Below are positions 1 to 64,000 of a DNA stretch of 64,000 bases, in pieces. This DNA is from Thermoproteota archaeon (GTDB taxonomy: Archaea; Korarchaeota; Korarchaeia; Korarchaeales; Korarchaeaceae), in the NCBI GenBank assembly GCA_027491415.1, contig JAOZFH010000056.1, forward strand, positions 1 through 64,000. Direction: 5' to 3'. Position 1 is the first letter of the stretch, and the number at the start of each line of letters is the position of its first letter. The position numbers were made by a program, and so were the translations under genes. A model generated the notes under the pieces. It saw only the letters and a list, made by a program, of their open reading frames with translations. It had not been told where the DNA came from and did no database searches.

Positions 1-552
1 CTGAACCTGCTCTCGGCCTCGACGGCGGTGGCCACCGACTCTGGGGGGGTTCAGGAGGAGGCATTCACGCTGGGGGTCCCCTGCGCCATACTGAGGGACA
101 ACACAGAGAGGCCCGAGATCATAGAGATGGGAGGGGGACTGATCGTCGGCGCGCACCCGGGGCGGATCGTCAAGGCCGTCAGGGACTTCTTATACAAGTC
201 CACATGGAGGAGGAGAATTAGGAAGGCCGGAAATCCCTTCGGTGACGGGAGGGCGGGTGACCGGATAGCAGAGATAATAGCGGCGACGGACCTGGAGAGC
301 CTTCAACCGTCCTCTCCGTACTTCGAGGAGGGTGCGCCTGTCTATGCCGCCGTGAGGGTTGGGGGGCGGGTGAATGGCATGACCGTGAGCCAGGTCCAAG
401 ACGAGTTCAACCTGACAATTGTCGCGGTGTACGGACGACAGGGCAGAGCCTCCTGCCCCGAGCCAAACATGACGCTCACGACAGGGGAGGTAATCAAGGT
501 CCTGGGGGAGAAGAGGGCCGTGGAGAGGCTGAGGGCGGCGTGCGGGAGGTGA
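1..552 (+). CDS. wecB: UDP-N-acetylglucosamine 2-epimerase C-terminus fused to an RCK_C (TrkA-C)-like domain (5' partial)
   Basis: The reading frame is open from base 1, so the gene starts before the window. The first ~90 residues match the end of the non-hydrolysing UDP-GlcNAc 2-epimerase family: the stretch ATDSGGVQEEAFTLGVPC holds the conserved DSGG-QEE nucleotide-sugar site, followed by RDNTERPE and a helix ending FGDGRAGDRI. These enzymes make UDP-ManNAc for surface glycans. After a short linker, the last ~75 residues read like an RCK_C regulatory domain (VRVGGRVNGMTVSQV, then TIVAVYGR and LTTGEVIKVLG), normally found on TrkA potassium-channel proteins. That tail is not part of ordinary WecB and may bind a regulatory ligand. 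The epimerase call is firm; the tail assignment is from pattern only. Confidence 0.8.
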   Translation: MNLLSASTAVATDSGGVQEEAFTLGVPCAILRDNTERPEIIEMGGGLIVGAHPGRIVKAVRDFLYKSTWRRRIRKAGNPFGDGRAGDRIAEIIAATDLESLQPSSPYFEEGAPVYAAVRVGGRVNGMTVSQVQDEFNLTIVAVYGRQGRASCPEPNMTLTTGEVIKVLGEKRAVERLRAACGR

Positions 553-559
553 TGAACCG

Positions 560-829
560 GTGAATCCCGTTCAGACCCTCGGCCTCTTCATTATGGTCGT
601 GGGCCTGCTGCTGATAATGACCTCCCTGCTCGTCCCGGGTCGAGAGAGGGCAGAACGGGGGGAAGAGAGGGGCAGGTCCGAGGAGGTCGTGGGAGGAATC
701 ATCCTGATAGGCCCCATACCCATAGTGTTCGGCAGGAACCTGACGAAAGGGATGCTCTTGATGCTCGTGCTCTCTGGGCTCGCCATGGCGGTCACTCTTT
801 TGGCCCTGTATCTGATGACGGGGGGATGA
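560..829 (+). CDS. DUF131-type (TIGR00304) small membrane protein
   Basis: An 89-residue protein with two hydrophobic helices (residues ~5-26 and ~64-86). Between them lie a charged Glu/Arg-rich loop and the motif GGIILIGPIPIVFGR, which is the hallmark of the archaeal DUF131/TIGR00304 membrane family. Function unknown. The GTG start at 560 is fixed by a strong Shine-Dalgarno GGAGGTGAT at 545-553 that overlaps the end of the epimerase gene, so the two are probably co-transcribed. A related protein follows directly, which suggests the pair forms a small membrane complex. Confidence 0.7.
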   Translation: MNPVQTLGLFIMVVGLLLIMTSLLVPGRERAERGEERGRSEEVVGGIILIGPIPIVFGRNLTKGMLLMLVLSGLAMAVTLLALYLMTGG

Positions 830-832
830 GGC

Positions 833-1144
833 ATGGGGGTGGGGGAGAGTTTGGACATCGAGATCGGCAGGGAGATCCAGCAGGCCTTCTTCAGGGCGGC
901 GCTGTTCCTGCTGGGTGTGGCGATGGTCTTCATTGGAACCCTTCTCCTCGCACTAGGCTCTCTGGAGGGTGAAGGATCGGGAGGGGGCTTTGTGATCATA
1001 GGCCCCTTAATATTCGCATACGGGAGGGAAGTTCCGGGCTGGCTGGCCGCCGCCTTGGTGGCGGCGGCCTTGGGAGCAACGGCGCTCTTCCTCTACGTCG
1101 TCAAGAGGGCTTTACGGACGTATGAGGCCGCTCCAGCACCTTGA
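833..1144 (+). CDS. Second DUF131-like small membrane protein
   Basis: A 103-residue protein with three hydrophobic stretches (residues ~19-41, ~49-63, ~68-90). Its central motif GGGFVIIGPLIFAYGR mirrors the GGIILIGPIPIVFGR motif of the preceding gene, so the two look like diverged paralogues. ATG start at 833, three bases after the previous stop, with GGGGGATGAGG as ribosome-binding site. Function unknown. Its position behind a surface-sugar enzyme hints at the cell envelope, but that is inference. The gene ends six bases from the convergent helicase stop. Confidence 0.6.
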   Translation: MGVGESLDIEIGREIQQAFFRAALFLLGVAMVFIGTLLLALGSLEGEGSGGGFVIIGPLIFAYGREVPGWLAAALVAAALGATALFLYVVKRALRTYEAAPAP

Positions 1145-1150
1145 AGGCGC

Positions 1151-4015
1151 TCACAGATACCTCCTGCGGATAGACTCCGACTCCAGCTTGGTAAGTTCCC
1201 TGAAGAACCTGTCGTCAGCCTCTCTATGATTGGTCAAAAGAGCCCTGAGGTCCTCTGGATCGACATCCCTGGTCGCGGCGGCCACCAGGGCCAAGCTTCC
1301 AAACCTTTTGGTCAGCGTGGCGAGCCGGAAGGCTCGGTCAGCCAGTTCTGAGTCTGAGACCGCTGGTCTACCCCTCTTCCTCGCCTCCTCGACCGCTTGA
1401 ACCGCGCGGGAGGCCCACCTGCCCGAGAACGCGGCCAGCGCCCTGGATCCGCAGGACGGGCAGGTAAGCGTCATGTCAGTCTCTAGGAGGGTCTTCACCT
1501 TCACGCTCGTCCACCAAGACCAGCAGAACGGGCAGACCACCACGAGATCCGTTCCCAGAATCCTGGCCTTGGCCGCCTGCAGGAGTATCCTGTCGAGGCT
1601 CTCTGGCGGAAGTATCTCCAAGAAGAACTGAGATCGGCGCAGCCCCAGCCAAGCGAGCGGGCTGGGCGAATCTCTCACTACGGTCGCCATCTGAACCTCG
1701 CCGGATTCCATTGCGGATACAATCTTCTCGGCTCCTTCCAAGTCGTAATCCTTGGTCAGAGACTCCGATATCGCTTCCTTGTAGATGGGCGTGCCCTCGT
1801 ACGCTTCTACTATCTTCTTGAGGCTGAGCTCCCTCAGGCTCGCGGCCTTGGAGATCAGCCCCATCCTCTTCGCCACCTGGAGGATCCTCACGCCGAACCT
1901 GCCGGTCCTTGGGAGGGTCCTGAGCAGGAGGTCCATCAGATCTCTTTTGAGAAGGGAGTGAAGCGCCCTCTTCACGGCCTCCACGCTGGCCGGCTTCAGG
2001 ATTATCCGATATGGGTCAGAGTTGGTAAGCACGCCCAGCCCGATCTCCTCCACCATTACCTGGGCTAGCAGCCTGGAGAGGGTTCTGTTTACGAGTGTAC
2101 CCGCGCAGGCGTGAATCACCACGTAGTTCGAGAACCCTTCTATCACCACCCTCCTGTCCGTCCCCACGGGGACTCCAAGCTTGACGTGCTCCCGTATCGG
2201 CCGAATGGCCCTCCTCACGTCCTCTGCATCGGCGAAGGGGTAGCCCCTCAGGATGGTTCGAACGGCTCCTTCGACCCCCGCCGACTTGATTTCCTCCTCA
2301 GCAATCCGCCTGAGCCTGCCAACCTCGACGGCCACGTCAAACGGGACTGGAAGGTCCTCTCCAACCCAACTGGGTATCGCGCCGGTGGGGTCGTCGGCCC
2401 GGACCACCAGTACCCTTCCAGCCTCTATCCTCCTGAAGACCCACACGGAACCCTTGAACACGAACTTGACGCCAGGATACAGATCGTCTAGTACGAAAGC
2501 CTCGTCGAGATAGCCGATCAGGAGGCCCGAACTCTCCTCGACCACGGGATACCGGCGCTCGTCGGGAATGGTCGAGAGGTTCTCGAAGTAATAGCGGTAC
2601 GAGTTCTCGCGCCTGTGCGGCAGCGCGAGGAACTCGCCATCTTCTGAGATCCACAGGGGTCTGTTCCAGCTGGAGTAGACGTACCTGAGCGTCTCCACGA
2701 GATCGTCCCTCGTGAGCCCGGCGTAGGCGTGAGCTCTCCTGAGGATGGAGAGGGCGCTCACTGTGGGGAGCCTCTTGTACTCCAAGAGGAGGCCGATGGT
2801 CTGGTGGAGGGCCACATCAAGAGGTTTGGGCGGTATCTTTGGGACCTCCAGCTCGCCGCTCTTGGCCCGCCGGCATATCACCAGAGACTCCAGAAACTCG
2901 TCCGCATCCGACGTCACGACGACGCCCCTGCTGACCTCCCCGACCCTGTGGCCGCTCCTGCCCACCCTCTGGACCAGCCTCGTGGCCTGCCTGGGGCTCA
3001 TGTACTGGACCACCAGGTCTACGTGGCCCACGTCTATGCCCAGCTCGAGGGAGCTGGTGGAGACGAGCGTGTCCAGCTCGCCGCTCTTGAGCGCGCGCTC
3101 CGCCTCAACCCTGGCGTCTCGGGAGAGAGAGCTGTGGTGCACCGCCACCGCGAGCTTGGGGAACCACTTTGCGAGCCTGTGCCCGAGGGCCTCTGCGGCC
3201 GATCTGGTGTTGGTGAACAGGAGCGTCGAGTTGGCCCGAGAGGCCACTTCGGTGATCGCTCTGATCCTCGCGACTACGCCCGGATCGGTTCCCGCCTCGC
3301 TTGCGACCTTGATATCCTCCTCGGAGGCCTCCGGGATCAGCACCCTCAGCTCCATCTCCTTCGTGGCTGAGACGTCCACGACCTCGAAGGGCTCTCCCCC
3401 GAAGAACGCCCTGCCGACCAAGTGGGGATCACCGACCGTTGCTGAGAGGGCCACCCTCTGGAAGGGCTGGCCCACGAGCTCCTTGAGCCTCTCGAGAGCC
3501 ACGGCGAGCTGTACTCCACGCTTGTCGTCCACCAACTCGTGCACCTCGTCTACCACAACGGCCGCCACGGACCTCATGTGAGACCTGAGCCTCCTGCCAA
3601 CGAGTAGGACCTGCAGGGTCTCCGGGGTTGTCACGAGTACGTCGGGTGGGTGGAGGGACTGTCTCCTCCTCTCCGACTGGGAGGTGTCGCCGTGCCTGAC
3701 GGCCACCGAGAGGCCCACACTGGAGGCCATCCACCGGATCCTGTCCTCGAGGTCCCGGTTCAGGGCCCTGAGCGGGGTCACGTAGAGGAGCTTCACCCCC
3801 TCCCTCGGGGGATGGGACTTGAGCCTTGCCAGCATGGGGAGGACGGCCGCCTCGGTCTTGCCGTACCCGGTGGGGGCCACCAGAAGGACGTTCTTGCCGC
3901 TGAGTATGAGGGGGATTGCCTCCCTCTGCGCGGGCGTGGGCTCCCTTATCCCCCTAGAAGCCAGCGCCTCTCTTATCTCTTCCGGGAGTTGGTCGAAGAC
4001 CGTGGGCACCCGCAA
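1151..4015 (-). CDS. lhr: Lhr-family DEAD/DEAH-box superfamily 2 helicase
   Basis: A 954-residue helicase. Visible motifs: Q-like region EPTPAQREAIP (~25-35), Walker A APTGYGKTE (~47-55), DEVH box (~156-159), motif III SAT (~193-195), and motif VI QRVGRSGHR (~345-355). A long C-terminal half follows, with a four-Cys zinc motif (CPFC at ~827 and CPSC at ~852). Archaeal Lhr proteins unwind or anneal DNA and RNA hybrids in repair or RNA metabolism; the exact subfamily is not clear from reading. The longest start is TTG at 4015. A TATA-like TTTAATT element on the minus strand at ~4031-4040 suggests a near-leaderless message starting at this TTG or the in-frame GTG at 4009. Divergent from the thermosome gene. 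Confidence 0.88.
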   Translation of the reverse strand: MRVPTVFDQLPEEIREALASRGIREPTPAQREAIPLILSGKNVLLVAPTGYGKTEAAVLPMLARLKSHPPREGVKLLYVTPLRALNRDLEDRIRWMASSVGLSVAVRHGDTSQSERRRQSLHPPDVLVTTPETLQVLLVGRRLRSHMRSVAAVVVDEVHELVDDKRGVQLAVALERLKELVGQPFQRVALSATVGDPHLVGRAFFGGEPFEVVDVSATKEMELRVLIPEASEEDIKVASEAGTDPGVVARIRAITEVASRANSTLLFTNTRSAAEALGHRLAKWFPKLAVAVHHSSLSRDARVEAERALKSGELDTLVSTSSLELGIDVGHVDLVVQYMSPRQATRLVQRVGRSGHRVGEVSRGVVVTSDADEFLESLVICRRAKSGELEVPKIPPKPLDVALHQTIGLLLEYKRLPTVSALSILRRAHAYAGLTRDDLVETLRYVYSSWNRPLWISEDGEFLALPHRRENSYRYYFENLSTIPDERRYPVVEESSGLLIGYLDEAFVLDDLYPGVKFVFKGSVWVFRRIEAGRVLVVRADDPTGAIPSWVGEDLPVPFDVAVEVGRLRRIAEEEIKSAGVEGAVRTILRGYPFADAEDVRRAIRPIREHVKLGVPVGTDRRVVIEGFSNYVVIHACAGTLVNRTLSRLLAQVMVEEIGLGVLTNSDPYRIILKPASVEAVKRALHSLLKRDLMDLLLRTLPRTGRFGVRILQVAKRMGLISKAASLRELSLKKIVEAYEGTPIYKEAISESLTKDYDLEGAEKIVSAMESGEVQMATVVRDSPSPLAWLGLRRSQFFLEILPPESLDRILLQAAKARILGTDLVVVCPFCWSWWTSVKVKTLLETDMTLTCPSCGSRALAAFSGRWASRAVQAVEEARKRGRPAVSDSELADRAFRLATLTKRFGSLALVAAATRDVDPEDLRALLTNHREADDRFFRELTKLESESIRRRYL

Positions 4016-4030
4016 TCTGGATCCCAGGGC

Positions 4031-4092
4031 GAATTAAAGCGGCGCCGCACGCCCCTTTCGGCGGCGTGCCCATTGGTAAAGAGTTTTAAATG
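4031..4092. promoter_or_regulatory. Divergent promoter region with a 7-bp-arm inverted repeat between lhr and thermosome
   Basis: The intergenic DNA holds a TATA-like element for lhr (minus strand, ~4031-4040) and one for the thermosome gene (GTTTTAAATG, ~4083-4092). Between them is a perfect inverted repeat, GCACGCC at 4047-4053 and GGCGTGC at 4063-4069, with a 9-base spacer. Its location is that of an operator acting on one or both promoters; hairpin formation in RNA is the alternative. The repeat is seen directly; its role is inferred. Confidence 0.5.
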
Positions 4093-4169
4093 GGGATAAG
4101 AGCGACTATCCGCGCCAAGCCCCGCAGCGCGAGGGGGCGGACACACGTATTGATAGGGGGTGAGCTGAG

Positions 4170-5807
4170 ATGGCCGCAGCTGGAGGAGCTAGCGGAGCTG
4201 GAGGTGCCATCCCGGTTTTGATCCTGAAGGAGGGCACTTCCAGGACCAGAGGCAGGGAAGCCGTTCGGCTCAACATAACCGTGGCCAAGGCCATAGCTGA
4301 GGCCGTAAAGAGTACCCTTGGGCCGAAGGGCATGCAGAAGATGCTCGTCGACCCGTTCGGCGACGTGATCATCACCAGCGACGGTGCCACGGTGATGAAG
4401 GAGATCGAGGTTGAGCACCCGACCGCGAAGATGCTGGTTGACCTGGCCAAGAGTCAGGAACAGGTAGCCGGTGACGGAACTACCACCGTGGTCGTGCTCG
4501 CAGGTGAACTCCTCGCCAAGGCGGAGGAGCTGATGGACCTCGGCATCCACCCGACCCTGATCATAGAAGGCTACAGGAAGGCCGCCAGGAAGGCCTCAGA
4601 GCTCATCGACGAGCTCTCCATTAAGGTCCCGTGGGACGACAAGGAGATCCTGAAGAAGATCGCCAAGCTGGCAATGGGCTCAAAGGCCGTAGCCCACGCG
4701 AAGGATCACCTGGCAGAGATAGCCGTCGAGGCAGCCCTGGCCGTGGTCGAGGAGAAGGACGGCAAGAGGACCGTCGACCTGGACAACATCAAGAGGGAGA
4801 AGAAGGAGGGAGGCTCCATATTCGACACCGCCCTCATCAGGGGCATAGTGATCGACAAGGAGGTCGTCCACCCCGGGATGCCCAGGGTGATAGCCGGGGC
4901 CAAGATAGCCCTCATCGAGAGCGCCTTGGAGGTCAAGAAGCCAGAGCTGTCCTCCAAGATCAAGGTGGTCTCGCCGACCCAGATCAAGGGCTTCCTCGAG
5001 CAGGAGAAGGAGATGCTCAGGGAGCTGGTTGACAAGATCGCCGAGGCCGGCGCCAACGTGGTATTCTGCCAGAAGGGCATCGACGATGTGGCCCAGCACT
5101 TCCTCGCCAAGAGGGGCATCCTCGCGGTCAGGAGGGTCAGGAAGTCTGACATGGAGAAGCTGGCCAAGGCCACAGGCGCCAAGATCGTGGTGAACGTCAA
5201 GGAGATCAAGCCCGAGGACCTCGGCCACGCCGAACTCGTGGAGGAGAGGCGCGTCGGCGAGGACAAGATGGTCTTCGTCGAGGGGTGCAAGAATCCGAAG
5301 GCCGTGTCCATCCTCATCAGGGGAGGTTCCAAGCAGGTCATCGACGAGACCGAGAGGACCGTCCACGACGCACTCAGCGTCGTGAGGGACGTCATCGAGG
5401 ACGGCAAGATCGTCGTCGGCGGCGGGGCCGTCGAGATGGAGCTGAGCCTCAGGCTGAAGGAGTACGCCCAGCAGCTCGGCGGGAAGGAGCAGACCATCGT
5501 CCAGAGGTTCGCCGAAGCCATAGAGGTCATACCCAGGACGCTCATAGAGAACTCGGGCAAGGACCCCGTGGTCCTCATGGCCGAGCTTGTGAAGGCCCAC
5601 ACCGAAGGCAAGGTACACCACGGGTTTGACGTCTTCACCGGCGAGATCGTGGATATGAAGGAGAAGGATGTCATCGAGCCGGCCAGGGTCATCAAGAACG
5701 CCGTAGAGTCCGCCGCCGAGTTCGCAGAGACCATCCTAAAGATCGACGACATCATAGCCGCCTCCGCGAAGAAGTTCGGCAAGGAGAAGGGCGGCGAGGA
5801 GGAGTAA
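4170..5807 (+). CDS. ths: Thermosome (group II chaperonin) subunit
   Basis: A 545-residue CCT/thermosome subunit of normal length. It shows the family signature [16 protein letters not shown] (~50-65), the ATP-site loop VAGDGTTT (~95-102), the second nucleotide motif [13 protein letters not shown] (~413-425), and the usual Gly/Glu-rich tail. It folds proteins in a double-ring cytosolic ATPase chamber. ATG 4170 is preceded by the Shine-Dalgarno GGGGGTGAG, and a TATA element lies ~80 bases upstream, giving a leader of ~55 bases. The N-terminus is unusually Ala/Gly-rich for ~14 residues. rpoK follows one base after the stop, so the two share a transcript. Only one paralogue lies in this window. 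Confidence 0.97.
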
Positions 5808-5808
5808 G

Positions 5809-6063
5809 TTGACCGACAAGGGCGATCTGCTGGGCCCAAAGAAGCTCACGCGGTTCGAGAGGACGAGGATCATCGCGTTCAGGGCTCAGCAGATCGCCGC
5901 CGGCTCTCCTCTCTTTCTTAAAGACGACGAGATACCCGAGGGGGTCACCGACCCGGTGGAACTCGCCGAACTCGAACTGAAGCTCGGTCGAATTCCCGTC
6001 AAACTGGTCAGGCGCGTCCTCGACAGAGAGGTCATCGTTGATCTAGACGATCTCCTCGGCTGA
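5809..6063 (+). CDS. rpoK: DNA-directed RNA polymerase subunit K (Rpb6 homologue)
   Basis: An 84-residue RpoK. The core LTRFERTRIIAFRAQQIA and the region DPVELAELELKLGRIPVKLVRR match the Rpb6/omega fold, which clamps the largest polymerase subunit during assembly. The start is TTG 5809, one base past the thermosome TAA, with its ribosome-binding site (GGCGAGGAGGAG) inside the thermosome C-terminal codons, so translation is probably coupled to that gene. In many archaea rpoK sits beside rpoN and enolase; here it is attached to the chaperonin gene instead. Confidence 0.93.
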   Translation: MTDKGDLLGPKKLTRFERTRIIAFRAQQIAAGSPLFLKDDEIPEGVTDPVELAELELKLGRIPVKLVRRVLDREVIVDLDDLLG

Positions 6064-6081
6064 ACCCGCCCTCCGGTAAAT

Positions 6082-6091
6082 GTTTATTATG
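6082..6091 (+). promoter_or_regulatory. TATA box of the alba gene
   Basis: GTTTATTATG is an A/T-rich island in GC-rich DNA. It predicts transcription starting near 6110 and a leader of about 65 bases before the alba ATG at 6177. Confidence 0.5.
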
Positions 6092-6176
6092 TGAGGAGGC
6101 GCCCCTGGCACGCTGCCAGGCGCAGTCCCACTGAGACCTGGCGGACCTTGTGAGCAAGAGTAAGGGGGTGTGCGTC

Positions 6177-6458
6177 ATGTCTGCCGAGGAGGGAATCGTG
6201 TACGTGGGTAAGAAGCCCGCCATCAACTACGTGATGGCTACCACGCTCCAGATCAACCGGGGCGTGAAGAAGATCGTCCTCAAGGCCAGGGGCAGGTCCA
6301 TCTCGAGGGCCGTGGATGTCGCCGAGATCACCAGGCTCAAGTACTTCCCTGGTAAGCTCAAGATAACCGACATTAGGACGGGCACCGAGGAGATAATAGA
6401 CGAGGACGGCAGCAGGAGGGACATAAGCGTCATCGAGATCGAGCTCACCCAGGTGTGA
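6177..6458 (+). CDS. alba: Alba chromatin / nucleic-acid-binding protein
   Basis: Alba, a small dimeric DNA- and RNA-binding chromosomal protein. The N-terminus EEGIVYVGKKPAINYVMA carries the conserved lysines that bind nucleic acid, and KARGRSISRAVDVAEI is the family's second signature. I use ATG 6177 (93 residues) rather than the in-frame GTG at 6150, because GGGGGTG lies just upstream of 6177 and family members begin a few residues before IYVGKKP. The gene appears monocistronic, with its own TATA element and a T-rich downstream region. Confidence 0.95.
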   Translation: MSAEEGIVYVGKKPAINYVMATTLQINRGVKKIVLKARGRSISRAVDVAEITRLKYFPGKLKITDIRTGTEEIIDEDGSRRDISVIEIELTQV

Positions 6459-6475
6459 GCCGATCTCTCCCCCGC

Positions 6476-6516
6476 GATTTTTGAGGGATTCCCCTTTCCC
6501 CTTCTCACTATTTTTG
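6476..6516 (+). terminator. T-run transcription terminator after alba
   Basis: Two T5 runs (6479-6483 and ~6511-6516) separated by a C/T-rich tract follow the alba stop. Oligo-T tracts on the coding strand are the usual intrinsic terminators in archaea. No stable hairpin is needed or obvious. Confidence 0.5.
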
Positions 6517-6585
6517 GCCAAAGTCTTTCCGCCCTGCGCCTGCCGTCGAGCTAAAAAGCCAGGCGTACTTGGCGGCAGGACGGTG

Positions 6586-8208
6586 ATGGGGCTGCGGTCT
6601 AAGCGCGGGCCGATGTTCTGGCTGGACAAGCTGGCCCTCGAGGTGGTGGAGAGAGAGGCTCGCCTGAACAGGGGGATAGAGGTCTACACCGTGGAATCGG
6701 GCATCGGTGCCAGCGGGTTCCCGCACATAGGGTCAGTCGGCGATTCCCTGAGGGCTTACGGCGTGAAGTTGGCCTTGGAGGACCTCGGACACTGGTCGCG
6801 ACTCGTCGCCTTCAGCGACGATAGGGATGGCCTGCGGAAGGTGCCCGCGGGGGTTCCGTCGGATTACGAAAGGTACCTCGGAATGCCCGTCACCGACATT
6901 CCCGATCCCTGGGGATGCCACGGAAGCTACGGGGAGCACATGAGTTCCATGCTCATGGACGCGCTGGACAAGCTCGGCGTCGACTACGAGTTCTACTCGG
7001 GGACTCAGGTCTACAGGTCGGGTCTGCTCGACCAGTACATTGACAAGATCCTGAGGGAGAGGCACAAAGTCGAGAGGATCGTTCGGGAGGAGGTGGGGAC
7101 CAGCCGGCCAGAGGGTTGGATTCCCTACTGGCCCGTCTGCGAGAACTGTGGTCGGATATACACCACCCGAGTGGTCGAGGTTCACCCGGAGGAGGGTAAG
7201 GTAGTCTACGTGTGTGATCAGGAGTTCAAGGGGGTCAAGGGGTGCGGCTACAGGGGGGAGGTCAGCTACAGGAGGGGATCCGGCAAATTGCCTTGGAAGT
7301 GGGGGGAGTTCGCCGCCAGGTGGGCCGCGCTGGGAGTCGTGTTCGAGCCACACGGCAAGGACATCGCCGACAGCTTCAGGGTGAATCAGAGGATCGCCAG
7401 GGAAGTCCTTGGATTCGAGCCGCCCCTGACGATAAGGTACGAGATGTTCCTCGACGCGACTGGAGAGAAGATCTCAAAGTCCAAGGGGAACGTCATCACC
7501 CCCCAGGACTGGCTCCGCTACGCGCCGCCCGAGAGCCTGAGGCTCCTGATGTTCAAGAGGTACAGGGGGACCCGCGCGATCTCCCTAGAGAGGGCGCCCG
7601 AGTACGTCGAGGACCTGGAGAGGCACCTCAGGCTCTACTGGAACCTGGACAGGATACCCTCCGAGAGGGACAGGATCACCGTAAAGAGACTCGTAGAGTA
7701 CGCGTACCTGCTGAGGGAGGTTCCGCAGCCCCCCAAGTATACTTTCAGGTCACTCATCAACATCGTGGAGCTGCTCCACTGGAGGGAGATGAAGGAAGAG
7801 GAACTCCTCTCTGCTGTGGTGGAATTCGTGTCCGAGTACTACGAAATTGAATCTGGCTCGCTCCTGACGGATCAGACGTTCAGGGAGTGGTTCAAGAGGG
7901 CCCTGAACTACGTCAGGGACATCAAGTCCAGGTTCATCGAGGAGAGGCCCGAGCTGAGCCCCGAGGTCCTGGCGGCCATAGAGAAATTTCTCGCTGAGAT
8001 CGACGAGGGCATGGATGCTGAGGAAATTCAGTCCCGCGCCTTCGAGGTCTGCAGGTCCAGTGGAGTGAAGCCGAAGGAGTTCTTCTCGGCCGTCTACACG
8101 CTACTGGTGGGCGCCAAGAGTGGGCCGAGGCTTGGCCCGCTTATGAAGCGTCTGGGGGTTGAGAGGGCCAAGTCCTTAATACGCAAGTCAATCTCAAACT
8201 ATTCTTGA
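6586..8208 (+). CDS. lysS: Lysyl-tRNA synthetase, class I
   Basis: Class I LysRS charging tRNA-Lys, the archaeal type unrelated to the common class II enzyme. The Rossmann HIGH-type motif is GFPHIGSVGD (~residues 42-51 from the chosen start). The KMSKS loop is EKISKSKGN (~300). A Cys pair-rich insertion (CENCGRIY, then CDQEFKGVKGCGY) marks the zinc-binding connective region. The C-terminal half is an alpha-helix cage anticodon domain. The frame is open from 6481, but that 35-codon extension is Pro/Cys-rich and unlike the family; ATG 6586 follows a TATA-like CTAAAAAG at 6551-6558 by ~30 bases, consistent with a leaderless message. Full length at 540 residues. Confidence 0.95.
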   Translation: MGLRSKRGPMFWLDKLALEVVEREARLNRGIEVYTVESGIGASGFPHIGSVGDSLRAYGVKLALEDLGHWSRLVAFSDDRDGLRKVPAGVPSDYERYLGMPVTDIPDPWGCHGSYGEHMSSMLMDALDKLGVDYEFYSGTQVYRSGLLDQYIDKILRERHKVERIVREEVGTSRPEGWIPYWPVCENCGRIYTTRVVEVHPEEGKVVYVCDQEFKGVKGCGYRGEVSYRRGSGKLPWKWGEFAARWAALGVVFEPHGKDIADSFRVNQRIAREVLGFEPPLTIRYEMFLDATGEKISKSKGNVITPQDWLRYAPPESLRLLMFKRYRGTRAISLERAPEYVEDLERHLRLYWNLDRIPSERDRITVKRLVEYAYLLREVPQPPKYTFRSLINIVELLHWREMKEEELLSAVVEFVSEYYEIESGSLLTDQTFREWFKRALNYVRDIKSRFIEERPELSPEVLAAIEKFLAEIDEGMDAEEIQSRAFEVCRSSGVKPKEFFSAVYTLLVGAKSGPRLGPLMKRLGVERAKSLIRKSISNYS

Positions 8209-8212
8209 GAGG

Positions 8213-8755
8213 ATGGGGTTAGGCTTGAAAAGAGAAGATAGGATGAGAAATCTCCTTGAGCTCAGAAACATGTTGAAGACCAGGATAGACGAGCTGGAGA
8301 AGGAGCTATTGAGGCTGCGGTCGATGCTGGACGCCCTCGATGACATCCTATTGGAGGCGACAATAACTACCGCCGACACGTTAACGTCGCCTGCCGCAGT
8401 CCCCGAGGAGGGTACAAAGGTCGAGGAACGCCTGGAGCCTCCATCACCGCAGGAGGTCGAGGAGAGGGAGATCCTCTCAGGAGAGGAGAGGATTGGGAGA
8501 ATACTGGTCAACAGGGCGAAGGGCATCCTCATACTTGAGACGGAAGGGGACGTCAGGGCCGACTCTGGTCCCATAGGGTGGCTCACTAGAAGGCTGAGAG
8601 AGCTGAGGAGATCGTCCCCCGGGGTCGCTTACAACATAGAGGCAGAGGATGGGGCACTTAGGCGCATAGTCGTGAGGGGCGTTCCAGCGGACGAGATGGA
8701 CAAGCTGGTCAATGAGATGAGGTGGGCGATAGACCGAGCCTATCGCAACCCATGA
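8213..8755 (+). CDS. Coiled-coil protein of unknown function
   Basis: A 180-residue protein I do not recognise. Residues ~10-55 form a strong heptad coiled coil (MLKTRIDELEKELLRLRSML). An acidic, Pro-rich linker (~60-95) is followed by a compact mixed alpha/beta domain (~95-175) containing RILVNRAKGILILETEG and a C-terminal helix. The layout suggests an oligomeric adaptor. The first start, ATG 8213, lies five bases after the lysS stop with the only purine-rich site directly against it, so the in-frame ATG 8243 is an alternative. It is probably co-transcribed with lysS. It overlaps the convergent AMMECR1 gene by 16 bases. Confidence 0.7.
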   Translation: MGLGLKREDRMRNLLELRNMLKTRIDELEKELLRLRSMLDALDDILLEATITTADTLTSPAAVPEEGTKVEERLEPPSPQEVEEREILSGEERIGRILVNRAKGILILETEGDVRADSGPIGWLTRRLRELRRSSPGVAYNIEAEDGALRRIVVRGVPADEMDKLVNEMRWAIDRAYRNP

Positions 8756-9375
8756 CCCTCGCCCGCCGTCAGCCTCTCTCGAACCACCCTCCCCATGGGT
8801 TTTTCCTCCGCGAACACTATGGCGGTGAACCTGAACACCTCCACATCGGGTCTCATCCAGCAGCCTGGCGGCAACCCGGCCTTCACGCAGGTTTGGTCCA
8901 AGAATTCTCTGGAGTCCCAGCCCCACTCGACCGGGACCTGGGGTAGGAGGAGACCACTCCAAGGTCCAGCTCGAATGATCAGGCCATCCCGACCCACCCT
9001 TATGAGGCCGGGCAGCTCCCTCCTGTCGTCCACTCTGAGCGGCTCTGGCGGCGTTAGAACGCTGACCTCCAATGTGATGTTAGGGAGCTCTCCCGGCGTC
9101 ACTGGATAGAACCTCGGATCCTGCGTGGCCGCAGATATGGCTGCCTGAATGACTGCTCGGTAGAGAGGGAGAGTGGGTTCCGGATAGCCTATGCACCCCC
9201 TCAGGCGTCCCTCTGGATAGGTCTTCAGCGTGACGAACGCCCCCGCCTTCTCTTGGAGCCTGGGGTTGGGTGGTTGCTCCTCAGGGGTCTTTCCCTCGGT
9301 TAAGAAGAGGGTAATGGCCCGCCTAGCAAGCCTAACTAGGTACTCGCCCTCCTCGTCGGTGAGCTGCAGCGTCAT
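8740..9375 (-). CDS. AMMECR1 domain protein
   Basis: A 211-residue AMMECR1-family protein (TIGR00296). It shows the invariant LRGCIGY loop (~residues 60-66), SAATQDPRFYPVTPGEL with the conserved DPRF segment, and a C-terminal WMRPDVEVFRFTAIVF. The family is found across archaea and eukaryotes. Its biochemical role is unknown, although the conserved Cys of the RGCIGY loop is thought to be functional and archaeal members are often fused or linked to MEMO. Here MEMO is encoded separately at 44892-45740. It lies 7 bases downstream of tbp on the same strand, so the two probably share a transcript. Confidence 0.9.
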   Translation of the reverse strand: MTLQLTDEEGEYLVRLARRAITLFLTEGKTPEEQPPNPRLQEKAGAFVTLKTYPEGRLRGCIGYPEPTLPLYRAVIQAAISAATQDPRFYPVTPGELPNITLEVSVLTPPEPLRVDDRRELPGLIRVGRDGLIIRAGPWSGLLLPQVPVEWGWDSREFLDQTCVKAGLPPGCWMRPDVEVFRFTAIVFAEEKPMGRVVRERLTAGEGHGLR

Positions 9376-9382
9376 AGCCCCC

Positions 9383-10000
9383 TCAACCGACGCCCTCTTC
9401 AGTTATGAAGTATCCGCCCTCTGCCAACACCCTCCTCAGCTTGTAGACCGCCCTCCTAACGTCCGCCTCCTTCTTGGCTCCGGTACACACCAAGCTCCCG
9501 GAGGCAAAGACCAGAAACACCACCGGCGGATCGTCCATCCTGTATATGAGTCCCGGAAACTGCTCCGGCTCGTAGAGAGTGTTGGGCTGCTCCATGGCCA
9601 ACCTCTCTATGTCAACCTTGAGGAACAGCTTCGCGGACGCGACGATGTTCTCGGCCCTGACCAGGGGTCTGTTGCTGATCTTGATGCCGTGCTGCTTCAT
9701 GAGGTCGATGGCCTTATTGACGGCCAGGGCGGACTCCTCGACAGATTTCGTCCCCGTGCACACGAACTTCCCGCTGCTGAAAACCAGAAGGGCGGCCTTT
9801 GGCTCCTTGAGTTTGAGTACCAGACCCGGGAACTTGTTGGGTTCGTACCTCGACTCCTTGATCTTCTGAGCTATTTCCTTGAGGTTCAGCTTCTGCCTAA
9901 TGTCAGCGGAGGACACGACGTTCTGGATGTTAATCTCGGGTTCACGTGGAAACCTGATCCCCGCGACGACCTCTCCCTGCTTTTCCTTATCGGGGGGCAT
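9383..10000 (-). CDS. tbp: TATA-box-binding protein
   Basis: A 205-residue TBP with two ~90-residue pseudo-symmetric repeats. Each contains the DNA-contacting pattern: FPGLVLKLKEPKAALLVFSS then KFVCTGTK in repeat 1, and FPGLIYRMDDP then SLVCTGAK in repeat 2. It binds TATA elements and recruits TFB and RNA polymerase. The N-terminal ~20 residues are a charged extension. ATG 10000 lies ~25-38 bases downstream of two tandem TATA-like elements, implying a leaderless or near-leaderless message. It sits in a minus-strand island with tfb and rpoP. Confidence 0.97.
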   Translation of the reverse strand: MPPDKEKQGEVVAGIRFPREPEINIQNVVSSADIRQKLNLKEIAQKIKESRYEPNKFPGLVLKLKEPKAALLVFSSGKFVCTGTKSVEESALAVNKAIDLMKQHGIKISNRPLVRAENIVASAKLFLKVDIERLAMEQPNTLYEPEQFPGLIYRMDDPPVVFLVFASGSLVCTGAKKEADVRRAVYKLRRVLAEGGYFITEEGVG

Positions 10001-10021
10001 TCCAGAAACCTCTGTCGGGCC

Positions 10022-10042
10022 TTATAAAGGCTCCTTTATAAA
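10022..10042 (-). promoter_or_regulatory. Tandem TATA elements of the tbp promoter
   Basis: Two near-identical elements, TTTATAAAGG and CCTTTATAA as read on the minus strand, lie 12 bases apart just upstream of tbp and touch the end of the signal peptidase gene. The inner one is nearly palindromic. A doubled TATA element ahead of the TBP gene could allow autoregulation; that is inference. Confidence 0.5.
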
Positions 10043-10666
10043 TCACTCAGGGAGGCGCGACGGGTCTCCATGGTGAGATTCATCGCTGAACCCCGGTTCA
10101 GACTCCTGCGTCTGCTCGCCTTCTTCCTTAGTGGACGCCAAGAAGTCCCACACGATTAACAAGACCAGTGCCGACGCTATTGCCACCCTGACCAGTGGTT
10201 TCTGCAGGAAGAGGAGGAGATGCCCCATCTGAGGGACCGGTATGTGGAGGACGGGAACCCCCAGGATGAGTTCAGGCGGCACCCTGCCCCAGTCCGGCCT
10301 GGGATTGGTAACCGGGTTGTCCCCCTGGGTTACGAAGTAGGGCCTATCTCCCTCAGTCTCTATTCCAACTATCCTGTGGACGATCCTGCACCTCGGTGAG
10401 AAGTCTGGATCCGACTTGCACTGGGGCACGTTGGGATTCAGGAAAACTATCACGTCGCCGACCTTGAGGCTACTCGGATCGACGTGCTTCACCAAGAGGA
10501 TGTCCCCATCCTCATACGTCGGCTCCATTGAAGGACCGTGAACTACGGTGATCGGGGAATCGACCCCCATGGCCCGGGGAAGCACTACTCGAAAGAACAG
10601 GAAGAGAAGGGCGGCGACCGCTGCCAGTATCAGTAATTCCTTGAGGGGCCCTTTAACGTCGGGCAT
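10043..10666 (-). CDS. Signal peptidase I, archaeal/eukaryotic (Sec11) type
   Basis: Removes signal peptides from secreted proteins at the membrane. Membrane helices lie near the N-terminus (~residues 10-30) and the C-terminus (LVRVAIASALVLLIVWDFL). The catalytic Ser is in VVHGPSMEPTYEDGD and the catalytic His in CRIVHRIVG. The His in place of the bacterial Lys marks the S26B/Sec11 class, and an Asp in TQGDNP fits the Ser-His-Asp arrangement. A hydrophilic, acidic C-terminal tail of ~30 residues follows the last helix. The frame extends to GTG 10678, but GGGTGAT lies five bases before ATG 10666, which I take as the start. The stop of rpoP is just upstream. Confidence 0.9.
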   Translation of the reverse strand: MPDVKGPLKELLILAAVAALLFLFFRVVLPRAMGVDSPITVVHGPSMEPTYEDGDILLVKHVDPSSLKVGDVIVFLNPNVPQCKSDPDFSPRCRIVHRIVGIETEGDRPYFVTQGDNPVTNPRPDWGRVPPELILGVPVLHIPVPQMGHLLLFLQKPLVRVAIASALVLLIVWDFLASTKEEGEQTQESEPGFSDESHHGDPSRLPE

Positions 10667-10681
10667 CTTCGGTATCACCCT

Positions 10682-10825
10682 TCAGATTGCCTTAACTCTC
10701 TTAGGAGTCTCTCTCCTCACCTTTCGGAGGATCCTGTAGCCGCACCTCGGACACTTGAAGACATTGAAGTACTCCTCCATCTCCTCCTTCGTGAAGACGT
10801 ACCCGCACCTGAGGCAGACGTACAT
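10682..10825 (-). CDS. rpoP: DNA-directed RNA polymerase subunit P (Rpb12 homologue)
   Basis: A 47-residue zinc protein that is easily missed because of its size. It begins MYVCLRCGYVFTKEEM and continues FKCPRCGYRILRKVR, giving the CxxC...CxxC zinc ribbon and the basic RILxK/R tail of RpoP/Rpb12. This subunit bridges the two large polymerase subunits near their assembly platform. ATG 10825 is preceded by GAGAGGAGGCC. In many archaea rpoP lies between rpl37ae and brix in the exosome operon. That slot (61864-61877) is empty here, and the gene has moved next to tfb. Confidence 0.93.
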   Translation of the reverse strand: MYVCLRCGYVFTKEEMEEYFNVFKCPRCGYRILRKVRRETPKRVKAI

Positions 10826-10879
10826 CTTGGCCTCCTCTCGAGGGGCAAGACCTCATGGTGTAAAAACCTGTCGTCTCGC

Positions 10880-11875
10880 CTACTGACCCTCGGCTGACTC
10901 GCGGAAGGAGGCCATCTGCTTCTTCAGGTCCTCCGGAAGCTGCTCCAGCCAGAGCTTGTGGACCTTGGCGAGGAGTTCCTTGTACCTGTTTCGGACCGTG
11001 ACCTCGGTGACGCCCGCGGCCTGAGCAAGCTCTCTCTGAGTCTTGTGCTCACCGAACTCCTGGCTGGCCATGTATATGGCAGCCGCCGCAACGCCGACGG
11101 GCTCCCTCCCCATAGTCGCCCCCTGCTGACGGGCTATCTTCAGTATCCTGATGGCCTGGGTAGCCACCCTCTCGGGCAGCCCCAGCTTGGCGCATATTGC
11201 GTAGACGAAGTTCTCCGGCTTGGGAGGCGGTATCCTTATGCCCAGCTTCCTGAACAGGAAGCGAAAGCTCCTTCCCACCTCCTTCTCCTTCAAGTTGAAG
11301 AGTGAGGCGACCTCTTCCAGCGACCGAGGCACGTCCGTCCTCCTGCACGCCGCATAGATCACGGCGGCCACCATGGCGTCCATGCTCCTACCCTTCACCA
11401 GACCCTCACCGGCCGCCTTCCGATAGAGCATGGCGGCGTCCTCCACGGTCTCAGGAGGCAGGTTCAGGGTCTCGGCCGCGAGTCTTATCTTCCTGAGGGC
11501 TGGCTCCACCGCCTTTTCCCTAGCATCGCTGACGTGCCTGTGAGTCCTCCTGAGGGTCTGAACGGACTTCCTGCTCAATCCGCTGGTCATGGCAATGTCG
11601 GAGTCTAGGCCGTATCCGGATCGGGTTGGGGTTACTGGGGCCCCGGTGTGCGCCCTATCCATGTACTCATCGGCGTCGAAGGCCCTCCAGTCCTTATCCG
11701 TATCAACCATACCCGTGCTTAGAATCAACCCACAGCTCGCGCAGACCAGCTCCCCAGTGTTCGGGTCCTTGATTATCTGATCGCTCCCGCAGCGGGGACA
11801 GGTAAACTTTACCTCAGTAAACAGGCTCTCCTTATCGCTCTTCCGGCCACCCTCCAAGGGATCCCCACCATCCAT
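10880..11875 (-). CDS. tfb: Transcription initiation factor B (TFIIB homologue)
   Basis: Full-length TFB. The N-terminal zinc ribbon has CPRCG and CASCG ~20 residues apart. A B-reader/linker region follows with DKDWRAFDADEYMDRAHTG, then two cyclin repeats; the second ends in the BRE-contacting helix-turn-helix TQRELAQAAGVTEVTVRNRY. TFB bridges TBP-bound promoters to RNA polymerase. I use ATG 11875. A TTG two codons earlier is possible, but the TATA element at 11891-11899 is ~20 bases from the ATG, which fits a leaderless transcript. A second, truncated TFB-like gene lies at 59018-59776. Confidence 0.97.
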   Translation of the reverse strand: MDGGDPLEGGRKSDKESLFTEVKFTCPRCGSDQIIKDPNTGELVCASCGLILSTGMVDTDKDWRAFDADEYMDRAHTGAPVTPTRSGYGLDSDIAMTSGLSRKSVQTLRRTHRHVSDAREKAVEPALRKIRLAAETLNLPPETVEDAAMLYRKAAGEGLVKGRSMDAMVAAVIYAACRRTDVPRSLEEVASLFNLKEKEVGRSFRFLFRKLGIRIPPPKPENFVYAICAKLGLPERVATQAIRILKIARQQGATMGREPVGVAAAAIYMASQEFGEHKTQRELAQAAGVTEVTVRNRYKELLAKVHKLWLEQLPEDLKKQMASFRESAEGQ

Positions 11876-11890
11876 TTTCAAAGTTTTCGC

Positions 11891-11899
11891 TATATAAAA
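11891..11899 (-). promoter_or_regulatory. TATA box of tfb
   Basis: Read on the minus strand as TTTTATATA, flanked by A/T-rich DNA and ~20 bases before the tfb ATG. It is one of the clearest TATA elements in the window and predicts a start site at or next to the ATG. Confidence 0.6.
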
Positions 11900-11976
11900 C
11901 TTTCGTATGTGTTATAAAGAACTTTAGGCCTTCAGCGGGCCCGGGCCGCCCGTGGGCCGCATGCGCGCCGACTCTG

Positions 11977-12216
11977 CTACTTACCCAGCGACTGCAGGAG
12001 GCGGGTTATGGTCCCAGAAGTGAATGCCCCCAGCAGGGACTCCAAGAGCCCTTCCGTCACGTTCCTAGTGAAGGTGACGCCCAAGACGGTTGCAAGTGAC
12101 AGGACTGTCAAGCCCTTTATCCACCCGTTTGGTTCGGGGAGGGATGCGATGACGGCCGACACCAGCGCGCCCGTTGTGAAGGGGCTAGGGCCTCGGTTCC
12201 TTTTACTTGGCTTCAT
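11977..12216 (-). CDS. Possible small membrane protein, unknown
   Basis: A weakly supported 79-residue frame: a basic N-terminus (KPSKRNRG), then two moderately hydrophobic stretches (TGALVSAVIASLPE and GWIKGLTVLSLATVLGVTF) and an amphipathic tail. ATG 12216 has a possible site, TTGAGG, upstream. No family is recognised. It overlaps a + strand frame (12008-12370) with poorer composition. The rest of 11882-12462 shows no gene: 12230-12450 is A/T-richer than its surroundings and looks like non-coding DNA upstream of the next gene. Confidence 0.35.
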   Translation of the reverse strand: MKPSKRNRGPSPFTTGALVSAVIASLPEPNGWIKGLTVLSLATVLGVTFTRNVTEGLLESLLGAFTSGTITRLLQSLGK

Positions 12217-12462
12217 CGGAAACCTCAAAACTATGAATGCCGCATCCAGTGAGACCGGTGTCTCTTTGGGGAAGTTTTCTCTGAATTCACTTCAGATTAA
12301 CGTTCCCTCTGCAATCCCAGGATTGGACATTAAGCATTCAAATGGGGAGTTCATCAAAAGTGTGGGTTGAACCTCGTCCTCTAGACGTTTTACTTCGTTA
12401 GGCGAGTTCGCATTCGTCTACAGGACCCTAGGATTTATAGTTACGCCAAATGGAAGGTCTAA

Positions 12463-12891
12463 GTGCCTCTTCCCTACAGTGACAGATTCAAAGACGGGCG
12501 CGGCAAGCTCATACCAGTCGGAGAGTATAGGCTCGATCGGGTTTACTCCGTCGGGGTTGTCAGAATCGCGAGGTACTCCAGGAAAGCGACTACAGCCTCT
12601 GGCGAGAGGGCCAGCGAGATAGTCCTGTGGGATGCCGAGGGCATTGGCGCCTGGAAGAAGCTGCCCCTACCCGCCACGAGGGCTAGAGTGTATGTGGAGA
12701 AGAGGTTCTACAGAGTTAGATGGCTGCCCTATCGAAGTGTGGCGAGCAGGAAGTGGCCGCACCAAATGTTAGACGGGAGGTTTCTCATTGCGAGACCGGA
12801 GGCTGAAGCTTACGTTCTCATAGTGGCAGACAGGGTCTTCAAAGAGGCGTGGGCATATGGTCCTAGGGGAAAGCGAGGCCCTTTAACCTGA
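12463..12891 (+). CDS. Basic orphan protein of unknown function
   Basis: A 142-residue, strongly basic protein (many Arg/Lys, three Trp) with alternating beta-strand-like segments such as RVYSVGVVRIARYSRK and EAEAYVLIVADRVFKEAWAYG. It has no recognised family, signal peptide or membrane segment. The composition resembles small nucleic-acid-binding proteins, but that is only an impression. The GTG start at 12463 is ~28 bases downstream of a TATA-like GGATTTATAG at 12431-12440, with GGAAGGT nearby, so either a leaderless or an SD-led message is possible. It is the last gene before tRNA-Pro. Confidence 0.6.
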   Translation: MPLPYSDRFKDGRGKLIPVGEYRLDRVYSVGVVRIARYSRKATTASGERASEIVLWDAEGIGAWKKLPLPATRARVYVEKRFYRVRWLPYRSVASRKWPHQMLDGRFLIARPEAEAYVLIVADRVFKEAWAYGPRGKRGPLT

Positions 12892-12916
12892 CGCAGATCA
12901 GACCGGCTCAGACAAA

Positions 12917-12926
12917 CTGTTTATAA
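12917..12926 (+). promoter_or_regulatory. TATA box of tRNA-Pro
   Basis: CTGTTTATAA lies 30-40 bases before the mature tRNA 5' end, placing the transcript start a few bases upstream of the tRNA. Confidence 0.5.
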
Positions 12927-12955
12927 CCAGAGCTGGGACGAGATGGTTTGGCCGT

Positions 12956-13032
12956 GGGGCCGTGGTCTAGCTTGGTAGGATGCCAGCCTGGGGCGCTGGT
13001 GGTCCCGGGTTCAAATCCCGGCGGCCCCACCA
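12956..13032 (+). tRNA. tRNA-Pro(GGG)
   Basis: Cloverleaf with acceptor stem GGGGCCG/CGGCCCC, anticodon stem CCAGC/GCTGG around loop CTGGGGC (anticodon GGG), and T arm CCGGG-TTCAAAT-CCCGG. The discriminator is A and the 3' CCA is encoded. No intron. Confidence 0.96.
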
Positions 13033-13038
13033 CCTAGC

Positions 13039-14616
13039 TCAAGTCTTCTTGTTGAGAAACTCCGCCAGCAGCGCCCTATCCGACACGAGACCCGTCACGA
13101 GGACGCAACCCCTGTCGCCAACCCTGACAGACTTGGGAGCGCCTTTCACTAGGCAAGTTGGGCCCTCGCGGATCGGGTAGGCCACCCTGGCGCCCCTGTG
13201 GAAGTTGGACGAGAAGATGACCTCGAGCCTCTTTCCCATCATCCCGCGCTTGCGGGCGACGTTGAGCCTCCTAGCCGTTGACTCTATGAGCGCAGAGGCC
13301 CTGTCTTCTCTGGCAGGTGGGCCCGGCTGAAGGGACTCGAAGGCCGAACCCGGGAGGGGCTTGAACCTGTAGACGGTGAATTTCTCGACCCCGGCCCTGT
13401 AGAGCCTCTCCATCATCTCCACGGTAGCCCTAGCCGTCGCCATCGACTGCCCTGGGAGGCCGTGGATGAAGTACGCGTATACCCTCAGGCCGGCCTCCGC
13501 CGCCGCCTTAACCCTCTCCTCAGCGAGTGTCGAGCTGCAGGGCCTCCCCAGGATCCTCGCGTGAGAGTCGTCCCCCGTCTCGATCCCCACGTGAACGACG
13601 GAGTTTGGCAGGTAGTGCGAGAGCAGAGATACCGCCTCGTCGGTCAAGAGACAGGGTTTAACGTTCTCAATCCCCACGTAGACCTCGCCGTCCCTCACCT
13701 GCGGTATTGACGCTATTGACCGCAGGAGATCCTCGACGGCACCCAGGTTCGGTCCCGGCTCACACGGGTGTAACGCCCCTCCCTCCCGATCCCGCCCGTA
13801 ATCGAGAAAGTCGGCGCCGCTTAGTATGATCCGCTGAGCGCCCAGCGCTATCAGGCTCTCGACCTCGCGCACAACGTTGGAGATGTCCTTGGACTTGGGT
13901 GCACCGTACGTTGCTGGAATCGAGCAGTAACCGCATCCAGGAGGTATCCCTTGGGGACATACTTCCAGCGGCGGCCTGCTTCCGAGACAGGCTCCACAGA
14001 CATCGCAGATTTTTCGATCTGCCGTCAGCGCCGGTCTAATGAAATTTGAACAGCCTCTTTCGACCTCAACGTAAACCCGAGCGTAGCGGTAGTGGGGTCG
14101 GGATCTGTAGTGCCTGACTGCCTCCGTCGACGGTGAGAAAGAGTTGAATTCACCGGGGGTTAACCTTCTCCTCGGTCCCGCCACCACTCTGCCCCCGCGG
14201 TTCAGCAGCAAATTCGGGATATCGGGGGTTAGGCGGCTCGGTTCTGAAAGTCCGCTAGCCTCAATTACCCGCGCCAGCGCCGCCTCGCCTTCACCCCAGA
14301 TCCCGAAGTCGTACCCTAGCCTAGAGACGACGGTGGGGTCGTTGGTTATCGGCCCACCCAAGACCTTGACGGCCCTACGATGGCGGGCCGCCAGCCGCCG
14401 AGCGGCCGGCGCGTCCATGGTCATAGCGCTGACCATCAGGACGTCAAACTCCCTAGCTTTGGATATCAAGGCGTCCTCAGCGGTGACCAACCTGTATTCA
14501 ATTCCGAACGTCTCTAGAATCCCGGCAATCTGCCTAGGTCCTGCCCCGATCACGTCAATGGAGGATCTCCTTCTGCCTGAGCCTGAAGCAAGCGCGTCGA
14601 CCAAGAGTACCTTCAT
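13039..14616 (-). CDS. B12-binding-type radical SAM protein with a Cys-rich insert in the cluster motif and a TRAM-like C-terminus
   Basis: 525 residues. Residues ~1-130 resemble a B12-binding-like Rossmann domain (KVLGGPITNDP). The radical SAM core follows, but the usual CxxxCxxC is interrupted: the first Cys is in VERGCSNF, and the CxxC equivalent (PPGCGYCSIPATYG) comes only ~40 residues later, after an insert with CDVCGAC and a further Cys (EVCPQG). The insert could bind a second Fe-S cluster. Further rSAM features are VHVGIETGDDS and FIHGLPGQS. The last ~60 residues (KRLEVIFSSNFH to GCVLVTG) read like a TRAM RNA-binding domain. Similar archaeal proteins exist with unknown substrate; an RNA or tRNA modification is plausible. 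ATG 14616 is the start. Confidence 0.8.
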   Translation of the reverse strand: MKVLLVDALASGSGRRRSSIDVIGAGPRQIAGILETFGIEYRLVTAEDALISKAREFDVLMVSAMTMDAPAARRLAARHRRAVKVLGGPITNDPTVVSRLGYDFGIWGEGEAALARVIEASGLSEPSRLTPDIPNLLLNRGGRVVAGPRRRLTPGEFNSFSPSTEAVRHYRSRPHYRYARVYVEVERGCSNFIRPALTADRKICDVCGACLGSRPPLEVCPQGIPPGCGYCSIPATYGAPKSKDISNVVREVESLIALGAQRIILSGADFLDYGRDREGGALHPCEPGPNLGAVEDLLRSIASIPQVRDGEVYVGIENVKPCLLTDEAVSLLSHYLPNSVVHVGIETGDDSHARILGRPCSSTLAEERVKAAAEAGLRVYAYFIHGLPGQSMATARATVEMMERLYRAGVEKFTVYRFKPLPGSAFESLQPGPPAREDRASALIESTARRLNVARKRGMMGKRLEVIFSSNFHRGARVAYPIREGPTCLVKGAPKSVRVGDRGCVLVTGLVSDRALLAEFLNKKT

Positions 14617-14648
14617 CCGGGTGGAGCGCCCTCCTGGATTATATTCAG

Positions 14649-15221
14649 GTGGCGGCCGTAACGGAGATGTTGCTAAAGGGAGATGAGCTCATCGTCGACG
14701 TCAGGCTCAGAGACGAGTGCAGGGCTATATTGGCCAAACCCAGAGGCCCGTTGCGGGGGTCTCTGGGGGCCGAGGTATTCAGAGGCTGCAGTCTCATCGT
14801 GGCCGTTGGTGACAGGGTCTCGGCGAGCATGGTAGAGGCGGGGGTTGAACCCGACGTGGCCATAGTGGACATGATGGAGAAGAGGGAGAAGGTCGACTTG
14901 CCAGCCCTCCTTCTGGGGAGGAGGGTCATTGAGACAGGAAATCCCGCGGGCACGATAACCAGAGAGGCCTGGAGGTCCGTGAAGGACGCGATTGCCTCCG
15001 CGATCGGGGGGGAGAGGGTCACCGTATTGGTCGATGGAGAGGAGGATCTGCTGGGCTTCCCCGCGGTTATCCTCTCACCCACGGACGCGGCGGTAGTCTA
15101 CGGGCAGCCAGGGCGGGGGGCTGTGGTGGTTAGAGTCGATGAAGGGAGGAGGGCAGAGGCCGTAGAGCTGCTCGAGAGGTGCTTCGAGCCGTGTGGGCAT
15201 CAGGGGGGACTGGAGTGCTGA
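14649..15221 (+). CDS. GTP-dependent dephospho-CoA kinase (DUF359)
   Basis: Phosphorylates dephospho-CoA with GTP, the last step of CoA synthesis in archaea. Family signatures are in order: VGDRVSASMVEAGVEPDVAIVD (~52-73), the ETGNPAGTITREAW loop (~95-108), DGEEDLLGFPAVIL (~128-141), and VVYGQPGRGAVVVRV (~147-161). Length 190 agrees with the family. The longest start is GTG 14649; ATG 14667 is ~25 bases downstream of GATTATATT (14637-14645) and could be a leaderless start. The next gene overlaps its end, indicating an operon. Confidence 0.9.
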   Translation: MAAVTEMLLKGDELIVDVRLRDECRAILAKPRGPLRGSLGAEVFRGCSLIVAVGDRVSASMVEAGVEPDVAIVDMMEKREKVDLPALLLGRRVIETGNPAGTITREAWRSVKDAIASAIGGERVTVLVDGEEDLLGFPAVILSPTDAAVVYGQPGRGAVVVRVDEGRRAEAVELLERCFEPCGHQGGLEC

Positions 15222-16027
15222 GGGTTCGACCGATAGGTCCGATAGATCCCCCAATCGGAATCGGAGAGGACTACTTGGCCCGACTCGATCAGGAACTCGA
15301 TTACAGGGGCATCCACCTCTCGGACGGGGAGGTAATAGCGGTAGCCAGCAAGGTCGTCTCCTACAGTCAGGGGAGGGTGGTCCCCATCAGCCGGTGGTCT
15401 GAGGTTAGCGACCTAGCTAAGCGGATCGCTGAACACTACGGGGCGGAACCCTGGAAGACTTCCGCCGTTCTCGAAGAGGCGGACCTTCTCTTGGGCGGGT
15501 ACAGAGGGTACCTGTTCACCTACAAGAACGGAATACCGGTGGGCTCGGCCGGTATCGATCGATCTAACTCACCTCCGGGCTACGTGGTTCTCCATCCCGT
15601 CGATCCGGACGGGGAGGCCAGGAGGATAGTTGAGTGGTTCCTAGACCGCCGGGGTGTGGCTGTGGGGGCGATCATCGTGGACAGCAGGCTCACGCTGTTC
15701 AGGAGGGGGGTCATAGGGGTAGCGCTGGGTGTGTGGGGGCTGAATCCCCTTCGGGACCTTAGGGGAAAACCGGACATCTACGGGAAGCCTCTCAGGTTCA
15801 CGGTCGTAAACGTGGCCGACAGTCTGGCGGCCTCGGCGGCGCTGGTGATGGGAGAGTCGGCCGAGAAGATCCCCTTCGTCCTGATCGATTGGGAGGGGGT
15901 TGAGCCGGATCCCGGCCGCGGGGGGGAGGATTTGAGGGTTGAACCCGGGGAGTGCTACATCTATAACTCGCTCCTTAACCCTCCCCCGAGGTCTCTCTTG
16001 GGAGGGAGTGATGCCTCAGACGGATGA
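15215..16027 (+). CDS. cofE: CofE-family coenzyme F420-0:L-glutamate ligase-like protein
   Basis: Family features in order: DGEVIAVASKVVSYSQGRVV (~25-44), GSAGIDRSNSPPGYVVLHP with DPD (~110-130), AIIVDSRLTLFRRGVIGVALGVWG (~152-175, normally IISDTFGRPWR), and a C-terminal VNVADSLAASAALVMGE (~200-216) as in CofE. CofE adds glutamates to F420-0. The replaced catalytic-region residues (DSRLTLF for DTFGRPW) leave the substrate uncertain, and no other F420 genes are in the window. Start GTG 15215 has GGGGGGAC just upstream and overlaps the dephospho-CoA kinase stop by 7 bases. The last 53 bases lie antisense over tgtA. Confidence 0.7.
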   Translation: MLRVRPIGPIDPPIGIGEDYLARLDQELDYRGIHLSDGEVIAVASKVVSYSQGRVVPISRWSEVSDLAKRIAEHYGAEPWKTSAVLEEADLLLGGYRGYLFTYKNGIPVGSAGIDRSNSPPGYVVLHPVDPDGEARRIVEWFLDRRGVAVGAIIVDSRLTLFRRGVIGVALGVWGLNPLRDLRGKPDIYGKPLRFTVVNVADSLAASAALVMGESAEKIPFVLIDWEGVEPDPGRGGEDLRVEPGECYIYNSLLNPPPRSLLGGSDASDG

Positions 16028-17741
16028 ACTGATGTCTGCGGAATGATCTGTACTCAGCCGCAGATAGGATGGCTTTTCCAACGGCCAGAACGTTGTCGCT
16101 GCAGTCTACGACTATAACTTCGCTTCCGGGCCTTATCTCCGGATCAACCTCCTTGACGAACTTCACGAACACCGTCGTGCCCCTGGCCACCCTATCGGCG
16201 TACTCGTCCCTCACCACAACCCTCCCCTTTGGCCACGGAAGGGCCTTGATCAGCCTGATCGCTCCTTCTAAAGAGGGGACGAACATGCCGTCAGCCGGCC
16301 TTATGCTACCCACCCTAGTCTCTCCGTCGTACACATCGCGGGGCATTCCAGTCGCCCTCGACCGAGTGAGCCGAAGAGATCGAAAGGCTGCCGGTGCTTT
16401 AACGCCAAACTGATACTGGAGAATGGCTGAGATCAGTTCCGAGTCACTGGGGGACGCCGAGGGCTCGGTCCAACCCGGGACAATGGACTGTCCGAATGGA
16501 TACGTGTATCTGAGGCCGATGGGCACCTTGCCAAAAATAGGGTGCTCGAAGACCCGACCTCCCGCGGAAACCCTCTTCAAAGCCTTCTTAGCTCGAATGA
16601 TCTCGGGTCTGTGCTCGGACTCGGGCCCGGAGTAGAAGAGGCCGTGGAATTTGGTGAACGGCTCCCTCTCCTCCAGGATGTCCCGGTACTTCGAGAGTGC
16701 CCACTGGAGGGCCTCTAAGAGTCGCGGGTGGGCTCTTACCCTCTCCTGAACGAGTTCCCACAGCCACTGGCCCCTTATTGCCTCTCTGATCAGCCTCATC
16801 TCGCTCAGCAGGACGTGGAGGTTATGCTTTGATAGCAACGAGACCCTCTCCGCCTTGGGGAGGGATTTTATCTCCCTGGGGGTCCAGTTCGAGCAGACGG
16901 GGCAATCGCAGGGAAACTCTTCAAGCTCGTCTAAGAGGAGGGTTCCGTGTGGAGTCATGTACCGCCCACTCTCCGCGAACAGGGCGTAAGAGGCTGAATC
17001 AAAGCTGTCTGCCCCCAGCGCTGTGAACAGGGCCAGCGCCGATGGGAGGCCAACCCCCCAGAAGTGTATCGGCCTACCAGCCGGGAGCCACCTTCTGATT
17101 GTGAGGAGGAGATCGACCTGGACCTTGAAGTCGTAGGTCTCCAGGGCCACCTTAAGAGAGCCGGCGCCGTAGTAGTCGAACCCTAGGGCGGCCATCTCCC
17201 TGGCGGTGTACCCTATCAGGTCCCAATGGGTGGATCCCTGCGGGGTTCCAATCCAGAGGGTGCCTTGGAGTTCGTCCCTGTGCTCTCTCCACTCCCTCGC
17301 GCTGCGGACGGTCATCCTCACGCCATCGAGGGCTTCCCTCCTGGGGAGGTGGGATGCCATGGGAACGTCCACTATTGACGCGACGTCCGATCCTATGGCG
17401 TGCTGGAACCTGAGCATGTCTAGGTTGGTGGCCTCTATCCCGCCGAACCTGTAGATCTGGTAGGCACCCGAGTCCGTGAATACTATGCCGTCGAATCCAA
17501 GCAGGCCGTGGACGCCCCGTTCCAGGGCTACCTCTCTCAGGCGCGGGGTCCTCCATATTATGTAGGAGTTCGTGAATATCGCCTGGGCGCCCACCCTCCT
17601 CATCTCCGAGGGCGAGACGTAGGGCTTGTTGGGATTGTACACTGGTAGGAATGCGGGGAGTCTGAGCTTTCCGCTCTTCGTCTCGAGCTCAGCGAGCCTA
17701 GCTGAAGCGTCGGATGCCCTCACTCTTAAGTCTCCCAGCAT
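15975..17741 (-). CDS. tgtA: Archaeal tRNA-guanine transglycosylase (archaeosine TGT) with PUA domain
   Basis: Exchanges guanine-15 of tRNA for preQ0 in archaeosine synthesis. The catalytic domain shows FTNSYIIWR, DGIVFTDSGAYQIYRFG with the conserved Asp, and the zinc site CDCPVC plus a downstream His (SKHNLH). The C-terminal PUA domain (~505-580, DEYADRVARGTTVFVKFV ... VIVVDCSDNVLAVGKAI) binds the tRNA end. 588 residues is normal for the fused archaeal form. ATG 17741 is preceded by a TATA-like TTTATTTTC at ~17768-17777 on the minus strand. It is convergent with and overlaps cofE by 53 bases. Confidence 0.95.
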   Translation of the reverse strand: MLGDLRVRASDASARLAELETKSGKLRLPAFLPVYNPNKPYVSPSEMRRVGAQAIFTNSYIIWRTPRLREVALERGVHGLLGFDGIVFTDSGAYQIYRFGGIEATNLDMLRFQHAIGSDVASIVDVPMASHLPRREALDGVRMTVRSAREWREHRDELQGTLWIGTPQGSTHWDLIGYTAREMAALGFDYYGAGSLKVALETYDFKVQVDLLLTIRRWLPAGRPIHFWGVGLPSALALFTALGADSFDSASYALFAESGRYMTPHGTLLLDELEEFPCDCPVCSNWTPREIKSLPKAERVSLLSKHNLHVLLSEMRLIREAIRGQWLWELVQERVRAHPRLLEALQWALSKYRDILEEREPFTKFHGLFYSGPESEHRPEIIRAKKALKRVSAGGRVFEHPIFGKVPIGLRYTYPFGQSIVPGWTEPSASPSDSELISAILQYQFGVKAPAAFRSLRLTRSRATGMPRDVYDGETRVGSIRPADGMFVPSLEGAIRLIKALPWPKGRVVVRDEYADRVARGTTVFVKFVKEVDPEIRPGSEVIVVDCSDNVLAVGKAILSAAEYRSFRRHQFIRLRHHSLPRETSGEG

Positions 17742-17794
17742 GCGGATTCCTAGCGATGGAACTACGGGGAAAATAAATGAAGGGGGGCGGGGGG

Positions 17795-18031
17795 TTATGC
17801 GTCGTAGCCGTCGCCGTGGTTCTCAAGGAAAAGAAGTCCCTTTTTGGTGATGAAGACTCGTTCCCCTCTGAACCTCCTCTGCCGTGCGATCCAACCCATC
17901 TCTGACAAGAAGCCCAGGACTTGCTCCCTGTCCACCCTGCTTGGGATTAGTTCAGAGGCGACAACACCTTCGTCACCGGCGTAAGCCAGTCGCCGGAGAA
18001 TCTTCAGGTGTGCGTTCAGTATTATCCTCAA
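17795..18031 (-). CDS. Small winged-helix DNA-binding protein
   Basis: A 78-residue protein consisting of a single winged helix: helix 1 NAHLKILRRLAYAGDEGVV, recognition region SRVDREQVLGFLSEMGWIA, then the wing RRFRGERVFITKKGLLFLE. It is probably a small transcription regulator, or a domain acting with a partner. The TTG 18031 start has a GGTGGGGG site just upstream. It lies head-to-tail upstream of tgtA (53 bases between), so it could share a transcript with it. No precise family recognised. Confidence 0.7.
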   Translation of the reverse strand: MRIILNAHLKILRRLAYAGDEGVVASELIPSRVDREQVLGFLSEMGWIARQRRFRGERVFITKKGLLFLENHGDGYDA

Positions 18032-18145
18032 TTTCCCCCACCGGGCACACTTTTTGGACGTTTAAGCCCGGGAGACGCCGCCCATATGGGCGGGACGACG
18101 TTACTATACGGCCCCAAATAAAAAGATTCACGCTCTGAGTTCGGC

Positions 18146-18281
18146 TCGACCGAGGGCGGTGGGAGATCACACAGATCGTCCAAGGCGGATCGCTGGTCTG
18201 GTGTTCGAGGCGCTGCTTAGTTTGGCCTAGCGGCTGCGGGAGGTTCGTCTCCTGACGATGGAGGGCTCAGGTCACACTTTT
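18146..18281 (+). ncRNA. Candidate structured non-coding RNA upstream of trmI
   Basis: There is no convincing gene in this gap. A clear TATA-like AAATAAAAAG at 18116-18125 predicts a start near 18146, and a T5 run ends the stretch at ~18277-18281. In between the DNA is GC-rich with several small hairpins (GCTGCT/AGCGGC near 18210-18235; GGAG/CTCC and CTCC/GGAG around 18240-18262). An ACA lies a few bases before the T-run, and a TGACGAT loop could form a kink-loop, loosely like an H/ACA guide RNA. A long trmI leader is the alternative. Confidence 0.25.
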
Positions 18282-18307
18282 TGACTGCGAAGTTCACGTC
18301 CTCCTTG

Positions 18308-19087
18308 ATGGCCGTTGAAATAACGGAGGGAGACCTCGCCCTCCTCGTATTCGAGAGAAGGAGGAAGGGTCCCAAGAAGTATCTGGTGAGGATAGAGAGA
18401 GGGAAGGTATTCCACACGCACCTGGGTCCCGTCGACCTAGGGGAGCTGATCGGCCGTCGCTGGGGATGCTCCGTGGAGGTCAAGAAGGGAATCGCGAGGG
18501 TGTTCCGCCCGACCACTGCCGACATCATGGAGAAGCTCGGTAGGAAGACGCAGATCATCTACCCCAAGGACGCCGCCTACATGATCATCAAGAGCGGGGT
18601 GAGGCCTGGCGACCTAGTAGTTGAGGGTGGAACGGGGTCTGGATCGCTCGCGTACGCTCTCTCGCTGTCGGTTGGGCCTACGGGAAAGGTCGTCAGCTAT
18701 GAGGTGAATCCGAAGTTCCACGAGATGGCCAAGGAGAACTTGAGGAGGTTGGGGGTCAGGAATGTGGAGCTGAAGTTGGGGGACCTCAGAACCGACATCG
18801 CCGAAAGGGACGTCGACGCGATGTTCTTGGACATGGCGGCGCCGTGGGAGGTGCTTCCGGCGGCCAGGGAAGTTCTGAAGCCCGGCGCCCCGCTGGCCGT
18901 CTTCGTCCCCTCTTGCGAGCAGATCAAGAAGTTCGCGGTGGCCGCCAGAGATGAGGGCTTCGGACACATCGAGGTGGTCGAGGTTCTAGTTCGGGGTTAT
19001 GAGGTAAACGAGCAGAGAACCCGTCCAGCGTCCAGAATGATCGCCCACACCGGGTTTGTCGTAACAGCCAGGAAGCTGGTGGATTGA
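18308..19087 (+). CDS. trmI: tRNA (adenine-N1)-methyltransferase TrmI
   Basis: SAM-dependent methyltransferase making m1A57/58 in the tRNA T loop, as a tetramer. The N-terminal small domain ends at RVFRPTTADIMEKLGRKTQIIYPKDA. The SAM-binding motif is VVEGGTGSGSLAYALS (~104-119), followed by VVSYEVNPKFHEMAKENL, VDAMFLDMAAPWEVL (motif IV) and RMIAHTGFVVTARK at the end. I prefer ATG 18308 because family members begin with a short segment before EGDLALL; the frame also allows TTG 18281. Upstream lies a possible small RNA or leader. It ends 3 bases before the convergent zinc-ribbon gene. Confidence 0.93.
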   Translation: MAVEITEGDLALLVFERRRKGPKKYLVRIERGKVFHTHLGPVDLGELIGRRWGCSVEVKKGIARVFRPTTADIMEKLGRKTQIIYPKDAAYMIIKSGVRPGDLVVEGGTGSGSLAYALSLSVGPTGKVVSYEVNPKFHEMAKENLRRLGVRNVELKLGDLRTDIAERDVDAMFLDMAAPWEVLPAAREVLKPGAPLAVFVPSCEQIKKFAVAARDEGFGHIEVVEVLVRGYEVNEQRTRPASRMIAHTGFVVTARKLVD

Positions 19088-19089
19088 CC

Positions 19090-19449
19090 TTAGCGTCCGT
19101 CTCCCGTCTCGCCCGTGAGCAGTCTGAACCTCCCGACCCCCTCCTCGGCCAGCTCGACCGGCGCCTCAAACAACCTCTCTAGGTCAACCCTGAAGATTCC
19201 CGGCTCAAGCTGAAATATTGGAGCCACGGGCTTCATTTTTGTCGCAATCGGGACACAGAACCTCTTCCTCTCAGAATTCTCTCCCTTCGCGGCCCTGGAG
19301 TCGTGCACCAAGCTGCGGTACGCCATGATTAGGATCTCGCTCGAGCCGCAAGCTGGGCACCTCTCCGGCGGAGAGTCCTCCGGGTCGAACGTCTCGGAGT
19401 ATCCGCACCAAGGGCATACCAAGATCAGGGTGTATCCCACCGTGGTCAC
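19090..19449 (-). CDS. Zinc-ribbon protein linked to Era-like GTPase (COG3364-like)
   Basis: 119 residues. The N-terminal zinc ribbon has CPWCGYSETF and CPACGS about 20 residues apart, and a mixed basic C-terminal part ends PVELAEEGVGRFRLL. Archaeal genomes often carry a zinc-ribbon protein of this kind next to DUF2073 and an Era-like GTPase. The same three-gene order is seen here, 46 bases behind DUF2073 on the minus strand, so I assign it to that set. Function unknown. The ribbon and the RNA-linked GTPase suggest ribosome assembly or RNA handling. The start is GTG 19449. Confidence 0.6.
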   Translation of the reverse strand: MTTVGYTLILVCPWCGYSETFDPEDSPPERCPACGSSEILIMAYRSLVHDSRAAKGENSERKRFCVPIATKMKPVAPIFQLEPGIFRVDLERLFEAPVELAEEGVGRFRLLTGETGDGR

Positions 19450-19495
19450 CTCACAGCGTCATGGTGATGGTATCTCTCCTCTTCTTGAGGACCAC

Positions 19496-19738
19496 TTACC
19501 CGGGAGCGATTACCATCGGTCCCTCCCGCCCCAGGGTCTCTACCTTGATCCCCAGTCCGTCATGACCATCTCCGTGTAGGAGGGCCTCCTGAATCAGCAA
19601 GAGCATCTCCGACATGTTTGGCCTGACTATGACCAGCGTCCTTCTGTTTTTGAGTACTTCCTGGAGGATCTCGCGGGCGCGCCCTCCTCGGGGCATTTCG
19701 CTGAGGACAAGCACCTCTCTTCTCGCTTTTAATCTCAA
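19496..19738 (-). CDS. DUF2073-like protein
   Basis: 80 residues with the DUF2073 pattern: a helix ending AREILQEVLKNRRTLVIVRP, then NMSEMLLLIQEALL, then GLGIKVETLG. The family has no known biochemical role but is conserved beside an Era-like GTPase in archaea. The start is TTG 19738, overlapping the GTPase stop as TTGA, so translation is coupled. I am moderately sure of the family; the co-conserved neighbours raise the likelihood. Confidence 0.6.
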   Translation of the reverse strand: MRLKARREVLVLSEMPRGGRAREILQEVLKNRRTLVIVRPNMSEMLLLIQEALLHGDGHDGLGIKVETLGREGPMVIAPG

Positions 19739-20388
19739 GAGCCCTCACCTCTGCTAACCAGCTCGTAGATTTTCCTGTACAGCATGTCTATGTGCGTGCC
19801 CCTCAGGGCCGACACCGGAACGGATATCTTCTCGGGATAGGACTCGGCCACCTTCCAGGGTCGGGCGTAGGGGAGATCGATCTTGTTCGCCACGAGTATG
19901 TGCGGAATTCCCTTCGCCTCGACGTGGCTCAGGAGCAGGAGGTTCACCTGGCTCAGAGGATCCTTGGCTGAGTCTAGGACTATTAGGGCCACGTCTACGT
20001 TGTCAAGCGACTTTATGGCCTCAACAACGCCGCGTGCGGCCTCTTCTGCTCTCCTTATGGCCTCGTCCTTCGTGAAGCCGAACCTCAGGAAGGTTCTGTA
20101 GCTGATGTGGGTGGCAATGCCCGGGGTGTCGATTATGTCCATTACTATCGCCTTGCCTCCGTTGCCCTGGAGCCTCGCTCTGACCCCCTTGGCTATCTGA
20201 ATGGTCCGAGTCTCGTGTGGAACCTTGCTGACCGATCCGAGGTCTTTCCCAGTGAAGTCCCTGGTCATGCGGTTGGCGAGGGTTGTCTTGCCGGAGTTCA
20301 CCGGACCGTAGATTCCCAAGGCTATCTTCTGCCTCTCCTGCGATCCGAGCAAGAAGTTTAACAGCTTCCTGACAGCTTCCCCGAACAA
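19735..20388 (-). CDS. Era-like GTP-binding protein
   Basis: A 217-residue small GTPase. G1 is GPVNSGKTTL (~residues 28-37), a switch region lies around SVSKVPHETRTIQ, G3 is DTPG (~88-91), G4 is NKID (~168-171) and G5 SAL (~193-195). Unlike bacterial Era it has no KH domain. The GxxNSGKTT P-loop and the cluster with DUF2073 and a zinc-ribbon protein match the archaeal Era-like group, which is suspected but not shown to act in ribosome biogenesis. TTG 20388 is the first plausible start, with GGGGGAGCC upstream. Confidence 0.85.
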   Translation of the reverse strand: MFGEAVRKLLNFLLGSQERQKIALGIYGPVNSGKTTLANRMTRDFTGKDLGSVSKVPHETRTIQIAKGVRARLQGNGGKAIVMDIIDTPGIATHISYRTFLRFGFTKDEAIRRAEEAARGVVEAIKSLDNVDVALIVLDSAKDPLSQVNLLLLSHVEAKGIPHILVANKIDLPYARPWKVAESYPEKISVPVSALRGTHIDMLYRKIYELVSRGEGS

Positions 20389-20490
20389 AGCTGGCTCCCC
20401 CTGCCGATGGGTGAGGGGCCCGCCCTCCAGGATGCACCTAACGGCGGTGGAATAATTATGTGGCTGCGCGCACGTAATACCGACGTCAGA

Positions 20491-21846
20491 TCACGCTCTG
20501 AGCGTCACCCGCTCGCCGACTCGAGGCACGTAGGAGAGGGTGCCCTTTGACTCAAGCTTCATGCTGAGTTGGCGGGACTTCTCCGGCTCTCCGTGGACTA
20601 CGAACACCTCCCTAACACCGGGTATGTGGGAGAGAAACGCGATTAGGCCGCTCTGATCCGAGTGCGCCGAGAACTCCGCAAATTCCACCCTCGCCTTGAC
20701 CTCTATCTCGTCGCCCTCGCCGAGGGTGAGCCTCCTCTGGCCCTCGAGTAGGGCTCTCCCCCTCGTCCCCCTGACCTGATACCCCGTCAGGTAGATGAGG
20801 TTCCTCGAGTCGCCAGCGAGGCCGCGCAGGTAGTCTACCACCGGCCCTCCCTGGAGCATCCCTGAGGTCGTTACCACTATGTAGGGCTCCGTGATCTCCA
20901 AGATCTCCTTCCGGTCGCGGACCTCCTCCACAAGCTCGTGGTCGAATGGACTCCTCTTGGACAGGCGAACCTTCCTCTGGAGTTCTGGCCTGAGCCAGCT
21001 CCAGTAGAGGGAGTAGATCCTATTTATCGTCACTATCATGCCGTCCACGAATATCGGAGTTGGAGGCAGCGACCCGCTGTCTATGTGGGCCAGGAGGGTC
21101 AGCAGCACCTCTTGGGCTCGGCCCAGCGCGAAGCATGGGATTATCACCTTGCCCCCTCGCAACACGGTCTCCCTCACGTCGGTGATGAACTTCCTCTCCA
21201 CCTTCTTCCTCGCTGGGTGAGCGTCCCCGTCCCCACCGTAGGTGGACTCGATTATCACGTAGTCCGTGGGAGGAATGTCCGTGTCGGCCCCGGACAAGGT
21301 TCTAGTTCCCCCGAGATTCAGGTCGCCCGTGTAGAGAATGCTAAACGCGTCGGGTATCTCTATCCTGACCATGACGCTCCCCAAGACGTGGCCTGCATCG
21401 TAGAGCGTGATGGTGGCGTCGCCTATCTCGAAGGGCGACCTCAAGCTCACTGGGTGCTCTAGGCTCCTCAGCCTCATGACGTCCTCGTTCTCGTAGGGCT
21501 TATCCTCACCGCTCTGCTCCTGAAGCGCGAGAAAATCAACCAGGAGCAGCTCAGACACGTCTCTGGTTGGCGGGGTGCTGTAGATGGGGCACCCCGTGTC
21601 CCTCACCAGCGCGGGTGAGAACCCGCTGTGGTCGAGGTGGGCGTGGGTGACTATCAGCGCCTCCACCTCCCCTCTGGGCCGGAGGGGATACCTGTCCTCG
21701 GCTGTCTTCGCGCCGACATGGACGCCCGAGTCGAGGATCAGGGACTTAGACCCGAGTCCCAGCTCCACGCTGGATCGGCCGACCTCCCTAGCTCCTCCTA
21801 GGAATCTGAGGTAGAAGTCCCCCTCCAACCCACGCCCCCCGGTCAA
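20491..21846 (-). CDS. Beta-CASP metallo-beta-lactamase RNase (aCPSF2-like)
   Basis: 451 residues. Metallo-beta-lactamase motif 2 is THAHLDHSG (~65-73), motif 3 is DAGHVLGS, and motif 4 is YTGDLNLGG. The beta-CASP motifs follow: the A-region Glu (IESTYGG), PCFALGRAQE, VVTTSGMLQGG and HSDQ/VHGEP near the C-terminus. It lacks the N-terminal KH domains of aCPSF1/FttA, so it is the shorter aCPSF2-type nuclease that trims RNA ends. It starts at TTG 21846, overlapping the purB stop as TTGA; TTG 21828 is an alternative start. It is the last gene of the gins-mcm-hel308-purB run. Confidence 0.88.
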   Translation of the reverse strand: MTGGRGLEGDFYLRFLGGAREVGRSSVELGLGSKSLILDSGVHVGAKTAEDRYPLRPRGEVEALIVTHAHLDHSGFSPALVRDTGCPIYSTPPTRDVSELLLVDFLALQEQSGEDKPYENEDVMRLRSLEHPVSLRSPFEIGDATITLYDAGHVLGSVMVRIEIPDAFSILYTGDLNLGGTRTLSGADTDIPPTDYVIIESTYGGDGDAHPARKKVERKFITDVRETVLRGGKVIIPCFALGRAQEVLLTLLAHIDSGSLPPTPIFVDGMIVTINRIYSLYWSWLRPELQRKVRLSKRSPFDHELVEEVRDRKEILEITEPYIVVTTSGMLQGGPVVDYLRGLAGDSRNLIYLTGYQVRGTRGRALLEGQRRLTLGEGDEIEVKARVEFAEFSAHSDQSGLIAFLSHIPGVREVFVVHGEPEKSRQLSMKLESKGTLSYVPRVGERVTLRA

Positions 21847-23207
21847 CCGGATATCGCCGCCCTGGCCGCCTCCTCTGCCCTGTCTAGGGCGGCCCTCGCG
21901 AGCTCGGGTCCCTCGCCGAGGTACGTAGAGGGTTCCATCAGGGCGTCTATCTCCTCGAGAGAGAGCAGCGAGGTAACCTCGGGCGAGGCCTTTAGGACCT
22001 CCGCCAGCTGCTTCTTCTCCGAGATGGCCCGCATCGCCAGGGATCTGACGAGTTCGTGGGCCCTCTGCCGACCGAGTCCTTTCCTGGCCAGCTCCAGCAT
22101 GACCCGCTCCGACATTATCAGGCTGGCGACCCTCCTCAGGTTTGACTCGATGGCCTCCCTCCTGATCCTTAGGCCTGAGACCACCTTGATCATGGTTTCC
22201 AGCTGCTCGTCTAGAAGGAGAAAGGCCTCCGGCACGATTATTCTCTCCGTAGAGCTATTCGTGAGGTCCCTCTCGTGCTCCAGGACCACGTTCTCGAGGG
22301 CGGCCACCGCGAGCCCCCTCATGACCCTGGCCAGCCCGCAGACCTTCTCCGACATTATGGGGTTTCTCTTGTGGGGCATCGTGCTGGATCCCACCTGTCT
22401 CCGCTCCTCAAACGGCTCCTCAACCTCCCCGATCTCCGTCCTCTGGAGGTTCCTCACCTCGTTGGCCATTAGGTCGAGCGTCGACGAGATCAGCGCCAAA
22501 GTGGTTATGAGCTCGGCCAGCGAGTCGCGTGGAACCACTTGAGTGGATATCTCAGAGGGTTCAAGCCCTAGAATCTCCATAACCCTCTCCTGGATCCTCC
22601 TGCCGACTCCCTGGAGGCCGGCCATTGTGCCCACGGCTCCGGCTATCTTGCCCCTGGCGGCCCTATCCTCTGCGGTCGCCAGCCTATCCAGGTTTCGGAC
22701 GAGGATCGAGCTCCACACGGCGAACTTGAAGCCGAAGGGTATTGGGAGGGCTGCCATCCCGTGAGTCCTCCCGAGCGCAACCAGGTCGAGCGTCTCTCGA
22801 CCCCTGCGAACCACTTCGAGCGTGAGCCTGGCCAGCTTCTCGCGGATTATCCCGCAGGCCCTCTTGATCTGAAGGGCCAAGACGGTGTCCAAGATGTCGT
22901 TTGAAGTCACTCCGAAGTGGACATATTCCCCCAGAGGCCCGGAGGCTTCGGCAAGAGCCAGCACGACCGCCATCGTCTCGTGTTTGACCTCCCCCTCCAG
23001 TTCGAGTATTCTCTCGACTCTCACTCTGCCCTCCCGAACGGCTGATTCGATTGCCTCTGCCGCCTCTCTTGGGATCAGACCCTCTTCCGCTTCCGCTCTC
23101 GCTAGGGCAGCTTCTACCTCTAGCATCAATTTGTACCGATTGTGGACATCGAAGATCTCTCGCATCTGAGGCGATCCGTATCTATACTCCACCGGGTGTA
23201 CGGGCAA
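21843..23207 (-). CDS. purB: Adenylosuccinate lyase
   Basis: Cleaves SAICAR and adenylosuccinate in purine synthesis. Fumarase/aspartase-superfamily features: FGVTSNDILDTVLAL (~97-111), ALGRTHGMAALPIPFGFKF with the catalytic His, and the signature loop GSSTMPHKRNPIMSEKV (~275-291) holding the catalytic Ser. The 454-residue length is typical. TTG 23207 follows GAGGTGACG, which overlaps the hel308 stop four bases upstream, so purB is translated from the replication/repair operon. The functional reason for this pairing is not obvious; supply of purine nucleotides for replication is a guess. Confidence 0.96.
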   Translation of the reverse strand: MPVHPVEYRYGSPQMREIFDVHNRYKLMLEVEAALARAEAEEGLIPREAAEAIESAVREGRVRVERILELEGEVKHETMAVVLALAEASGPLGEYVHFGVTSNDILDTVLALQIKRACGIIREKLARLTLEVVRRGRETLDLVALGRTHGMAALPIPFGFKFAVWSSILVRNLDRLATAEDRAARGKIAGAVGTMAGLQGVGRRIQERVMEILGLEPSEISTQVVPRDSLAELITTLALISSTLDLMANEVRNLQRTEIGEVEEPFEERRQVGSSTMPHKRNPIMSEKVCGLARVMRGLAVAALENVVLEHERDLTNSSTERIIVPEAFLLLDEQLETMIKVVSGLRIRREAIESNLRRVASLIMSERVMLELARKGLGRQRAHELVRSLAMRAISEKKQLAEVLKASPEVTSLLSLEEIDALMEPSTYLGEGPELARAALDRAEEAARAAISG

Positions 23208-23211
23208 GGCG

Positions 23212-25368
23212 TCACCTCGGCAGGAGGGCGGCTGCCTCCCTTATGATATTCTCGGCCAGCTTGGGGCCTATACCGGGGATGGCCTGGAGCGCCCTCGGGC
23301 TCGCCTTTGCCAGGTCCTCTAGCGTCTTGAACCCAGCCGAGTACAGGAGCCTCGCCCTCCTCCTGCCGACGCCCGGAATCCTGGTCAGGTGGAGTATCTC
23401 CTGCTTCACCCCAGCCTCCAGCCTCGCGGATAGGTTCCTCAAATATGCGGCCTCTTTCGGCCTACCAAACAGCCTGGCTATCTCGGAAAACGCGTACGCC
23501 AGCCAGGTCGCAACCTCCACGTAGCTCCTCAGGTCTCCCGGCTCGACGCCGTATGTCTCCTCGATGAGGGCCTCGGGCGCTTCCTCGATCCATGCCCTGA
23601 GCACGGCGGCCATCTTCACGGCCGAGAACCAGCTGAAGGTAACCTCAAGCGGGAGTTCCTCCGGTGGTATCAGCGGTTCAATTTCCTCCAAAAGTTCCTC
23701 AACCTCAGGGGACTCCCTGGATCTGACGGGCGCCTTGTACATGTCTGGGAGGAGACCTATCAGGTGGAGCGCCGACGCGTCCCTCACTCTCTCGTCCACG
23801 GACAACAGTCTCTCGGACGCCTTGGCCATCATCAGGGCGGACACCGGGTCCACGTAGAGCTGGGCGGTCCTGATGCCGAACATCGTGGCCGCCAACCTAC
23901 CACCCGAGACCTCCCTCACGAAGCCCTCTCGAACGAGGAAGTCCAGGGCCGGCGGTATCAGCCGAGACACCACCTCCTCACCGGCCTGAATGTGGAGGAG
24001 GGTGCGCTCCAACACCGTGGACACATCCCTCGCCGACGCTGGAGACTTGAGAACTATGAGGGAGAGAAGGTGCGTCCTGAACTTGTGGGGGTCGTCGAGC
24101 TTGGAGACTATTGGTTCGATTTTCCCCGCCGAGTACTCTCTGAGCAGCTCCTCAGCGTCCTTTCGACTTGAAGCGACGACTATGGCCTCGCCGACCTCGT
24201 CGAATCCGGGTCTGCCGGCCCTCCCTGCCATTTGGTGAAACTCCATGACCGTTATGGGGGCCTGCCTCCCCTTGGTGCGGTCGTACCTCTTGTGGCTCTT
24301 TATCACGACCGTCCTGGCGGGGAGATTTACCCCGGCCGCGAGAGTCGGGGTGGCCGCTATCGCGAGCAGTACGCCCCTCCTGAACGCTCCCTCCACCGTC
24401 CGCCTGGCCCTGTAAGGAAGGCCCGCGTGGTGGAATGCGGCCCCCCCTCTACATGCCTCAGCCAGCTTCTCCAGGAGGCGCGTCCTCGGCTCTAGGCTCA
24501 GGATGGATTCGGCCAGCTCCCGGGTGGCGTCCCTGTCGAACCCAATCATGTGAGCCGACAGGGCCCTGGCAACCTTGAAGGCGCCCGCGACCGATGATCT
24601 CCTAGTTGGGTAGAAGATGAGGACTTGTCCGCCGTCGCGGACGGACCTCAGTGCGAGATCCACTTCTGGCATCCCCGTCCTCCTAGGAATCTTCTCCTCC
24701 CCCCCATCCTCCCAGAGGATGATCCCGCCCGACCTTGAGTAGGCGCCCACCCTCAGGGGGACCGGCCTCCAGGGGACTGAGATCGGCTCGGCCTCGAGCC
24801 AGGCAGACACCTCTTCCAGATTGGCGACCGTGGCCGAGAGGGCGATTCTCCTGATGTTGGGGTTGGAGTCGATGAGCTTCGCCACGGTCATCTCAATGGT
24901 CGGCCCCCTCTCGGAGTCGTGGGCGAAGTGTATCTCGTCGAAGACCGCGGTCGTGAGCTCGGAGAGCCAGGCTGGATCGTGGCGGATTATCGAGTCTAGC
25001 TTCTCGTAGGTGGTGATAATCACGTCGTGCCTGCCCAGAGGCTCCTCCGAGGAGTCGTAGTCTCCCACGGACATCCTGACGGAGAACCCGAGGGGCCCGT
25101 ATCGCGCCCTAAACGACTCGTACTTCTCAGATGCGATCGCCCTGAGGGGAACCACGTAAACGCATTTTCCCTCGTGTAAGAGGTCGTGCAGTGCGGCGAT
25201 CTCGGCGGCCAAGGTCTTGCCGCTGGCCGTCGGGGATGCGAGCACGAAGTTGCCCTTCCTCACCAGTCCCCTCCGGGCCACCTCCACCTGTGGCGGGAAG
25301 AGTTCTGAGATGCCCCACTCGGTGAGGATGTCCGCGACTTCCGGAGGTAGGAGGTCTCGAACGGACAT
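23212..25368 (-). CDS. hel308: Hel308 superfamily 2 DNA helicase
   Basis: 718-residue ATP-dependent 3'-5' helicase acting at stalled forks. The order is Q motif FPPQVEVARRGL, Walker A ASPTASGKTLAAE (~44-56), DEIH box (~143-146), SAT (~184-186), motif VI QMAGRAGRPG, then the winged helix and ratchet domain. A C-terminal helix-hairpin-helix domain carries IPGVGRRRARLLY and IPGIGPKLAENII. The Hel308 layout is complete. ATG 25368 lies 16 bases after the mcm stop. Placement between mcm and purB suggests co-expression with the replisome. Confidence 0.95.
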   Translation of the reverse strand: MSVRDLLPPEVADILTEWGISELFPPQVEVARRGLVRKGNFVLASPTASGKTLAAEIAALHDLLHEGKCVYVVPLRAIASEKYESFRARYGPLGFSVRMSVGDYDSSEEPLGRHDVIITTYEKLDSIIRHDPAWLSELTTAVFDEIHFAHDSERGPTIEMTVAKLIDSNPNIRRIALSATVANLEEVSAWLEAEPISVPWRPVPLRVGAYSRSGGIILWEDGGEEKIPRRTGMPEVDLALRSVRDGGQVLIFYPTRRSSVAGAFKVARALSAHMIGFDRDATRELAESILSLEPRTRLLEKLAEACRGGAAFHHAGLPYRARRTVEGAFRRGVLLAIAATPTLAAGVNLPARTVVIKSHKRYDRTKGRQAPITVMEFHQMAGRAGRPGFDEVGEAIVVASSRKDAEELLREYSAGKIEPIVSKLDDPHKFRTHLLSLIVLKSPASARDVSTVLERTLLHIQAGEEVVSRLIPPALDFLVREGFVREVSGGRLAATMFGIRTAQLYVDPVSALMMAKASERLLSVDERVRDASALHLIGLLPDMYKAPVRSRESPEVEELLEEIEPLIPPEELPLEVTFSWFSAVKMAAVLRAWIEEAPEALIEETYGVEPGDLRSYVEVATWLAYAFSEIARLFGRPKEAAYLRNLSARLEAGVKQEILHLTRIPGVGRRRARLLYSAGFKTLEDLAKASPRALQAIPGIGPKLAENIIREAAALLPR

Positions 25369-25384
25369 CAGGCTGCTCCTCCTT

Positions 25385-28300
25385 CTATAGCGCCGTGGAG
25401 CCCGACGCGGGCTTCAGGAATCCAGGCCTTGGGGAGTATATGAGCCCGTTCTCCCTGAGGACGCGGATCTCGTTCCTCACAATTCTCTCCTCGATCTGGA
25501 GGACCTCCATCGCTTCCCTAATGAATTCCTCCTCCGAGACCATCCTCGAGTCCGCCTTTGTCGCCATCTCGTTCAGGAGCTTCATCAGCTCCTCCCGCCT
25601 CCTAGTGGCCGACATGTACGCCCCAACGACGCCCGTCATGTCTGGCATCCCGGTGGTCCGATCGAGGCCGACGTCGTAGAGCATCTCCCTCATGAGCTCG
25701 ACCGCCGTCAGGGCGTCCTCCTCCGTGACGTAGGATCGAAGGAACATCCTCGCCCTGGCCTCGGCCAGCCTTATCAGGGCCTCCAGCTGCCTGGCGGTGA
25801 GCGGAATTGGGAGCGGCCCCTCCATCTCACCCGCCAGCTTTCCGACCTCTCTCCTCATGCTCAGGTAGAATTCCCTGATCACCCTAGAGGCTTCCTCAGT
25901 CATCTGGGGTCTTATTCTTTGGCGGGCGTACGCTATGTACTTCTTCAGGAGGTCTGGTGGGATGGCGGGCTCCACGTCCGGGTTTACGCCCATCCTAGCC
26001 TTCAGTATGTGGTCCGCAACCCCGGCGTCGTAGTCCTCCTCCGGCACGTCCTTGATCAAGTAGATCAGGTCAAACCTCGAGAGGATCGTGGGCGGGAGGT
26101 TTATGTTCTCGGCAGGGCTCCTCAAGGGATCGTACCTACCATACTTCGGGTTGGCGGCCGCGATTATGGTCGTTCTGGCATTCAGCGTTGCCACTATCCC
26201 CGCCTTCGCTATGGATATCGTCTGCTGCTCCATGGCTTCGTGGATCGCCCTCCTGTCATTCTCGTTCATCTTGTCGAACTCGTCTATGCAGGCGACCCCC
26301 CTGTCCGCCAGAACCAGTGCGCCCGCCTCCAGCGTCCACCCGCCCGTCGCCGCGTCGCGGACGACCGCAGCGGTCAACCCTGCGGCCGTTGCCCCCTTGC
26401 CCGTAGTGTAGAGTCCTCTCGGCGCTATCTGAGCAGTGTACTTGAGCAGCTGGCTGTTGTGTACGATGAAGCCGTTCGCTACGAAGTTCCTGTTGTAGGG
26501 AACCTCCACGTCGTACACCCAGCCGTCCCCGTGGACCGTCCTGACGGACTCCACTTCATCCCAGGCTACGTCAGACTCAACTAGCATGTTGAGGTAGGCC
26601 AGCTCACGCCTGATCTCCCGTCCTGTTGGGTATGACCCGAGGAGGTCCCCCGCGGCCCTCTCGAGCTCCAGCAAGACCTTCCTGAGGCGAGACCTGGGGA
26701 TGTGGGCGAGACCCCTCTCGTACCGTATGAGCGTGGAGATCGGAATTCCCAGCTTTTCCCGGGAGACGCCGAGTGATCGCCTTATCCGGTGGAGGATCCT
26801 CCCTACGTGCGGGATCTTGTCGCTTAGATCGGAACCACCTGTGTCTCGCTTGATTAACGCCTCCGCTGGCAGGATCTCGGATAGGTCAACGTTTTGGTTG
26901 AGGACGGAGATCTGAGAGGCCGACAAGAGGAGTCGATGGCCCGACTTGGAGGGCTGAATCCTGGGGTGTGTCACGCCCAGCCTGGAGAGGATCAGGCGGA
27001 GCTGATGCATGATCTTCGGATTACGGGCCACGATTGCCAGACAGCGAGTCTTCTTTAGGTAGGACGACTCTGCCCTGAGATATCCCTTCAGGAAGGCTAC
27101 TAGGTGAGAAACTTCGGCTGAGACGATCCAAAATGGGATTTCGCGGGTGCTCGGGTGGCCGTCAAGTGTGGGTATAAGTCTCGAGAGATCAGCTGCCAGT
27201 CTCTTCTTCACGCGGAGCCTCACGTGACAGAGCCTTCCGTGCTCCTCCAACCTTACGACTCCGGCTTCTTTGGCCAGCTCGGCAAATCTCTGCGCGGCGC
27301 TTGGTAGCAGTAGAAGATGGTATTCTCTCCCTCGACCGGCGTCGAGGATCCTCGCCCTGGTGAGCAAGATTCCGAGGAGCTCCATGAGGGAAGGTGTGAT
27401 CTGGATCCAGTGGGTGACGGGAGGATGAACGCTCGGCGGCTGAAAGCTGCCCACGATGGCTACAAAGGTACCCGGCCTCAGCTCAGACGCCGGGAGGTAC
27501 TTAACGTAGCCGTCGGTGTCTAGGACAAGAAACGGGTGGTTCTTTGTCACCTTAATCCGCAGGCCGGTCTTGGTGCGGACCTCCAAGAGATCGCTGTTCT
27601 GAGAGCGCTTTGCGGCCGCCGTGGGGTCCACCCAATCCAAGGAGAGAGTCGGAGACATGGAGAGAACCCTCGTGTTGACCCCGCTTACCTTCCCGTCTGG
27701 AGCATCAAACGCCGTAGACTCGTCTATGAGCGAGTCCACTCGAGTCGGGCCATCTTTGGTAAACACCAGCGTGTCTCTACTCACGCACTTCGCCGTGCCC
27801 GGATCTCCCACGAAGAGGAGGTTGATCTCGCCCCTTATTCGGGTCCCATCCGGAAGGACTACCGGGTTCCCTCCGAAGAGGGCCAGGGCTATCGCCTTCT
27901 TCTTGATCCTGTGGCCGTAGATAGAAGGAGCTATCGAGTCGACGATCTTCTCCTCGAGCTTGGAGTCACGCGCTAACTCCAATATCGCTCTCTCGTCCTC
28001 CGGTGTTATCTCGATCTTCTCGTACGTCCTTGTCGGAACCTCCACGTCGTTCACGACGAGGTACCTCTTGAACAGGATGCCGTAACCGGAGTCTTCTTGC
28101 CGACGCGCCGGACGAAGGTCGATTATGGCGGTGAGAGTCACCCGGTCGCCCGGCTTGACCTCGTCGACGAGGTCGTCGGTTAGGATGGCGTCTACGTGCT
28201 TAGGCATGGCTCCAGGCGGGAGGTCCTCAGGCCGCTCCTGAACCCGAATAACCTGCCAGCTGACCAGCTCGGTCTTCTCCAAGTCCCTCTTTAGTGTGGC

Positions 28301-28843
28301 TTTCCCGCAGGTCGGGCAGGTCTTTGGTTTGGGTTCCATGGGATCTAAAAGGAGCGGAACTCCGTAATCCGGGCAGTCTGGGTTCCGGCACACGTAGGCG
28401 ATCTTCACTGGCTTGTCGAATACGTCGGAGACGCGGATGACTATTCCGGAGAGTTGGACAAACCTTCCGAGGGAGTAGGATGGGAGGTCTCTTATGGACG
28501 CCGTCGTGGGTAGGTTGTAAAACCTGATATGGAACTTACCGGAGGCGTAAAGCTCTAACTCCTCTCCGGAGATGTCACCGTACCTCCTTACTAATCTAGC
28601 CAAGGCCAGGGAGGCGGCCTCGAGGTGACGCTGTGGGTTCACCAGCAGATCCTTCGCAATTTCCCTGGAGGGGAGGTGGGAGAAGAGGTCTTGGTAGTCC
28701 ACCCTAAGGGATCTCTTTCGAGACTCCACCATCTCCGGTATCTTGTTAAGATACTTCCTCTCCCCGGCCTCGTCAACGAACGTTACGATGAAATCCTCGT
28801 AGACTGCGACCAGATCCCCGTCAAACTCCGCGGTCTCCCCCAT
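25385..28843 (-). CDS. mcm: Replicative DNA helicase MCM, interrupted by an intein
   Basis: 1152-residue precursor; about 708 residues remain after splicing, which is normal for archaeal MCM. The N-terminal domain contains a zinc site (CRNPDCPDYG and CPTCG). The AAA+ Walker A GDPGTAK is split at residue 352/353 by a 444-residue intein and resumes SQLLKYTAQIAPRG. Walker B is CIDEFDKM, sensor 1 is IIAAANPKYGRYDP, and the arginine finger region is LSRFDLIYL. A C-terminal winged helix ends the protein. Splicing is required for activity because the P-loop Ser follows the intein. The start overlaps gins by 23 bases. Confidence 0.97.
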   Translation of the reverse strand: MGETAEFDGDLVAVYEDFIVTFVDEAGERKYLNKIPEMVESRKRSLRVDYQDLFSHLPSREIAKDLLVNPQRHLEAASLALARLVRRYGDISGEELELYASGKFHIRFYNLPTTASIRDLPSYSLGRFVQLSGIVIRVSDVFDKPVKIAYVCRNPDCPDYGVPLLLDPMEPKPKTCPTCGKATLKRDLEKTELVSWQVIRVQERPEDLPPGAMPKHVDAILTDDLVDEVKPGDRVTLTAIIDLRPARRQEDSGYGILFKRYLVVNDVEVPTRTYEKIEITPEDERAILELARDSKLEEKIVDSIAPSIYGHRIKKKAIALALFGGNPVVLPDGTRIRGEINLLFVGDPGTAKCVSRDTLVFTKDGPTRVDSLIDESTAFDAPDGKVSGVNTRVLSMSPTLSLDWVDPTAAAKRSQNSDLLEVRTKTGLRIKVTKNHPFLVLDTDGYVKYLPASELRPGTFVAIVGSFQPPSVHPPVTHWIQITPSLMELLGILLTRARILDAGRGREYHLLLLPSAAQRFAELAKEAGVVRLEEHGRLCHVRLRVKKRLAADLSRLIPTLDGHPSTREIPFWIVSAEVSHLVAFLKGYLRAESSYLKKTRCLAIVARNPKIMHQLRLILSRLGVTHPRIQPSKSGHRLLLSASQISVLNQNVDLSEILPAEALIKRDTGGSDLSDKIPHVGRILHRIRRSLGVSREKLGIPISTLIRYERGLAHIPRSRLRKVLLELERAAGDLLGSYPTGREIRRELAYLNMLVESDVAWDEVESVRTVHGDGWVYDVEVPYNRNFVANGFIVHNSQLLKYTAQIAPRGLYTTGKGATAAGLTAAVVRDAATGGWTLEAGALVLADRGVACIDEFDKMNENDRRAIHEAMEQQTISIAKAGIVATLNARTTIIAAANPKYGRYDPLRSPAENINLPPTILSRFDLIYLIKDVPEEDYDAGVADHILKARMGVNPDVEPAIPPDLLKKYIAYARQRIRPQMTEEASRVIREFYLSMRREVGKLAGEMEGPLPIPLTARQLEALIRLAEARARMFLRSYVTEEDALTAVELMREMLYDVGLDRTTGMPDMTGVVGAYMSATRRREELMKLLNEMATKADSRMVSEEEFIREAMEVLQIEERIVRNEIRVLRENGLIYSPRPGFLKPASGSTAL
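26456..27787 (-). mobile_element. Intein in the MCM P-loop with degenerate LAGLIDADG endonuclease
   Basis: 444 residues, inserted between Lys and Ser of the Walker A motif. Splicing blocks are intact: Cys1 (CVSRDTLVF), block B TKNHPFLVL, block F VYDVEVPYNRNFVANG, and block G ending VHN before extein Ser. The endonuclease part is decayed: the first dodecapeptide reads LLGILLTRAR and the second LKGYLRAESS, both lacking the catalytic Asp/Gly residues. A helix-turn-helix of Xre style (LGVSREKLGIPISTLIRYER) lies between the endonuclease remnant and the C-terminal splicing block. It is therefore probably splicing-competent but unable to home. Confidence 0.92.
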
Positions 28844-29396
28844 CCTCCCCCTTCTCGCCCAAGAGTAAGCTTATCCACCTACCGATTATAAGCCTGATCT
28901 GAGCGTAGACAACTCGTTCAGGTGGAGTTAGCCTCTCTACAAGCCTCTTTTCGACGACCTCAGATTCGGTCGCCAGAACAGCGTATCTGAGGGCCTTAGA
29001 CAGTCTCTTCTTGATCAGGTCCCGCCCGGTTATGTAGAGCCTTCGCGCGGCGAGCGGATCGCCTGCCTCGACCTCGATCTTCTTTCTCTCTCGCAGGAAC
29101 CATGTGAACGTAGCCGGTGGGAGTCTCGTGAGGCGAGAGGTCACCAGTTCCTTACTGAGAAGGGTTTCGAAGGACTTGAGGTCCAAGGGGTCCGCATATT
29201 CTGCGACTCCCAGCGATGTTAAGGTGTCGGCCAGCCATGCGGGGACGTCGATCTCCATGCCCTTCTTCAGCGGCCATGGGAACTCCTCAGGAAGGCCCTC
29301 TACAGTCTTAATCACCTTCACTCGGACCTCTGGGAGACTAATCAGCAGATTTGACGTCTCGGCCGACAGCGTGGGTAGGAGTCCCACCTTCTGCAA
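28821..29396 (-). CDS. gins23: GINS complex subunit (Gins23/15-type)
   Basis: 191 residues. The opening beta-rich B-domain-like part has EVRVKVIKTVEGLPEEFPWP, LKKGMEIDVPAWLADTLTSLG and AEYADP, the characteristic Gins23 opening. A helical A domain follows, rich in Leu/Arg/Glu. GINS links MCM and the archaeal Cdc45/GAN protein in the CMG helicase. It lies directly upstream of and overlaps mcm by 23 bases, an association common in archaea that supports the assignment. TTG 29396 is the start. The promoter holds a TATA-like element inside a dyad shared with nadK. Confidence 0.85.
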   Translation of the reverse strand: MQKVGLLPTLSAETSNLLISLPEVRVKVIKTVEGLPEEFPWPLKKGMEIDVPAWLADTLTSLGVAEYADPLDLKSFETLLSKELVTSRLTRLPPATFTWFLRERKKIEVEAGDPLAARRLYITGRDLIKKRLSKALRYAVLATESEVVEKRLVERLTPPERVVYAQIRLIIGRWISLLLGEKGEDGGDRGV

Positions 29397-29406
29397 GGTG
29401 AGGGCC

Positions 29407-29427
29407 TCAGCCTAATAACTTGGCTGA
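29407..29427. promoter_or_regulatory. Dyad symmetric element between divergent gins23-mcm and nadK
   Basis: TCAGCC at 29407-29412 and GGCTGA at 29422-29427 form a perfect 6-bp inverted repeat around the 9-base A/T core TAATAACTT. The core could itself act as a TATA element in both directions: it is ~30 bases before the nadK ATG, and ~17 bases before the gins TTG. A regulator binding here would block both promoters. The repeat is seen; its role is inferred. Confidence 0.45.
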
Positions 29428-29447
29428 AGCCAGGGATCGCGAGCCTC

Positions 29448-30275
29448 ATGAGAGCTCACCCAATAGAGAGGGTTCACCTGTACGTGAGGGAGGATAGCCC
29501 GGAGGCATCAAGGCTGGCCGAGAGGGCGGTCAGGTTTCTCTCTGACCACGGAGTAGAGATACTCAGAGAACCCTCGCCGGTCGAGTCCAGGCCCGGCGCC
29601 ATCGTCATGGCGATCGGCGGTGATGGAACCCTGCTGAAGGCCTATCACGACTCAGGGGGAGCCCTCCCTTTGATCGGCGTCAAGGACGGAACGTACGGAC
29701 TCCTAATGGAGTTGGATGAAGGTAGCCTCCAGAAAGGTCTCAGGAGGCTTGTCGAGGGAGATTATGAGGTCGTCACGCACCCAGCCGTCCGGCTCGAGGG
29801 AGTTCCGGTTTCCCCCGCGTTAAACGAGGTGCTGCTGGCCTGTGGTATTAGGGGGAAGGCAAGCAAGCTCTCGGTGTACGTTGGTGGGGCGTTTGTGAAC
29901 TCGTTCATTGCGGATGGCTTGATATTCGCGACCCCGCTGGGATCGATGGCTTACTCGCTGTCTGCTGGCGGACCGCTAGTCGACCCCAGGGTCGACGCGC
30001 TGGTGGCCGCCCCGCTGGCGGCCTGGCCGCCAAGCATGATAGTGCCGGTCACCTCCTTCGTTGCACCCATGAACATAGAGGTGAGAGTGGAGTCCAATAG
30101 GGACCTCGTCGGAATCATAGACGGCCAAGTGGAAGTCCCGCTACAGAGGGAGGCGAAGATCAGGCTCGTCGGGGATGGGCCGAGATTTGCTAGGATGTAT
30201 CCGGAACCAGAGGGGTTCTACGGGAGGATAGTCGAGAGAGCCGGGAGGTGGTCGGCCCGCAAAAACGTCAAATAG
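29448..30275 (+). CDS. nadK: NAD kinase
   Basis: Phosphorylates NAD to NADP. Family motifs: AIGGDGTLLKAYH (~51-63), PALNEVLLA (~122-130, the NE pair), and the nucleotide loop TPLGSMAYSLSAGGPLV (~164-180). The last is usually TPTGSTAYSLSAGG, so two positions differ (Leu and Met for the two Thr), but the framework is intact. 275 residues is normal. ATG 29448 is ~30 bases from the A/T core of the upstream dyad, so the message may be leaderless. tRNA-Leu follows 24 bases after the stop. Confidence 0.93.
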   Translation: MRAHPIERVHLYVREDSPEASRLAERAVRFLSDHGVEILREPSPVESRPGAIVMAIGGDGTLLKAYHDSGGALPLIGVKDGTYGLLMELDEGSLQKGLRRLVEGDYEVVTHPAVRLEGVPVSPALNEVLLACGIRGKASKLSVYVGGAFVNSFIADGLIFATPLGSMAYSLSAGGPLVDPRVDALVAAPLAAWPPSMIVPVTSFVAPMNIEVRVESNRDLVGIIDGQVEVPLQREAKIRLVGDGPRFARMYPEPEGFYGRIVERAGRWSARKNVK

Positions 30276-30299
30276 GAGGTCCTCCCACTATCAACACGG

Positions 30300-30388
30300 G
30301 CGGGGGTGGCCGAGCCTGGTCCAAGGCGGCGGACTCAAGATCCGCTGGGCGTAGGCCCGCGTGGGTTCAAATCCCACCCCCCGCACCA
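30300..30388 (+). tRNA. tRNA-Leu(CAA)
   Basis: Acceptor GCGGGGG/CCCCCGC, anticodon stem GCGGA/TCCGC around loop CTCAAGA (anticodon CAA), a long variable arm typical of class II tRNAs, T arm with GGTTCAAATCC, discriminator A and encoded CCA. No intron. Confidence 0.95.
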
Positions 30389-30403
30389 CTTCTTACCCGG
30401 GAT

Positions 30404-31564
30404 CTAATCCGAGGAACTCAGCAATCGAGAGGCCGTCTCAGATAGTTCGATCAGTTTGGTCCTCCCCAGGGTGGTTCTATTTATCAACCCAAGTTCTTCC
30501 AGCCTCTTGAGCATTCTAGAGACCTTGCTCTTAGAGAAGCCCACCATGGGCGGGATATCCCGCTGGGATACAGATCCACCGGCCGCCTGCACGGTTTCAA
30601 GGATCTTCATCTCCTCCGGAGAGAGTTGGGAGAGGACTGTCTTTGGCGGGGCCTCCTCCTTCACCGTGGGCGTCTCTCTGGGCTGCGTCAATTTACGCCT
30701 GAGCAGCAGGTAGGTGAGCGCGGCCGAGGTCAGGGCTGCGAGGCCATTGGACCCCACCAAGACGACCACACTCATGGGGGCTACCTGGCCCGACGTGGTA
30801 TTCCCCGGGGGATTCTGCTGGGACTGAGGCGGCGGGCTGGGGGTTCCCAGCAGGGAATAGGTAACGATAAAGAGCCTGCCCTCGCCGGGCGCCACCGTAA
30901 GATTTGTCCAGCTGACCTGCGTCCTTCTGGTAACCAGATTCGCCTCGATCACCGGCTTGTTGGGATAGAAGAGATTCATGAGCGGGCTGAGCTGGGTGAG
31001 CAGGGCATCCCTGGGAAGGAGGACTGTGACCTGCGTGTCTGTGATGCCCTGGACTAGGCTCAGGTTGGGGTTGTATAGGTTGAAGTTGAACATCCTGTAA
31101 CCTCCGGTCGTAGAGTTGCTGCCGATCGGCATCCAAGGCTTGACGTAACCCCCGGATAGGGCCACGTAGGAGATCTGAAAGGTCCCCTTCTCGCCCGGGG
31201 GTACGGGCGAGGGGAGGACTTCGACGAGCAATGTGGTGTCTGGTCCATTTAAGACCTCGACCCGCGCTCCCTCAGAGGTCGAGACGCTCGACTGGTCCAG
31301 TTTTATCAGTTCAGCTGGCCCGAGCGGAATAGAAATCGCCTTCACGGATATTCTGGAGCTCTCCGGGTTGAAGAATGTGCCCGATATGGTGACCTTGGAC
31401 GTATCGTCGCTCGAGATATCCACGTAGGCTCTGAACTCAACTAAATACGGGAACTCTTCTGGTGTTGGCTCGCATCTAACTGGCAGCGTCCCAAGCGCCA
31501 GCACTGATAGCAGAGCCACCGCCGAGATAGCGACGGCAAACGTCGAATTTATCGGCCAGCGCAT
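30404..31564 (-). CDS. Membrane-tethered winged-helix protein with secreted sensor domain
   Basis: 386 residues with an unusual layout. A signal peptide (~1-30) is followed by a beta-rich extracytoplasmic domain (~31-240) with Asn-glycosylation sequons (NST, NLT) and a Pro/Gln/Asn-rich stalk (~241-262). One membrane helix (~264-288) ends in LLLRRK. The cytoplasmic tail carries a MarR-like winged helix (~315-382: SPEEMKILETV, VGFSKSKVSRMLKRLEELGL, wing NRTTLGRTKLIELSE). It looks like a one-component regulator that senses outside the cell and binds DNA inside. Its target is unknown. The ATG 31564 start faces an A/T-rich region holding a 10-bp direct repeat. Confidence 0.75.
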   Translation of the reverse strand: MRWPINSTFAVAISAVALLSVLALGTLPVRCEPTPEEFPYLVEFRAYVDISSDDTSKVTISGTFFNPESSRISVKAISIPLGPAELIKLDQSSVSTSEGARVEVLNGPDTTLLVEVLPSPVPPGEKGTFQISYVALSGGYVKPWMPIGSNSTTGGYRMFNFNLYNPNLSLVQGITDTQVTVLLPRDALLTQLSPLMNLFYPNKPVIEANLVTRRTQVSWTNLTVAPGEGRLFIVTYSLLGTPSPPPQSQQNPPGNTTSGQVAPMSVVVLVGSNGLAALTSAALTYLLLRRKLTQPRETPTVKEEAPPKTVLSQLSPEEMKILETVQAAGGSVSQRDIPPMVGFSKSKVSRMLKRLEELGLINRTTLGRTKLIELSETASRLLSSSD

Positions 31565-31590
31565 CGAGTCGACATTCCGAGAACTTAATT

Positions 31591-31610
31591 AATCGTTCAT
31601 AATCGTTTAT
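31591..31610. repeat. 10-bp direct repeat, possible operator, in the regulator/Toprim intergenic region
   Basis: AATCGTTCAT at 31591-31600 is followed directly by AATCGTTTAT at 31601-31610 (9 of 10 identical). One helical turn per unit puts both copies on the same DNA face. It lies ~27 bases upstream of the membrane-tethered winged-helix gene (minus strand) and ~80 bases upstream of the Toprim gene. It is a plausible binding site for that regulator. Confidence 0.45.
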
Positions 31611-31689
31611 TGACGGATCTATATGCCCAAGACTGTCGAACGAGATCGATGAAGACCTGGGAAACGAAAAGGGAAGGTGACCATGTCTA

Positions 31690-32067
31690 ATGACCAAGCC
31701 ACAGCTCGATGTTGAGGGGATAAAGCGCTGGGCCAAGACGCTCTCAGAGGAGTCCCTTCGGGGGGGGACCCTGATAGTCGTCGAAGGTAAGAGGGACGTT
31801 CAGGCTCTCGTAAAACTGGGGGTACGCGCCCACTTCATCACTGTTGTCGAGCTAGCGCGTGAAATGAGGGTAGAGGGCTCCCCGGCTGTCTGCGGCAAAA
31901 GATACGTGATCCTGACTGACTTCGATTCAGAAGGGAGGAAAATCAGGGAGAGGCTGGAGTCTGAACTGAGCCAGCTGGGCGCCACCATCGTCCGCTGGCC
32001 TGTCGCGGGATACCTTAGGCTAGGCCTCCCAGTGAGGGTGGAGGAGTGCTCCTCCCTGGAGGTGTGA
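31690..32067 (+). CDS. Small Toprim-domain protein (UPF0292-like)
   Basis: 125 residues forming a bare Toprim fold. The first acidic motif is TLIVVEGKRDVQALVKLG (~27-44) with the conserved Glu and the following Lys/Arg-Asp. The second is YVILTDFDSEGRKIRERL (~76-93) with the DxD pair that binds Mg2+. Toprim domains occur in primases, topoisomerases and RNase M5; this stand-alone archaeal type is usually called UPF0292, with unknown substrate. ATG 31690 follows GGAAGGTGA. The next gene starts 3 bases after the stop, indicating a two-gene operon. Confidence 0.8.
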   Translation: MTKPQLDVEGIKRWAKTLSEESLRGGTLIVVEGKRDVQALVKLGVRAHFITVVELAREMRVEGSPAVCGKRYVILTDFDSEGRKIRERLESELSQLGATIVRWPVAGYLRLGLPVRVEECSSLEV

Positions 32068-32069
32068 GT

Positions 32070-32585
32070 ATGGGTGAGGGTGAGGTGAGAATACGCGTCT
32101 CGACGTGGGTTAACAGAACAGAGAACCCGTCTAAGGTACTGAGGGCCATTAAGAACGTGGTTCCCGTCAGCGAAGAGGATGAACTCCCCGATCAGCTTGG
32201 GGAGGGCTGGCCGCGGCTCATGGCATTCGAGACCTCTGGCCTAGACAAACTGTACAAGCTGCGCAGCTCTTTCCGCACAAATAGAATACTAGACACCGCC
32301 CGCATGCTTCTCCGGTCGTCCCTGCGGGGAGCCGTCATGGAGCTGCTGATTCACAAGCAGGCCGCGCTCTCTGGCTCCATTGTGCTGTGCGAAGGAGAGG
32401 AAGAGAGCCCGCTTGGAGCTATCCACTTGGAGATAATCCTTCCAGAGCATATGGAGGATAATATCACCCTATTCCTTGACTGGTTGGCCCCTAAGACCTC
32501 GGGAGGGAGGATAGTGAGGGAGACTACGCAGGCAGAGGTCAGGGCCGCCCTTCGCAGTAGCGGGTTCACAGCTCAATCGCCATGA
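32070..32585 (+). CDS. UPF0201 / DUF54 RNA-binding-domain protein
   Basis: 171 residues. The N-terminus RIRVSTWVNRTENPSKVLRA followed by IKNVVPVSEEDELP is the UPF0201 signature (beta strand, 'V-n-T-E-p-kVlkAi'). A central helical segment RILDTARMLLRSSLRG and a second beta domain follow. The structure class resembles ribosomal L5-like RNA-binding folds; function unknown. I choose ATG 32070 because GGAGGTGTGAG precedes it, although the frame is open to 32046. It probably works with, and is translated together with, the Toprim protein. Its end overlaps the convergent RNase Z gene by 20 bases. Confidence 0.85.
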   Translation: MGEGEVRIRVSTWVNRTENPSKVLRAIKNVVPVSEEDELPDQLGEGWPRLMAFETSGLDKLYKLRSSFRTNRILDTARMLLRSSLRGAVMELLIHKQAALSGSIVLCEGEEESPLGAIHLEIILPEHMEDNITLFLDWLAPKTSGGRIVRETTQAEVRAALRSSGFTAQSP

Positions 32586-33471
32586 GGTCCCTAGCCACGA
32601 ACGCGTTTGGGAAGATCACCCTCGCGCGGTCCTCTATCTCCCTGAGGTCTTCTTCCTTGTATCGGGCGCTAAAGTGCGTGAGGGCCAGCCTGGCCGCCCT
32701 CGCTTTGAGAGCGACCTCGCAGGCCTCCTCAACCGTGCTGTGTCCGGTTGCCTCGGCCCTGTCGGCAAGATCGGACGTGAATGTGGCGTCATGGATCAGC
32801 AAATCGGCCTCGGTGGCCTCTTGGATCACCCGCTCCGTGGGTCTCGTGTCGGATGAGTAGACCACCGTCTTGCCGGGCCTAGGGGGGCCGACCACCTCTT
32901 CAGGACTGACCACTCTCCCATCGGGCAATCTGACCGGGATACCCTTCTTCAGCAGCCCTCGCATGATCGGAGGGACACCGAGCCTGTCAGCCAGTTCAAC
33001 GTCTAGTTTTCCTGGTTTGGGCCTCTCTACGACCTTTACCCCGAACGTCGGCGTGTCTCCGTGTTCTACTGGGAACACTTTAACCGTGTACTTCTTGAAT
33101 TCGAACTTGGCCTCGCTGCTAAACTCGACGAGCTTGAGAGGGAAATCTACTCTGAAAGAGGCATGCTTTGCGAGGCTGTCGATCAGCGCGCCAAGCCCCG
33201 GTGGAGAAAAGACCTCCAGGGGCCTGGTCCTACGCAGTATCCCCATAGTCTGGAGGAGTGGAAAGAGCCCTAAGAAGTGGTCCCCGTGGAGATGGGTGAT
33301 GAAAATCCTATTGAGGCGACCGAACCCCAGGCCAGCCTCGATGATCCTCCTCTGGGTGCCCTCCCCGGCGTCAATGAGGAGGTACTCTCCGTCCATGACT
33401 AGGGCTATGGACGTCAGGGATCTGTCCTTGGTGGGCACGGCGCTGCTGGTCCCGAGGAAGGTCACTTTCAA
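32566..33471 (-). CDS. rnz: Ribonuclease Z (tRNA 3' endonuclease)
   Basis: 301 residues. N-terminal FLGTSSAVPTKDRS, zinc motif THLHGDHFLGLFPLLQ (~59-74), VFPVEHGDTPTFGV, later YSSDTRPTE (Asp ligand), HDATF, GHSTVEEA and LTHFSARY (His ligand) all match RNase Z. It removes the 3' trailers of tRNA precursors. This matters here because tRNA-Thr lacks an encoded CCA. The region GVPPIMRGLLKKGIPVRLPDG is the flexible exosite arm. TTG 33471 is preceded by AGGTGACC, overlapping the stop of the upstream methyltransferase. Confidence 0.96.
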   Translation of the reverse strand: MKVTFLGTSSAVPTKDRSLTSIALVMDGEYLLIDAGEGTQRRIIEAGLGFGRLNRIFITHLHGDHFLGLFPLLQTMGILRRTRPLEVFSPPGLGALIDSLAKHASFRVDFPLKLVEFSSEAKFEFKKYTVKVFPVEHGDTPTFGVKVVERPKPGKLDVELADRLGVPPIMRGLLKKGIPVRLPDGRVVSPEEVVGPPRPGKTVVYSSDTRPTERVIQEATEADLLIHDATFTSDLADRAEATGHSTVEEACEVALKARAARLALTHFSARYKEEDLREIEDRARVIFPNAFVARDLMAIEL

Positions 33472-33477
33472 GGGCGG

Positions 33478-34518
33478 TCACCTTGACCTCGCCACGACTA
33501 TCCTCCTTGTTAGGCTTTTGTGCTCCCTGTAATCCACCACCTCCTCGACCTCTAGGTACGACGCGATCACCTCGTCGGGGTGGGCCTCCGCCGGATAAGC
33601 GGCGACGAGCCGGCCGCCCAGTCGGAGGAAATCTGTCACCCTAGACACGAAGGCCGAGAACGTCCGGAGGGGATGGTCTGTCAGCGGCGTGGAGCGGCCG
33701 TAGGGGGGGTCAGTTACTACGGCATCCACCTGACGGGCAAGTCGAAGGGAGGTAGCGTCGCAGACCCATAGATGGTAGCCCTCAGCGTAGCCGTAGTGCC
33801 GGAGGTTTAACTCGGTCCCTGCCACCATCCTCTGGTCAACGTCGCATCCCAGCAGGCGTCCCCCAACCGATAACACCTCAAGAGCGATCCCACCGGCGCC
33901 AACGAATGGATCTAACACCACGTCTCCTCTTCTGACCCTTGCCAGATTCACCATCGCCCTAGCGAGCCTCGGATTCATGGAGGCGGGGTGCTTGAAGGGT
34001 CTCCTGGACACGTCCCTCTCGCGGAACGCTGATCGGTCCACCTCGGCCAACAGGATTCCCAAGTGAATGAGATTTCCGCTCAGAATGACTAGAACGACGG
34101 TCTTTGGAGCCTCCAGATCCACCTTGAGGAAAGAGTTTGCCCTCAGGATGGACTCCGCAACCCGCTCGGAGATCTCCTCCCTACTGAGTTGCCTGAGGGC
34201 GCCCTGAACGCGTATTGCACGGACCGCAAAGGGGCCCCTCAGGCCTGACCAATCGATTCTATCGAGGAGTTCGTTAACGAACCTCAGGGATCCCCGTGCT
34301 GAGCCCAAGTAGGCGGATACGGATCTTGCGAATGAGGCCATCCTAGACACCGTCATCGCCGCTTTTAACGGGTCTAGCGCGGAGAACTGGGCGACCTGGG
34401 GGGACAGGAGACGCGGCTCCTCTCCAACGCGCTCGGCCTCTACTATCCCGCGGAGTTCGAGCATAGGGAGAGTTGGATGCTCCCCGCTAAGGAGAACCAC
34501 CAGCTCTCCTTCTTCCAC
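33478..34518 (-). CDS. tRNA (guanine-N2)-methyltransferase, Trm11/Trm-G10 type
   Basis: Makes m2G/m2,2G at position 10 of tRNA. The N-terminal half (~1-150) is a THUMP domain (GPFAVRAIRVQGALR). The C-terminal methyltransferase has RPFKHPASMNPRLARAMVNL, the SAM motif VLDPFVGAGGIALEV and the catalytic VVTDPPYGRSTPL. I use GTG 34518, with GGAGGG nine bases upstream, instead of the longer frame to 34566, whose extra 16 residues are low-complexity and lie inside the upstream GTPase gene. It still overlaps that gene by 32 bases. RNase Z follows on the same strand, giving a tRNA-maturation pair. Confidence 0.88.
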   Translation of the reverse strand: MEEGELVVLLSGEHPTLPMLELRGIVEAERVGEEPRLLSPQVAQFSALDPLKAAMTVSRMASFARSVSAYLGSARGSLRFVNELLDRIDWSGLRGPFAVRAIRVQGALRQLSREEISERVAESILRANSFLKVDLEAPKTVVLVILSGNLIHLGILLAEVDRSAFRERDVSRRPFKHPASMNPRLARAMVNLARVRRGDVVLDPFVGAGGIALEVLSVGGRLLGCDVDQRMVAGTELNLRHYGYAEGYHLWVCDATSLRLARQVDAVVTDPPYGRSTPLTDHPLRTFSAFVSRVTDFLRLGGRLVAAYPAEAHPDEVIASYLEVEEVVDYREHKSLTRRIVVARSR

Positions 34519-35551
34519 CTTGGAACTCCCTCCTGACCACCTCGAGAAGCTCCTCGATCCCTTCACCCCTCTCGGCAGACACTCTTAGGTGGGGAAAACA
34601 GAGGTCTCGGCACGCGTTGGTGAACTCTCTCGCTCCCCTCTCAAATAGGCCTCCGAGATCGGCCTTGTTGAGGACGACTATTATCGGCGATTCGCCGAAC
34701 TGAGAGGCTATCTCCCTCAAGAGACCGATCTGCTGTTCGATCCTATAGCCGCAGGTCTCTGAGGGATCCGACACGAAGAGGATCACGTCGGCCAGCCATT
34801 TAAGGGCCACGATAGCCTGGAGCTCAATCTCATTCCTCTCGTGGAGCGGCCTGTCCAGAAGCCCAGGTGTGTCCATCACCTGGACACGGCCCACCCCCCT
34901 GAGCGAGGCGTGGCCGAGCAGGATCCCCTTCGTTGTGAAGGGGTACTCCGCCACCTCAGGCCTGCCCGTGGAGATTCTCCTCACCAACGTGCTTTTTCCG
35001 GTGTTGGGAGGGCCGGCGAGGACCACTGTGGGCGTCTGAGGGTCTATGGAGGGAAGTTTCCTGAGCCTAGCGGCGGCCTCCCTGACGCACCCTATCTCCT
35101 CAGACACCCTTCTGACGATTGAGACCATCCTCGCCATGGCCCTCTTCCTCACAGACTCGAGCCGTGGGAAATCCTCTGCCCGGTAGAGATTGCGCACCTC
35201 GGCCGCGGCAACCTTTCTCGTCACCTTGGCTGCCCACTCTAGAGCCCCAAGGCAGTGGCGGAGCCGGTCGACTCCGAAAACCACATCTGCCAGCTCCCGA
35301 TAGAAGGGGTGGACCGAGTTCAGAGGGGGGAATGACCTCACGGATGAACGGAGCGTGTTCCAGACTACGTCCCTGAAAGCCACTATCCGGGCCCGCTCCC
35401 TGGCCCTGGCTCTCACAACTGGGTCGGGTATCTTACCGAGGGACTTCGGGGTGAAGGCGGCTTTAAACGCCCGGTCAATGAGGCTGGCTGGTTTAGGCGG
35501 CGGGGCAACCCCGAAGAATGGATTCCCCACCCGCTCTTCACGAGACGACAA
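34487..35551 (-). CDS. NOG1-like GTPase
   Basis: 354 residues. The N-terminal ~165 residues are helical (NOG1 N-terminal bundle). The G domain begins PSIDPQTPTVVLAGPPNTGKSTL with G1 GPPNTGKST, G3 DTPG followed by LLDRPLHERNEIE, and G4 NKAD. The sequence between the bundle and the G domain matches the NOG1/Obg-related GTPases that act in large ribosomal subunit maturation in eukaryotes; the archaeal form lacks the long C-terminal tail. It overlaps S2P upstream by 14 bases and the tRNA methyltransferase downstream, so these are co-transcribed. Confidence 0.9.
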   Translation of the reverse strand: MSSREERVGNPFFGVAPPPKPASLIDRAFKAAFTPKSLGKIPDPVVRARARERARIVAFRDVVWNTLRSSVRSFPPLNSVHPFYRELADVVFGVDRLRHCLGALEWAAKVTRKVAAAEVRNLYRAEDFPRLESVRKRAMARMVSIVRRVSEEIGCVREAAARLRKLPSIDPQTPTVVLAGPPNTGKSTLVRRISTGRPEVAEYPFTTKGILLGHASLRGVGRVQVMDTPGLLDRPLHERNEIELQAIVALKWLADVILFVSDPSETCGYRIEQQIGLLREIASQFGESPIIVVLNKADLGGLFERGAREFTNACRDLCFPHLRVSAERGEGIEELLEVVRREFQGGRRRAGGSP

Positions 35552-36692
35552 ACCTGATCACCGAGTAGCCCAGATTCACCGCCAAGAGGACCCATATTAG
35601 TGCAGACACCGCGAGCACGATCCTCCCCTCGAAGGTGCCAGTTAGGTCCCGTTCGCCAGTGAGGTCGACCCCCAGGCGAATCGCCAGAACCTTGCCCACA
35701 TCCAGTGGGAGGGCGGGCATGGCGTTGATTGCCGCGGCGCTCAGGTTGAACAGGATCGCCAGCAGGATGTCCTTAGAGAGTTCGAAGGCCCAGGATGTGG
35801 GGAGGATGGAGATTCTCGGTGCGTAGTACCCCAGTGGAGAAAGTAACACGCCCATCCATGGCGCCGACTGGTTATCCGGCCTAGACCCAAGCCTCAGGGA
35901 CAGCGGTCCCTCGCTGGTGTCTAAGATCACCAGGTCCCCCGGCTTTGCCCCCCTGAGGATGGAGGAGAGCGCGTCTATCGTCGGGGTGGGTGTGGAGTTC
36001 ATGGCGTAGATTACGATGCCGGGCTGAATTACCCCCCAAGAGGGACTGTCTGGGACCACTCGCTCCACGTATATTCCAGAGGGCGTTCTTGGAAAGCCCT
36101 GAAGCGTGCCTAGGCCCACCACCAGAAGTAGAATGGCGAGGATCACGTTCGCCCCTATGCCGCTCGACAGGACCCTCGCGGATCTTCTCGGTGGGAGTGA
36201 GAGAAGTTCTCTCTCGTCAAGCTCAACGAAAGCGCCTGGTATCAGGAGAAGGATGAAGAAGCCGATCTTCCTGATCTGGAGTCCTTCGCCTACCGCTGCA
36301 TAGGCGTGCCCCAGCTCGTGGGCCAGCAGCGTGAGAAAGAGAGCCAGTACAACACCCCAGCTGAGAGAGAGCGTGAAACCCGGTATGGGAGGGAGTACCG
36401 AAGGAGGAGCCTGCCAGCCAGAGGAGATCAAGTTCCAAGTGATCCTTGCGAGCCAGGCAGCGGTGACCAAGCCGAGGGGAATGGCCAGAGCTGTGGAGAG
36501 ATCCCCAACTACTATGAAGGCCCTCCTGAAGACCTTTGCTGGTTTCAGCAGGATCTCCTTCATTCTACCTGAGGAGTTGATCTGGAGGTAGAGGGGCCCT
36601 CCTTCAAGCCACTCTATGCCCAACTTCCTGGCCAATATGGAGGTCGCCGAAGTCGCTATCGCGTAGGTCAGGAGGATGCCCAGAAAACTCAT
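35538..36692 (-). CDS. Site-2 protease-like membrane zinc metalloprotease (M50)
   Basis: Multi-pass intramembrane protease, ~384 residues. The zinc motif HELGHAYAAVGEG sits in a hydrophobic helix (~residues 124-136). A PDZ-like soluble segment (~215-280, GIYVERVVPDSPSWGVIQPG) follows. The third ligand motif is NAMPALPLDVGK (~325), the NxxPxxxxDGG-type loop with Val-Gly after the Asp. There are about six membrane helices. S2P enzymes cut membrane-tethered regulators and signal-peptide remnants. ATG 36692 is four bases after GGTGAT and preferred over GTG 36701. The gene overlaps the NOG1-like gene by 14 bases. Two single-pass membrane proteins in this window are possible substrates, but no link is shown. 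Confidence 0.87.
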   Translation of the reverse strand: MSFLGILLTYAIATSATSILARKLGIEWLEGGPLYLQINSSGRMKEILLKPAKVFRRAFIVVGDLSTALAIPLGLVTAAWLARITWNLISSGWQAPPSVLPPIPGFTLSLSWGVVLALFLTLLAHELGHAYAAVGEGLQIRKIGFFILLLIPGAFVELDERELLSLPPRRSARVLSSGIGANVILAILLLVVGLGTLQGFPRTPSGIYVERVVPDSPSWGVIQPGIVIYAMNSTPTPTIDALSSILRGAKPGDLVILDTSEGPLSLRLGSRPDNQSAPWMGVLLSPLGYYAPRISILPTSWAFELSKDILLAILFNLSAAAINAMPALPLDVGKVLAIRLGVDLTGERDLTGTFEGRIVLAVSALIWVLLAVNLGYSVIRFVVS

Positions 36693-36722
36693 CTGTATCA
36701 CCGCTCGGGCTTCGCCCTTCCC

Positions 36723-37889
36723 TCAGCCCTGAGGGATCTCTCCCCGTTGGAGTGAGATTATCAGGTGGGCTAGCACGTTTGCCATATCGACGGCCGAGTC
36801 CAGATCGACGTACTCATCGGGAGAGTGCCTATTCCCCCCTGACGGCCCGAAAATTACCGCGGGGATCTGCGCCAGGTTGTGGAGGTAGCTAGCGTCGCTG
36901 ACAGTTGGTACGATCACGGTCTCCACGCCCCTGCCGGGCAGGGCCTCCTTGTAGGCCTCTGAGAAGGCCGCCAGGAAGGGGTGGTCGTCGGGTAGCTCGA
37001 AGGGGGTAAGGAAGGGGGTGGGCCTCTTGATTGGAGACACCTTCACCTCTGCCCGGAGCCCCTTGACACGCTTCAGGTAAGAGAGGAATTTCCTCTTGGC
37101 CGACGCCTCCTCTTCGCCAGGTGGGTAGTGTCTGTCCAGTCTCAATATGCAGAGGTCGGGGTGGACGATGATCGTCTCCTTCGACTTGATGCTGAGCGGC
37201 GCGACGGACCCTCCACCCGAAGACTTCTGTTTGGGGTAGTCGACGGCCCACAGGACGAGCTTCGCCGCCTCAACAATCGCGTTGACGCCCTCCTGCTCGA
37301 CGTCGGTCGAGGCCCTCCCCCTAACCTCAACGTCGAAGACCAGTCGGCCGTAGGCCCCACGTCCAATCCTCAACGAGGTCGGAGAACCCACCACGGCGCC
37401 TACTGAGCTGTTGGCCTTTCCGCTCTTTACAAACTCGTAAGTGCCCCGGCTGTATCCCTCCTCATCGCACACGGCTACCAGCATCACACCCCTCTCAAGG
37501 GTGGATGTGCCTCCGAGCGCGTTCACCGCCGCGAGGGTGGCTTCTATCATAGCAGCCAGGGAGGACTTGGCGTCAAGGGATCCCAGCCCGTAAACCCTAT
37601 TGTCCTCAACCTCTCCCCAGGGACTCCTGGTCCAGCCCGCGAAGACCTCCGTTGTATCCATGTGAGAGAGGAGGATTATCTTGTCCTTGGAGGTGTCTCC
37701 GAAGTGGGCAATCACGTTTCCACCGCAGTCAGGGACGGGCTGGTTCTCGACTCGATCGGCCACCGACGAGAGTCTGTCGATTAGGTAGTCGGCTATCTGA
37801 CCCTCGTCCCCGCTGTAGCTCTTTATGGACACGAGGTTCAGCAGAGTCCTCTTGAGGGATTCGGGATCTACCCTCGGGCTGGGACTCAT
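36723..37889 (-). CDS. M20-family metallopeptidase / deacylase
   Basis: About 388 residues with all di-zinc ligands visible: ILLSHMDTTEVF (His, ~79), YGLGSLDAKSSLA (bridging Asp and catalytic-region residues), VCDEEGYSRG (the catalytic Glu pair), TVSDASYL, and C-terminal GGNRHSPDEYV (His). The dimerisation domain lies between. M20 members include ArgE, DapE, LysK, CPG2 and peptidase T; motifs alone do not pick the substrate. A TATA element (~37911-37924, minus strand) places transcription next to ATG 37889, so I use that start rather than GTG 37898. Separated by 30 bases from psmB's end. Confidence 0.85.
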   Translation of the reverse strand: MSPSPRVDPESLKRTLLNLVSIKSYSGDEGQIADYLIDRLSSVADRVENQPVPDCGGNVIAHFGDTSKDKIILLSHMDTTEVFAGWTRSPWGEVEDNRVYGLGSLDAKSSLAAMIEATLAAVNALGGTSTLERGVMLVAVCDEEGYSRGTYEFVKSGKANSSVGAVVGSPTSLRIGRGAYGRLVFDVEVRGRASTDVEQEGVNAIVEAAKLVLWAVDYPKQKSSGGGSVAPLSIKSKETIIVHPDLCILRLDRHYPPGEEEASAKRKFLSYLKRVKGLRAEVKVSPIKRPTPFLTPFELPDDHPFLAAFSEAYKEALPGRGVETVIVPTVSDASYLHNLAQIPAVIFGPSGGNRHSPDEYVDLDSAVDMANVLAHLIISLQRGEIPQG

Positions 37890-37928
37890 CCTCCACACCT
37901 TGCGGCAAGATTGGATAAATAGTTGGAA

Positions 37929-38537
37929 TTACGGCTGAGGCCTCCAAGACGCCCTTAGTGGGACGAACTCCTCCCTAATTCCCTCCTCAGTCACTACGAG
38001 GATGTCTATCCCGTCGCCAGACATGGCGTCCCTCTCAATGGCCGCAATCATGGCTCTCTTGGCCAGCTCGATGGCTTCAGACTCTGACATGTCTTTCCTG
38101 AACTCCCTCTCAAGAATCCCGGTTGCGAGCTGGGCCCCTGTTCCCTCCGCCGCGAAGTCGTCTTCTAGCATTCCTCCGGCCGCGTCCACCGCGATTATCT
38201 TGGGTCCCTCAGGAGATAGGCCTCCAACCACCACCTCAGCCAAGAAGAACCGCGTGAACCTCCCGCTGTAGAGCAGGATCGAGAGCAGGCGGGCCACGTT
38301 GGAGGGGGTCGCCTTCCTCCCCTCGTCCATCTCGTAGATCCTCACGTTATAGACGAGCGAATCGTAGAGTTCCTGCATGTCTGCTGGGATCCCGGAAAAC
38401 GCCACACCTACGTGATCGTTCACTGGGAAGACCTTTCGGGCTGCCCTACTCAGCACGAAAGTCCCGTAGGAGACCCTCCTATCGGCCGCAAGCACAACGC
38501 CGTTCTTGAACTTTAGTCCAAGTGCCGTGGCTAACAC
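37929..38537 (-). CDS. psmB: Proteasome beta-type subunit, apparently lacking the catalytic Thr1
   Basis: 202 residues of the 20S proteasome beta fold: KNGVVLAADRRVS (Asp17 region), RKVFPVNDHVGVAFSG (Lys33), and SGDGIDILVVTEEG near the C-terminus. Aligning Gly5, Asp17, Arg19 and Lys33 puts Ala, not Thr, at position 1: the start reads MLATALGLKF, where normal subunits have TTTVG. A stop codon two codons upstream of the GTG 38537 start excludes a longer propeptide. The subunit therefore looks non-catalytic, or would have to process one residue later at the following Thr. An active beta partner is expected elsewhere in the genome. Confidence 0.9.
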   Translation of the reverse strand: MLATALGLKFKNGVVLAADRRVSYGTFVLSRAARKVFPVNDHVGVAFSGIPADMQELYDSLVYNVRIYEMDEGRKATPSNVARLLSILLYSGRFTRFFLAEVVVGGLSPEGPKIIAVDAAGGMLEDDFAAEGTGAQLATGILEREFRKDMSESEAIELAKRAMIAAIERDAMSGDGIDILVVTEEGIREEFVPLRASWRPQP

Positions 38538-38614
38538 CGTCTTTTATCGCCTCCAGAGGACCAGCCTGAGGAGTATTAAAACGCTGATAGGAGGCCTGAA
38601 AATTGAGAGCATGA

Positions 38615-38688
38615 AGCCCCGGGCGGGATTCGAACCCGCGACCCCCGCCTTACCAAGGCGGTGCTCCGCCGGGCTGAGCTACCGGGGC
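38615..38688 (-). tRNA. tRNA-Thr(GGU)
   Basis: Acceptor GCCCCGG/CCGGGGC, anticodon stem CCGCC/GGCGG around loop TTGGTAA (anticodon GGT), and T arm GCGGG-TTCGAAT-CCCGC. The discriminator is U, as expected for archaeal tRNA-Thr. CCA is not encoded (next bases TCA), so it must be added after RNase Z cleavage. No intron. Confidence 0.95.
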
Positions 38689-38737
38689 GCCGGTTTTGGA
38701 TCGGCCACCGGGATATTTAAAGCTTCGCAGGGCGTTC

Positions 38738-39070
38738 TCACGTCACCCCTGATCTTCCCCTCACGGCCAAGAGGTAGTGCATATCCATGAACTTGTAGCG
38801 AACTCTGAGAACGTGCTCTAGACTCTCAGAGAATGCGCAAGGGGCTCTGCAGTTTGGTGGCCTCTTGGCAGAGGCCGCGATCCTCATCCACTCCTCGCTC
38901 AAGCCGGCGAATCTGGAGGACTTTGTCACGCCATCCACAAACGCTAGAGCGAGGTCCGCGACGAGTTCAAGCGCCTTCTCCTGATTTATCCCGTTGGCCC
39001 GGGCAACCTCCTTCGCGGCGGCCCTAAGCCGCTCCCTGGCTCTTATGACCTCCTCGGTGAAATCCGACAT
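38738..39070 (-). CDS. Helical protein of unknown function
   Basis: 110 residues, mostly alpha-helical and charged: EEVIRARERLRAAAKEVARA is a clear amphipathic helix, KALELVADLALAFVDG a second. There are two Cys (PPNCRAPCAF) near residue 74. ATG 39070 follows an A/T-rich stretch (CATTAATCC on the minus strand) that could be a TATA element with a short leader. No family recognised. Isolated between tRNA-Thr and tRNA-Gly on the same strand. Confidence 0.6.
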   Translation of the reverse strand: MSDFTEEVIRARERLRAAAKEVARANGINQEKALELVADLALAFVDGVTKSSRFAGLSEEWMRIAASAKRPPNCRAPCAFSESLEHVLRVRYKFMDMHYLLAVRGRSGVT

Positions 39071-39137
39071 GGCGGGAATTCCCGCAGAGTTATCGGATTA
39101 ATGGTTTCAGGTGTATCTCCCCCAGCTGAAGAGAGTG

Positions 39138-39230
39138 TGGTGCGGCCGCCGGGATTTGAACCCGGGTCTGGGGCTCGCCTCGCGGAGGCTTGGAGGGCCC
39201 CCATCCTGGTCCAGGCTAGACCACGGCCGC
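39138..39230 (-). tRNA. tRNA-Gly(UCC) with a 15-nt intron
   Basis: Acceptor GCGGCCG/CGGCCGC with discriminator A and encoded CCA, T arm CCGGG-TTCAAAT-CCCGG. The anticodon stem GGGGC/GCCCC encloses 22 bases instead of 7. Removing the intron 39176-39190 after position 37 leaves the loop CCTCCAA, anticodon UCC. Position 33 is then C rather than the near-universal U. The Gly-type acceptor supports Gly over Trp. Confidence 0.88.
39176..39190 (-). other. Mini-intron at position 37/38 of tRNA-Gly
   Basis: A relaxed bulge-helix-bulge is visible: exon CCTC (positions 32-35) pairs with intron GAGG, flanked by three-base bulges CAA and CGA, next to the anticodon stem. Cleavage two bases into each bulge removes exactly 15 bases. 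This is the substrate form of archaeal tRNA splicing endonuclease. Confidence 0.8.
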
Positions 39231-39297
39231 TCGATCCTGAGAGACGCTCCCCGAATATATCTCTTACCCGTCCACACTGAATCGTGGGTGGTGAGGC

Positions 39298-40572
39298 TCA
39301 GGCGGGCCTATACTCGACCCCGCCTTCAATAAACCCATAGCCGACGAGCCTCCACCTCCCCCCTATCCTCATGGAGATGGCAACCCTCTGACCCTGCTCA
39401 GCGCACACCGGTATTCTCAGAAGGGCTCTAAGGTTGTCTTCGGGGTCTATCGCCTTTACTATCGCTGGAACTGTGGCGGTTCCCACGTTCAGGGTTATCA
39501 GCTCCTTAAGCTTGGGTTTGCGCACTTCAATCTCCTCACGGAGCCCAACTATCCTCTCGAGGAACTTGGCCTTGATGTCGAGTTCCTGCCAAGTGGGAGG
39601 TAGCTCGCCCGGCAGGCCGACTACGTTCCCAACCATGTTGTCAGCCTTCGTCAGGGCTGGGTCCAGCTTGGTCCCTACGCCTATCAGACCGCCAGCTATC
39701 GCGTAGTGGAGCTCGGTATTCTCGCTTCTGAGACTCACAATCTCCGTGGTTATGGGGATGAACTTCCCGCCCGCGTAGATGCCGGGCCTCAGCTCTATTT
39801 CGTCTCCCACGGAGAACTTGCCTTGTACGATGGTCCCCCCGAGGACTCCACCCACGAGCTTGTCTGGGCGAGTTCCGGGTTTGTTGACATCGAAGGACCT
39901 CGCGACGTACATCCTAGGAGGCTTGGTCAGGTCCCTCTCGGGCGGGGCGAACCTCCTCACCATCTCTCGAACAAGGAAGTCTATGTTCACGCCGTTGATG
40001 GCGGAGACCGGGATCACAGGGGGCACCTCGTCCAAGTTCCTCCTCAGGAACTCGACTATCTTCTCGTAGTTCTCTACCGCCTTCTCGTCGTCCACGAGCT
40101 CTATCTTGGTCTGAACCGCGATTATCTGCCTGACTCCCATTATCTTGAGGGCGGCCAGGTGCTCCCTCGTCTGGGGCTGTGGGACGTCCTCGTTGGCCGC
40201 TATCACCAGAAGCGCAGCGTCCATCAGCGTCGAGCCCGCGAGCATGGTGGCCATCAGCGTGTCGTGCCCGGGGCAGTCCACCAGAGAGATCTTCCTCATG
40301 AGGACAGTCTTCTCCCCGGGATGGAGGGGGCACTCCCTAGAGGTCGTGTAGCAAGACGGGTCGTCGTCTTCGCAGCTGGGACATTTCCTGAGATCCGCGT
40401 TAGCGTAGCCTAGCTTTATCGTTATCCCCCTCTTGAGCTCCTCGCTGTGTCTCTCCGGCCAGATCCCCGTAAGTGCCTGAACCAACGTGGACTTCCCGTG
40501 GTCGACATGACCAGCGGTCCCCACATTCATCTCGGGCTGAAGCGGCTCCCCGTCGGGCCCCCTCTCGGCCAA
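39298..40572 (-). CDS. eif2g: Translation initiation factor 2 gamma subunit
   Basis: 424-residue GTPase subunit of aIF2, which delivers initiator tRNA. G1 is GHVDHGKSTL (~20-29), switch/zinc knuckle CPSCEDDDPSCY ... CPLHPG follows, G3 is DCPGHD, G4 is TKIE (the usual NKxD is TKIE here, as in many aIF2-gamma), then two beta-barrel domains ending RPA. TTG 40572 with GAGGGGGG five bases upstream is the likely start. It is the last gene of the ten-gene translation operon that begins with rpoN. Confidence 0.97.
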   Translation of the reverse strand: MAERGPDGEPLQPEMNVGTAGHVDHGKSTLVQALTGIWPERHSEELKRGITIKLGYANADLRKCPSCEDDDPSCYTTSRECPLHPGEKTVLMRKISLVDCPGHDTLMATMLAGSTLMDAALLVIAANEDVPQPQTREHLAALKIMGVRQIIAVQTKIELVDDEKAVENYEKIVEFLRRNLDEVPPVIPVSAINGVNIDFLVREMVRRFAPPERDLTKPPRMYVARSFDVNKPGTRPDKLVGGVLGGTIVQGKFSVGDEIELRPGIYAGGKFIPITTEIVSLRSENTELHYAIAGGLIGVGTKLDPALTKADNMVGNVVGLPGELPPTWQELDIKAKFLERIVGLREEIEVRKPKLKELITLNVGTATVPAIVKAIDPEDNLRALLRIPVCAEQGQRVAISMRIGGRWRLVGYGFIEGGVEYRPA

Positions 40573-40592
40573 ATGAACCCCCCTCTAATTCC

Positions 40593-41015
40593 TCACTCCA
40601 CGGAGGCCTCTTCCTTGGGTAAGTAGTCCTCCAAAGGGGTGGAACCCTTCTCGATGACTTTCAGGTTGATCTGCTTGGTGTACTCGGAGATCACATTACC
40701 CCTAACCGTCTTGGCCCTCCTCTCCCCCTCTCTAGTTGGGTGGAATCCAGGAGGACCTGAGAGAAGCGCCCGCCTCTTGCCGGGGCCCTGGAGCCCTGGG
40801 TGCATGGGGAAGCCGTCTCGGTCGGTACCCCCGGTGATCTTGAACGAGTAACCAGGGAAGCCTATAGCGTCTCCGTGGACCACCTCGCCTATCCTCTTAC
40901 CTATTAGTGGTACCAGCCTCTCCTCGGGAACCTGAAAGTGGTAGGTCCTCCCAGTCTCAGGATCGGCTATGTCGAACACTATTACGTTCTCTTCCTTTCT
41001 CTTTCTCGCGTACAA
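40593..41015 (-). CDS. rps6e: Ribosomal protein S6e
   Basis: 140 residues. The opening NVIVFDIADPETGRTYHFQV and the region VHGDAIGFPGYSFKITGGTDRDGFPM are diagnostic for S6e, followed by the basic RREGE-like segment TREGERRAKTVRGNVISEYTKQ. It is a small-subunit protein. TTG 41015 is the start. A TATA-like TTTATTTT (minus strand, ~41055-41062) between aIF5B and S6e may provide an internal promoter for the S6e-eIF2g pair. The acidic C-terminus is short, as usual in archaea. Confidence 0.95.
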   Translation of the reverse strand: MYARKRKEENVIVFDIADPETGRTYHFQVPEERLVPLIGKRIGEVVHGDAIGFPGYSFKITGGTDRDGFPMHPGLQGPGKRRALLSGPPGFHPTREGERRAKTVRGNVISEYTKQINLKVIEKGSTPLEDYLPKEEASVE

Positions 41016-41069
41016 ACGCTACACCTCCTCGTCACGCGAGAACTAGTTCCAGCAAAATAAAGCTGACCC

Positions 41070-42854
41070 TCACCGCCTCATCCTTAGGGCGAGTATCCGT
41101 CGGTAGAGTTCCTTCTCCTCCTCGGAGAGCATCGCGAAGAACATTGATCTCTTCTTGGGATCGTAAACATCGAACACCTCCGTGTAGAGCGTCCTGCCTG
41201 GTTTCACGTTCCTGCCGACTACCCCGCCCCTTATCGAGACGGCCACCTTGTCCCCGGCCTTGGCCTCCGGAAGCCTAACCCCCCTGTCCTGGATGTCCTG
41301 GATGACTCCGACCCTCCTCCCCGACTCGTTTATGAGGGGATAACCCGGCCTGATCTTCCCCCTGAGGACCTCAACCCCCACTATGGCTGGGTCGCTCCTT
41401 CGGAAGATGTAATCAGGGAGAATAAAAATCTCGGCCGGATATACCACGCTCGAGAGGAGTTCCTGTATCTCCCTCCTCTTTAGCTCCTCCAAGTATGACT
41501 CGAATTTCTCTATGAGCTGGTATATGATCACGTCGTGGAATATCTTGATGCCCCTGCTCTTGGCTTCCTGCTCTGCCTCCTCCGTGACCTTGACGTTGAA
41601 AGCGATCACTACTGCGTACTTCGGATCGTCGGACTTCATCGCGTGAGCCTCGAAAACGTCCGTCTTAGTCACAGGGCCAATATCTGCCCTCCTGACGGGG
41701 ATCCCCTTCGACCTCAGGTGGGAAACCAGGGCCTCTAGCGTCCCCAGGGTGTCCGCCTTGGCTATCACGCCCACCTTGTCTGTCCTGATCAGTATGGCGC
41801 CGACTTCCTCCTCGACGGCCTTAACGGCCCTCTGGAGCTTCTCGGGGTTCCTGACCACGAACAGCGGCGAGCCAGCGACGGCTCCCTCGAGGTCGACGGC
41901 GGAGACCATCACGCCAGCCGCCGCGCTTGCGGACGGCACCCTCTGGAACTTTGCCCCGGGTGCCCTCATCTCATCGAGGGGTCTCGGGCGGAAGAGGGCG
42001 CGCACCTTCGTCACGATAGCCCCCCTGAGGCCAGCCAGCACAATGGTATCCCCCTCTCTAAGTTCTCCGTCGTAGATTATCGCGGTGATGACTGTTCCGA
42101 GCCCGTGCATGGTTTTGACCTCTAGGACGACGCCCCTACCCTCTTCAGAGGTGATCTCAAGCCTGTCGAGCATGTACCTCTGGACGAGACCCAAGAGTAT
42201 GGCCAGCAGGTCCGGGACCCCTTCCCCAGTAGTGGCGCTCGTCGGGACTACGGCGAACGTTCGCGTGAAGTCGGTGATCCTGTCGTATCGCTCCGCATTG
42301 ATTCCGTGCTCCGCCAGCTGTCCCAAGATCGTGTAGAATCTCCGCTCAAACTCTGCTATGGCCCTCGGGGGCTGCTCCTTGAATGACTCTATGAAGGGCG
42401 CGCCGGGCTTGCTCCTCCATCCCGCTATGAGGTCAATCTTGTTCAGGGCTATGACGAACGGGGTCTTCCTCTCCCTCAGGATGTTTATCGACTCCACCGT
42501 CTGGGGCTGAACTCCCCCCATGATGTCTATGACCAGTATCGCGACGTCGGCGGCCGAACCACCCCTCTTCCTGAGGTTGGAGAAAACCTCGTGACCTGGA
42601 AGGTCTATGAAGAGCAGCCCCTTTGTCTTCAGCTCGAAGCGGACTCCGAGGGACTTGAACACCGGCTCACAGACCCTCTCGATGACATCCGCAGGGACCT
42701 CGGACGCTCCGACATGCTGGGTTATCGAGCCCGGCTCCTTCGCGGCCACGCGGGTCTTCCTTATGTAGTCCAGCAGAGTCGTCTTTCCCGAGTCAACGTG
42801 GCCAAGGACGGCCACCAGCGGCTGACGATACCTCGGGGGGCGCTCCTCAGACAT
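41070..42854 (-). CDS. infB: Translation initiation factor aIF5B (IF2)
   Basis: 594-residue GTPase promoting subunit joining. G1 is GHVDSGKTTLLD (~18-29), G3 is DLPGHEVF (~84-91), G4 is NKID (~139-142), then the beta-barrel domains and the C-terminal tRNA-binding domain. No intein is present, although this gene often carries one in archaea. ATG 42854 overlaps the end of rpl24e by 8 bases, so translation is coupled. It has the length of other archaeal IF5B proteins. Confidence 0.97.
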   Translation of the reverse strand: MSEERPPRYRQPLVAVLGHVDSGKTTLLDYIRKTRVAAKEPGSITQHVGASEVPADVIERVCEPVFKSLGVRFELKTKGLLFIDLPGHEVFSNLRKRGGSAADVAILVIDIMGGVQPQTVESINILRERKTPFVIALNKIDLIAGWRSKPGAPFIESFKEQPPRAIAEFERRFYTILGQLAEHGINAERYDRITDFTRTFAVVPTSATTGEGVPDLLAILLGLVQRYMLDRLEITSEEGRGVVLEVKTMHGLGTVITAIIYDGELREGDTIVLAGLRGAIVTKVRALFRPRPLDEMRAPGAKFQRVPSASAAAGVMVSAVDLEGAVAGSPLFVVRNPEKLQRAVKAVEEEVGAILIRTDKVGVIAKADTLGTLEALVSHLRSKGIPVRRADIGPVTKTDVFEAHAMKSDDPKYAVVIAFNVKVTEEAEQEAKSRGIKIFHDVIIYQLIEKFESYLEELKRREIQELLSSVVYPAEIFILPDYIFRRSDPAIVGVEVLRGKIRPGYPLINESGRRVGVIQDIQDRGVRLPEAKAGDKVAVSIRGGVVGRNVKPGRTLYTEVFDVYDPKKRSMFFAMLSEEEKELYRRILALRMRR

Positions 42855-43074
42855 TCTGGCCGAGTCTCCTCTTCTGCTTGAGCTCCCTGGCCTTTGCGGT
42901 CCACCTGACCCTCTCGGGCTTCCTGCCCAGGTGGAGCATGTTCTTCGCGCACTTGGACGAGCAGAAGTACCAGATGGTGCCGTCCGCCAGGACGTACATC
43001 CAGCCCTTCCCGGGCTCTATTTCAGCCCCACAGAACTTGCACGTCTTCAGCGCCCTGTAAGCCGCCTTGCTCAA
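42847..43074 (-). CDS. rpl24e: Ribosomal protein L24e
   Basis: A 75-residue zinc ribosomal protein: KTCKFCGAEIEPGKGWMYV and the paired FCSSKCAKNMLHLGR, followed by the RKPERVRWT segment typical of L24e. It is a large-subunit protein. TTG 43074 follows GGGGATAAG. In many archaea nucleoside diphosphate kinase lies between L24e and IF5B; here the two genes overlap directly, so ndk is not in this slot. Confidence 0.95.
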   Translation of the reverse strand: MSKAAYRALKTCKFCGAEIEPGKGWMYVLADGTIWYFCSSKCAKNMLHLGRKPERVRWTAKARELKQKRRLGQNV

Positions 43075-43089
43075 GCTTATCCCCTCGCC

Positions 43090-43308
43090 TCACCTCGGCT
43101 TCAGCTTGCGGGCCTCCATCTCAGTCTCCCTGAGCAGGAGGATGTCGCCGAGCCTGACGGGCCCCTTCACATTCCTGGTCAGGACTCTCCCCCTGTCCTT
43201 TCCCGCGAGAACCTTCGCCCTCACTTGGATCACGTCGCCGGCAACTCCCGTCCTCCCAATTATCTCCACGACCTCAGCTGGATACGCCTTGTCCTGTTCG
43301 GAGGACAC
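43090..43308 (-). CDS. rps28e: Ribosomal protein S28e
   Basis: 72 residues. The core [23 protein letters not shown] and the invariant C-terminal [15 protein letters not shown] identify S28e, a small-subunit protein near the mRNA exit channel. GTG 43308 has GAGGTAGGTGA just upstream. The conserved order L7Ae-S28e-L24e is kept. Confidence 0.96.
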
Positions 43309-43374
43309 TTCACCTACCTCCCGTCGGTCCTGAGAGAGATCGAGGGTATATTAACCCGCCGCGGAGGGGGAGGC

Positions 43375-43767
43375 CTACGAAGAGGACTTCTTGACCTCCT
43401 CTATCTTCTCCACGAGGGCCTCCATGAGGCTCTTGGCCTGACCCGGATCGATTATGGCGACCGAGGAGGAGGCTACCTCTATGCCCGCCGCCTTCCCCAG
43501 CTCAGCCTTGCTGGGAACGTAGGCGTATGGAACGTTCTTCTCGTCGCAAAGCAGCGGGATGTGGGCCACTATCTCAGGCGGATCGACATCCTCGGCTACG
43601 ACGACAAACACGGCCTCGCCACGCTCTATGGACTTCGTCGTCTCGTTGACGCCCTTTCTGATCTTACCCCCGGTCGTCCTAGCGAGCTCGATGAGCTCGT
43701 ATATCTTGGGAACCAGGTCCTCAGGGGTCTCGAACTTCACGTAGAAGGGTTTGTCTCCTGCGGTCAT
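43375..43767 (-). CDS. rpl7ae: Ribosomal protein L7Ae / kink-turn-binding protein
   Basis: 130 residues with the L7Ae signature [20 protein letters not shown] and [20 protein letters not shown]. It is a 50S protein that also binds kink-turns in box C/D and H/ACA guide RNAs and RNase P. Candidate guide RNAs in this window (18146-18281 and 52940-53009) would be its clients if real. ATG 43767 is the start. A Lys/Ser-rich C-terminus completes the protein. Confidence 0.97.
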
Positions 43768-43770
43768 CCT

Positions 43771-44895
43771 TCATCCCCACCCTACAAGCCATCGAGGCGA
43801 CTTCATCCCGGGTTTATAAACTTGCCATCCGGGGCCCAGCCTCTGTTGGAGCCACTGAAGCGGCTCGCCTGTTACGACCGCACGACCTCGGAGCCTCAGC
43901 TCGGCTGGAGTCCTGCATCCCGCCAAGAACAGGGCCCACCTAAGCTCTGAGATGAACCTCTCCATGGCGTCCCTGAGAGAATCCCTCCCTCCCCTGTAGA
44001 AGGCTCGGAGGAAGGGGAGGGCGGCCCCGGCCATGTGGGCGCCGAGGGCTATCACCTTCGCGGCGTCCACCCCGCTGCGGACTCCGCCAGAGCCGATCAC
44101 CTTGACCCTAGACGTGAGAGAGGACACCTCGGCGACGCTCACCGGTGTCGGTATCCCCCAGGTCGTGAATCTGAATGGGGAGGGCGCCAGTATGTGGTCC
44201 TGCGGGTACCTCAGCCCCTCCACTATCGCCCAGTGAGTCCCGCCCGCGCCGCCGACATCAATCGCGTACGCCCCTGCCCTCTCTATGGCTCGCGCGGTCT
44301 CCCCCGAGATTCCGGTCCCGGTCTCCTTGACCACTATGGGCACGCCTGCCTCCCGTGCGAGGTCCCTCAGGGCCGCAAGGACCCCGGCGTACGTAGGGTC
44401 TCCCTCGGGCTGGACGACCTCTTGGAGCGCGTTTAGGTGAATTGCAACGGCGTCGGCTTCTATCATTGACGCAACCTCTTGAACGTTGCGGAGGCCCCGC
44501 TCACCGGTGATGTGGGTGGCCCCAATGTTCGCTATGAGCGGAACGTCGGGGGCCTCCTCTCTCCCCACTCTATATGTGCCGATGAGCTCGGGATGCTCCA
44601 GGGCCGCCCTCTGGCTGCCAACCCCTATGGCAACGCGAAACTCCTCTGCCACCGATGCCAGGGCCCTGTTTATCCTCTCCGCGGCCTCGTGTCCTCCGGT
44701 CATGCCCTCGATGATGAGGGGCGCGGCGACGGTCCTTCCTAAGAAGTCTGTTTCGAGGTTTACCTGGTCGAGGTCCATCTCGGGAAGGGCCTCGTGCGGA
44801 ATGTGTATCTGCGGCAGCCAATTGAGTCTCAGGGCCTCCACTTCCCGATCACGGGCTATGAGCAGGTGATCCAACTTTCGGGAAGGCGTGCTCAA
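43771..44895 (-). CDS. fni: Isopentenyl-diphosphate delta-isomerase, type 2 (FMN-dependent)
   Basis: Interconverts IPP and DMAPP for isoprenoid lipids. The 374-residue FMN TIM barrel shows RKLDHLLIARD at the N-terminus, PLIIEGMTGGHEAAERIN, IGVGSQRAAL, HLNALQEVVQPEGD (substrate site), IVVKETGTGIS, VGGAGGTHWA and VIGSGGVRSGVDAAKVIALGA (FMN phosphate). The start is TTG 44895, overlapping the MEMO stop as TTGA. An isoprenoid gene inside the ribosomal operon is a common archaeal arrangement. Confidence 0.96.
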   Translation of the reverse strand: MSTPSRKLDHLLIARDREVEALRLNWLPQIHIPHEALPEMDLDQVNLETDFLGRTVAAPLIIEGMTGGHEAAERINRALASVAEEFRVAIGVGSQRAALEHPELIGTYRVGREEAPDVPLIANIGATHITGERGLRNVQEVASMIEADAVAIHLNALQEVVQPEGDPTYAGVLAALRDLAREAGVPIVVKETGTGISGETARAIERAGAYAIDVGGAGGTHWAIVEGLRYPQDHILAPSPFRFTTWGIPTPVSVAEVSSLTSRVKVIGSGGVRSGVDAAKVIALGAHMAGAALPFLRAFYRGGRDSLRDAMERFISELRWALFLAGCRTPAELRLRGRAVVTGEPLQWLQQRLGPGWQVYKPGMKSPRWLVGWG

Positions 44896-45740
44896 GCGCG
44901 CACCACCACCGACGCGTAACCCACTACGGCCGAGTAATCCCCGGTGGTCTCACCGCTGTGAGTGTAGGCCAGGAGTTCAGCCTTCTCAGCCCCCATGAGC
45001 CTCGAGGCAACGAGCATGGCGGCCGCCGGGCCGTATCCACACATGGAGATGTTCAGCGCAGAGATTGCCTCGTAGAGGGCCTCCACGTTCATGGAGATGA
45101 TCGCCTCCAAGGCCCTTCTGTCCTTCCTCTCGGCCACCTCGGCCGGCTCATAGTGAGACATATCGGAGGAGGCTATCACGACGCAGTCCCTCCCCAAGCT
45201 TGAGCATGCCGAGGCGATGGCGGAGCCAAGTGATGTGGCGGCCCCCGGGGACTGATCTAGCATTGCTACTGGGACGATCTTCACTTCTCCAAATACAGCC
45301 TGTATGAAGGGGAGCTGAACTTCCAGAGAGTGCTCCTTCAGGTGGGCAAGCTTGTCGAACCGTGCCAAGGGGCAGCTCTCCCGTATCTCAGCCGCCAACT
45401 CGGAGTCGATGGGGACTCTCCCCAGAGGAGTTTCCCAGAACCCTCCCGGGTAGACGGAGATCATCTCACCCAGTCCGGTGTGGTTGGGTCCCACCAAGAC
45501 GAAGACGTCCGGCATGCCGTCTTCTGCCAACTTCGCGTACGCCGTGGCCGCGACGTGGCCCGAGTAGACGTATCCGGCGTGAGGGCACATGGCGCCCCTT
45601 ATTGAGCGGGGGCCGGATTCGGAGGCTCGGGGTATCTGTGCGTAACCTGCCCTACTGAAGGCCTCCTTCAGCGAGCGTAAGAGGGAGGATGGACCTGCAG
45701 GATAGAAGAACCCGGCGACGGCAGGCCTCCTGACGCTCAT
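44892..45740 (-). CDS. MEMO1-family protein
   Basis: 282 residues. The N-terminus RRPAVAGFFYPAGPSSL, the metal-site residues in MCPHAGYVYSG (His), the loop VGPNHTGLG, and IASSDMSHYEP (Asp/His) followed by the conserved YTHSGETTGDYSAVVGYAS end are all typical. MEMO proteins resemble non-haem iron dioxygenases; the archaeal function is unknown. It lies in the conserved rpS2-memo-isoprenoid gene order. ATG 45740 is the start. Confidence 0.95.
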   Translation of the reverse strand: MSVRRPAVAGFFYPAGPSSLLRSLKEAFSRAGYAQIPRASESGPRSIRGAMCPHAGYVYSGHVAATAYAKLAEDGMPDVFVLVGPNHTGLGEMISVYPGGFWETPLGRVPIDSELAAEIRESCPLARFDKLAHLKEHSLEVQLPFIQAVFGEVKIVPVAMLDQSPGAATSLGSAIASACSSLGRDCVVIASSDMSHYEPAEVAERKDRRALEAIISMNVEALYEAISALNISMCGYGPAAAMLVASRLMGAEKAELLAYTHSGETTGDYSAVVGYASVVVRA

Positions 45741-45795
45741 GTTGTTCTCCCGGTTGATGGGAGTGGGCGAATGAAAAACTGTATCGGGGGAAATG

Positions 45796-46467
45796 TCACA
45801 TTATCCCCATGATCCTCGTGGCGAAGGCCTCGTAGCCCTCTGGGAGTTCGCCGTCAGGGGGAAGGTCTCCCCTCACCCTCAAGACCTCGCGGGCCAGCAG
45901 CCAGAAGATGAAGGCTAGGGATCTCCTACCCTTGTTGTTTGCGGGTATAGCGAGATCTATGTTCTCCAAGGTGTTGTCAGCGTCGACCAAGGCTATCACG
46001 GGTATGCCGACCTTGGCGCTCTCGTCATGGATCTGCTTGTCCACCCGGGGGTCTGAGAGTAAGACCACCTCGGGCTCGGTGTAGGAGGGAGACTGTGGGT
46101 TCGTCAGGAGCCCTGGAAGGATGCGGCCGGTGATCGCCTTGGCGCCCACGTACTCCGCGAACTTCCTGACGGGCTTGAACCCGTAGATCCTTGCCGAAAC
46201 CACCAAGATCTTCTCCGGATTCATTCGGGCGAGGAACTTGGCCGCGACCCTGATTCTTTCGTCAGTCTTGCGAATGTCTATCATGCAGAGCCCGTCGGGC
46301 CTCACCTTGTAGATGAACTTCTCCATGTCCTTGGTCCTGACCTTCGTGCCCACGTGTATCCCGGCGGAGAGGTACTTCTGCCTGGGGACCAGCAGGTCCT
46401 TGTCCTCGACGGGTATGGACATGAACTCGTCCCGAGCGTCCGGCATTTTTCGCATCACCCGCACCAA
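45796..46467 (-). CDS. rps2: Ribosomal protein S2
   Basis: 223 residues. Family features: [67 protein letters not shown], and [32 protein letters not shown]. It is a small-subunit protein. The frame opens at 46467; ATG 46452 and ATG 46422 in the same frame are possible shorter starts, and the first ~15 residues are not conserved. It is second gene in the rpoN-led operon. Confidence 0.95.
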
Positions 46468-46498
46468 CCGAGTGGACGTATAAACCTTCGGCAGGCGC

Positions 46499-46717
46499 TC
46501 ACGGCGGAGCCATCTTCAGCTTTGCCATTGAGGCGAACTTGACCAGCTCGTCGCTGACATCGACGTGAGAGAGGAACATCCTCCTGCAGCAGTACCTCCT
46601 GATACCCATCTCGTCCAGGACCTTGCCCGGGGGCTCACCCTGGGAAACCCTCGAGATGTACTCCTCCCACTTATCTCCTATGACAGCCCCGCACGTGAAG
46701 CACCTTACCGGGAACAT
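46499..46717 (-). CDS. rpoN: DNA-directed RNA polymerase subunit N (Rpb10 homologue)
   Basis: A 72-residue zinc subunit with the unusual CX2C...CC zinc motif: [12 protein letters not shown] and [14 protein letters not shown]. It sits at the polymerase assembly platform with D, L and P. ATG 46717 is ~25-30 bases downstream of the minus-strand TATA element at 46740-46748, giving a leaderless or very short leader. First gene of the translation operon, divergent from RFC. Confidence 0.96.
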
Positions 46718-46739
46718 CTCCCGTGGCGCTCCGGCCGGA

Positions 46740-46788
46740 GTTATAAAGGTGAGGATCGGTCCTTTGGACCGGCACCTAATTATTTTCC
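46740..46788. promoter_or_regulatory. Divergent rpoN / RFC promoters flanking an inverted repeat
   Basis: A minus-strand TATA element (TTTATAAC, ~46740-46748) serves rpoN, and a plus-strand element (CTAATTATTTT, ~46776-46786) serves rfcS. Midway is a perfect inverted repeat CGGTCC-TTT-GGACCG (46757-46771). It could be an operator for both promoters, or a chance dyad. Confidence 0.5.
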
Positions 46789-46818
46789 GGGAAGTCCCTT
46801 AATGAGGAGTTCGGAGGG

Positions 46819-47793
46819 ATGAATTTGGCGTTCGAACTTTGGATTGAGAAGTATCGGCCCAAGAAATTGGACGACGTGGTGGATCAGCAGGAAGTTGTAG
46901 ACGCTCTAAAGGGGTTCGTCGCCAAAGGGTCCATACCTCACCTGCTGTTCGCGGGCCCAGCGGGAACTGGAAAGACTACTACGGCAATTGCCCTGGCGCA
47001 CGAGTTCTTCGGCGAGGGGGAGGCCTTCCGTAGGAACTACATGGAGCTGAACGCCTCTGACGAGAGGGGGATCGACACCATCCGCACGAAGGTGAAGGAC
47101 TTTGCCAGGGCTATGCCCTTCGGAGATGCTCCCTTCAAGATTATACACCTAGACGAGGCCGACAGCATGACTGCCGATGCCCAGCACGCTCTCAGAAGAG
47201 TCATGGAGCTTTACTCCGACAACGTGAGGTTCATACTGGCGTGCAACTACTCCTCGAAAATCATAGAGCCCATACAGTCCAGAACCGCCGTGTTCAGGTT
47301 CAACCCCCTGCCGGACGAGGCCATAAAGGAGAGGCTCCGGTTCATCGCAGAGAATGAGGGCGTCTCATATGAGGAGGAGGGGCTGGATGCGATTGTGTAC
47401 GTCGCTGAGGGGGATTTGAGGAGGGCGATAAACCTCCTCCAGACCGCATCCGCCTTTGGGAAGGTCGTCGATGCCACCCTCGTCTACAAGGTGGCGGGGA
47501 TAGCGAGCCCTCAGGAAGTGCGTGATATGATCCAGCTCGCCCTGAAAGGGGACTTCATGAGGGCCAGGGCGACGCTGAGGGATCTCATGATCACATATGG
47601 CATGTCGGCGGAGGACATAGTCAGACAGCTCCACAGGGAGATAATGGCCCTGCCGAACCTCAACGACGCGGTCAAGGCGGAGCTTGCCTACCACATCGGA
47701 GAGGCGGACTTTAGGCTCACCGAAGGTTCACATGGCGACATTCAGCTGTCGGCCCTCCTAGCCAAGCTGGCCGCGGTGGGTGGCAGGACTTGA
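46819..47793 (+). CDS. rfcS: Replication factor C small subunit
   Basis: A 324-residue clamp-loader ATPase. It begins WIEKYRPKKLDDVVDQQEV, with Walker A GPAGTGKTTTA (~46-56), NASDERGIDTIR (RFC box), Walker B HLDEADSM (~110-117), sensor 1 CNYSSKIIEPIQSR with the SRC-like element reading SRT, and sensor 2 GDLRRAIN. It loads the PCNA clamp at primer ends. No intein. ATG 46819 has GGAGG upstream. The stop overlaps rfcL. Confidence 0.97.
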   Translation: MNLAFELWIEKYRPKKLDDVVDQQEVVDALKGFVAKGSIPHLLFAGPAGTGKTTTAIALAHEFFGEGEAFRRNYMELNASDERGIDTIRTKVKDFARAMPFGDAPFKIIHLDEADSMTADAQHALRRVMELYSDNVRFILACNYSSKIIEPIQSRTAVFRFNPLPDEAIKERLRFIAENEGVSYEEEGLDAIVYVAEGDLRRAINLLQTASAFGKVVDATLVYKVAGIASPQEVRDMIQLALKGDFMRARATLRDLMITYGMSAEDIVRQLHREIMALPNLNDAVKAELAYHIGEADFRLTEGSHGDIQLSALLAKLAAVGGRT

Positions 47794-49043
47794 GCGAGGC
47801 CTCTCTCGAGAGGATACCCTGGACGGAAAAGCATAGGCCCAAGAGCTTGGACGAGATAGTGGGACAAAAGAAGGCGGTCGAGGCCATCAGGAAGTGGATC
47901 GAAGACGTCAAGATGGGAAAGAAAGTTAGGCCCCTCCTCCTGTACGGGCCCCCAGGAACCGGAAAGACCTCTGCGGCCTACGCAATAGCCCTGGAGTTGG
48001 ACATGGAGATCGTTGAGGTCAACGCGAGCGACGTCAGGAACAGAGAGCATCTATCCAAGCTGCTGGAGGGGCTGACTGCTCGGTCCCTCTTCACAGGGAA
48101 GAGGAGAATGATCTTATTCGATGAGATAGACGCCCTGCCCTCGGAGGCCCGCACCATCGCTTCCATACTTAGGGAGATCCTGAAGAGGGCACCGGTTCCC
48201 ATCGTGCTGACGGCCAACGACCCATATGAGCAGGGGCTCGCGCAGCTCAGGGGTCTCACGACGATGGTGCAATTCACAAGGCTTCGCTGGACGACCGTCT
48301 ACGCGGTGCTGAGAAGGATCGCCCAGCGGGAGGGGGTCCGCCTACCAGAGACGGCGCTGAAGGCTATCGCACAGAACTCCAAAGGAGACCTGAGGGCAGC
48401 GATAAACGACCTAGAGGCCGTCGCCAAGGGATCTAGAGAACTCGTTGGGGCCTTCGGAAGAATCTTCGGGAGCAGGGACGTAGAGAAGAACATATTCGAG
48501 CTGATGAGGGCCATATTTCTTGGAAAGAACTGCAGGTACACGGCCTGGATGACCATGAGCGTCGACGTCGATCCTGACATGATCCTCAGGTGGGTGGAGG
48601 AAAACGTACCACTGGTCTACAAGAGCCCGAAGACCCTCGCACTGGCGTACGAGTACCTGTCCCGCGCGGACGTCTTCAGGGGGAGGATCGTGCGAACTCA
48701 GAGCTGGAGGCTCCTGGCGTACGCAAACGAGATGGCGACTCTGGGCGTGTGCTCAGCCAAATTGACGACGGGAGAACAGACGGGCTATGTGAGGTTCTCG
48801 TTTCCGTCCTGGGTGAAGCAAGCATCTGCCACAGTCCAGTCCAGGAGGACGATTAGAGAAGTGTCCCTACAGCTGGCCAAGAGGTACCACGTGCCCTCCA
48901 AGGTGGTCGCAAGGGAGATTCTCCCGCTGATCAAGGCCGCGTTGGGCGACAGGCCAGCGAAAGTCATAGAGTTCGCGAGGAGGCACGGGTTGGATCCTGA
49001 GGCCCTTCAGTCCGCTCTAGAGAACGTTAGAGGGGTGTCCTGA
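47790..49043 (+). CDS. rfcL: Replication factor C large subunit
   Basis: 417 residues. It begins IPWTEKHRPKSLDEIVGQKK, with Walker A YGPPGTGKTSAAY (~53-65), NASDVRNREHL, Walker B LFDEIDAL (~110-117), LTANDPYEQGLAQLR (sensor 1) and KGDLRAAINDLEA (sensor 2), then a helical collar domain. A PCNA-interacting motif typical of the C-terminus (QxxLxxFF) is not visible; the protein ends ENVRGVS. TTG 47790 overlaps the small-subunit stop as TTGA. Convergent with cdc6, overlapping by 17 bases. Confidence 0.95.
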   Translation: MSEASLERIPWTEKHRPKSLDEIVGQKKAVEAIRKWIEDVKMGKKVRPLLLYGPPGTGKTSAAYAIALELDMEIVEVNASDVRNREHLSKLLEGLTARSLFTGKRRMILFDEIDALPSEARTIASILREILKRAPVPIVLTANDPYEQGLAQLRGLTTMVQFTRLRWTTVYAVLRRIAQREGVRLPETALKAIAQNSKGDLRAAINDLEAVAKGSRELVGAFGRIFGSRDVEKNIFELMRAIFLGKNCRYTAWMTMSVDVDPDMILRWVEENVPLVYKSPKTLALAYEYLSRADVFRGRIVRTQSWRLLAYANEMATLGVCSAKLTTGEQTGYVRFSFPSWVKQASATVQSRRTIREVSLQLAKRYHVPSKVVAREILPLIKAALGDRPAKVIEFARRHGLDPEALQSALENVRGVS

Positions 49044-50175
49044 TTGGCCACTTCCCCACCTTCCTGTTCAAGATGCCCTCTACAATCTCCGACAGTTCTT
49101 CCGGCGGCGCTCGGAGGGAGATCAGGGTCGTCTGCCCTCTCATACCCTTCCCCGAGCGTCGTATCTCGAGGATTCCCAAGGCGCCAAGGTCCTTGACGCG
49201 CCTCCAAATGGCGGTATGTTTGAAGACAGGGATGCCGTAGCCCTCGGCTATCACGCGGTACTCCTCCTTGAGGACCCCCATCGTCACCCACCTCTCGCCG
49301 AGTCTGGAATGGAGTCTGGCGACGGCCAACAGTATCAGCTGATCGTGCAGGTCGAGACTTCCCAAGATGGAGAGGTCCACGGTGGAGACCTCCGCGCCCT
49401 CCTCCGCGCGTCTGACGTGTTCGACATCCAGCACGCGAGAACCCTCGCTCTCAGCCAAGAGGGCGGCCGCCCTCAGGAGGGATAGGGCGTATCTGGCGTT
49501 GCCCTCCTGGTAGCTGGCGGTCAGACGGGCGATCTCTCTCAGGGCGTCGTCAGAGAAGGCATCAGGCCTGAGCGCCTCTTGAGCCCTGGCCCTCAATATG
49601 TCGACCAGCTGCTCCTGACTGTAGGGCCTGAATCGAAGCTTGAGGGTGAAGAAGCTGAGCGTGGAACTCTCGGCCAAGAACTGAGGGCGCGTCTCCTCCC
49701 TGTATATGACCACGAGCCTGTTGAGAGATGGTGCCTGCCCATTCTCGTGGAGCCTCAGGAGGGAGTACACGAGTTCCTCCCCACCCCTGGTTAGATCCTG
49801 GACCTCGTCTAGGATGACTCCAACCTCCCCGTCGAGGTCTGCCACCATGGTCCCGAGCAAGGAGAGCCTATCTTGAAAGGAGATTCCCCTATCTGGCATT
49901 CCGTCGCTCAGCTGGCGAATTATCTCAGACAGCACCCTAGACGCGGTCCTAGGACTGAAGGAACAATTGACGTAGGCAAAGGGGGTACCAGTCGAGTCGG
50001 CCACGAGGCGGGCCGCAAGGCGCGACGCCGCTGTCTTACCGACGCCCGTCCTTCCGTAGACAAGGAGAGGACCAGATCCCATCTCGAGCGCGTAACGTAT
50101 CTTCTTCAGCTCTTCCTCTCGATGTGGAAGCCTGTTTGGGATATGGCTGTGTGAGAGCTTCTCCTCGTCCAGCAC
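49027..50175 (-). CDS. cdc6: Orc1/Cdc6-type replication initiator ATPase
   Basis: 382 residues. The opening LPHREEELKKIRYAL is followed by Walker A VYGRTGVGKTAASR (~39-52), Walker B GVILDEVQDLTRGG (~117-130), sensor 1 with LVVIYREETRPQFL (normally 'sNd'; diverged here), a sensor 2 region SYQEGNARYALSLLRAA, and a C-terminal winged helix ending GQTTLISLRAP. It binds origins and loads MCM. Sensor 1 divergence makes it less canonical than typical Cdc6-1. GTG 50175 start; the 93 bases upstream hold one AT tract (ATAATATTTTC, 50220-50230) but no recognised origin repeat. Confidence 0.9.
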   Translation of the reverse strand: MLDEEKLSHSHIPNRLPHREEELKKIRYALEMGSGPLLVYGRTGVGKTAASRLAARLVADSTGTPFAYVNCSFSPRTASRVLSEIIRQLSDGMPDRGISFQDRLSLLGTMVADLDGEVGVILDEVQDLTRGGEELVYSLLRLHENGQAPSLNRLVVIYREETRPQFLAESSTLSFFTLKLRFRPYSQEQLVDILRARAQEALRPDAFSDDALREIARLTASYQEGNARYALSLLRAAALLAESEGSRVLDVEHVRRAEEGAEVSTVDLSILGSLDLHDQLILLAVARLHSRLGERWVTMGVLKEEYRVIAEGYGIPVFKHTAIWRRVKDLGALGILEIRRSGKGMRGQTTLISLRAPPEELSEIVEGILNRKVGKWPIRTPL

Positions 50176-50268
50176 TATGCTGCCCAGGAGCGACCCCTGC
50201 CTAGGCCGCTCTTGGGCAGATAATATTTTCGTGGGTAGGTCTGTCAGTAGAGCGGTGAGAGAAAAGTT

Positions 50269-51270
50269 TTACCGGCGCCTCATAAGTATGGCCGAGGCGC
50301 CGATGAGGACGGCGGCCACGCCTAAGGACGCCGCCCAGACGACGAGCGATGGTCCGGTGCCGCCAGAGACCTGAGTCGCTCTGGTTTTCAGGTCGGCGAG
50401 GTACGTCTGATTTACCGAGCAGAACTCCAAGAGGGTGCTCTTGGCGCGGCTTAAGTCGCTGAGGAGATCCTCTGCACGCCCATAGGCTGGCAAGCTCGAC
50501 TCGAGTTCCTGTATCTCCGACAAGGCCTCTTCATCCGGCCTGTCGAGAATGAAAAACACCGGACCAAAGCTCTTAAGGGTCGTCCCCCTTGTTTCCACAG
50601 ACGGGTTGGTGACGTGCCAGTTCAAGACGACTCTCTGGTTGGGGTACTCTCCCAAGAACTTCACCGCGGATGCGCGGGGTCCGCCCGTCTCGACGCAGAA
50701 TCCCGGCGGGAGTACGATCGTCAGGTTAAGTTCATGCAGGGGAACGACGACGCTGGTGTTCCCAAATCGAACGAGGATCGGCTGTGTGTAGAGCTGATAG
50801 AGCCAGGGGTGGCTCGCGTCCATGAGGTACATCAGCATCTTAGTCCCGCTGGCAGACTCACTGCCGCGCAGTACAAAGTCTATCAATATCTCCGCGCGGG
50901 GGAGTTCCGCTCCAGAGTAGCGAACCTGGACCTTGGGATCTCCATCCAATACGAAGTCGTATCTGCCCGTGATTAGGCTCCGGTTACCTATCTCTGCCTT
51001 GATTATGGCACTGACAGAGTTTAGGTAGACCTCCTCCCCGACGGCCTCGATCGACTGCCTCAGAGATATGGCAAGGTCCCCATAAAGGCTCTGCTTGATG
51101 GAGATCTCCGCGTAGTCGAGGGAGGGGAAGGCCATCAGGACATCCACCTTGTAGTAGTAAGGCGTGGTCGGCTCACCAAACGCGGCCTGGACACTGAGCG
51201 GCACAGTCAGCAGGAGGGTTAATGCCGTTATCGCCGTCAAAGTGGCCATATACGCGTATCTGGGACTCAT
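50269..51270 (-). CDS. Secreted, C-terminally membrane-anchored surface protein of unknown function
   Basis: 333 residues. The signal peptide (~5-30, TLTAITALTLLLTVPLSVQA) precedes a beta-rich extracytoplasmic domain (~31-250) with few Cys and several Asn sequons (NRS, NTS, NLT, NQT). A helical stalk (~255-300) leads to a C-terminal membrane helix (~308-329) ending RRR. The general plan resembles the ectodomain and anchor of the membrane-tethered regulator at 30404-31564, but without the cytoplasmic DNA-binding part. No family recognised. It is divergent from the AAA+/winged-helix ATPase gene, which may be functionally linked. Confidence 0.7.
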   Translation of the reverse strand: MSPRYAYMATLTAITALTLLLTVPLSVQAAFGEPTTPYYYKVDVLMAFPSLDYAEISIKQSLYGDLAISLRQSIEAVGEEVYLNSVSAIIKAEIGNRSLITGRYDFVLDGDPKVQVRYSGAELPRAEILIDFVLRGSESASGTKMLMYLMDASHPWLYQLYTQPILVRFGNTSVVVPLHELNLTIVLPPGFCVETGGPRASAVKFLGEYPNQRVVLNWHVTNPSVETRGTTLKSFGPVFFILDRPDEEALSEIQELESSLPAYGRAEDLLSDLSRAKSTLLEFCSVNQTYLADLKTRATQVSGGTGPSLVVWAASLGVAAVLIGASAILMRRR

Positions 51271-51378
51271 CTCGCTCGGTGGGGGCCTCCAAGAGATATA
51301 TTAATATTGATCGGCGTCGAGGGCAGTTAAGCCGCCGGGTTGCGATCATATATTAGGGGCGCGTGTGAACCTCCCTGA
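51271..51378. promoter_or_regulatory. Divergent promoters between the surface protein and the AAA+ ATPase
   Basis: Two A/T islands stand out in GC-rich DNA: ATATATTAATATTGATC (51295-51311, containing the palindrome ATATTAATAT), suited to the minus-strand gene, and GATCATATATTAG (51344-51356), suited to the plus-strand gene. The second lies ~25 bases before GTG 51379 and predicts a leaderless transcript. GATC flanks both islands. Confidence 0.5.
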
Positions 51379-52503
51379 GTGGCCACATTGAGCACTTCGC
51401 GGGGAGCGCAGGCAGGATACCTAAGGTGGCTGCTGATAGGCAATCCATTCGCACAACTATCCAGTGAGGGCTTGGACGAGGTGACCCCTTTCCACGTCGC
51501 GACCGAGGTTGACAGGGAGCTCAGGGAGCTGGTCGTAAACACGCTGGAGTCCGGCGAGAAGGCAATGATTGTACTAGTGGGTGAGTTTGGAAGCGGAAAA
51601 ACCCAGAGACTCAGGTTCATCGCCGAACAAATAGACTGGGCAGACCGATTCTATGTGAAGGTAGATTCGGACGACTGGGTGGATGTGGCGAGGTCCATCT
51701 TGGGCGCGGTGAGATCGAGTATCCTGGACAGACTACTCATGAAGAAGGTCGGGGAGGAGGCTTTCTCGGACCCTCAGAGGGTTGGCAGGGACGTCGCTGC
51801 CGAGCTTAACAGCAGAGGATATGTGCTCTTCATGCTTGACGAGATTGAGAACGTTCTTACGGGGACTAGGAAGGACGCCGCGGCGTTCGCGAAGTTCCTC
51901 CGAGAGCTGTACCAGAGGCTTGATGGTGGGAAGGTAATACTCATCGCCTGCGTGCCCGAGGCCATCAGGATAATCGGCTCGTTTCTCGAGAACTTGGGCG
52001 CGAGAATTCTTAGCGTTGGTCCAGTCTCTCCTGAGGCGGCCGTAGAGATAATCCGTAAGAGAATGGCCCATTATAGGATTGAGGGATCTTCTCCCAATCC
52101 GTATTATCCCTTCACGGAGAAGGTGGTCAGGCTGATAGCAGAGAGGGCGAACTACAATCCAAGGGCGATGATCAGAATCGCTCGGGCCCTTTTATCGCAC
52201 GTCACGGTTGGCGAAGGAGGAAAAGTTGCCATCGACGAGGAGAGGATGCTTGAGGCTTTGGGAGCTAAGGGAAGGCGGGTTGAGAAGGCTGGAAGAGGGA
52301 GACCCTCAGCTCCGAACGAAATAGTTGAGCTGTTTCGCTCGAAAGGTCCATTTACCCTCAGAGAGGCGGCCTCGGCGCTTGGCGTCGGCATCGTTGAGGC
52401 CCTAGCCATCATGAGGAAGCTTGAAAGAGAGGGTGTTGTGGAGAGAGACCGGTCTGGTAGGTACGTCATATCCGAGGAGAGCCCCAGCCCTCAGTCTGAT
52501 TGA
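51379..52503 (+). CDS. AAA+ ATPase with C-terminal winged helix (Orc/ExeA-like)
   Basis: 374 residues. The N-terminal lead-in is WLLIGNPFAQ. Walker A is LVGEFGSGKTQRLR (~66-79), Walker B YVLFMLDEIENVL (~148-160), a sensor-1-like strand ILIACVPEA (no Asn/Thr end), and an Orc-like lid with NYNPRAMIRIARALL (~256-270). A linker is followed by a winged helix (~314-368, PFTLREAASALGVGIVEALA with wing RSGRYVI). It resembles Orc1/Cdc6 and ExeA-type ATPases but is distinct from the canonical cdc6 at 49027. It may be an ATP-dependent DNA-binding regulator. GTG 51379 fits the leaderless promoter. Confidence 0.75.
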   Translation: MATLSTSRGAQAGYLRWLLIGNPFAQLSSEGLDEVTPFHVATEVDRELRELVVNTLESGEKAMIVLVGEFGSGKTQRLRFIAEQIDWADRFYVKVDSDDWVDVARSILGAVRSSILDRLLMKKVGEEAFSDPQRVGRDVAAELNSRGYVLFMLDEIENVLTGTRKDAAAFAKFLRELYQRLDGGKVILIACVPEAIRIIGSFLENLGARILSVGPVSPEAAVEIIRKRMAHYRIEGSSPNPYYPFTEKVVRLIAERANYNPRAMIRIARALLSHVTVGEGGKVAIDEERMLEALGAKGRRVEKAGRGRPSAPNEIVELFRSKGPFTLREAASALGVGIVEALAIMRKLEREGVVERDRSGRYVISEESPSPQSD

Positions 52504-52880
52504 CCTTCTTCCTCCATAGGAATCGAGATTGACCGCAATTCCTCAATCAGCTCCGACCACAGATAGATATACTGGGCCTCTTTAGGCGTGAGCTCTGTGA
52601 TGTCTTCTGACCAGGTGTCGAGGCGCTCTTGGAGGAGGCGAAGTAGTTCGCCGTCGCCCGCGGCGGCGATCAACTTGTGAGTGAAAGAAGAGGGCCACCT
52701 GCCCCCAAGGGCCTCTATAATCCCTCGGAGGGCCTGAATCTCACCTTCTTCCAAAGAGACGGATTCTTCGGCATCTTTTAAGGCGGTCTGAAGAACCTCG
52801 GTTGCTCTTGACCTGTCTCCACCACGGCTGACGTCTGTGAGAGCCTTGGCAAAGGTCCTAATCAATTCCTTTCGGTCCAT
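52491..52880 (-). CDS. Acidic helical protein of unknown function
   Basis: 129 residues, predicted almost wholly alpha-helical and acidic towards the C-terminus (IPMEEEGQSD). Segments such as RATEVLQTALKDAEESVSLE and LLRLLQERLDTWSEDI suggest a small helical bundle. No motif recognised. ATG 52880 lies ~24-30 bases downstream of a TATA-like ATTAAATAC (minus strand, 52903-52912). Its end overlaps the convergent AAA+ gene by 13 bases. Possibly a partner of that ATPase, but position is the only reason. Confidence 0.6.
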   Translation of the reverse strand: MDRKELIRTFAKALTDVSRGGDRSRATEVLQTALKDAEESVSLEEGEIQALRGIIEALGGRWPSSFTHKLIAAAGDGELLRLLQERLDTWSEDITELTPKEAQYIYLWSELIEELRSISIPMEEEGQSD

Positions 52881-52939
52881 CTCTCGAGCAGAGGCCCTTG
52901 AGTGTATTTAATATCCCCAACTCCTAGAGAAGCTAGTGG

Positions 52940-53009
52940 GCGGGGAGGGATGAGCTAGCGAAGCCGCTGAATTCAGGGGTGAGGAGGATCTTGAGTAGTG
53001 ACCCCCCGC
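52940..53009 (+). ncRNA. Candidate box C/D guide sRNA
   Basis: A terminal stem GCGGGG (52940-52945) / CCCCGC (53004-53009) encloses a C-like box GGGATGA (52947-52953), a 13-base spacer, D' CTGA (52967-52970), C'-like GTGAGGA (52979-52985), a 12-base spacer and D-like GTGA (52998-53001). Spacer lengths and order match archaeal C/D RNAs, but C, C' and D each differ from consensus by one base. A TATA-like tract at 52903-52913 is ~30 bases upstream. No coding sequence is seen in 52881-53057. Confidence 0.35.
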
Positions 53010-53057
53010 TCTGGACAGTAGAGCTTAATACTCGCCTGACCGCAGATCACCCGCGCT

Positions 53058-53133
53058 GGGCCGGTGGTCTAGCGGCTATGACGCCGCCCTCACACGGCGG
53101 AGGTCGTGGGTTCGAGTCCCACCCGGCCCACCA
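53058..53133 (+). tRNA. tRNA-Val(CAC)
   Basis: Acceptor GGGCCGG/CCGGCCC, anticodon stem CCGCC/GGCGG with loop CTCACAC (anticodon CAC), T arm GTGGG-TTCGAGT-CCCAC, discriminator A, encoded CCA. Identical outside the anticodon loop to tRNA-Val(GAC) at 60946-61021. Confidence 0.97.
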
Positions 53134-53139
53134 ACCACC

Positions 53140-53835
53140 TCAATCTCCGTTGGATTGGGGCTCCAGGCGGACTACAAGCGGGTCGCCGTCTTTAAGCTTG
53201 AGGACCTCCCTCAGATTCTCGGGCGAGATCAGCTCTAGGACATCGTCTGAATAGTGTCTCCTTTCAGCGTAAATTGCGTGGACTGGTTGCTGAAAGCCGG
53301 GTATGGAGACTCTGTAGACCCTGACGGCTCCGAAGGTCCTGCCGCCCTCCCGAAACGCTGGGACCATCACAGGCGTGGAGGACACTTTCCACCTCCGAAT
53401 GGCCTCAAGATCCCTAGTAGAGGCTATACGGAGGTTGAGAGTCCCCGGGAACGGCTCGTATCCTAAGAGCCTGAGGAATTCCCTCTTGTATCCTGATCTT
53501 GAGACGTAGTAGGCGCCCTCCCCCATCCCGCTGAAGACGACTCCGGTGATCTCCACCGGAGATTCCAATTCCTCAAACGCTAGTTGAAGTTCCTCGGAGA
53601 GTTTCTTCAGGAGTTCCCTGCCCTTTTTGGTAAATTCAACCTTCTTGACCCTACCCTCCCCCCGCACCTCGACAAGTCCCTGAGACCTAGCCTCGGCAAT
53701 CCACCTAGCTAGCGTGGTCCTCGGCAGTCCCATCTCTACCCTCAGCTTGGCCACCTCGACCGGCGCCTGGACGGCGCCCAGCCTGGCCATGGAGATTAGA
53801 AAGTAGACCATCCGAGCGGCCTGCCTACCCTTCAA
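53140..53835 (-). CDS. ribK: CTP-dependent riboflavin kinase with N-terminal winged helix
   Basis: 231 residues. The N-terminal winged helix (~10-90, RVEMGLPRTTLARWIAEAR, wing GEGRVKKVEFTKKG) is joined to the archaeal DUF120 riboflavin kinase (~95-225): VVFSGMGEGAYYVSRSGY, LLGYEPFPGTLNLRI and VHAIYAERRHY, ending in DGDPLVVRL. It phosphorylates riboflavin to FMN using CTP. The fused winged helix suggests it may also sense flavin and regulate transcription (the RbkR idea), which is known for this fusion type. TTG 53835 overlaps the translin gene by 11 bases. Confidence 0.92.
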   Translation of the reverse strand: MKGRQAARMVYFLISMARLGAVQAPVEVAKLRVEMGLPRTTLARWIAEARSQGLVEVRGEGRVKKVEFTKKGRELLKKLSEELQLAFEELESPVEITGVVFSGMGEGAYYVSRSGYKREFLRLLGYEPFPGTLNLRIASTRDLEAIRRWKVSSTPVMVPAFREGGRTFGAVRVYRVSIPGFQQPVHAIYAERRHYSDDVLELISPENLREVLKLKDGDPLVVRLEPQSNGD

Positions 53836-54424
53836 AGGGCCCCCCTCCCGACGAGTAGAGTATGTCCGACTTGGTCCTGTCTATCAGGGCCCTCAAAGTG
53901 TCAACTTTGTGTCGAACGGGGAGAAGGGCGTCAGGATAGACTAGCATGGAGAGGCGATCCATGAGCCCCTCCATGACTGCGACCAGCCCTCTAGCCCCCT
54001 CGAGATCGCCCCTGTTGAGAAGGTTAAGGGCCGCCCTTCTGAGTTCTAGGGCCGCGTCGGCGAGGCCGAGCACGTACTCTCGGCACCCCACGCTAAGGTC
54101 TTCAGGATGGGGTGGATCGGTTCCTGAGAGCATCTTAACGACGAGGATGGCCTCAACGAGTTCCTGAGAGGCCTGTGCGAGGGTCTCATAGGCCAGCTGA
54201 CGAGCATCTCCGGACAGGCCGCCGAGAAAGGCGTTGTACCGAGAGAAGGCTGCTCGTACGACTTCCTCCGCCTCTTGTAAGCGACCCCGGTGGGCGAGCG
54301 AAACGGCCTTCCTAGCGTTCCTCAAGAGGTCCCGCGATAGTCGGATGGACTCCTCTCTGGTACCCTCGAGCCCCTTCAGGTGTTGATCGCAGCGGTCTAT
54401 TACCTCAGTTATTTTCTCGAGCAT
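53825..54424 (-). CDS. Translin-family protein
   Basis: 199 residues, all-helical. Translin features: REESIRLSRDLLRNARKAV with a following basic HRGRLQEAEEVV, YETLAQASQELVEAILVVKM (the 'qEyvEA' helix), REYVLGLADAALELRRAALNLLNRGD (the 'DyllGlaDltGElrR' signature), and RHKVDTLRALIDRTKSDIL. Archaeal translin/TRAX homologues form octameric RNA- and ssDNA-binding particles with possible RNase activity. ATG 54424. It leads the ribK pair on the minus strand, divergent from taw1. Confidence 0.85.
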   Translation of the reverse strand: MLEKITEVIDRCDQHLKGLEGTREESIRLSRDLLRNARKAVSLAHRGRLQEAEEVVRAAFSRYNAFLGGLSGDARQLAYETLAQASQELVEAILVVKMLSGTDPPHPEDLSVGCREYVLGLADAALELRRAALNLLNRGDLEGARGLVAVMEGLMDRLSMLVYPDALLPVRHKVDTLRALIDRTKSDILYSSGGGPFEG

Positions 54425-54489
54425 GCGCGTCGTCGGCCAGGCCTAGGCTGGTCCACTTTATTTTTCCCTCGACTACCCGCGCGAACCCG

Positions 54490-55473
54490 ATGGTCAACGA
54501 CGTTGTGAGGGTTCCGGACCACGTTAAGGAGCTGATGGAGAAGCAGGGATACAAGTTTGTGCTCAATCACTCTGCCGTCAAGCCGTGCTACTGGTTCCGG
54601 GAGGCCCTGATGCGCGGCAGGACTTGCTACAAGAACAAGTTCTTCGGTATCGCGACTTGGAGCTGCCTCCAAATGACTCCCGCCGCTTCGTTCTGCAACC
54701 TGCAGTGCCTCTACTGCTGGAGGCTGAACGCGAGTGACATGCCGCCGGATTTCAGGTGGAAGGAGATACCAGACGAGGTCGCCAGATGGGACGACCCCGA
54801 GGACATTGCCGAGGAAAGCATAAGGGTCCACAGGGTGCTCGTCCAAGGTTACAAGGGCGTCAAGGTGTTCAGCGAGAGGTGGCTCAGGGAGGCAGAGGTG
54901 CCCAAGCACGCAGCTATATCTCTGACCGGAGAGCCGATGCTCTATCCACACATCGGGGGGCTTGTGAACGAATACAGGAGTAGGGGGATGACCACCTTCA
55001 TAGTCACCAACGGAACCCTCCCGGAGAGATTGGAGTCCTTAGAAAGGGAGCCGACACAGCTCTACGTTACGGTACCGGCGTACGAGGAAGGCCTCTACAA
55101 GCGGATAACCAGGCCTCTAATACCAGACGCGTGGCAGAGGTTGAACAGAACCCTTGAACTCATTCAGTCGCTTTCCGCGCCGACCGTGATGAGGATTACG
55201 GCTATCAAGGGGCTGAACATGGATAAGCCCGAGGAGTGGGCGAAGCTCATTGAGAAATACGAGCCCACCTACGTGGAGCCCAAGGCCTACATGTACGTGG
55301 GCTACTCGAGGAGAAGGCTCTCAAGGGAGAACATGCCATCTCATGCGGAGGTGCGAGAGTTCGCCGAGGCTCTGGCAGAGAGAACCGGATACAGGATTCT
55401 CTCCGAGGTACCCGAGAGCAGGGTCGTCTTGCTGAGTAAGCTGGAGAAGCCCATCAGGTTCGACGGCAGGTAG
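54490..55473 (+). CDS. taw1: tRNA 4-demethylwyosine synthase (Taw1/TYW1)
   Basis: Radical SAM enzyme of wyosine synthesis at G37 of tRNA-Phe. 327 residues. Conserved early KNKFFGIATWSCLQMTP with one Cys, then the radical SAM motif CNLQCLYCWR (~76-85), SLTGEPMLYPHI (GEP motif), TNGTLPERL, RITAIKGLNM and EPKAYMYVGYSRRRL. The FMN domain of eukaryotic TYW1 is absent, as in archaea. ATG 54490 is ~28 bases after a TATA element (CTTTATTTTT, 54457-54466), so the transcript is probably leaderless. Confidence 0.95.
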   Translation: MVNDVVRVPDHVKELMEKQGYKFVLNHSAVKPCYWFREALMRGRTCYKNKFFGIATWSCLQMTPAASFCNLQCLYCWRLNASDMPPDFRWKEIPDEVARWDDPEDIAEESIRVHRVLVQGYKGVKVFSERWLREAEVPKHAAISLTGEPMLYPHIGGLVNEYRSRGMTTFIVTNGTLPERLESLEREPTQLYVTVPAYEEGLYKRITRPLIPDAWQRLNRTLELIQSLSAPTVMRITAIKGLNMDKPEEWAKLIEKYEPTYVEPKAYMYVGYSRRRLSRENMPSHAEVREFAEALAERTGYRILSEVPESRVVLLSKLEKPIRFDGR

Positions 55474-55516
55474 CGATCCCATTATTTAATGGAAGGGCCG
55501 ATCGGCGCGGCGTGGT

Positions 55517-56197
55517 ATGATAATCACGCTCCTGCTCGGCGGCGTGGTGTTCGATAGGAGCCTCAAGGACCCATCGATCTTGGAGGAGTACAGAGGCGTT
55601 ATTTCGAACCTAGTGAAGCGAGGAACGAGTGTTGTCGTCGTCGCCGGTGGTGGGCGACTTGCGAGGAGATATATAGGCCTGGCGGAGGGATTTGGGGCGA
55701 ACAAGGCCTTTCTTGATGAAATAGGGATTCTGGCTACCAGGCTCAACGCCTCGATCACGGTGGCGGCTCTCGGCGAAATTGCTCACCCGACGGTACTGAA
55801 GAGCTACGAGGAGGTCGTATCAGCACTCAAATTGAGCCCCGTAGTCGTGCTGGGGGGGATTGCCCCGGCCCAATCTACAGATGCCGTGGCGGCGGTGGTA
55901 TCCGAGTTCGTGGGCGCTTCCATGCTCGTCAAGGCCACCGGCGCGCCAGGGATATTTGATCGACCTCCTTCCGAGCCCGGGGCCACTCTCTTGGAGAGGG
56001 TCTCCTACGAGGGTCTCAGAGAGATCGTGGCGAGATATCGGTTCGAGCCGGGCGGGTACGAGCTCTTAGATCCTATCGCGATCAAGGTCCTTGAAAGGTC
56101 ATCCATTCCATGCATCGTTTTAGATGGGTTGAGGCCCCGGCTCCTGCTGGACGCTGTCGAGGGAAAAAAGGTGGGTACAGTTGTGGGGGGAGATTGA
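55517..56197 (+). CDS. pyrH: Archaeal UMP kinase
   Basis: 226-residue amino-acid-kinase-fold enzyme making UDP from UMP. GGVVFDRSL (nucleotide loop), VVVVAGGGRLARRYIGLAE, FLDEIGILATRLNA, VVVLGGIAPAQSTDAVAAVV and VKATGAPGIFDRPP match the archaeal PyrH group. The opening MIITLLLGGVVF replaces the usual LGGSV-type phosphate loop, with Leu and Gly-Val substitutions. ATG 55517 is ~30 bases past a TATA element (ATTATTTAATG, 55481-55491). A membrane-protein gene follows after 2 bases. Confidence 0.88.
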   Translation: MIITLLLGGVVFDRSLKDPSILEEYRGVISNLVKRGTSVVVVAGGGRLARRYIGLAEGFGANKAFLDEIGILATRLNASITVAALGEIAHPTVLKSYEEVVSALKLSPVVVLGGIAPAQSTDAVAAVVSEFVGASMLVKATGAPGIFDRPPSEPGATLLERVSYEGLREIVARYRFEPGGYELLDPIAIKVLERSSIPCIVLDGLRPRLLLDAVEGKKVGTVVGGD

Positions 56198-56199
56198 TC

Positions 56200-56589
56200 A
56201 TGTATGCCCGTAAGAGAAGGCCGAAGAGGCACAGTTGGAGGGCCCGAGCCAGACCCAGGATGGAACTTCCATTCTCAGCAAGGATCGTGCTGATTGAGGG
56301 GATCTATGGGGCCACAGTGGGGGGGTTGGCGATCGGAGCAGGCCTCCTGATAGGCGAGTTCGGGGTGTGGGCGGCTATCCTATGGATGCTTAGCGCTGAG
56401 AGCATCATGCGTCTGTTCTACGGTCTGATGATCCTGATTTCTGGATTAATACTCTCGATTCCAATTGCGCAGAGAAGGCGGGTCAGGTCGGTGATCGCGA
56501 TCATAGTTGCCGCCTCGCTCTGGATCCTCATCTCAAGGCACTACGGATTTCACCCGATCTACTCTCTGTTTGGCCCCCTGCCCTACTGA
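56200..56589 (+). CDS. Small membrane protein of unknown function
   Basis: 130 residues. A very basic N-terminus (MYARKRRPKRHSWRARARPR) precedes about four hydrophobic helices (~28-50, ~52-70, ~72-88, ~95-112), with arginines QRRRVR on the cytoplasmic side. No family recognised. ATG 56200 has GGGGGGAGA upstream and lies 2 bases after pyrH, so the two are co-translated from one message. The frame extends upstream inside pyrH, but that part has no sense. Confidence 0.65.
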   Translation: MYARKRRPKRHSWRARARPRMELPFSARIVLIEGIYGATVGGLAIGAGLLIGEFGVWAAILWMLSAESIMRLFYGLMILISGLILSIPIAQRRRVRSVIAIIVAASLWILISRHYGFHPIYSLFGPLPY

Positions 56590-56625
56590 AGCTCGGAAAA
56601 CAGAGGATACCGTAATGAAATAGGA

Positions 56626-56703
56626 TGGTGCTCCGGCCGGGATTTGAACCCGGGTCTGGGGCTCGAGAGGCCCCTATGCTTGGCCTGGCTACACCACCGG
56701 AGC
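56626..56703 (-). tRNA. tRNA-Glu(CUC)
   Basis: Acceptor GCTCCGG/CCGGAGC, anticodon stem GGGGC/GCCCC around loop CTCTCGA (anticodon CTC), 4-base variable loop, T arm CCGGG-TTCAAAT-CCCGG, discriminator A, encoded CCA. No intron. It shares its anticodon stem and T arm with tRNA-Gly(UCC) at 39138-39230. Confidence 0.95.
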
Positions 56704-56726
56704 CCGACTTCGTCGGGAGAGGGAGG

Positions 56727-56736
56727 CTATATAAAA
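56727..56736 (+). promoter_or_regulatory. TATA box of the AK6 gene
   Basis: GCTATATAAA lies ~30 bases before TTG 56762. It argues that transcription starts after the upstream in-frame TTG 56738 and so decides the start codon. Confidence 0.5.
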
Positions 56737-56761
56737 ATTGAGCCTCCCCGCGGCCCCGAAC

Positions 56762-57331
56762 TTGCCAGTAATTCTAGTCACGGGAGTTCCCGGGTCTGGG
56801 AAGAGCACGGTCTCTAGGATACTAGCTGAGAAACTCGGTGGTGAAGTCATCGAAGTCAACGTATTCGCTATTGAGAAGGGGCTGGTCGTCGGGGCTGATG
56901 AGGACAGAGGGGTTCATATACTCGATATTGATGGTCTGAGAACCGCTCTCCGTCGAGAACTCTCAGAGAGGGAGGGGTGGGTGATCGTCTCCACGACCTA
57001 CCCGGAGGCGGTACCGGCAGATCATGTGAGCTTCGTCGTTGTTCTGAGGTGCGATCCGGAGGAGCTCGCGGGGAGGCTCCTTAGTAGGAAGTACGAGAAG
57101 CCCAAGGTCATTGAGAACTTAGAGGCTGAGATCGTGGACTTCTGCGGAACGTCTGCCAGACACCACCTCCCAGGAAAGCCGTTGCTGGAGGTAGATACCT
57201 CGCGAATTTCCCCGGAGGAGGTGGCCGACGGGATCTTGGAGGCGATTCGGAAGGGGGTTGTCCAGAGTCAGCCGATTCGCTGGCCGAGGGGCCCGCTGGT
57301 GATCCAGAGGCTTAAGGCGAGGGATCCATAA
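56762..57331 (+). CDS. AK6/Fap7-type adenylate kinase (ribosome assembly NTPase)
   Basis: About 189 residues. It starts PVILVTGVPGSGKSTVSRIL (P-loop at ~7-15), then a core ending GLVVGADEDRGVHILDIDGLR, then VVLRCDPEELAGRLLSRKYEKPKVIENLEAEI, typical of the AK6/hCINAP/Fap7 group that acts as adenylate kinase and in 18S/16S rRNA end maturation. I take TTG 56762 because the TATA element at 56727-56736 would start transcription beyond TTG 56738, and homologues begin directly with the P-loop strand. The C-terminal ~20 residues are basic and not conserved. Confidence 0.88.
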   Translation: MPVILVTGVPGSGKSTVSRILAEKLGGEVIEVNVFAIEKGLVVGADEDRGVHILDIDGLRTALRRELSEREGWVIVSTTYPEAVPADHVSFVVVLRCDPEELAGRLLSRKYEKPKVIENLEAEIVDFCGTSARHHLPGKPLLEVDTSRISPEEVADGILEAIRKGVVQSQPIRWPRGPLVIQRLKARDP

Positions 57332-57339
57332 GCTTGGAA

Positions 57340-59025
57340 TCAATTCCTCCACTCCAGCGTGTGAAACGAGGGGGCCTTTTGAGCGAGAATGGTGAGTTCT
57401 CTATCCGTTATAGGTGTGGCTTCGACTGAGGGCGGAGCCACCGTACACCTCACTGGAGCGGGTCTGCCCTCCATGATCACGACGGCTTCACCTGGTCTGA
57501 GGGTGAAGATAGCGCTTGCTGGATCGTTCTCACCATCCTTCAGGGGGGAGAGGAGGGGTTTCAGGATTTGAAAATCTCTGGGGGATCCAAGTGCGTGGAT
57601 CACCTTTATGGCCGAGTTCCTCATGGCGCTTCTCGAGAGGGCGTGGGGGGCCTGAGTCACTATCATCATGCCCACCCCAAACTTCCTCAGTTCCCCAAGC
57701 ATCTTGTCAGTTACCGTAGCGCCCCTCTCATCTGAGATCGTGGGTAGGACGCGCTCTCCCTCTTCGACCAGCACCACCTGCCGGAGCGGAGATCCGAGTC
57801 CCCACGCCCTTGCGCTGTCGTAGACCCTCTTCAGGATCACATGAACTAGGAGGTCCCTTACCGTATCGGACTCTACGCTCCCTAGAAGTATGGAGGTTGG
57901 CCTGTCCAGCTGGCTGACGTTAGGAAATCTCTCAACCAGAAGATGGGCTCTCCCCTCTCCTTCGACGAGAGGCTCCAGCTTCCTTAGAAGCGCCAGCTTG
58001 CTCTCCATCTCCGGCCCACTTCTCTCCCTGTATTCGGATACCTCGTCCATCAAATCGGCCAACGTTGGGTCTTCTCCTAGACTCGCCCTCAGGGCGCTTG
58101 AGAGGCACCTATGGACTATGAAAGTCTGGGAGGGGGTGAGGCTGAGGGCATCTCGTAAAACCTCTACGTACATGTCGGCCCCCTGCGGATTTGATGCGAT
58201 CCCCCAGAGGACGTTCAGGGAAGGGCCACCGGAGGCGCCGACGACAGATCCTCCTAACCTCGTCACAATACCAGTGTATTCGTTGTGGTGATCCAGTACC
58301 AAAAATGGGATGCCGTAGTCAGACCACAGTCTCTCACATATAGCCATCGCAGTGGTTGACTTTCCAGAACCAGTCCTCCCCATTAGGAGGATGTGTTTAG
58401 AGATCAGGTTCACCGGCAGCCTTACAGGCCTTCTCCCACCATCATACCCAAGGAGCACTGCCGGCGAGCGCTTGCCCACCTCGACACTGGGCAGCCTGAG
58501 CCTCGGGGTAGAGGGAGTCCCGGACTTGCGTCCATAAGTCAAAAGATCAGGCCAAGTCCGCCTACCCATGTCAACAACTTCAAGGTCGCGTCCAAGTACG
58601 CTTCGAAGGGCGGACAGGGCCGCCTTGGCTGAGATGGCTCCCTTTTCCCCGCGCTCAGCTACGGCAAGAATAGGGGCCGACGGGCCGGATGAACCCAAGC
58701 GCTGGAGGAGGTGTCCTTCTAGCCCTGTTGCCTCCAGAACCTGGTGAATGAGGGTAACGTCCACTTCGGCCTTACTTCGGGAGTCCTTGGGTGTGAGGAC
58801 GTATGCATGAAGGTCCGCCTCCTGACCGCGGAGTCTAGACCTAGCGAGTAGTGCCAAGATTCCGGTAATTAGAGCTGTGGGCAGCAATATGGGCACGACC
58901 GACAGCAGCGTCTCGGAAGAAAGGCCCCAAGAGAGTTGAACACCGCGTGCCAGCTTTTTCCGCAGCTCGTTGACCACCACCAAGGCCACGAGAAGGTACG
59001 GAATATTTTTGCCTCTCTCAGGCAA
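57340..59025 (-). CDS. Membrane-anchored HerA/VirB4-like ATPase
   Basis: 561 residues. Two membrane helices at the N-terminus (~8-20 and ~40-62) are followed by a soluble linker domain (~70-195). The HerA/FtsK-superfamily motor then has Walker A LLMGRTGSGKSTTA (~213-226), HerA motif LVLDHHNEYTG (~242-252; HerA usually D-GEY), Walker B VVLVEEGERVL (~417-427), and sensor MMIVTQAPHALSRSAMRNS (~453-471) ending with the conserved 'ik' helix. HerA-like motors pump DNA; membrane forms occur in conjugation and surface systems. No conjugation genes are nearby. TTG 59025 overlaps the TFB-like gene by 8 bases. Confidence 0.82.
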   Translation of the reverse strand: MPERGKNIPYLLVALVVVNELRKKLARGVQLSWGLSSETLLSVVPILLPTALITGILALLARSRLRGQEADLHAYVLTPKDSRSKAEVDVTLIHQVLEATGLEGHLLQRLGSSGPSAPILAVAERGEKGAISAKAALSALRSVLGRDLEVVDMGRRTWPDLLTYGRKSGTPSTPRLRLPSVEVGKRSPAVLLGYDGGRRPVRLPVNLISKHILLMGRTGSGKSTTAMAICERLWSDYGIPFLVLDHHNEYTGIVTRLGGSVVGASGGPSLNVLWGIASNPQGADMYVEVLRDALSLTPSQTFIVHRCLSSALRASLGEDPTLADLMDEVSEYRERSGPEMESKLALLRKLEPLVEGEGRAHLLVERFPNVSQLDRPTSILLGSVESDTVRDLLVHVILKRVYDSARAWGLGSPLRQVVLVEEGERVLPTISDERGATVTDKMLGELRKFGVGMMIVTQAPHALSRSAMRNSAIKVIHALGSPRDFQILKPLLSPLKDGENDPASAIFTLRPGEAVVIMEGRPAPVRCTVAPPSVEATPITDRELTILAQKAPSFHTLEWRN

Positions 59026-59776
59026 ATCTGGCCACCTCCAACCCCTGCAGGAGGAGTTTAGTCCGCCTTCTCAGCGCCGAGGAGCTCACGCCTGCGGCGC
59101 GTGCCACCCTCTCCTGTGTTATGAACCTCAATCCCAGAGTCCTAGCCGTGAGCCACACGGTCGCCGCTGCCGTGACTGCCGGGCTCTTGCCGGCGAGTTC
59201 CAACCTCGTGACCTTGCCCGTCACCTTAAGCAGCTCGAGTGACTTCACGTGGAGCCTGTCAAGAGCGACGCCCCAATGTTCGCCGAAAAGGTCGCACAAG
59301 ATAGATTGAAGGGCGGGATCCCGCTTGAGGTGGGATACTATGGAGGATATGTATTGCCTCACCGACCTGCTGTCGATTACGGGTGACCTGCAAGCCGAAG
59401 ATACCTCACCCACCATGATCGCAAGCTTCTTGGGGCTTACCCTGAGCCCCACGCTGGCGGCAGCCTGTGAAACGGTCTTCAGTGTTAACGGAGTCCCGAG
59501 AATTCTGCTTGCCACGACCAGAGACGCCAAGTAGAGGTACCCCTTCCTCCTCCTGTGGAGGCTTTTTGGTAAGCCCGAGATAATCGCCTTAACCAGGTCC
59601 AAAAGTCGCGGAGGTGCGTCCAGCTCGCTTACTACCTCAGAGAGCCACCGGGGTAAGTGTTCTCTTCTCCCCCAAGCGAGGGGGTAGTGGTTTGCTAGGT
59701 CAGAGTAACTTACGTAGGGATCTACGGAGGACGACGGTTGCCACTCGCAGGCCGATGGAGGCAAGTCCCCCTCCAT
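59018..59776 (-). CDS. TFB-like double-cyclin protein lacking the zinc ribbon
   Basis: 252 residues made of two cyclin-fold repeats. Repeat 1 (~50-125) contains KGYLYLASLVVASRILG. Repeat 2 (~150-245) contains SPAVTAAATVWLTARTLGL and the helix-turn-helix TQERVARAAGVSSSALRRRT, almost superposable on the TFB segment TQRELAQAAGVTEVTVRNRY at 10880-11875. The N-terminal ~45 residues have a single Cys and no zinc ribbon or B-reader, so it cannot recruit polymerase as TFB does. It could be a regulator competing with or adapting TFB. ATG 59776 follows an AT-rich promoter. Operonic with the membrane HerA ATPase. Confidence 0.75.
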   Translation of the reverse strand: MEGDLPPSACEWQPSSSVDPYVSYSDLANHYPLAWGRREHLPRWLSEVVSELDAPPRLLDLVKAIISGLPKSLHRRRKGYLYLASLVVASRILGTPLTLKTVSQAAASVGLRVSPKKLAIMVGEVSSACRSPVIDSRSVRQYISSIVSHLKRDPALQSILCDLFGEHWGVALDRLHVKSLELLKVTGKVTRLELAGKSPAVTAAATVWLTARTLGLRFITQERVARAAGVSSSALRRRTKLLLQGLEVARFA

Positions 59777-59852
59777 GTTGACGGAATTGAGAAATATTAG
59801 TGTGAATTATGGAGAAAAAATTTAGGAAAATTTCTCAAAAGTTTCCTGCGAG
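59777..59852 (-). promoter_or_regulatory. AT-rich terminator/promoter region between the Rpb8-like gene and the TFB-like gene
   Basis: A 76-base gap of roughly 70% A+T. Read on the minus strand it contains several oligo-T runs (ACTTTTG, AAATTTTCC, AAATTTTTTCTCC) expected to terminate the upstream transcript, followed by ACTAATATTTCTC as a TATA-like element ~20 bases before the TFB-like ATG. GAGAAA-type inverted segments are also present. Confidence 0.45.
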
Positions 59853-60221
59853 TCAGGGGCTCGCGCTGACGATGTCTCTCAGCAGAAAGTAGACCTCGGC
59901 CCCCCTAGAGAAATTGGCCAGATCCGCCATTCGACCCTTAAGCTCCAGGATCACCAGTAGGCCGTATGCTGACGCTCGAAGGGAGTTCTCGTCAGACCGG
60001 TAGACCACAGTATTCATTAGAAGATCCCCTTCACTGGTGGTGGGCTTCTCCTCCACCAAAAGGGCCTCTCCCTCATATCCCTCTGATAGTCTTCGGGCAA
60101 GACCGAGTGGGACCTCGATCGAAAGGGCTCCCTCCACAGGGGACTCAACCGAGAACCTCAGAGTAGCTACTCCACCGACTGGATCTTCTTTCCTCTCAAC
60201 TAGCTTGACGTGGAGCTTCAT
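59853..60221 (-). CDS. rpoG: Probable RNA polymerase subunit G (Rpb8 homologue)
   Basis: 122 residues, beta-rich. The segment RASAYGLLVILELKG matches the Rpb8/RpoG hallmark (Y-G-L-L-V strand), and the end ANFSRGAEVYFLLRDI matches the terminal VYF(L/C)LR strand of Sulfolobus RpoG. The strand-rich N-terminal half (LHVKLVERKED ... TLRFSVESP) fits the OB-like fold. Rpb8 is known in crenarchaea and korarchaea. Similarity is short, so this is a probable rather than certain call. ATG 60221 start. Next gene downstream is the TFB-like protein, which strengthens a transcription theme. Confidence 0.55.
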   Translation of the reverse strand: MKLHVKLVERKEDPVGGVATLRFSVESPVEGALSIEVPLGLARRLSEGYEGEALLVEEKPTTSEGDLLMNTVVYRSDENSLRASAYGLLVILELKGRMADLANFSRGAEVYFLLRDIVSASP

Positions 60222-60301
60222 CGTCAGCTCACTTCTCCCTCTGGACTAAAAGTTATTCGCCAGAAGAAACCGTTAGTCTGTTCAGGGCCCTGAAGATTGA
60301 G

Positions 60302-60616
60302 ATGCGGGATCAGCGTCTAGACGACCTACTCTGGGCCCACCTATCATTCAAGAGAAAGCTCCGAGCAGAGCTACTGGGGAACGCCGGCTCCTTAGACCTG
60401 CAATCTATCCTTGAAATGGCATTAATCGTAGCAGAGGCGGCGTCCTACGTTCTTGCCGACAGGGAAAGGGTGCAGGAGATTCTGAGGAGGGTGAAGGAAC
60501 TCGCGCACTCTACGGGAGATGACGTTGAGGATGAGGCCATCCGGCTCTCTAGGGCCCTAACGAGGGTGGTGAACCAAGCCGTTGAGGCGGCGATGGGGGC
60601 GTCTAGATGGCCCTAA
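60302..60616 (+). CDS. Small helical protein of unknown function
   Basis: 104 residues, predicted entirely helical: LLWAHLSFKRKLRAELLG, ILEMALIVAEAASYVLA, RERVQEILRRVKELAHS, then EAIRLSRALTRVVNQAVEAA. No motif or family recognised. ATG 60302 follows a TATA-like ACTAAAAGTTATT (60244-60256), so it has its own promoter, divergent from the Rpb8-like gene. It ends three bases before the convergent PRC-barrel gene. Confidence 0.55.
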   Translation: MRDQRLDDLLWAHLSFKRKLRAELLGNAGSLDLQSILEMALIVAEAASYVLADRERVQEILRRVKELAHSTGDDVEDEAIRLSRALTRVVNQAVEAAMGASRWP

Positions 60617-60619
60617 GGG

Positions 60620-60904
60620 TTACTCCCCCTTCGTCGCTATGTAGAGTTTTAGAAGGCGCTCGTCGACGACTATCATCTCGCGAATGTACTTCACCGTTGA
60701 GTAGGGGATGAGGACGTATCCCTCTCGATCCCTCTTCAGCTTCTTGGTCAGAGAGCCGGCCGCTCCCTTTGCCTCCTCCACGACGAGGGAGATCGCCTTA
60801 CCCGACAGCTCGTCGACAACCAGGTCGACGAGTTCTCCGAGCACGAGACCCCTATCCGTAATGACCCCCCGACCTCCCAATCTGCTGACGGAGTACCTGG
60901 CCAC
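60620..60904 (-). CDS. PRC-barrel domain protein
   Basis: About 94 residues of a single PRC barrel: ARYSVSRLGGRGVITDRG, LVLGELVDLVVDELSGKAI and GYVLIPYSTVKYIREMIVVDE. PRC barrels occur in RimM and in small archaeal proteins of unknown role, often regulating or scaffolding. I use GTG 60904 (GGGAGGT ten bases upstream) because the longer frame would begin inside tRNA-Val(GAC) and encode low-complexity sequence. It is directly downstream of that tRNA on the same strand. Confidence 0.8.
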   Translation of the reverse strand: MARYSVSRLGGRGVITDRGLVLGELVDLVVDELSGKAISLVVEEAKGAAGSLTKKLKRDREGYVLIPYSTVKYIREMIVVDERLLKLYIATKGE

Positions 60905-60945
60905 GGACCCGTTACCTCCCGATCCCCGATCAGGGTTAACTCTGA

Positions 60946-61021
60946 TGGTGGGCCGGGTGGGACTCGAACCCACGACCTCCGCCTCGTCAAGGCGGCGTCA
61001 TAGCCGCTAGACCACCGGCCC
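60946..61021 (-). tRNA. tRNA-Val(GAC)
   Basis: Acceptor GGGCCGG/CCGGCCC, anticodon stem CCGCC/GGCGG with loop TTGACGA (anticodon GAC), T arm GTGGG-TTCGAGT-CCCAC, discriminator A, encoded CCA. It differs from tRNA-Val(CAC) only at loop positions 32, 34, 37 and 38. Confidence 0.97.
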
Positions 61022-61056
61022 AGCGGTTGGACCGGGGATCAGGCGAATAATAAACG

Positions 61057-61296
61057 TTAGGGGGGTCGGAGATCGGCCACCTCCAAGAGATCCTCTATTA
61101 AGGCCAGGGACCTCAAAAGTGAGTTCAGCTCCGCACGCAGCCTTCTAGGAGAGTCAGAGAATAGGACAAACGTCAGCAAGCCCTGTTCAACCGAAGGTCT
61201 GGGCAGGAAGTGGTCTGGAGAGAGGACCCCCAGGATCAGCGCGGCTACGTGAGGAGGCGCTTTCACGAATAACTTAGCGGAGTACCTTCCGGTCAT
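61057..61296 (-). CDS. pcc1: KEOPS complex subunit Pcc1
   Basis: 79 residues. Pcc1 features: AALILGVLSPDHFLPRP (the Pcc1 'iyxsLxPe' helix end), LLTFVLFSDSPRRLRAELNS and LLRSLALIEDLLEV at the end. Pcc1 dimerises within KEOPS, which makes t6A in tRNA. ATG 61296, four bases after the Brix gene. This is the usual last gene of the archaeal exosome/Brix operon, which supports the call. Confidence 0.8.
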   Translation of the reverse strand: MTGRYSAKLFVKAPPHVAALILGVLSPDHFLPRPSVEQGLLTFVLFSDSPRRLRAELNSLLRSLALIEDLLEVADLRPP

Positions 61297-61300
61297 AACG

Positions 61301-61864
61301 TCACCCGGGCTTCACGACCGCGCGGAGGAAGAGTCTGGGACCGACTTCCCTCGACCCCCTCGCCCCGGTCAGGTAGAAGCTCGCGGTGGGACGGGAATTA
61401 ATCCTCCTGATCCAAAGGACAACATCCGAGTCTGGGAGGTCTCTCTCCTCATTTGCCGCGGCGACTGCATTCACTCCCAGCCCTGACGCGAGGGCTGAGG
61501 CGTATTCGCCGTGTTCTTCACTCTCCTGGTAGGCAACCGCGAGGTCCAGAACCCTGGGGACTCTCTCAGGCTTCTTGCGGTACAGCTCCCTCCTAAGGGT
61601 CACCCCCTCCAGCAGGACGTGGGCTGCAGTCGGCCTGATCGCGACAACCGACGCCTCGTAGAACCTCAGTCCGCCCGGGTTCCCCTTCCTCTCGGTGACC
61701 ACGAGCACCCTACTGAGTCCCTGCCTGAGGGCCTCCAACCTGAGGTCGTCAAGGCTCTTTTTGCCGCGGTTCACTCGGACGGCCCTGGGTATCACGTGAG
61801 AGAGGTCTCGAATGAACGCCCGAGTTCTCTGAGAGGGGTCCCTAGAGGTCGTGATTAGGATCAA
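61301..61864 (-). CDS. Brix-domain ribosome-biogenesis protein
   Basis: 187 residues matching archaeal Imp4/Brix proteins: the opening LITTSRDPSQRTRAFIRDL, then VNRGKKSLDDLRLEAL and VVTERKGNPGGLRFYE, with the sigma70-like RNA-binding pattern of the Brix fold. It acts in rRNA processing or assembly. TTG 61864. In many archaea rpoP precedes this gene; here that slot holds only 12 bases. Confidence 0.88.
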   Translation of the reverse strand: MILITTSRDPSQRTRAFIRDLSHVIPRAVRVNRGKKSLDDLRLEALRQGLSRVLVVTERKGNPGGLRFYEASVVAIRPTAAHVLLEGVTLRRELYRKKPERVPRVLDLAVAYQESEEHGEYASALASGLGVNAVAAANEERDLPDSDVVLWIRRINSRPTASFYLTGARGSREVGPRLFLRAVVKPG

Positions 61865-61876
61865 GAGGGACCCGCC

Positions 61877-62137
61877 TCAGCGTCCAGTCACCCTAGCAAG
61901 CCCGGCCTCAGCTGTCGTGGACACTGAGGTCCTCGGTTCCCACGCGCCTCCGGCGAACTCAAACCCGCACTTCTTGCACTTCCAAATCCCCAGCCTGATC
62001 CTACGCAGGGCCTCGGCCCCGCACCTGGGGCACTTGTACTTGGCCTTGCTCTTGGCCAAGACCGCCTCGTACTGCCGCCTAATCCTCAATCCGTACCTAG
62101 GCGTCCTCAGCTTCGCCATAGGGGGTCTCTTGGTCAC
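61877..62137 (-). CDS. rpl37ae: Ribosomal protein L37Ae
   Basis: 86 residues. TPRYGLRIRRQYEAVLAKSK and the zinc ribbon YKCPRCGAEALRRIRLGIWKC/KKCGFEFAGGAW are diagnostic of L37Ae, a large-subunit zinc protein. GTG 62137 is the first start; ATG 62119 (MAKLRTPRYG) is equally plausible. It lies between rrp42 and brix, its normal archaeal location. Confidence 0.95.
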   Translation of the reverse strand: MTKRPPMAKLRTPRYGLRIRRQYEAVLAKSKAKYKCPRCGAEALRRIRLGIWKCKKCGFEFAGGAWEPRTSVSTTAEAGLARVTGR

Positions 62138-62138
62138 C

Positions 62139-62957
62139 TCAGACCAACCCTCCCTGCTCCCTGAGTATCCCCTCCACCTCTGAGTACTTGGAGCGCGCTA
62201 TCGACACCGCCCTTTTAATCTCATCTACCCTGAAGGAGCCGTGCCTCTTCTGGATTGAACAGACCCTTCCTGAGGAGTCGATTGATATGGTTATGGCGGC
62301 GTCCGAGACGAGTTCCTCCTCAAGCGTGGGGTCGAGCATCAGGGCATCGCCAATCTTGATGAAGGTGAAGGTTATCGGGAGATCTCTGAGTGGGAGGTCA
62401 AACGTCTCCTCCTTCACTATCATCTCTCCGTCCTCGGTCACCTCCACGACCGGTATCCTCGTTCTGGAGAGAGCGACCAGCGAACCCAGCGCGAAGGCGT
62501 CGATTATGTTCCCGTCGTGGTCGAGGGCGTACATGTCCAAGAAGATCATGTAAACCAGCTCTCCTGACTTTATCGCGAGGGCCTCCATGTCGATGGCGTT
62601 CGATCCCCTCAGGGCCCTGTCCACGACTCTGGCCATCTCGATGGCGTTCTCGTCGGGCGGCCCCGGTTCGAACGTGGGCGAGGCCAGCGGGAGCAGTTCG
62701 ACGTTGGAGATCAGGACCCCCTTGTCTGGGGTGTCCGGGAAGGGGGTACCAACGTCAGCCTTGACGCCAACGAGCACCTGCGTGGCGCCCAAGGAGATCC
62801 AAGCCTCGCCCTCCGCCTTGGTGAAGGTACCGGGCCTGATCTTGATCTCTCGGATCTCGTCAAAGGCTCTCCCGTCCTTTCTCTGGCCGCTGGCGGCCAG
62901 CTCCCTGATGTAGTCACCTACCAGCTCGGCAGCTATCCTCTCGTCGAGCACTCTCAC
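62139..62957 (-). CDS. rrp42: Exosome complex subunit Rrp42
   Basis: 272-residue RNase PH-fold subunit. GRAFDEIREIKIRPG, GEAWISLGATQVLVGVKAD, VELLPLASPTFEPGPPDEN and DMYALDHDGNIIDAFALGSL match archaeal Rrp42, the non-catalytic partner in the hexameric Rrp41/Rrp42 ring. GTG 62957 overlaps the rrp41 stop as GTGA. Confidence 0.96.
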   Translation of the reverse strand: MRVLDERIAAELVGDYIRELAASGQRKDGRAFDEIREIKIRPGTFTKAEGEAWISLGATQVLVGVKADVGTPFPDTPDKGVLISNVELLPLASPTFEPGPPDENAIEMARVVDRALRGSNAIDMEALAIKSGELVYMIFLDMYALDHDGNIIDAFALGSLVALSRTRIPVVEVTEDGEMIVKEETFDLPLRDLPITFTFIKIGDALMLDPTLEEELVSDAAITISIDSSGRVCSIQKRHGSFRVDEIKRAVSIARSKYSEVEGILREQGGLV

Positions 62958-63712
62958 TCACCCCTCCTCAAGATCTCCAGCCTCACGGCCTCGTACGGCC
63001 TCCTCAGAGCCTCCTTCTGGACCTCGTAGATCAGATCAGCGGCCTGAGATGCGAGCTCAAGGGCCTTGTCGAACTGCTCCTGCGTCATCGGCCCGTCCAG
63101 CTGGAGGAGGGTAATCTCCTTCTCCTCCATCAGAAAGGCCACAGGGATGTCCGCGTCGCCCCACTGATCCTCGTCGTGGTTGGGGTCCACTACTACCCAG
63201 TCCCCGACGCGGCCAACTGCGACCGCCGTCACCAAGCCCCTCATCTCTATCCCGGCGTCCGCTAAGGCCAAAGAGGCCGCCGTTACGCCCGCTACCCTCG
63301 TCCCCGCGTCGGACCTCAGGATCTCAACGAACACGTCTATAGCCGTTCCCGGATATCTCTCCAAGAAGATGGAAGGTAAGAGTGCCTCTCGAATCACCTT
63401 TGAGAGTTCCACGCTCCGCCTGTCCGGACCCGGTCTCTTCCTCTCCGGAGTAGAGAAGGGAGCCATGTTGTACCTGCACCTCAGTAAGGCCCTATCTGGG
63501 AGAGTCATGTGCTTTGGGTGAACCTCCCTTGGCCCGAAGACGGCGGCGAGCACGCGATTCCCCCCCCACTCGAGGTACGCAGAGCCGTCCGCCCGGCTCA
63601 ACAAGCCAACCTGAATCTTAACGGGACGGAGGTCCAAGGGCCCCCTCCCATCGGTCCTGATACCGTCCTCGGTTATGAGGACCTCCGGCTTTTTCTCGAC
63701 GATAAGCGGCAA
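62954..63712 (-). CDS. rrp41: Exosome complex catalytic subunit Rrp41
   Basis: 252-residue RNase PH-fold phosphorolytic exonuclease. RTDGRGPLDLRPVKIQ, GSAYLEWGGNRVLAAVFGPRE, RCRYNMAPFSTPERKRPGPDRR (phosphate/RNA contacts), FVEILRSDAGTRVAGVTAASLALADAG and DEDQWGDADIPVAF (catalytic Asp region) are all present. It degrades or tails RNA 3' ends. TTG 63712, five bases after rrp4. Confidence 0.96.
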   Translation of the reverse strand: MPLIVEKKPEVLITEDGIRTDGRGPLDLRPVKIQVGLLSRADGSAYLEWGGNRVLAAVFGPREVHPKHMTLPDRALLRCRYNMAPFSTPERKRPGPDRRSVELSKVIREALLPSIFLERYPGTAIDVFVEILRSDAGTRVAGVTAASLALADAGIEMRGLVTAVAVGRVGDWVVVDPNHDEDQWGDADIPVAFLMEEKEITLLQLDGPMTQEQFDKALELASQAADLIYEVQKEALRRPYEAVRLEILRRGE

Positions 63713-63717
63713 ATCCT

Positions 63718-64000
63718 CTACACCTCCCCAGCCTCCGATCCCCGGGGGTCTATAATGCCGGAACTCTCGATCAGCTTGAGGACCCTGTCGCTAAGGCCGG
63801 AGACGTGAGACTCCCTCTCTATCTTAGCGAGAACCTGTTCCATGAGGAGCGCGTGCTTAAGTGACTTGGGGTTGTACCAGATCACCCCATTCTGGCCGAC
63901 GACGATTTCAGGTCCGAGCTTGCTCTTCAGCAGCATGAGCATGGACTGACGCTTTCCTATGACTCTCGGGACCCTCGTCGGGTTAATCATGTAGACACGG
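63718..64000 (-). CDS. rrp4: Exosome complex RNA-binding subunit Rrp4, C-terminal part (5' partial)
   Basis: The frame continues past base 64000, so only the last ~94 residues are seen. They contain the KH domain: RVPRVIGKRQSMLMLLKSKL and IVVGQNGVIWYNP with the conserved Gly pattern of Rrp4. Rrp4 forms the RNA-binding cap of the exosome. The internal ATG at 63990 is not the true start because homologues have N-terminal and S1 domains before it. First gene in view of the rrp4-rrp41-rrp42-L37Ae-brix-pcc1 operon. Confidence 0.93.
   Translation of the reverse strand, partial: RVYMINPTRVPRVIGKRQSMLMLLKSKLGPEIVVGQNGVIWYNPKSLKHALLMEQVLAKIERESHVSGLSDRVLKLIESSGIIDPRGSEAGEV

Follow-up and report, generated by a model that had tools for sequence, protein, structure and literature searches.

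The question raised by this locus is what a transcription factor gene of the general TFB type does between the gene of an RNA polymerase subunit and that of a DNA-translocating ATPase. We addressed it in a 64,000-nucleotide stretch, hereafter the window, of a korarchaeal genome (Thermoproteota archaeon, Korarchaeaceae; assembly GCA_027491415.1, contig JAOZFH010000056.1). The analysis makes us lean towards a dedicated TFB paralog of an rpoG-TFB-CedD locus, positional counterpart of the TFB3 of Sulfolobales and most likely regulating DNA-exchange genes.

The genes follow one another on the reverse strand. The rpoG gene (59853..60221) encodes an Rpo8/Rpb8-like RNA polymerase subunit of 122 amino acids; taken singly, the protein matches nothing in Pfam, and the profile of its family (A3) hits Rpb8 (1.9e-11) and archaeal Rpo8 (1.7e-8) in the PDB, making it, on sequence grounds, an Rpb8/Rpo8 homologue. 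The 76 nt downstream (59777..59852, reverse strand, 68% AT) form a candidate promoter of the gene for the TFB-like protein, a name coined here and abbreviated TFBL (59018..59776, reverse strand, 252 amino acids); the equivalent gap ranges from -8 to 128 nt in 19 measured loci. A scan of the locus for promoters and terminators stayed at chance level, the scan being of bacterial type, and the ANTTTC UV motif was present in 9 of 20 regions upstream of TFBL for about 3.7 expected by shuffles, sister genomes being counted apart. TFBL overlaps by 8 nt the gene of a CedD-like HerA/VirB4-type DNA-translocating ATPase (57340..59025, reverse strand, 561 amino acids), an overlap that hinges on the TTG start of the latter. 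The overlap, given that start, and the 76-nt distance to an Rpb8-like gene both agree with a preliminary description of this DNA. Convergent with the ATPase gene lies an adenylate kinase-like gene (56738..57331, forward strand; Pfam AAA_18, 2.9e-24), named from our own reading of the match; this gene is a positional marker kept in related archaea, and we do not claim it as part of the system.

Taken alone, the TFBL sequence matches Pfam TFIIB at 20.2 bits over residues 194-242, under the cut-off of 23.6, and a profile of 19 relatives reaches 1.5e-18 with TFIIB and 1.6e-15 with archaeal TFB. An AlphaFold2 model built on a 6-row alignment (mean pLDDT 77.9; the single-sequence model, at 44.5, was uninformative) features two five-helix bundles at about residues 38-128 and 136-251, and its top structural match is the Pyrococcus TFB 1d3u (Z 17.8, rmsd 3.8, 188 residues, TMt 0.72). 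The bundles correspond to predicted cyclin folds at 59393..59665 and 59024..59371 (both reverse strand), the second of which includes, by alignment to TFIIB, a TFB-type helix-turn-helix at about residues 221-242. The two cyclin repeats previously described are hence borne out by structure prediction, and TFBL is predicted to share with canonical TFB its two cyclin folds and C-terminal helix-turn-helix. For comparison only, the canonical TFB of this genome (10880..11881, reverse strand) scores 148.5 bits with Pfam TFIIB and 52.7 bits with Zn_Ribbon_TF.

Ribbon-type cysteine pairs (CxxC) are absent from TFBL according to a pattern scan, whose pattern also fails on 8 of 31 canonical TFB rows, and the upstream gap is too short to house a zinc ribbon. 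No B-reader or B-linker was found in TFBL either: only residues 1-36 precede the core, with pLDDT below 50, and the aligned relatives likewise have no such stretch. Both absences had been reported from the first inspection and were upheld. Zinc ribbon and B-reader are the known polymerase contacts of TFB, and TFBL may be called "polymerase-blind" by deduction from the lack of the two.

The association of the genes extends through the phylum. A TFB-like gene is present in 25 of 29 korarchaeal genomes, and rpoG lies upstream of it in 24 of the 25. The sister genome aside, its products in alignment A1 (17 rows) are 19-30% identical to the window protein. A conservation survey of the pair had been set beforehand as a test, and the ATPase gene was found to be the next gene downstream, in the same orientation, in all 24 evaluable genomes, which represent seven genera, an adjacency beyond chance at such low identity; the two genes overlap in 5 of 21 measured loci and are spaced by 28-295 nt in the other 16. 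Of 23 korarchaeal orthologs, 14 retain the zinc ribbon and nine do not, so its absence from the window protein is derived, and the ribbon state switches at least three to four times on the trees. Judging from these sequences, ribbon loss characterizes certain korarchaeal lineages and not the system, and we rejected the missing ribbon as a defining feature. Another TFB-like gene of the genus sits in a pilus-type locus.

The ATPase displays a Walker A motif, GRTGSGKS (residues 216-223; 58357-58380, reverse strand), and matches Pfam DUF87 at 63.5 bits. Its best NCBIfam is CedD (2.3e-32, 112 bits), below the equivalog cut-off of 600 bits (NF053655); CedD tops the families for all eight cassette or linked ATPases tried, none of them above this cut-off, and a CedD-profile match at E 0.001 occurs in 379 of 394 archaeal genomes and is thus not distinctive alone. 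In the ATPase tree, a branch supported at 100/100 separates 10 HerA rows from a CedD side of 47 rows, which includes the window ATPase as well as five rows with no TFB or rpoG link in the part of their loci that was read. The window ATPase is accordingly classified, from its sequence, as CedD-like, below the CedD cut-off. A search for CedA (NF041796) gave no match in the 29 genomes of the phylum, with a control positive in S. acidocaldarius only and with the caveat that a divergent CedA could escape it. Of the "membrane HerA-like ATPase" proposed initially, the HerA-type ATPase is clear, and the membrane part depends on a borderline N-terminal hydrophobic segment (residues 35-53; 58867..58923, reverse strand), a possible anchor with a Kyte-Doolittle 19-residue maximum of 1.66 (threshold 1.6). 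At least one hydrophobic segment of that sort is present in each of the 18 korarchaeal ATPase rows.

Beyond Korarchaeota, an Rpb8 profile found nothing in 32 other archaeal genomes, a search with no positive control and hence uninformative, and matched 38 of 300 genomes from the phylum of genome G169 at E 0.05, the last few weakly. Among 30 rpoG loci examined from these 38 genomes, 16 have a TFB gene directly after rpoG. A CedD-like ATPase lies close to rpoG in loci L129-L131, L183, L184, L186, L272 and L276-L279 (the rpoG of L130 being weak, 12 bits), several of these related loci also having the convergent adenylate kinase-like gene as in the window; in L273-L275 no rpoG was detected in the vicinity of the CedD-like gene. 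The order TFB, pilus-type ATPase, CedD-like occurs in L181, L188, L189 and L192-L194, and the last three have no detected rpoG. In all six searched genomes whose CedD exceeds the NCBIfam cut-off, no more than about 1.8 kb separates TFB3 from CedD, with one thermosome-like gene between tfb3 and cedD in the four genomes read; in four more, TFB3 directly precedes a same-strand CedD-like gene, with gaps of 77, 10, -17 and 3 nt. The locus tags in excerpts of PMC10470591 (Tfb3, SiRe_1717) and PMC11868833 (CedD, SiRe_1715) agree with this proximity. Matches to the TFB3 query, often restricted to the ribbon, were on another contig or at least 12 kb from the listed CedD-like match in 33 of 43 genomes, G689 offering no CedD-like position for this comparison. 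Related archaea thus combine, in this neighbourhood, rpoG with a divergent TFB and a CedD-like ATPase, at times also with type IV pilus genes, and have TFB3 there when their CedD is a true one. The preliminary description had considered the pair "not a system I know", a view that gives way before this tfb3-cedD neighbourhood and before links already in print, rpoG-TFIIB in 2007 (PMC2234397) and TFIIB-pilus-RPB8 in 2016 (excerpt of PMC4858521).

Phylogeny places TFBL within this set: 30 canonical and 41 linked TFBs split at 100/100, TFBL falling on the linked side, where the korarchaeal linked TFBs group at 95/90. A common origin of TFBL with the korarchaeal canonical TFB was rejected (p-AU 0.0006, for a group picked after the first tree had been seen), and with it the derivation of TFBL by duplication of the korarchaeal TFB, with caution, the tree being weakened by long branches and by the unusual composition of the window row. 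CTFB_L213, whose branch length (3.98) suggests that the wrong ORF had been chosen, was excluded from the second tree; with it included, the canonical/linked split drops to 72/29 and the other 30 canonical rows hold together at 98/97. TFB3 rows were omitted from both trees, too few columns being common. By profile, TFB3 scores 124 with canonical TFB (104 columns), 94 with TFBL (62 columns) and 84.5 with linked TFBs (36 columns), and linked TFBs score 282 with canonical TFB and 248 with TFBL. TFB3 and linked TFBs both scoring higher with canonical TFB than with TFBL, any orthology of TFBL and TFB3 rests on position.

The conserved arrangement might reflect neutral retention, with rpoG, TFBL, ATPase and adenylate kinase-like genes forming an ancient block in which TFBL is some TFB paralog functionally unrelated to the ATPase. 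The flanks are nearly as conserved as the cassette, 22 korarchaeal loci (some truncated where their contigs end) having the adenylate kinase-like gene in 19 cases, a PRC-barrel-like gene in 18, a UMP kinase-like gene in 17 and a radical-SAM gene in 15, and Lsm-, TGT- and thermosome-like genes are part of the block in related archaea. However, the cassette persists without these flanks in G008 (15 kb read) and in G010 (up to the contig end), TFB3 adjoins a CedD-like gene in the four genomes whose gaps are given above, L192-L194 unite TFB and CedD-like genes in the apparent absence of rpoG, and tfb3 mutants of S. acidocaldarius show almost no ups/ced response (excerpt of PMC8578740). We regard neutral retention as rather unlikely.

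The other two readings are less probable still. That TFBL keeps recruiting polymerase, for instance via Rpo8 or the canonical TFB, for a subset of promoters in the manner of haloarchaeal TFBs would suit the adjacency of rpoG and TFB-type genes in korarchaeal and other genomes, and the cooperation of RpoG with TFIIIB proposed by Koonin in 2007 (PMC2234397). The window protein, devoid of ribbon and B-reader, argues against such an alternative initiation factor, which we hold to be improbable. Very improbable is the physical coupling first envisaged, where TFBL bound to TBP-DNA would not regulate genes and would pass the DNA to the membrane ATPase or anchor it; as originally put, with promoter choice or DNA anchoring coupled to the membrane, the idea had adjacency as its sole support and was not sustained. 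The hydrophobic segment of the ATPase and the loss of the polymerase-binding ribbon in the genus would also fit it, but most korarchaeal orthologs keep the ribbon, as do 14 of the 16 linked TFBs from other archaea, the TFB3-adjacent ATPases L266-L269 have no hydrophobic segment, and the characterized family member, TFB3, is a transcription activator (excerpt of PMC7289017).

The same spot in Sulfolobus-type archaea is occupied by TFB3, a DNA-damage factor, and CedD, so TFBL is probably a DNA-exchange regulator and not a new membrane-anchoring system. Counted in favour of this reading were the conserved cassette, the rpoG, TFB and CedD-like loci of related archaea, the TFB3-CedD proximity, the tree, the tfb3-dependent ups/ced response and the second TFB-like gene in a pilus locus; counted against it were the conserved flanks, the few overlaps, the undetected CedA, the undistinctive CedD match, the profile scores, the distant TFB3 matches, the L273-L275 loci and the weaknesses of the tree. 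As a regulator of its own operon, CedD-like pump included, and perhaps of pilus genes elsewhere, TFBL would bind TBP-DNA via its cyclin folds and helix-turn-helix. Lacking a ribbon, it would be unable to recruit RNA polymerase by the usual route, and would therefore either work alongside the canonical TFB, in trans like TFB3, or sit on target promoters, holding them down until DNA damage or a similar signal. TFBL may be viewed as a mirror image of TFB3, in which the ribbon that binds polymerase was kept and the helix-turn-helix that binds promoters was lost. On a bolder version, which we consider unlikely, a polymerase-blind TFBL occupies TBP-bound DNA-exchange promoters in opposition to TFB3, one ancestral regulator having been reduced in Sulfolobales to the half that binds polymerase and, in several korarchaeal lineages (more than one), to the half that binds promoters, giving an activator on one side and a repressor or promoter bookmark on the other.

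The locus joins the pairing of rpoG with TFIIB, the presence of TFIIB in pilus operons and the DNA-damage regulon of TFB3 and Ced in one neighbourhood, common to Korarchaeota and related archaea, which suggests an early dedication of a general transcription factor to the control of DNA exchange. It provides Korarchaeota with a concrete candidate for DNA transfer, and the losses at opposite ends of TFB3 and TFBL offer a natural experiment on which half of a TFB is needed for the regulation.

Compared with known systems, TFBL has the two cyclin folds and C-terminal helix-turn-helix of canonical archaeal TFB, whereas it lacks ribbon and B-reader and is separated from it with full support in the tree. 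The window ATPase resembles CedD (SiRe_1715), the DNA-import ATPase of the Ced system, in its HerA/VirB4-type ATPase and N-terminal hydrophobic segment, borderline in the window, in its location near rpoG and a TFB-type gene and in its side of the tree, but differs by its score far under the cut-off and by the korarchaeal phylum having no CedA found. The rpoG-linked TFIIB variants of Thermoproteales (arCOG05559; T. tenax TFB3 TTX_1929 with RPB8 TTX_1930) are divergent TFBs adjoining rpoG, as TFBL is, and linked TFBs of this kind share its side of the TFB tree, although excerpts of PMC4858521 and PMC3189178 describe them with a zinc finger, one cyclin domain and pilus genes. The TFB3 of Sulfolobales (SSO0280, Saci_0665, SiRe_1717) is, like TFBL, a TFB paralog without B-reader in an rpoG/CedD neighbourhood; it retains the zinc ribbon and misses the C-terminal helix-turn-helix (excerpt of PMC2246294), the ribbon being present in 24 of 24 TFB3 rows, while the window TFBL is the opposite, with both cyclin folds and the helix-turn-helix but no ribbon.

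The minus strand of the window carries an rpoG-like gene (59853-60221), the gene of the TFB-like protein, hereafter TFBL (59018-59776), and an ATPase gene with a TTG start (57340-59025), all lying where the preliminary description had placed them, with the 76-nt rpoG-TFBL gap and the 8-nt TFBL-ATPase overlap that it had reported, the overlap being conditional on the TTG start. This korarchaeal arrangement is real and conserved. With the window taken as korarchaeal (class Korarchaeia, NCBI Thermoproteota) and the phylum defined as a group of 29 genomes, the TFBL gene was found in 25 genomes and not in G022 (63% complete), G026, G027 or G028. The survey of relatives envisaged in the preliminary description showed the ATPase gene immediately 3' of TFBL in all 24 evaluable genomes (G009 reaches a contig edge), the two genes overlapping in 5 of the 21 loci measured. 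rpoG lies 5' of TFBL in 24 of the 25 genomes, counting a G012 fragment at a contig edge, and was not found there in G024. Flanking genes are also kept in most of 22 korarchaeal loci (adenylate kinase-like in 19, PRC-barrel-like in 18, UMP kinase-like in 17, radical-SAM in 15), so adjacency inside the phylum is partly background.

The PRC-barrel-like gene of the window (60620-60973) has a weak YlmC/YmxH match (1.3e-3), and such a gene stands 5' of rpoG in 18/22 korarchaeal loci. In G027, a more distant phylum member, rpoG is followed directly by a CedD-like ATPase gene with no TFB gene (L119, 7498-9810). The ANTTTC motif, described in the available part of PMC5817253 as the UV motif of Sulfolobales, is present in 9 of 20 regions upstream of TFBL, versus about 3.7 expected. 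An AT-rich dyad, AATATTAATATT, is common to the rpoG-TFBL gaps of L038, L051, L083 and L084.

For the window ATPase, the best NCBIfam family is CedD, known from Saccharolobus as a transmembrane ATPase for DNA import (PMC11868833, accessible portion), with 112 bits against a cut-off of 600; CedD is likewise best for seven further ATPases, none over the cut-off, with a margin of 42 to 175 bits over the runner-up family. Since 379 of 394 archaeal genomes have a CedD match at E 0.001, such a match is weak evidence by itself. The top match among solved structures is HerA (9.5e-26). A tree of 57 ATPases splits 10 HerA-type rows (100/100) from 47 others, among them the korarchaeal set and four rows of CedD; a single clade (100/99) holds 16 of the 18 korarchaeal rows, the other two not being placed. 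The window protein has a single, borderline N-terminal hydrophobic segment (1.66); at least one segment occurs in each of the 18 korarchaeal rows and in none of the four TFB3-adjacent ATPases (L266-L269). CedA had no match in any of the 29 phylum genomes. Two loci (L129, 7294-8720; L183, 5812-7238) perhaps encode a split CedD-like protein, as a 351-aa ATPase and a 116-aa ORF that has no NCBIfam match.

The two cyclin repeats without a zinc ribbon read from the TFBL sequence in the preliminary description agree with an AlphaFold2 model built from six sequences (pLDDT 77.9), which has two five-helix bundles and most resembles 1d3u, the core of an archaeal TFB (Z 17.8, rmsd 3.8, 188 residues); the ribbon is absent, and the upstream space is too small to encode one. 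Pfam detects the second repeat only, under its cut-off; with a profile built from 19 korarchaeal sequences, both TFIIB (1.5e-18) and Pyrococcus TFB (1.6e-15) are found. A recognition-helix Arg of TFBL aligns with the Arg in the TIRQS stretch of TFIIB, which presumably contacts the BRE. The ribbon pattern CxxC-x(8-24)-CxxC, strict enough to detect just 23 of 31 canonical TFB rows, occurs in 14 of 23 korarchaeal orthologs and is missing from nine, among them those of the window, its sister genome and G004; it was found in 14/16 linked TFBs (divergent TFBs near rpoG or a CedD-like ATPase), 24/24 TFB3 rows and 0/2 rows of a second korarchaeal paralog. Mapped on the 18-row ATPase tree, ribbon state changes at least four times, and on the TFB tree, which itself includes the ribbon columns, at least three times. 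Because most orthologs have the ribbon and its state changes repeatedly, lack of the ribbon is best read as a derived condition. Between ribbon and first cyclin helix, the aligned korarchaeal rows have a short stretch only; the B-reader therefore seems to be missing from all of them.

The TFB tree splits 41 linked rows, two of them from the second korarchaeal paralog, from 30 canonical rows (100/100), with the korarchaeal linked TFBs on one side of a branch supported at 95/90. This grouping may be inflated because of many long branches and the odd composition of the window row. A grouping of korarchaeal linked TFBs with korarchaeal canonical TFB, picked after the first tree, was rejected (p-AU 0.0006). 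Profile comparison gave a mixed picture: the TFBL profile scores best with linked TFBs (248, 245 columns), then canonical TFB (201, 174 columns) and TFB3 (94, 62 columns); to the linked-TFB profile, canonical TFB (282) scores higher than TFBL (248), and canonical TFB is also the best match of the TFB3 profile (124). The second TFB-like gene is an open frame in the sister genome (G001:C9, L087, 6713-7636; Pfam TFIIB, 40.7 bits), adjoining T2SSE-type ATPase, prepilin peptidase and pilin-like genes; the window genome's copy has internal stops (G000:C51, L053, 7763-8386).

We also looked at related archaea, comprising the phylum of G169 and some named loci. Throughout, Lsm, TGT, thermosome, HisRS, UMP kinase, radical-SAM and pilin are names assigned from reading sequences, and the names pilus-type ATPase and prepilin peptidase are Pfam-supported where a Pfam match is given. 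Among 300 related genomes there were 38 rpoG matches; in the 30 loci looked at, a TFB comes next after rpoG in 16, and a CedD-like ATPase follows rpoG in two (1.5-kb flank) and is divergent in one. With the window's canonical TFB (10880-11881, minus strand) as query, the rpoG-linked TFB was matched in 6 of ten genomes, at 20-35 bits where each genome's best TFB scores about 200, and unmatched in four. Wider flanks of 13 rpoG-linked TFBs revealed a same-strand pilus-type ATPase downstream in eight (in L181, Pfam T2SSE above and T2SSF below cut-off), followed by a CedD-like ATPase in four of these (L175, where reverse-strand ORFs intervene, L181, L188 and L189). The order TFB, pilus-type ATPase, CedD-like ATPase recurs in L192 (Ca. 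Methanosuratincola), L193 and L194 (both Brockarchaeota), where rpoG was undetected. A CedD-like ATPase is close to rpoG in L272 and L276-L279; no rpoG was found near it in L273-L275. A convergent adenylate kinase-like gene 3' of the ATPase is shared by the window (both genes within 56738-59025), L130, L131, L186, L192-L194 and L272, among others, which argues for descent from the same ancestral locus.

G169 and similar genomes are probably Sulfolobales-type, judging from a CedD over its cut-off and the gene order. Within the taxonomic order of G169, CedD lies ~1.8 kb from TFB3 in all six genomes with CedD over cut-off; the four genomes read with CedD over cut-off run rpoG ... TFB3, thermosome-like gene, CedD. 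In G674, G678, G682 and G686, TFB3 is immediately 5' of a CedD-like gene (gaps of 77, 10, -17 and 3 nt). Among the 43 genomes matched by the TFB3 query, the remaining 33 have this match at least 12 kb from a CedD-like match or on a separate contig; many of these matches are ribbon-only, and G689 has no recorded CedD-like position. Elsewhere, a korarchaeote with a TFIIIB-type gene codirectional with rpoG, divergent in most Thermoproteales, was reported by Koonin in 2007 (PMC2234397). In the available text of Makarova 2016 (PMC4858521), Thermoproteus and Pyrobaculum are described as having a variant form of TFIIB associated with RPB8 and pilus genes; the T. tenax genome paper (PMC3189178, available text) gives TFB3 (TTX_1929) and RPB8 (TTX_1930) consecutive tags. 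Searches of an open-licence library, in its accessible parts, yielded no text tying the korarchaeal TFB-like gene to CedD or TFB3, which is weak evidence of absence.

The korarchaeal arrangement belongs to the TFB3/CedD neighbourhood and forms a new variant, unusual in its truncation; a role in regulating DNA exchange is likely, though unproven. In TFB3 the ribbon is retained, while the B-finger and HTH are missing (PMC2246294, available part); the window TFBL has the HTH and no ribbon. From what is accessible of the respective sources, a review treats TFB3 as an activator that works in trans (PMC7289017), and tfb3 mutants show almost no ups/ced response (PMC8578740).
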